DNA from: a virus
DNA: 23,673 bases
Direction: 5' to 3' (one strand)
Virus record (IMG/VR): IMGVR_UViG_3300028837_000954
Location: 1-23,673 of that record
Below the pieces are notes generated by a model. That model saw only the letters and a list, made by a program, of their open reading frames with translations. It was not told the origin of the DNA and did not search any database. This document shows, one piece after another, positions 1 to 23,673 of the stretch (positions are counted from its first letter, which is position 1; each line of letters starts with the position of its first letter). The position numbers and the translations under genes are program-made.

Positions 1-1
1 G

Positions 2-1111
2 CCAACGACTCTTCCGCCTACGACACTTGCTCCAACCACTTTAGAGCCCACTACGCTAGCTCCAACTACGCTTGAACCGACAACCTTACCACCCACAACC
101 TTACCTCCTACCACTCTACCACCGACTACTTTGGCTCCTACCACCTTGCCACCAACAACTTTACTGCCTACTACTCTAGAACCGACAACAATAGCTCCCA
201 CAACTCTCCCACCGACCACTCTCGAACCAACTACATTACCCCCAACTACATTACCAGCGACTACGTTACCTCCAACAACCCTTGAGCCTACCACTCTAGC
301 ACCGACGACCTTACCTCCAACCACATTAGCACCTACAACTCTTGAACCTACTACACTGCCACCTACGACTTTGGCTCCCACTACATTAGAGCCTACTACC
401 CTACCTCCTACGACCTTAGCTCCTACCACATTACCTCCTACCACCTTAGCTCCCACTACGACAGCGCCAACAAGTTTAGCACCTACTACCTTACCTCCAA
501 CTACAATTTCGCCTACTACGTTAGCGCCTACAACCTTAGAGCCAACTACACTAGCACCGACTACGCTTGAGCCAACCACACTGCCACCAACTACATTACC
601 TCCTACTACTCTCCCTCCAACAACCTTACCTCCTACCACGTTAGCACCTACGACATTAGAACCAACAACTTTGGCACCTACTACATTGGAGCCGACTACA
701 TTAGCGCCAACAACTCTAGCTCCAACTACTTTGGAGCCTACGACTTTACCGCCTACTACTCTTCCACCCACAACATTAGCTCCTACTACCTTACCTCCTA
801 CAACTCTTGAGCCGACTACGCTGTCACCTACCACTCTTGAACCAACTACTCTAGCTCCTACAACGTTAGCCCCGACAACTCTTGAACCTACTACCTTACC
901 ACCAACTACCTTAGCACTCACGACACTGGCTCCTACGACATTAGCTCCTACCACACAGGCACCAACTACGATAGCGCCTACAAGTTTACCACCAACGACT
1001 TTACCACCTACTACGGTGTTACCTACTACTCTAGCACCAACAACAGCTGGACCGACAACTGTACCTCCGACTACTTTGGTAGGGACAACATTAGCACCTA
1101 CAACTGGTGTG
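2..1111 (+). repeat. 15-bp coding tandem repeat encoding XPTTL
   Basis: About 73 tandem 15-base units encode XPTTL. The protein period is strict, but the codons are mixed: Thr uses ACT, ACA, ACC and ACG, and Leu uses TTA, CTT, CTA, TTG, CTC and CTG. Adjacent units are therefore rarely identical as DNA. The copy number given is that of this assembly; short-read assemblies can collapse or expand such tracts. Confidence 0.9.
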
Positions 1112-1246
1112 CCTGAAGAAATATGTATTAAGCTCTGTGAGGGAGCTATAACTGACGAAATATTTTGCTATTCACCTATAACAAACGAGATACATGGCGA
1201 ATCACCTATAACTAAGGAAATCACTTGCTATGGAAACCTTTGTTAA
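2..1246 (+). CDS. Pro-Thr-rich pentapeptide-repeat fibre-like protein (5' partial)
   Basis: The reading frame is open from the left edge, so the true start lies outside the window; 414 residues are visible. About 368 of them are tandem XPTTL pentapeptides (X = A, P or E, rarely S or L), roughly 73 copies. The central copies are uniform and those near the C-terminal end decay (PTSL, TTVLP, TTAGP, LVGTT). A different C-terminal end follows, with six Cys and three 10-residue repeats. Such repeats resemble extended mucin-like stalks; in phages, similar PTT tracts are found on virion surface proteins. I infer a fibre or capsid-surface appendage, because related PTT tails occur on neighbouring virion genes. 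The last 17 bases overlap the next gene. No catalytic motif is visible and the N-terminal domain is missing, so the role remains uncertain. Confidence 0.75.
   Translation, partial: PTTLPPTTLAPTTLEPTTLAPTTLEPTTLPPTTLPPTTLPPTTLAPTTLPPTTLLPTTLEPTTIAPTTLPPTTLEPTTLPPTTLPATTLPPTTLEPTTLAPTTLPPTTLAPTTLEPTTLPPTTLAPTTLEPTTLPPTTLAPTTLPPTTLAPTTTAPTSLAPTTLPPTTISPTTLAPTTLEPTTLAPTTLEPTTLPPTTLPPTTLPPTTLPPTTLAPTTLEPTTLAPTTLEPTTLAPTTLAPTTLEPTTLPPTTLPPTTLAPTTLPPTTLEPTTLSPTTLEPTTLAPTTLAPTTLEPTTLPPTTLALTTLAPTTLAPTTQAPTTIAPTSLPPTTLPPTTVLPTTLAPTTAGPTTVPPTTLVGTTLAPTTGVPEEICIKLCEGAITDEIFCYSPITNEIHGESPITKEITCYGNLC
1142..1231 (+). repeat. Three 30-bp repeats at the end of the PTT protein
   Basis: Three adjacent 30-base units (1142-1171, 1172-1201, 1202-1231) encode GAITDEIFCY, SPITNEIHGE and SPITKEITCY. 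The consensus is [GS][AP]IT[DNK]EI followed by three variable residues. The units form a distinct C-terminal element after the pentapeptides, with Cys residues that could crosslink or bind metal. I do not recognise the motif. Confidence 0.75.
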
Positions 1247-1556
1247 TGATACTCCAAGAATAACTATAGATACAAAAATAGATGTATCTGGATATGCTAC
1301 ATTACAAATTAGATATAGAAAACCTGATGGAACTACAGGATGTTGGTCAGCCACTCTTTGTGCATCTAATGATGACTGTATGTACTATGATGTTCAACTA
1401 GGTGAAATTGACCAAGAAGGCATATGGCTGTATCAGGGAGTTGCCTTAGACACTGGAGTCAGATTAACTGGGAGGTGGTGCAAGTTCACCGCTCATAATC
1501 CACTAGCTCAGTTTTGTACTACCGTGCCACCGACTACTATGGTTCCGACTACATAA
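1230..1556 (+). CDS. Small Ig-like virion protein with a PTT tail
   Basis: A 108-residue protein. The stretch IDVSGYATLQIRYRKPDGT (about residues 15-33), followed by CW and alternating beta-type segments up to GRWCKFTAHNP, resembles the Ig-like fold of BppU-type baseplate/fibre domains found in many phages. It ends in VPPTTMVPTT, a short form of the upstream gene's repeat, which suggests that the two products belong to the same surface structure. The start is ATG, preceded by AAGGA at 1214-1218 at a rather long spacing. The gene overlaps the previous one by 17 bases, so translational coupling is likely. Function is inferred from the fold only. Confidence 0.6.
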   Translation: METFVNDTPRITIDTKIDVSGYATLQIRYRKPDGTTGCWSATLCASNDDCMYYDVQLGEIDQEGIWLYQGVALDTGVRLTGRWCKFTAHNPLAQFCTTVPPTTMVPTT

Positions 1557-1559
1557 CCA

Positions 1560-1582
1560 GTTTGTTTAATTTTTAAACAAAC
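1560..1582. repeat. Dispersed palindrome copy 1
   Basis: A perfect inverted repeat with 10-base arms, GTTTGTTTAA and TTAAACAAAC, around TTT. The core GTTTAATTTTTAAAC is at 1564-1578. It begins 3 bases after the stop codon at 1554-1556 and ends 4 bases before the GGAG of the next gene. It is one of seven copies in the window. Confidence 0.9.
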
Positions 1583-1595
1583 TATTGGAGAAACA

Positions 1596-1919
1596 ATGGA
1601 GTACCCAAGACCTGAATGTGAAATGCTTTTCACTAAATGTATGAATAATAAGTTCTTTAAGTTAGCTGGGATTTTAATAACTATCGCACTTGCAGGTATT
1701 GGAGGTCCTTTATTATGGGGCATGGATCAGAACAAAAGACGAGATGATAAAATTGCGGAAATTCAGGTTGTAAAAAAGGATGTTGAACACGTTAGGGAAG
1801 CTGTTGGGAAAATTGAGAGAAAGGTCGAGGAGATAAACAAAAAGATGATCAACCCTGAAATGTTCAAGCTTATAATGAAACAGGCTACTAAGGAAGCTAT
1901 TAAAGAGTCGAAGGAGTAA
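1596..1919 (+). CDS. Small membrane protein with C-terminal coiled coil (i-spanin candidate)
   Basis: A 107-residue protein. Residues about 20-43 form a hydrophobic segment (FKLAGILITIALAGIGGPLL) consistent with one transmembrane helix. From residue 46 on it is highly charged with heptad-like spacing (VVKKDVEHVREAVGKIERK), a predicted coiled coil. An N-terminal anchor followed by a coiled coil is the layout of inner-membrane spanins, and also of some membrane-anchored phage accessory proteins. No o-spanin partner with a lipobox is visible nearby, and the holin lies 6 kb away, so the spanin call is only a candidate. The ribosome-binding site is GGAG at 1587-1590. It is separated from the portal gene by 3 bases. 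Confidence 0.6.
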   Translation: MEYPRPECEMLFTKCMNNKFFKLAGILITIALAGIGGPLLWGMDQNKRRDDKIAEIQVVKKDVEHVREAVGKIERKVEEINKKMINPEMFKLIMKQATKEAIKESKE

Positions 1920-1922
1920 AAA

Positions 1923-3875
1923 ATGCCTTATATTGTAAAAGGAGAACCATCCTCTTGGAAAGATGATATTTATAATAAAAAGACTCATGACTATGACTAT
2001 CCAGATGGTCTTGATTTGAAGCCTGGATCTGATTTTCATAACAAGTTGCGAAACAGAATCTGGCAGCGCGCTAGTGAGGCACGTCATGAGATTTCTAAGC
2101 GCTTTTCATCGTGGAGGGAGATAGATAAGACTTTGACAGCTTACATTCCTCTTAAAGATAAGGAAGAGAAACTTAAGAAAAAGGATCCTTCAAAGCCTGT
2201 TTCGATAGTATTTCCTTATACTTATTCAATGCTTGAGGCGCTGTTAACTTACTTATCAATGGCCTTCTTCCAAGATCCTCTGTTTCAATATGAAGGTGTG
2301 GAAGACAGTGATACTCAGGGAACTATGTTAATGGAGCTTGTAATCCGCTTACATTGCATAAAGAATAAGGTTCCTCTAAATATTCATACTAAATTACGTG
2401 ACAGCTTGAGTTATGGAGTAGGAATTGTAATCCCTGGTTGGAGAGCTATTTACGGACGTAAGCCTGTTAGATCTACTGTAACAACCTTATCTGATCTTGG
2501 GTCAGCTTCACACAATGAAGTGCATATGGTAGATTCTTTGCTATTCGAAGGTAATGATCTGTCTAACATCGATCCTTACATGTGGCTTCCAGACCCATCT
2601 GTTGCAAGTAGTGACATTCAATCTGGCGAGTTTATAGGCTGGGTAGATCGTGATAACTACATGAATTTACTCAGTGAGGAAAACCAGAAGCATTCTAACT
2701 TATTTAATGTTAAGTATTTGAAGAATAAAAAGGACAAACGCTCTACATTAGCGCTTGATCAAAGCAAGCGTCAAGATCGTCATGGAGGTTCTACGGACCT
2801 TCATAGATCAATGACTAACACTGTTAATCCAGTTGACGTAATCAAGATGTATGTTAACTTAATTCCAAAGGAATGGAAACTTGGTGGTGGAGAGTATCCA
2901 GAAAAGTGGTACTTTGAACTAGCTGCAGATGACGTTGTAATAGCAGCTGAACGAGCTGACCACAATCATGGAATGTATCCAGTGAGTGTTGCCTCCCCTG
3001 AATATGACGGCTATTCGATTACACCTATAGGTCGTATGGAGGTGCTTTATGGTTTACAGCACACATTAGATTTTCTTTTCAACTCTCACATTGCTAATGT
3101 ACGGAAAGCTATCAATGATATGTTAGTTGTTGATCCTTATCTAGTAAACATTAATGACTTAAAGGACCCACAGCCTGGGAAGTTAATCCGCTTACGTCGT
3201 CCTGCCTGGGGACGTGGAGTTGATAAGGTAGTTCAACAGCTGGCAGTCCAAGACATAACTCGTGCTAATATAGCTGACTCAGCATACATCACACAGTGGA
3301 TGGACAGAATCTCTGGAGCTGATCAGTCCATGCAGGGTGCACTTAGACAAGGTGGTCCTGAGCGTCTAACCAAAGGCGAGTTCCAAGGAACTCGAGGCTC
3401 TGCCATCTCACGTCTGCAGCGTATAGCTATGATAATAGGCATGCAGTCTATGCAGGACATAGGTACTATGTTCGCTGTTCATACACAGCAGTATCAATCT
3501 CAGGAAAGTTATGTTCGTATTGTAGGACGTTATGCAGAACAGTTGAAAACTATCTATGGAACCCAAGCTAGAAATGCTAAGGTAACGCCTTACGATCTTG
3601 CAGTTAACTACGACTTAATCGTTCGAGATGGTTCCATCCCTGGTGGCAACTTCTCTGAAGTATGGGTTGAGATGTTTAAAATCATAGGTACTACACCTGA
3701 ATTAATGCAGCAGTTCGATGTAACTCGCATCTTTATGTATATAGCACAGCAGTTAGGTGCTAAAAATGTAGAAGACTTTCGCAGGAATCTTAATCAAGTC
3801 CAAGGTCAAACGATGCCTGATGATCAAGTCTTAGACCAAGCACAAAGAGGAAACTTAATACCATTAGGAGTTTAA
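1923..3875 (+). CDS. Portal (head-tail connector) protein
   Basis: A 650-residue protein. Its length, position (before a scaffold-like and a capsid gene) and sequence fit the podovirus portal family, whose dodecameric ring forms the DNA entry/exit vertex and docks terminase and tail. Supporting features are the N-terminal SSWREIDKTLTAYIP (about residues 62-76), the VFPYTYSMLEALLTYL stretch (about 96-111) typical of the portal stem and wing start, and a Gln-rich C-terminal half with SAISRLQRIAMIIGMQSMQ, which fits the crown and clip helices. The start ATG follows AAGGAG at optimal spacing. The gene abuts the next one with no gap (TAA then ATG), so it belongs to one operon. Family assignment is from recognition, not from a profile search. 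Confidence 0.85.
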   Translation: MPYIVKGEPSSWKDDIYNKKTHDYDYPDGLDLKPGSDFHNKLRNRIWQRASEARHEISKRFSSWREIDKTLTAYIPLKDKEEKLKKKDPSKPVSIVFPYTYSMLEALLTYLSMAFFQDPLFQYEGVEDSDTQGTMLMELVIRLHCIKNKVPLNIHTKLRDSLSYGVGIVIPGWRAIYGRKPVRSTVTTLSDLGSASHNEVHMVDSLLFEGNDLSNIDPYMWLPDPSVASSDIQSGEFIGWVDRDNYMNLLSEENQKHSNLFNVKYLKNKKDKRSTLALDQSKRQDRHGGSTDLHRSMTNTVNPVDVIKMYVNLIPKEWKLGGGEYPEKWYFELAADDVVIAAERADHNHGMYPVSVASPEYDGYSITPIGRMEVLYGLQHTLDFLFNSHIANVRKAINDMLVVDPYLVNINDLKDPQPGKLIRLRRPAWGRGVDKVVQQLAVQDITRANIADSAYITQWMDRISGADQSMQGALRQGGPERLTKGEFQGTRGSAISRLQRIAMIIGMQSMQDIGTMFAVHTQQYQSQESYVRIVGRYAEQLKTIYGTQARNAKVTPYDLAVNYDLIVRDGSIPGGNFSEVWVEMFKIIGTTPELMQQFDVTRIFMYIAQQLGAKNVEDFRRNLNQVQGQTMPDDQVLDQAQRGNLIPLGV

Positions 3876-4166
3876 ATGGAACAAGTAACAGTGAACGCAA
3901 CTCGAGATCAAATTGAAGATTTTAAAGGGTCTATTCTCTGGAACGACATAGTTAGGGAACTTAAGACTTGGAAGAAAGGCTTTAATCTCGAGATGACGGC
4001 AATTGTAGATGAAGCAGCAGCTGAAAATCCATCTACCGCATCTGTCCTTCTACACATGGGAGACCTTAACGGAAGACAGAAAGCAGTTGACTACTTTATC
4101 AGTATTCTAGATGTGTTCTTAGACTTATTAAAAGAGCAGAAACAGGACAAAGGAGAGGTTAGCTAA
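3876..4166 (+). CDS. Small conserved phage protein between portal and scaffold
   Basis: A 96-residue, mostly helical and acidic protein (SILWNDIVRELKTWKKG, then a Leu-rich C-terminus, ISILDVFLDLLKEQK). Short helical proteins of unknown role commonly sit between portal and scaffold genes in this type of phage. It starts immediately after the portal stop, with TAGGAG just upstream, and its stop overlaps the next start (TAATG). This arrangement points to coupled translation and equal expression with the head proteins. No motif allows a specific function; a portal or assembly cofactor is possible. Confidence 0.6.
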   Translation: MEQVTVNATRDQIEDFKGSILWNDIVRELKTWKKGFNLEMTAIVDEAAAENPSTASVLLHMGDLNGRQKAVDYFISILDVFLDLLKEQKQDKGEVS

Positions 4167-4972
4167 TGGACGAGCATTTGAAAAAGATTCGAGAAGACGT
4201 AGACTTAATGAATAAGTCTTTTGATGAAGGTATTGTGAATGAGCCAGTTGCTACTGATCCACCAGTAGATGATGTTAAAACTGACCCACCCACAACTGAT
4301 GAATCTAAAACTGAGCCGCCTTCAACTGACCCACCTGAAGACGAGTTCAAAACTGATCCGCCGAAGACTGATGCACCAACTACTGATGCACCAGATGATC
4401 GAGATCAAATAATCGAGGATCTTCGAGCTAAATTAGCTGAGAAAGATGCATCTGCACCTAAAACAACAGCTCCGACAACAGATGCACCATTAACCTTTGA
4501 GGAACATGACTTTCTCAAAGATATTGACATTGAAGATGTAGTGAGTGACCCTAAAAAACTTAACGAGTTACTTAATGTAGCTTACCAAAAAGCTGTGACT
4601 GACACTCGTGAGTTAGGTACTCCAATGCCTGATATATCTGCTACAGTTGCTGCTGTCGTAAGTTTGCAGAAATCAGCTGATGTTTTCTACAATGAAAACG
4701 AAGACCTCAAACCGTTTAAGAAGGTTGTAGCTACGGTATTTGATGACTTAATTACAGAAAATTCTGATAGAACTTATGCTGAGGTAATGGCAGAAGTGGC
4801 TCCAGAAGTTCGCAAACGTCTTGAATTACCAGAACCTACAAAGAAATCTGACAAGAGCACTCCGCCTAGACTCCCCCGTAAGAAGGCGAAGTCAGGGCGG
4901 ACTGAACATAAATCTAAACCAGATCCTCTCCAATCTGAACTTGCGGAGATGGATGAAGCTTTAGGGAGGTAA
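4166..4972 (+). CDS. Putative capsid scaffold protein
   Basis: A 268-residue protein. Residues about 25-110 are an acidic, low-complexity Asp/Thr/Pro region (TDPP, TDAP repeats). A charged helix follows (DQIIEDLRAKLAEKD), then a helical domain containing FYNENEDLKPFKKVVATVFD (about 181-200) and TYAEVMAEVAPEVRKRL, and a basic tail rich in Lys/Arg. Acidic, helical, lysine-tailed proteins between portal and major capsid genes are typically scaffolds: the basic C-terminus binds coat protein and the scaffold leaves the capsid during maturation. The FY..N.DL domain recurs in the gene at 8701. The ribosome-binding site AAGGAGAGG lies inside the previous gene. The scaffold call rests on position and composition. 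Confidence 0.65.
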   Translation: MDEHLKKIREDVDLMNKSFDEGIVNEPVATDPPVDDVKTDPPTTDESKTEPPSTDPPEDEFKTDPPKTDAPTTDAPDDRDQIIEDLRAKLAEKDASAPKTTAPTTDAPLTFEEHDFLKDIDIEDVVSDPKKLNELLNVAYQKAVTDTRELGTPMPDISATVAAVVSLQKSADVFYNENEDLKPFKKVVATVFDDLITENSDRTYAEVMAEVAPEVRKRLELPEPTKKSDKSTPPRLPRKKAKSGRTEHKSKPDPLQSELAEMDEALGR

Positions 4973-4979
4973 TTTAATT

Positions 4980-5402
4980 ATGAGTCTTGAACAAAACAGC
5001 GAACATCACAATAGGGAAGTAGTCGATAAGTTCGTTGATCCTCAGGTTGATTATGAGATCAACACCTTTGACTACGTAATACGGCCGAGTGCCGGTCCTT
5101 ACAGCGGACCTATCGTTCTTACCCTACCTCGTGTTTCGGAGGCTAAAGGACGCTTTTATGCAGTTCTTTGTAGGGATGCTGATGGTACAAATACAGTTAC
5201 TATTCAGGACAGGGACGACTCGGAATGTTGGGCTAATGACATAGTTATGAACAACAAGTGTGATCGTTGTCTATTTTACAGTGACGGAGAGGCTTGGTTT
5301 CCAGCATTTACTGGAGGTTTTCCGCAGGCTACTACTACGTATCCTCCAGGGGTTACTACTTTGGCACCTACTACTTTGGCACCGACTACTGCAGCGGCTT
5401 AA
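4980..5402 (+). CDS. Putative capsid decoration/head-fibre protein with PTT tail
   Basis: A 140-residue protein. The middle (about residues 42-115) reads as a small beta domain: PIVLTLPRVSEAKGRFYAVL, then a DADGTNTVTIQDRDDSE segment and LFYSDGEAWFPAF. I recognise this pattern from phage virion proteins encoded beside capsid genes. The C-terminus is a linker with TTLAPTTLAPTTAAA, matching the pentapeptide repeats of the gene at the left edge. Its position directly before the major capsid gene suggests a head decoration or head-fibre subunit, with the PTT tail exposed outside. GGAGG at 4966-4970 lies inside the preceding gene. The family is not certain. Confidence 0.6.
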   Translation: MSLEQNSEHHNREVVDKFVDPQVDYEINTFDYVIRPSAGPYSGPIVLTLPRVSEAKGRFYAVLCRDADGTNTVTIQDRDDSECWANDIVMNNKCDRCLFYSDGEAWFPAFTGGFPQATTTYPPGVTTLAPTTLAPTTAAA

Positions 5403-5418
5403 CACTTAACCTTAACCA

Positions 5419-5441
5419 GATTGTTTAATTTTTAAATGATC
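5419..5441. repeat. Dispersed palindrome copy 2
   Basis: Arms GATTGTTTAA and TTAAATGATC around TTT. The arms differ at two positions, both transitions. The copy lies 16 bases after the stop of the decoration-like gene and about 10 bases before the AGGAGG of the major capsid gene. Its centre at 5430 is 3859 bases from copy 1. Confidence 0.85.
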
Positions 5442-5463
5442 TTATTAATAGGAGGTAATCAAT

Positions 5464-6768
5464 ATGTTTCTTGGAATGAGAGGAAATGACGACTGGGTAG
5501 ATGACCAGCGTCCATTAAACTGGAGACAGCAAATACTGTATCTGTACCCTAACGGAATGGCTCCGTTGACAGCTATTCTGAGTATGCTTGGAAGTGAATC
5601 TGTAGACGATCCGCAGTTTCATTGGTGGACTCAGGAACAGACAGCTGTTGGTGGAGATGTGGCAGGGATTTATACACTACCTGATTTAAGTAATGCTTAT
5701 ACAACTGGTGGTGTAGCTGGAGACGTTATCTATGTCCAAATAACCACTATCCTTGCTAATCGTATCCGTGAAGGGCATCAGATTCTGCTTCGTGTTGCTG
5801 CTGACTACCGTGTTGATGTAGTTGGAAAGATCACTGGTGTAACCAGAGGCACGACGAACTCCGTGCTTGCGGTCAAGTTGCTCGAAGCTGATGATAACTC
5901 ACCTGATAATGACCTTAGTGATTCCGACACCTTCAAAATCATCGGTAATATCAATCCTGAGGGTGGTGAGATGCCGGAAGCTATTGCGTTGGATCCTGTG
6001 AAAGTTTATAACTACACACAGATCTTTCGTACGCCTTTGTCAATCACTCGAACAGCTCGGAAGACCAGGCTTCGTACTGGAGATCAATATCAAAAGATGA
6101 AGTCTGAAGCTCTTGAGATGCACTCTTGGGAAATGGAACTTGCATATCTCTGGGGTATTCGAACTGAGAATATCGGAGACAATGGCAAACCTGAGCGAAC
6201 CACTATGGGTGTAATCAACTTCATCCGTCAGTATGCTGCAGCTAACTGTGACGACTATACACTGAACACGGATTATACTGGTCTTGGCTGGACTAATGTA
6301 GCTGGTGGAATAGTCTGGCTAAAAGCTATGCTTGAACAGATATTCCGTTACGGTGCGAATGAGAAGCTCTGTCTGTGTGGAAGTGGCTTCTTGCTCGGGA
6401 TAGATGCTCTTGCAGCTGTTCATGGTCAGATCAACATACAGCCTCAGCAGAAGGTCTATGGTATGGAGATTACCAGATGGGTCACTCCATTTGGTTCTAT
6501 CTATATGAAGACTCATCCGCTTTTCAGTTATGATGCTACTACTCGTAACATGGCTGTGATTCTGGAACCGAAAGAGATGAGCTATCGCTATATAGATGAT
6601 ACAGCATTCTATGGCGAGAACACTTCTAAATCACACTCTGTTGGTTACGGACAGCGTCGAGTTGACGGCACTGATGAGGAATATCTCACTGAGTGCGGTC
6701 TTGAATTTGGTCTGCCACAGAAATGTGCAGTCCTTAACGGAGTTGGCCTAGATAATGAACTAACCTAG
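5464..6768 (+). CDS. Major capsid protein, SU10/DUF5309-like
   Basis: A 434-residue protein that I assign to the SU10-type major capsid family (HK97 fold), which builds the icosahedral head. Supporting features are the N-terminal PLTAILSMLGSESVDDPQFHWW (split here as PLTAILSMLG and SESVDDPQFHWW, about residues 34-55), an inserted beta region (RVDVVGKITGVTRGT), the FRTPLSITRTARKT segment, the long helix GDQYQKMKSEALEMHSWEM (about 207-225), and a C-terminal domain with LCGSGFLLGIDALAAVHG. Start selection is firm: a consensus AGGAGG lies 8 bases before ATG. The 61-base upstream gap with a palindrome and the terminator 22 bases downstream make this the best-delimited gene in the window, consistent with very high expression. 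Confidence 0.85.
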   Translation: MFLGMRGNDDWVDDQRPLNWRQQILYLYPNGMAPLTAILSMLGSESVDDPQFHWWTQEQTAVGGDVAGIYTLPDLSNAYTTGGVAGDVIYVQITTILANRIREGHQILLRVAADYRVDVVGKITGVTRGTTNSVLAVKLLEADDNSPDNDLSDSDTFKIIGNINPEGGEMPEAIALDPVKVYNYTQIFRTPLSITRTARKTRLRTGDQYQKMKSEALEMHSWEMELAYLWGIRTENIGDNGKPERTTMGVINFIRQYAAANCDDYTLNTDYTGLGWTNVAGGIVWLKAMLEQIFRYGANEKLCLCGSGFLLGIDALAAVHGQINIQPQQKVYGMEITRWVTPFGSIYMKTHPLFSYDATTRNMAVILEPKEMSYRYIDDTAFYGENTSKSHSVGYGQRRVDGTDEEYLTECGLEFGLPQKCAVLNGVGLDNELT

Positions 6769-6789
6769 CTAACCTCCTGGGCCACTAAT

Positions 6790-6836
6790 AGCTGGGAGGG
6801 TCAGCTGATGGAGCCTGGCTTTCCCAGCTTATTTTT
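6790..6836 (+). terminator. Rho-independent terminator after the major capsid gene
   Basis: AGCTGGGA (6790-6797) pairs perfectly with TCCCAGCT (6822-6829) across a 24-base loop, followed by TATTTTT. The loop contains a further CAGCTG, and CCTCC upstream (about 6773-6777) can pair with GGAGG (6795-6799), which would disrupt the stem. The long loop lowers certainty about efficiency. It would limit read-through from the head genes into the small downstream genes. Confidence 0.6.
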
Positions 6837-6841
6837 AAAAT

Positions 6842-7042
6842 ATGTTTTCTTGTATTAGATGTGTACACTTTAACGACTGTATTATTTATCAAAATGTAAG
6901 TCATATACTATTAAATAGTGTAGAGCATTTTGACATTAATAAACTATTTCCTGTTTTTGAGTCTATTGGCTTAGCATGCAATAAATTTGAGTTAGAGAGA
7001 AGGAAGGAGAAAATCTATGAAGAGACTAGCATTAGCAATTAG
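6842..7042 (+). CDS. Possible small Cys-containing protein
   Basis: A 66-residue reading frame that starts just past the terminator with no visible ribosome-binding site and overlaps the next gene by 26 bases. It carries C-x2-C-x5-C near the N-terminus (CIRCVHFNDC, residues 4-13) and a later Cys (about 50), a layout seen in tiny phage-encoded metal-binding proteins. The even Cys placement is the only argument for it being real. The alternative is that 6837-7016 is an untranslated leader for the gene at 7017. Confidence 0.4.
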   Translation: MFSCIRCVHFNDCIIYQNVSHILLNSVEHFDINKLFPVFESIGLACNKFELERRKEKIYEETSISN

Positions 7043-7424
7043 TTGTATGTTAGTAATGGTAGGTATAAGCTTTGCAGATGTAACTTTCTACAATGATAAT
7101 TCACCAACTTTAGTGTGGGAAGTTGTTACAACTGATGTAGATGGTGATCCAATAACTGGAGTATTGTATAGACTATATCTTGCAAATGCTGATACAGATC
7201 CTAATAAAGTGAATCCTGTTGTGGTGGCAGATAATATATCTGATATAGCTACTACAATAACACTTGGTGCGAAAGGGAGATACTTTGTAGGTATTCAAGC
7301 ATTCCTTGGTGACCAAGAGTCTGTTATCAACTGGGGAGATGAGATAGAGAACCAAGAAACTGTTGAACTTTTCGGCTTACGTTGGGCTGTACCACCACAT
7401 CCACCTAAGAAGTTGGTAAGATAA
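7017..7424 (+). CDS. Secreted Fn3-like protein
   Basis: A 135-residue protein with a classic Sec signal peptide: MKRL, hydrophobic core ALAISCMLVMVGI, and probable cleavage after SFA (residue 20). The Cys at residue 10 is too early for a lipobox. The mature part resembles a single fibronectin type III-like beta sandwich (LVWEVVTTDVDGDPI...YRLYLAN, then GRYFVGIQAFLGDQES and NWGD). A secreted product is unusual inside a structural cluster. It could act in the periplasm or on the cell surface, for example in lysis or in blocking superinfection, or it could be a virion protein that retains the leader. AAGGAG at 7004-7009 sets the start. The stop overlaps the next start. Confidence 0.65.
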   Translation: MKRLALAISCMLVMVGISFADVTFYNDNSPTLVWEVVTTDVDGDPITGVLYRLYLANADTDPNKVNPVVVADNISDIATTITLGAKGRYFVGIQAFLGDQESVINWGDEIENQETVELFGLRWAVPPHPPKKLVR

Positions 7425-7531
7425 TGGCAAAGTGGGTCTGGAGATGTAAGAAGTGCAACTCAAGAATTGACAGGACTCCGTGTCCAATTCCAGGATGTGG
7501 GTATGGAAGTCGATACAAAAGCAAGGAGTAA
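7424..7531 (+). CDS. 35-residue zinc-ribbon protein
   Basis: A very short gene: ATG at 7424 overlaps the previous stop (TAATG) and the TAA is at 7529-7531. The product has two Cys pairs, C8-x2-C11 (RCKKC) and C20-x4-C25 (CPIPGC), the knuckle arrangement of a minimal zinc ribbon, and a basic C-terminus (YKSKE). Its codons for KSKE contain the AAGGAG ribosome-binding site (7523-7528) of the holin gene 3 bases downstream, so it is locked into the operon. The function is unknown; nucleic-acid or protein binding is possible. Confidence 0.6.
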   Translation: MAKWVWRCKKCNSRIDRTPCPIPGCGYGSRYKSKE

Positions 7532-7534
7532 ACA

Positions 7535-7954
7535 ATGGGATTAAGTAGTTTTTTTGGTAATTTAGTTGGTAGTGGTGTTGGTCAGCTTGCTAAGGATACA
7601 GCAGAAGTAATCGACCGCTTTGTGGAGACAAAAGAAGAAAAAGAAGCTGCTGCTCTTCTCCGTATGAAGATTCAACAGGAGCCAGATAAATGGCAAACTG
7701 AGATTAATAAGATGGAAGCTGGTCACCGTTCACTATTCGTAGCTGGTTGGCGTCCCTTCATAGGCTGGATTTGTGGAGTTGGCCTTGGAGCACACTTCAT
7801 AATCTTTCCTTTGCTTGAGTGGACAACTGATCTCTTCGGAACCAAGATAGATGCTCCTGTAGTTGAATGGCAGGTTCTTATGACTCTTGTTCTATCACTC
7901 TTAGGTTTGGGTGCTACTCGAACTTATGAAAAATCGAAAGGTTTAACCAAATGA
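7535..7954 (+). CDS. Holin of the 3TM (GTA/phage) type
   Basis: A 139-residue protein. After an N-terminal amphipathic region and a charged helix (RFVETKEEKEAAALLRMKI), residues about 66-135 match the 3TM phage holin family: SLFVAGWRPFIGWICGVGLG begins the first membrane segment, HFIIFPLLEWTT the second, and VLMTLVLSLLGLGATRTYEK the third with its conserved Arg/Thr end. Holins accumulate in the inner membrane and time lysis by opening it to the endolysin. No endolysin gene is adjacent; the only murein hydrolase seen is inside the 1722-residue ejection protein. The stop overlaps the next gene (ATGA). Confidence 0.8.
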   Translation: MGLSSFFGNLVGSGVGQLAKDTAEVIDRFVETKEEKEAAALLRMKIQQEPDKWQTEINKMEAGHRSLFVAGWRPFIGWICGVGLGAHFIIFPLLEWTTDLFGTKIDAPVVEWQVLMTLVLSLLGLGATRTYEKSKGLTK

Positions 7955-8667
7955 ATCTTTTAGACTTTAGAAAAATGTTTAGTAATCTTTCAGGTCGTTT
8001 CGACTTGGTTAACGAAGATGGTTCAAACAGTGGAGTTGATGTGTTCATCTTTGAAGGTCAAAAGTTCCTTGATCGCTTAGATGAAACTCAGAAATCTTGG
8101 GCTGTCCGTCTTGCTCCACTTGCACTTGGTGAGCTTTATGTAACCTTTCCTTACTGCAGAGCACTTAAGGAAGTATGGGCAGCTAGTTCATCAGAAGGGC
8201 GTTGGCAGCTTGATAAAAAAGATCTTCAAGACCTGATGGATGGTTACTTAATGACGCTCCCAGCTGAGATGAGTACTGGTGTTCCAAGGTACTACTCACC
8301 TTGTATTACGAGATCTATTCCACCCTCTGCTACATTGAGCAGCTTTGAGGAGTTCATGGGATATACTGAGGTAGGTGGGAGTGAGTATAATGCAATCTTG
8401 GTAAATGTTCCAACTGATCAAGATATAACCTTGATACTTAACGGACTGTTTTATACACCTCAAATGGTCGAAGATGCAGATTCAAACTATTGGTCAGATG
8501 AGCATCCACTCTTACTTTATATGTCGACTATGCGACAGATTGAAGTTATCAATAGAAGTACTCAAGGAGTCAATGACTGGACTAACTCAATCATGACTGA
8601 GATGAAACAGCTCGGTATGGATCTTGTTGAGGAACTAATAGCCGAAGTCGATCAAATGGAAGGATAA
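7951..8667 (+). CDS. Putative head-tail adaptor protein
   Basis: A 238-residue protein. The opening LLDFRKMFSNLSGRFDLV and the later GVDVFIFEGQKFLDR (about residues 28-42) match a family often encoded after capsid genes in podovirus-type phages, where the product acts as the adaptor ring below the portal. The central part has FPYCRALKEVW, and the C-terminal part has DEHPLLLYMSTMRQIEVINR followed by helices. Assignment is by pattern recognition and position between holin and tail genes. The start codon overlaps the holin stop by 4 bases. No unusual features. Confidence 0.6.
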   Translation: MNLLDFRKMFSNLSGRFDLVNEDGSNSGVDVFIFEGQKFLDRLDETQKSWAVRLAPLALGELYVTFPYCRALKEVWAASSSEGRWQLDKKDLQDLMDGYLMTLPAEMSTGVPRYYSPCITRSIPPSATLSSFEEFMGYTEVGGSEYNAILVNVPTDQDITLILNGLFYTPQMVEDADSNYWSDEHPLLLYMSTMRQIEVINRSTQGVNDWTNSIMTEMKQLGMDLVEELIAEVDQMEG

Positions 8668-8690
8668 GATTGTTTAAAAATTAAACAAAC
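8668..8690. repeat. Dispersed palindrome copy 3
   Basis: Arms GATTGTTTAA and TTAAACAAAC around AAA, with one arm mismatch. It begins at the base after the adaptor gene's TAA and ends 2 bases before GGAG of the next gene, so the 33-base gap is almost entirely this element. Centre 8679. Confidence 0.9.
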
Positions 8691-8700
8691 TGGAGACCAA

Positions 8701-9099
8701 ATGGATATAAATTCTGTAGTGACTCGTGAAGAGTATAATAATATGAGGAATCTAAACTACGACCAGTTCTGTGGTTACTTAATGAAGCTGGTTAAGCTCT
8801 GTGTTGAGGAGTCCCTTAGGTCTTTACCTTCTGTAATGGTTCACTTGTCTAGCCAAGCTGCTTATTTAAAAAGTTTAAGTGATAAGTTCTATGCAGATAA
8901 TAAGGACTTGAGTGAACATAGAGGAATAGTAACTAAGGTAATAGAAAAGATGGAGGCTATGAATCCTGGTGAGACATACGAAGAGGTTCTTAAATTAGCT
9001 GCTGAAGAGGCTAGGAAGATAGTCTCCAATATACCTGAGGAAACATCTTTCGGACCTAGAAATCTTAAACAGTTTGATAGCCACCTGAGGAGACTCTAA
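8701..9099 (+). CDS. Scaffold-domain paralogue of unknown role
   Basis: A 132-residue helical protein. Residues about 54-105 (LKSLSDKFYADNKDLSEHRG...ETYEEVLKLAAEEARKIV) parallel the C-terminal domain of the scaffold candidate at 4166 (FYNENEDLKPFKK...RTYAEVMAEVAPEVRKRL), with the same F-Y-x2-N-x-D-L core and TYxEV-A-E spacing. Both end in short polar tails. It lacks the acidic Pro/Thr region and the strongly basic tail. A second scaffold-like chaperone, perhaps for tail or adaptor assembly, is my inference. GGAG at 8692-8695 precedes ATG. The stop overlaps the next start (TAATG). Confidence 0.6.
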   Translation: MDINSVVTREEYNNMRNLNYDQFCGYLMKLVKLCVEESLRSLPSVMVHLSSQAAYLKSLSDKFYADNKDLSEHRGIVTKVIEKMEAMNPGETYEEVLKLAAEEARKIVSNIPEETSFGPRNLKQFDSHLRRL

Positions 9100-9596
9100 T
9101 GCGTGAGTATACTATACTTTATAAGAAGGGCTTGGCTATAGGGTTAAGGTCTTCTGAACATAATCCTAAAAATGAAGGAGCCCTTATTCAAGCAGCTGGA
9201 ATTATCCAGGAGTCGGGAGAGCTATTTAACTTGGATGAATTATCTACTTTTGATATCTCGTCTATTGAAGCTTGTGACTTTCCTTTTCCTCAGATTTTTC
9301 AGCTTCGTGAGTGGACTCTCATTTGTACTCCGACTAAGATTTACACTTATGATGGAGCTACCTTAACACTTGTTTATACGGCTGAGGAAGGTTCAACTTG
9401 GACTGTCGCTGACTTTTATAACTTTCTTGTCCTGTCAAATGGAAGAGAGCTAATAACTCTCGACCCAGAATCCGGAGACTGGTCTAAGTATCTTGACTGT
9501 GCAGTACCTTACTGTCTGTGTCTCTGTGATCTCAATGGCCAGTTGTTTGTAGGCGGACCTGAAGTTATGGTCAGTGGTGGGTGGTTAGGAGATTAA
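9099..9596 (+). CDS. Putative tail protein with beta-propeller-like segments
   Basis: A 165-residue protein. After an N-terminal region (GLAIGLRSSEHNPKNEG), the pattern FPQIFQLREWTLICTPTKIY...TWTVADFYNFLVLSNGRELI...LNGQLFVGG alternates short beta strands like blades of a propeller. Comparable segments with a W/F-P-x-P-Q-L/I-F core occur in virion proteins of related phages, so I call it a tail protein. It is short for a complete propeller and stops 2 bases before the RCC1-like gene. It may be the N-terminal part of a protein that is one chain elsewhere, or a truncated blade module. Confidence 0.5.
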   Translation: MREYTILYKKGLAIGLRSSEHNPKNEGALIQAAGIIQESGELFNLDELSTFDISSIEACDFPFPQIFQLREWTLICTPTKIYTYDGATLTLVYTAEEGSTWTVADFYNFLVLSNGRELITLDPESGDWSKYLDCAVPYCLCLCDLNGQLFVGGPEVMVSGGWLGD

Positions 9597-9598
9597 CT

Positions 9599-11035
9599 AT
9601 GCCTTATAATCACTTAATGAATGCTAGATGTTTAGATGGTTTTCCTAGATGTAAGTGGGCCAAGCTCGGTCGGACAGGGGCTTCTCAGGCGTCAGTTGCT
9701 ATAGATGAACTTGGTAGACTTTTCACTTGGGGACAGAACTACTGGGGTCAGTGTGGTCAGGGAGATCCTTGTTGGAGTGCTGGAGTAGAACTACACCCAG
9801 AGCTGGAGGAGATAGAATTTGCTACACAGCTCGGAGCTGAACGAAACTGGATTAAGTCGACTTCTGGTGAGTATTCTTCAATGGCTCTTAATACAAAGGG
9901 TGAACTCTGGGGATGGGGAGAGGCCGAAGATAACTGTGAAGCATTTGGTTTGCCTCTTGATTCAGGTGTAAGTCATACACAATGTTTTACTGGAGTTCCT
10001 ATACCTGGATCTATGAATCTTTTTTACTTCCCAGTTTTATGTACCCCAAGTTATTTGTGGAAAGACTTTGCTCACTGTTATTATTACACTCTTGGAATTG
10101 GTTTAGATAACAAACTCTACTCTTGGGGAATGAACTATGATTATGGACTTGGAGCCAGTGTAACAGAAGGTGTTGGCTTTGCGACACCTATTCTTAATCC
10201 GACTTTGACAGCAGATATTAAGTTAGTAGATTGCGAACTTATGTGTAATGCTGCTGTAACAGTTGATGATCGGGTCTATGTCTGGGGTGTTGACTGGTGG
10301 CAGAATCAAGCTTCTTGGAACTTTGATAGTGAAGTTCCTATGGAGATAACAGGTCTTGTAATTCCATCAGGTGAGACTATAGTTAGTATATCTGTTTCAT
10401 ACTGGCTTGGTGTAATAGTACTTCTTTCTAATGGAGAACTTCATGCAGCTGGTAGTAGTTTTTTGTTTGGAGATCAAGGTGTAGCCTACCCAACTGGTAC
10501 TCAAACTTTTCAGCGAGTTACTTGTTTCGATCCTAAGAAGATAGTTATGGCGAAGATCACAGCCCTTGGGGCATCTGCTCTCTGGGTAATAGACGAGAAT
10601 GGAAATATCTGGGGATGGTCTGAGGGAAATGATCACTTTGTAGGGAATGACCCTGACCCAAGCCCAGATTGGGAACTCCCTAATTTAATTGCTTCTGAAT
10701 ACGAAGGTCAGAATGTATTTATAGACGCTGTACTTAATACACATAATATCACCTTTCAGGCTATAGATGATAGAGGTTATCTTTGGACTTGGGGTTGGCA
10801 AGGTTGGGGACCTCACTTAGCCATAGGTGCTAAAGGTGAAGCAGCTGATGTAGATCCTTATATTACAGATATAGTTATATGGAGATTCATTGCTGGCTAT
10901 GCAGAACCCCCACTTGATTATCGAGGTGAATTCCTTTCCCACAATACGCTTCCAACTGACGAATCAGACTATCTCCAACCTCTCCCTCAAATGCTACGCC
11001 ATAAACCTTGTGGGCACTGGCACTTACGTCTGTTT
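9599..11035 (+). CDS. RCC1-repeat beta-propeller tail protein (3' end interrupted by adapter)
   Basis: The start is ATG at 9599, after TTAGGAG at about 9585; a GTG at 9581 is in frame but lacks a better site. There are 479 visible residues. Seven RCC1-type repeats are readable: SVAIDELGRLFTWGQN, SMALNTKGELWGWGE, TLGIGLDNKLYSWGMN, AAVTVDDRVYVWGVD, VIVLLSNGELHAAGSS, ALWVIDENGNIWGWSE and TFQAIDDRGYLWTWGW, at roughly residues 35, 97, 165, 220, 270, 325 and 380. Seven is the number that closes an RCC1/UVR8 propeller. In this context a receptor-binding or tail-surface role is likely, not chromatin regulation. The real sequence ends at 11035, where adapter sequence begins. The true C-terminus is unknown; the next segment may be its continuation. 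Confidence 0.75.
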
Positions 11036-11107
11036 CTGTCTCTTATACACATCTCCGAGCCCACGAGACGCTACACTATCTCGTATGCCGTCTTCTGCTT
11101 GAAAAAA
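11036..11107 (+). other. Illumina Nextera adapter left in the assembly
   Basis: CTGTCTCTTATACACATCT (11036-11054) is the Nextera mosaic end. It is followed by CCGAGCCCACGAGAC (11055-11069), an 8-base index GCTACACT (11070-11077) and the P7 segment beginning ATCTCGTATGCCGTCTTCTG (11078-11101), then six A. The order is that of adapter read-through at an insert end. It is not biological. Reading frames crossing it give the familiar contaminant peptides (SLIHISEPTRR, SYTHLRAHET, LLYTSPSPRDA). Confidence 0.98.
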
Positions 11108-12315
11108 CAACAGATACTGGATGTGAGGTTATAGTTTTCGACTATGATATAGATACTAATATATGGACTTTAGCATCATATACAGAACTTGTAAATGCAG
11201 CTAATGCACCAGGTGGGGCGTCCATCTATGACGACACTATGATATTTGCCAACTGGAAGGCTGATGCTTCAGGTAAAAGGTTTAATGAGATCTATACAAA
11301 CTTCTGTCTTGGTGTCTGGGTTTGGGACAAAGGTAATTCCTATGACTTGAATTATACAGAGTTTGCTAGTAAAGACGATATGTATATGCAGGGAAAGGCA
11401 GCTGCTTATTCAGGTGGTGTTGCAGCTGTTGCATATGAAAATAGTGCAGGGCAATTATTAGTTCAAGTAACTACTGACTATGGAGCTACATGGAACTTAA
11501 GAAAGACGGTAGGAGTTGATGCTCTTAGGGAAGACTATAGTCTGTGTATTGACAAGAATGGTTACATATTTCTTGCTCATCAGATATCTACATCAGCAGT
11601 AATGGTAGAACGTTCGATAGATAATGGTCTAAACTGGACAACCAGAATTGCTAGTAATTATATGATACCTGATATGACGAGTTTAAAGACAGTAGCCGAC
11701 AACGATATGTTGTTTCTATTTGCTCATAGTGCTGTTGGGTCTGCCATAGAAAGAAGCTCCAATGGTGGAACTAGTTGGAGCACTATCTCTGGCGAACCTT
11801 ATGCAAGTGCTCGTGTGTCATCTGGCTGTAATGTAGCTGATGGTCATTCTGATATAGCATTTGTTACAGCTGGAATTGATCTTAACAATTATCTCTATGA
11901 CACAGACTACGGTGGCTATAACTGGCTTGAAAGAACTATCCCTCAAATAAGTGATGAAGGACTTGAAATAAACACTTACCAAGGACCCTACTTAGCTGAT
12001 TTAGCTGGATATAATGGAAGGTTTGCTTACTCAGCTTACACTTTTTACACAGTTCCTGTACCATATGTAGCAGTAGCTTTATCTCCAGATCGTGGACAGA
12101 CTTGGGCTGTAAGGGGAACTCCACTTGGGTGGGCTCTTAATGCTAATGAGTTGGGAGATTTCCGTGGCTGCCCATTGTTCTGTTTAACTGACGTACCTCA
12201 CTTAAATCACATCTGGACATTTGAAAAGAGTAATTGGGCAGCTGAGTTTGTGAAACAGAAAGATAAGTACAAGGTTGAAAGACCTTGTATCTGTCCTCCG
12301 TATAGAGGTATATAA
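11107..12315 (+). CDS. Asp-box (BNR) repeat tail protein, 5' end missing at the adapter
   Basis: About 402 residues are readable after the adapter, with no valid start. It carries repeated Asp-box motifs, S/T-x-D/N-x-G-x-x-W: TTDYGATW, SIDNGLNW, SSNGGTSW, DTDYGGYNW and SPDRGQTW. These turns mark sialidase-like beta propellers, which in phages occur in receptor-binding or glycan-interacting tail proteins. The sialidase catalytic Arg triad and Tyr were not identified, so I claim no enzyme activity. Upstream, VIVFDYDIDTNIWT resembles a propeller strand. If the adapter plus a few bases replaced little real sequence, this would be the second half of the RCC1 protein (a join resuming at 11107 keeps the frame). 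It may equally be a chimeric join. Confidence 0.65.
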   Translation, partial: TTDTGCEVIVFDYDIDTNIWTLASYTELVNAANAPGGASIYDDTMIFANWKADASGKRFNEIYTNFCLGVWVWDKGNSYDLNYTEFASKDDMYMQGKAAAYSGGVAAVAYENSAGQLLVQVTTDYGATWNLRKTVGVDALREDYSLCIDKNGYIFLAHQISTSAVMVERSIDNGLNWTTRIASNYMIPDMTSLKTVADNDMLFLFAHSAVGSAIERSSNGGTSWSTISGEPYASARVSSGCNVADGHSDIAFVTAGIDLNNYLYDTDYGGYNWLERTIPQISDEGLEINTYQGPYLADLAGYNGRFAYSAYTFYTVPVPYVAVALSPDRGQTWAVRGTPLGWALNANELGDFRGCPLFCLTDVPHLNHIWTFEKSNWAAEFVKQKDKYKVERPCICPPYRGI

Positions 12316-12338
12316 GATCGTTTAATTTTTAAACAAAC
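12316..12338. repeat. Dispersed palindrome copy 4
   Basis: Arms GATCGTTTAA and TTAAACAAAC around TTT, with two arm mismatches in the outer four positions and a perfect core. It starts at the base directly after the TAA of the Asp-box gene and occupies about half of the 44-base gap. Centre 12327. Confidence 0.9.
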
Positions 12339-12359
12339 ATAACCAGAAAGGAATTAAAG

Positions 12360-12791
12360 ATGTCTTCTGAAATAGCTAATAATTGGAAAGAGACTTCAGC
12401 TTATGGCACTCATAACTTTAGCTCTGATGCTTTTAAGATTATTCTAATGGAACCAGGATTTTCGTTTAGCAGATCAGCACATGAGGTTTATGCAGATGTA
12501 TCTGCATTTGAGCTTCCTACAGCTTATGGTTACACAGCTGGTGGGCAAGCTTTGGCAGGTGTAGCAATTACAAATGATGCTGTATTAGCAGCTGCCATTA
12601 TAAGCTGGAACAATGCCTCTTGGGTTATCGCTGGAGGTGATCTGCAGACAGATGGTGCTATAATCTTTGACGATACAATAGCAGCCCCGGACATTGATCC
12701 AATAGTAGGTTTCATAGACTTTGGTGGAACACTTACAACCTACAATGGTGGAACTTTTACGGTAGCTAATATTGCAGTGGCTTATACCTAG
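12360..12791 (+). CDS. Phage virion protein of unknown position (tail/fibre associated)
   Basis: A 143-residue protein. The pattern FKIILMEPGFSFSRSAHEVYADVSAFELPTAYGY (residues about 25-58; read it as FKIILMEPGFSF, then YADVSAFELPTAYGYT), then LAGVAITND, an ISWNNASWVIAGG strand pair, GAIIFDDT, VGFIDFGG and a C-terminal GGTFTVANIAVAYT, is one I know from many phage structural clusters, where it is annotated as a hypothetical virion protein. It is all-beta, without signal or membrane segment. Its place between tail genes suggests a tail or fibre component. AAGGAA precedes the start, and a 10-base gap leads to the next gene. Confidence 0.6.
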   Translation: MSSEIANNWKETSAYGTHNFSSDAFKIILMEPGFSFSRSAHEVYADVSAFELPTAYGYTAGGQALAGVAITNDAVLAAAIISWNNASWVIAGGDLQTDGAIIFDDTIAAPDIDPIVGFIDFGGTLTTYNGGTFTVANIAVAYT

Positions 12792-12801
12792 GAGATAGAA
12801 A

Positions 12802-14532
12802 ATGGCTTGGTATGAAGTAGATAGTCTTACTATAAATACTGGGAGTATAGCTTGGGGTGACCTAGCTAGAACTCATACAGATGATGGAAATAAACTAGGG
12901 CTAAATGAAGTAGCTGCAGCCCCTGGATTTGACTATGACTTTGTATTTGAAAGTATCCCAGGTGCAATGACTCATTTTAGATTTAAGATGAATGGGTACT
13001 ATGAGGGTAGTGTAACTCATACAGTATTAGCCCAAGCGTGGAATTATACTCTATCTAAATGGGTGTCTTTGGGTCTGTTACTAGATCAATCTTCAGACCA
13101 GACATACTTGTTTCCTACTATCCCATCATCTGATTATGTCAGCGGTGGTCAGGCAAAGATTAAGTTCCTTCATGTATCCAGTGGAACTGTAGGACATTAT
13201 CTCAGGATTGATCAGCTTATTATAGAGAACATGGGAGTTGATGTTACTACACCTGTTCCCACTACACCAGGACCAACAACTGCCCCTCCGACCACAGCTG
13301 TCCCAACAACAAATACCTTCACTACACCTGCACCTACATCACCTATTCCATCTACTACACTTGCACCTACTACAGTTGCTGTAACAACTGCTGTTCCAAC
13401 GACTACATTGACGACTACTGCTCCTACTACTCCTCCACCTCATAGCAGTGAGCTTGATGTTACCTTTAATTGCTTCGGTAATAACTATGCAGGTGTCTTG
13501 GTTATTGAGTTGACTATCGAAGGTCACTCACTTAGCGCTTCCTATGGTCTTGCTGATTTAGAACTCTCAATACCTATAACAATTTCTGGTAATGTTCCCT
13601 TGTCAGGTCTTTATGCTTTAGATGATCTGGAGTTGATTGTAGAGACTTCGATCAGTGGTTGGGGTGTAGCTAATGAGGAAAGGAAAAATTGGGTAGGTTG
13701 GAGTAAGATAGGTGATGTAAGCTTTGAGCTTGACTTGGTAAATGATGCAGGATTCAGACCTATGTCGTGGCCTGGGTATGTTTATCAGGTTAGGAAACTA
13801 GACAAGAATGCTGTTATCTATGGGAGTGGTGGTGTAACAGTTGCTTATCCAGTTGATTCACCTATGCCCACTTTTGGGTTTAAGGAGATATCAAACATAG
13901 GGATTAAGAATAAGACAGCTGTAGGTGGAGATGAATTTGTGCACTTCTATATAGATGTTCTTGGGTGTCTTTATAAGGTAACAACTGAAGGAGTCGAAAA
14001 TCTCGGTTATGAGGAATTTTTGCTTCCGCTAGTTAATCCTGTATTAACTTGGGATGCAGCCAAGCGTAGACTTCATATAAGTGACGAGTCAGTTGGTTAT
14101 ATTTATAATGAAGAAACACTAACAGGTGGTTATGCAAACTTGACTGGTCTCTATCGAGTAAAGGAAAATCTCACAGGTGTTTCACCTGATGAGTTAATAG
14201 CAGAACCAGTTGAAATCTGTACTGACATAATAGACTTCAAGCGTCGAGGACTTAAATCTATTGAATCTATGCAGTTCGATGCTATTTCCGAAGTACCATT
14301 GTTTGCAGCTATTGATTATAGATATGATAAGAAGGAAGACTTCAGAACCACTGAATGGTCTCCCTTGAATAATGAAGGAGTTGTTCATAGACGAGCAGCT
14401 GGAGTTGAGTTTAGAATTAGATTGAAAGGTCTTGATCATGGAACTTTTGACTTTTCTTATATCAGTATCCAATTCAAGTTCATCGACCAGCGCTTTACGA
14501 GAGACCCAAAAGGAGAAATAGATGTTTATTAA
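12802..14532 (+). CDS. Modular tail protein: beta-sandwich, PTT linker, nozzle-like C-terminal domain
   Basis: A 576-residue protein. Residues 1-150 look like a jelly-roll (FRFKMNGYYEGSVTHTV, then HYLRIDQLIIENMG), the shape of many carbohydrate-binding domains. Residues about 152-213 are a Pro/Thr linker with loose PTT repeats. Two short similar beta units follow (LSASYGLADLELSIPITISG and LSGLYALDDLELIVETSISG, about 241-287), a direct internal duplication. The C-terminal part ends in EFRIRLKGLDHGTFDFSYIS and the strands QFKFIDQRF, which resemble the closing domain of podovirus tail nozzle/stabilisation proteins. I infer a tail tip protein with an exposed binding domain. AGGAGAT precedes ATG; the last 11 bases overlap the next gene. 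Confidence 0.6.
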   Translation: MAWYEVDSLTINTGSIAWGDLARTHTDDGNKLGLNEVAAAPGFDYDFVFESIPGAMTHFRFKMNGYYEGSVTHTVLAQAWNYTLSKWVSLGLLLDQSSDQTYLFPTIPSSDYVSGGQAKIKFLHVSSGTVGHYLRIDQLIIENMGVDVTTPVPTTPGPTTAPPTTAVPTTNTFTTPAPTSPIPSTTLAPTTVAVTTAVPTTTLTTTAPTTPPPHSSELDVTFNCFGNNYAGVLVIELTIEGHSLSASYGLADLELSIPITISGNVPLSGLYALDDLELIVETSISGWGVANEERKNWVGWSKIGDVSFELDLVNDAGFRPMSWPGYVYQVRKLDKNAVIYGSGGVTVAYPVDSPMPTFGFKEISNIGIKNKTAVGGDEFVHFYIDVLGCLYKVTTEGVENLGYEEFLLPLVNPVLTWDAAKRRLHISDESVGYIYNEETLTGGYANLTGLYRVKENLTGVSPDELIAEPVEICTDIIDFKRRGLKSIESMQFDAISEVPLFAAIDYRYDKKEDFRTTEWSPLNNEGVVHRRAAGVEFRIRLKGLDHGTFDFSYISIQFKFIDQRFTRDPKGEIDVY

Positions 14533-14968
14533 GCTACAGCCTGATCAAGTAGGTCTGTTCTGGGAAATGATAAAGCAAGGTATTATAAGTTCCTATAGAA
14601 TACCAAAGGAATATCAACAGAATTTTGCGGTAAAGTCCTTGGAGCGTCTTCTGTCTGGGCTGTCTCAGGCTTGGATAGGTTATAAGATAGACGAAGATAG
14701 TAATAAAAGAATCCACTATATTCTTACAACTGAGATTGTTGACGAAAAGCATTACGGAGTTAGATATCTATCTATTGAGTCATTGTATGGACTTAGGTTG
14801 ATAGCGCAAGAGGAACTAGATGAAATGTACAAAGGACTTAAGGAATTTGCCTTGGGTAATAAGTGTAATGTAATGATGACTTCTACTTTTGGTAAGAGAG
14901 CTGAGGATATGTTAGTTTCTCTAGGTTTCGAGAAACATAAAGTAATAAGTAGAAAAGTGTTAACTTAA
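14522..14968 (+). CDS. GNAT-like fold protein at the head of the ejection module
   Basis: A 148-residue protein. The alternation of helices and strands, the central LTTEIVDEKHYGVRYLSIES strand pair, and a final NVMMTSTFGKRAEDMLVSLGFEKHK resemble the C-terminal half of GNAT acetyltransferases, where a helix and the phrase LGF precede the last strand. The acetyl-CoA loop (R/Q-x-x-G-x-G/A) is not evident, so catalysis is doubtful. Proteins of this size with a degenerate GNAT fold often precede the internal virion proteins in podovirus clusters. AAGGAG ends 5 bases before the ATG, inside the previous gene. Confidence 0.5.
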   Translation: MFIKLQPDQVGLFWEMIKQGIISSYRIPKEYQQNFAVKSLERLLSGLSQAWIGYKIDEDSNKRIHYILTTEIVDEKHYGVRYLSIESLYGLRLIAQEELDEMYKGLKEFALGNKCNVMMTSTFGKRAEDMLVSLGFEKHKVISRKVLT

Positions 14969-14978
14969 TGAGGTTGAT

Positions 14979-23575: not shown

Positions 23576-23673
23576 TTGGTTCTGTTATTTCTTTTAGTTT
23601 GTCTGCCAGTTTGTGTATGTTAGTTGGTATATCTTTGCTTTTTAGTTCAATCATTTCTTCTTTATACATATTG
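23565..23673 (-). CDS. C-terminal end or small Lys/Glu-rich protein
   Basis: On the minus strand the frame is open from the right edge to TAA at 23565-23567. The ATG at 23669-23667 would give 34 residues (MYKEEMIELKSKDIP and so on), but the frame continues past the edge, so this may be the tail of a larger gene. Its stop overlaps the ATPase start by 11 bases, a typical coupled arrangement. The sequence is charged and helical; nothing identifies it. Confidence 0.4.
   Translation of the reverse strand, partial: NMYKEEMIELKSKDIPTNIHKLADKLKEITEPNDN

Follow-up and report, generated by a model that had tools for sequence, protein, structure and literature searches.

What are the 72 bases at positions 11036-11107 of this contig, which lie between two open coding segments, and did those segments once form a single gene? 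The window, here the complete virus record of 23,673 bases, carries at this place a Nextera i7 adapter, oriented as in a read that leaves a short insert at its end. The original prediction had put a transposase end, an index, a P7 segment and an A run at 11036-11107, and all four were found there. The adapter parts and the two segments of the interrupted gene are as follows.

9599-11035, + strand: 5' part of the broken gene, an RCC1-like propeller ending in RHKPCGHWHLRLF (Pfam matches and alignment to the relative L160)
11036-11069, + strand: Nextera mosaic end (19 nt) and i7 stem (15 nt), CTGTCTCTTATACACATCTCCGAGCCCACGAGAC, exact over 34/34 bases
11070-11077, + strand: 8-nt i7 index GCTACACT, one substitution relative to GCTACGCT
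11078-11101, + strand: P7 flow-cell sequence, reverse complement, ATCTCGTATGCCGTCTTCTGCTTG, exact over 24/24 bases
11102-11107, + strand: AAAAAA run after the adapter, the probable seam with the right flank, in which some of the A may be native
11113-12315, + strand: 3' part of the broken gene, a BNR-like domain (46% identity to L160:12134-13357; weak BNR match)

The reverse complement of P7 begins exactly 8 nt past the i7 stem, which is the spacing of the Nextera i7 oligo. Neither the mosaic-end 19-mer nor the P7 24-mer is expected by chance (0 occurrences expected and 0 seen in 100 shuffles, for each). No other adapter was found in the window, where no 12-mer of the tested Nextera and TruSeq oligos occurs elsewhere. 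The 72 bases are therefore a built-in laboratory adapter, that is, a data error and non-viral DNA, and there is nothing novel in the adapter itself. With the exact Nextera i7 parts in their proper order, the predicted adapter artefact, and with it the false fusion or domain end at this place, is upheld.

The adapter breaks a gene. The upstream ORF opens at a GTG at 9581 and reads across the adapter to 11134; the ATG at 9599, which follows the stop of the upstream gene, is the likelier start. Its 5' part matched the Pfam families RCC1_2 (3.8e-10) and RCC1 (9.3e-08). The reading frames differ between the left and right sides of the adapter, the frame of the 3' part having been displaced by the adapter together with the lost bases. 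As had been foreseen for proteins from this contig, adapter peptides appear in the ORFs that span the site: LSLIHISEPTRRYTISYAVFCL closes the upstream ORF and VSYTHLRAHETLHYLVCRLL opens the downstream one, and annotation of the record would give proteins with LSLIHISEPTRRYTISYAVFCLKKQQILDVRL at the end or the adapter-derived VSYTHLRAHETLHYLVCRLLL at the beginning. A literature search for the adapter peptides returned no match. The gene had been described as a tail gene, of which the break is evident; no tail family matched its domains, and a role in the tail is plausible from its position in the structural gene block.

Whether the two segments belong together was decided by a relative, L160 (IMGVR_UViG_3300022540_000057), the sole intact relative found, at ~50% identity. 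This contig was reached through the major capsid protein (5464-6768), which brought in 80 related loci. L160 contains matches to both flanks in one uninterrupted ORF of 1007 aa (10340-13363). Residues 9-485 of the upstream protein align at 51% identity to L160:10643-12025, and residues 5-398 of the downstream protein account for the 46% match to L160:12134-13357, both in frame +2. The upstream alignment reaches the last codon before the adapter (RHKPCGHWHLRLF in the window, RHKPCGHWHKRLF in L160), and the downstream alignment begins at DTG, 11 bases past the end of P7. Between the aligned blocks L160 has 108 bp and the window 77 bp; the adapter takes up 66 of the latter and the A run as many as 6 more. 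With L160 as the guide to length, we estimate that ~97-103 native bases would have been lost from the window gene; this size is an estimate because it comes from a single intact relative at ~50% identity. Judged from L160, the intact gene would encode an RCC1-type propeller and, C-terminal to it, a BNR-like domain. The L160 ORF resembles the window gene in its position, its two domains and its 46-51% identity to the flanks, and differs in being uninterrupted and in having an extra Thr/Pro-rich N-terminal segment; L160 also has an additional 214-aa gene ahead of this ORF.

The surrounding genes tell the same story on both sides of the break. L160 keeps the order of those at 8701 and 9099, before the adapter, and at 12360, 12802, 14522 and 14979, after it, and for each of these six neighbours it ranks first or within the top three relatives. 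Since a single ORF of L160 covers both flanks, with order and frame unchanged, and the neighbouring genes match on both sides, the segments represent one gene with ~100 lost bases, one of the two alternatives originally offered. The other, a chance join by way of the A run between non-adjacent pieces, perhaps from two different viruses, did not hold up. The A run is indeed a weak anchor, with four other runs of A6 or longer in the window, and metagenomes permit chimeric joins. Against this stand the uninterrupted ORF of L160, with the two matches 108 bp apart, and a gene order that agrees with the same relatives on either side of the adapter. The collinear neighbours and the place of L160 among the three best relatives on both sides make a chimera of distant viruses improbable. 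A mixture of two close strains at the join is possible.

The single broken gene leaves the question of how an adapter came to lie within it, for which copies elsewhere are informative. The identical 34-mer of mosaic end and stem occurs in at least 120 IMG/VR stretches. In many of these other copies the 34-mer is followed, as in the window, by index, P7 and A run in that order, and other adapter-bearing contigs have 1-15 A after P7, followed in some by C. Not counting that of the window, the matches listed comprise 123 copies, of which 121 are at most 60 bp from a stored end (median 17 bases); against this background the internal copy of the window, 11.0 kb from the left contig end and 12.6 kb from the right, is unusual.

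We also found a second internal Nextera 34-mer, at L060:4953-4986 (IMGVR_UViG_2767802081_000001). As in the window, this adapter is internal to its contig and is flanked by coding sequence whose frame differs from one side to the other; unlike that of the window, it consists of mosaic end and stem alone, without P7 or an A run after it. A query around this copy matched 34 GenBank phage records (INPHARED). In the best 5 of the 34 the match was limited to 34-37 adapter bases, located close to a record end or within ~100 bases of one; LT996076.1 and LT985592.1 are GenBank phage records with such adapter-only matches.

The index of the window copy differs from those of its counterparts. Among 42 full adapters with an exact P7, GCTACACT was found solely in the window; the other 41 all carry one of 11 indices, and GCTACACT is not among the 11. 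It lies one base from GCTACGCT, an index present in 5 other adapter-bearing contigs of the collection. The predicted difference of one base was borne out, the two differing by one substitution. The index may be the one named N709; a literature search for the index pair gave no match. Because 41/41 other adapters show the 11 indices and 0.4% of random 8-mers fall within one base of any of them, the mismatch points to an error of sequencing or synthesis, which was probably kept because few reads cover this path.

Taken with the gene structure, these observations favour, with a probability of about 0.96, a Nextera read-through that was built into the contig and whose end was then linked to the right-hand piece, from the same phage. 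A tagmented library molecule would have carried a short insert ending at base 11035, and the read would have run past this insert through the i7 adapter, index and P7 into the A run beyond the fragment end. Reads would have been incompletely trimmed, so that in the assembly the left piece would have kept this tail as its end. A point against this account is that nearly all other listed copies sit at contig ends, so that an internal adapter calls for one more step, in which the assembler would have connected the left tail with the right-hand piece of this phage's genome. The A run or a scaffold seam is the most likely place of that join, which may have used a few shared A or paired reads. The outcome would be one gene of ~900 aa (RCC1-like propeller and BNR-like domain) with ~100 native bases fewer, 66-72 foreign bases and a shifted frame.

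Two natural origins fare far worse than read-through. A Tn5/IS50-like insertion into the phage genome might be suggested by the first 19 bases of the insert, which belong to the Tn5 end family. These bases, however, match the engineered mosaic end with 0 mismatches and are followed by the Illumina index and P7, and they show 3 and 4 mismatches to the natural Tn5 outer and inner ends, respectively. A Tn5/IS50 insertion would have two ends around a transposase and a 9-bp target duplication; the insert has a single engineered end, without a second end or a transposase, and the 365 bases that follow contain no target-site duplication of the 6-12 bp before it. An origin by natural Tn5 insertion was therefore rejected on the P7 and stem sequence and the missing duplication, and the P7 sequence behind the mosaic end in itself excludes a natural transposon, making this origin extremely unlikely. 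That the virus naturally carries the adapter sequence, for which nothing speaks beyond its occurrence in the assembly, has practically no chance of being true, since the sequence is that of a synthetic oligo, which many unrelated viral contigs carry at their ends and which GenBank phage records also contain, and the insert shifts the frame of a gene that stays open in the relative.

Adapter contamination concentrated at contig ends has been published for microbial genome databases (PMC11536531), where Moeller et al. (2024, BMC Genomics) counted the TruSeq AGATCGGAAGAG. In both cases untrimmed adapter sequence has been built into contigs; theirs is TruSeq at contig ends, whereas that of the window is Nextera i7, lies well inside a viral contig and spans a join. 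A screen that trims contig ends would miss the adapter of the window because it is internal, and the second internal case described above suggests screening viral collections for adapters over the whole length of their contigs. As it stands, the record gives rise to two false proteins with adapter peptides, and both the gene boundary and the frameshift that it shows at this place are false. The significance of the finding is that of a data-quality warning only.

Further relatives of the broken gene were sought in several ways. Neither flank protein, used alone as query, brought up a relative among viral contigs or phage records, and a search with the large virion protein likewise found none. 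Profile searches for further intact copies recovered only the contig of L160 again and distant RCC1 proteins, and no intact copy in bacterial and archaeal genomes. Proteins with a CGHWH motif gave weak scores against the downstream domain (best E 1.3e-05, with filters off and a tiny database) and were not relied on.

The slot between gene 9099 and genes 12360/12802 (window 9099-12800; loci L122-L201) is variable among the relatives. Of the 31 loci compared, some have almost nothing in it and others have different proteins, many with an HxxCGHWHK-like motif (17 places in 16 loci); the RCC1-BNR version was seen in the window and L160. As a tentative and rather doubtful suggestion, the intact RCC1-like and BNR-like protein may be a rare occupant of a variable slot in the structural block, perhaps a host-recognition module swapped between phages.

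Other features of the window were recorded in passing. An ORF at 2-1246, which runs off the window start, consists almost wholly of PTTLxPTT repeats, and the gene at 12802 and the N-terminal part of the L160 protein contain similar Thr/Pro-rich stretches. At the right end, a DUF3987 gene lies on the opposite strand (22319-23575, - strand), and none of the 80 related loci matched it. Among named phages the nearest is Desulfofustis phage LS06-2018-MD01, whose major capsid protein shares 51% identity with that of the window (5464-6768).
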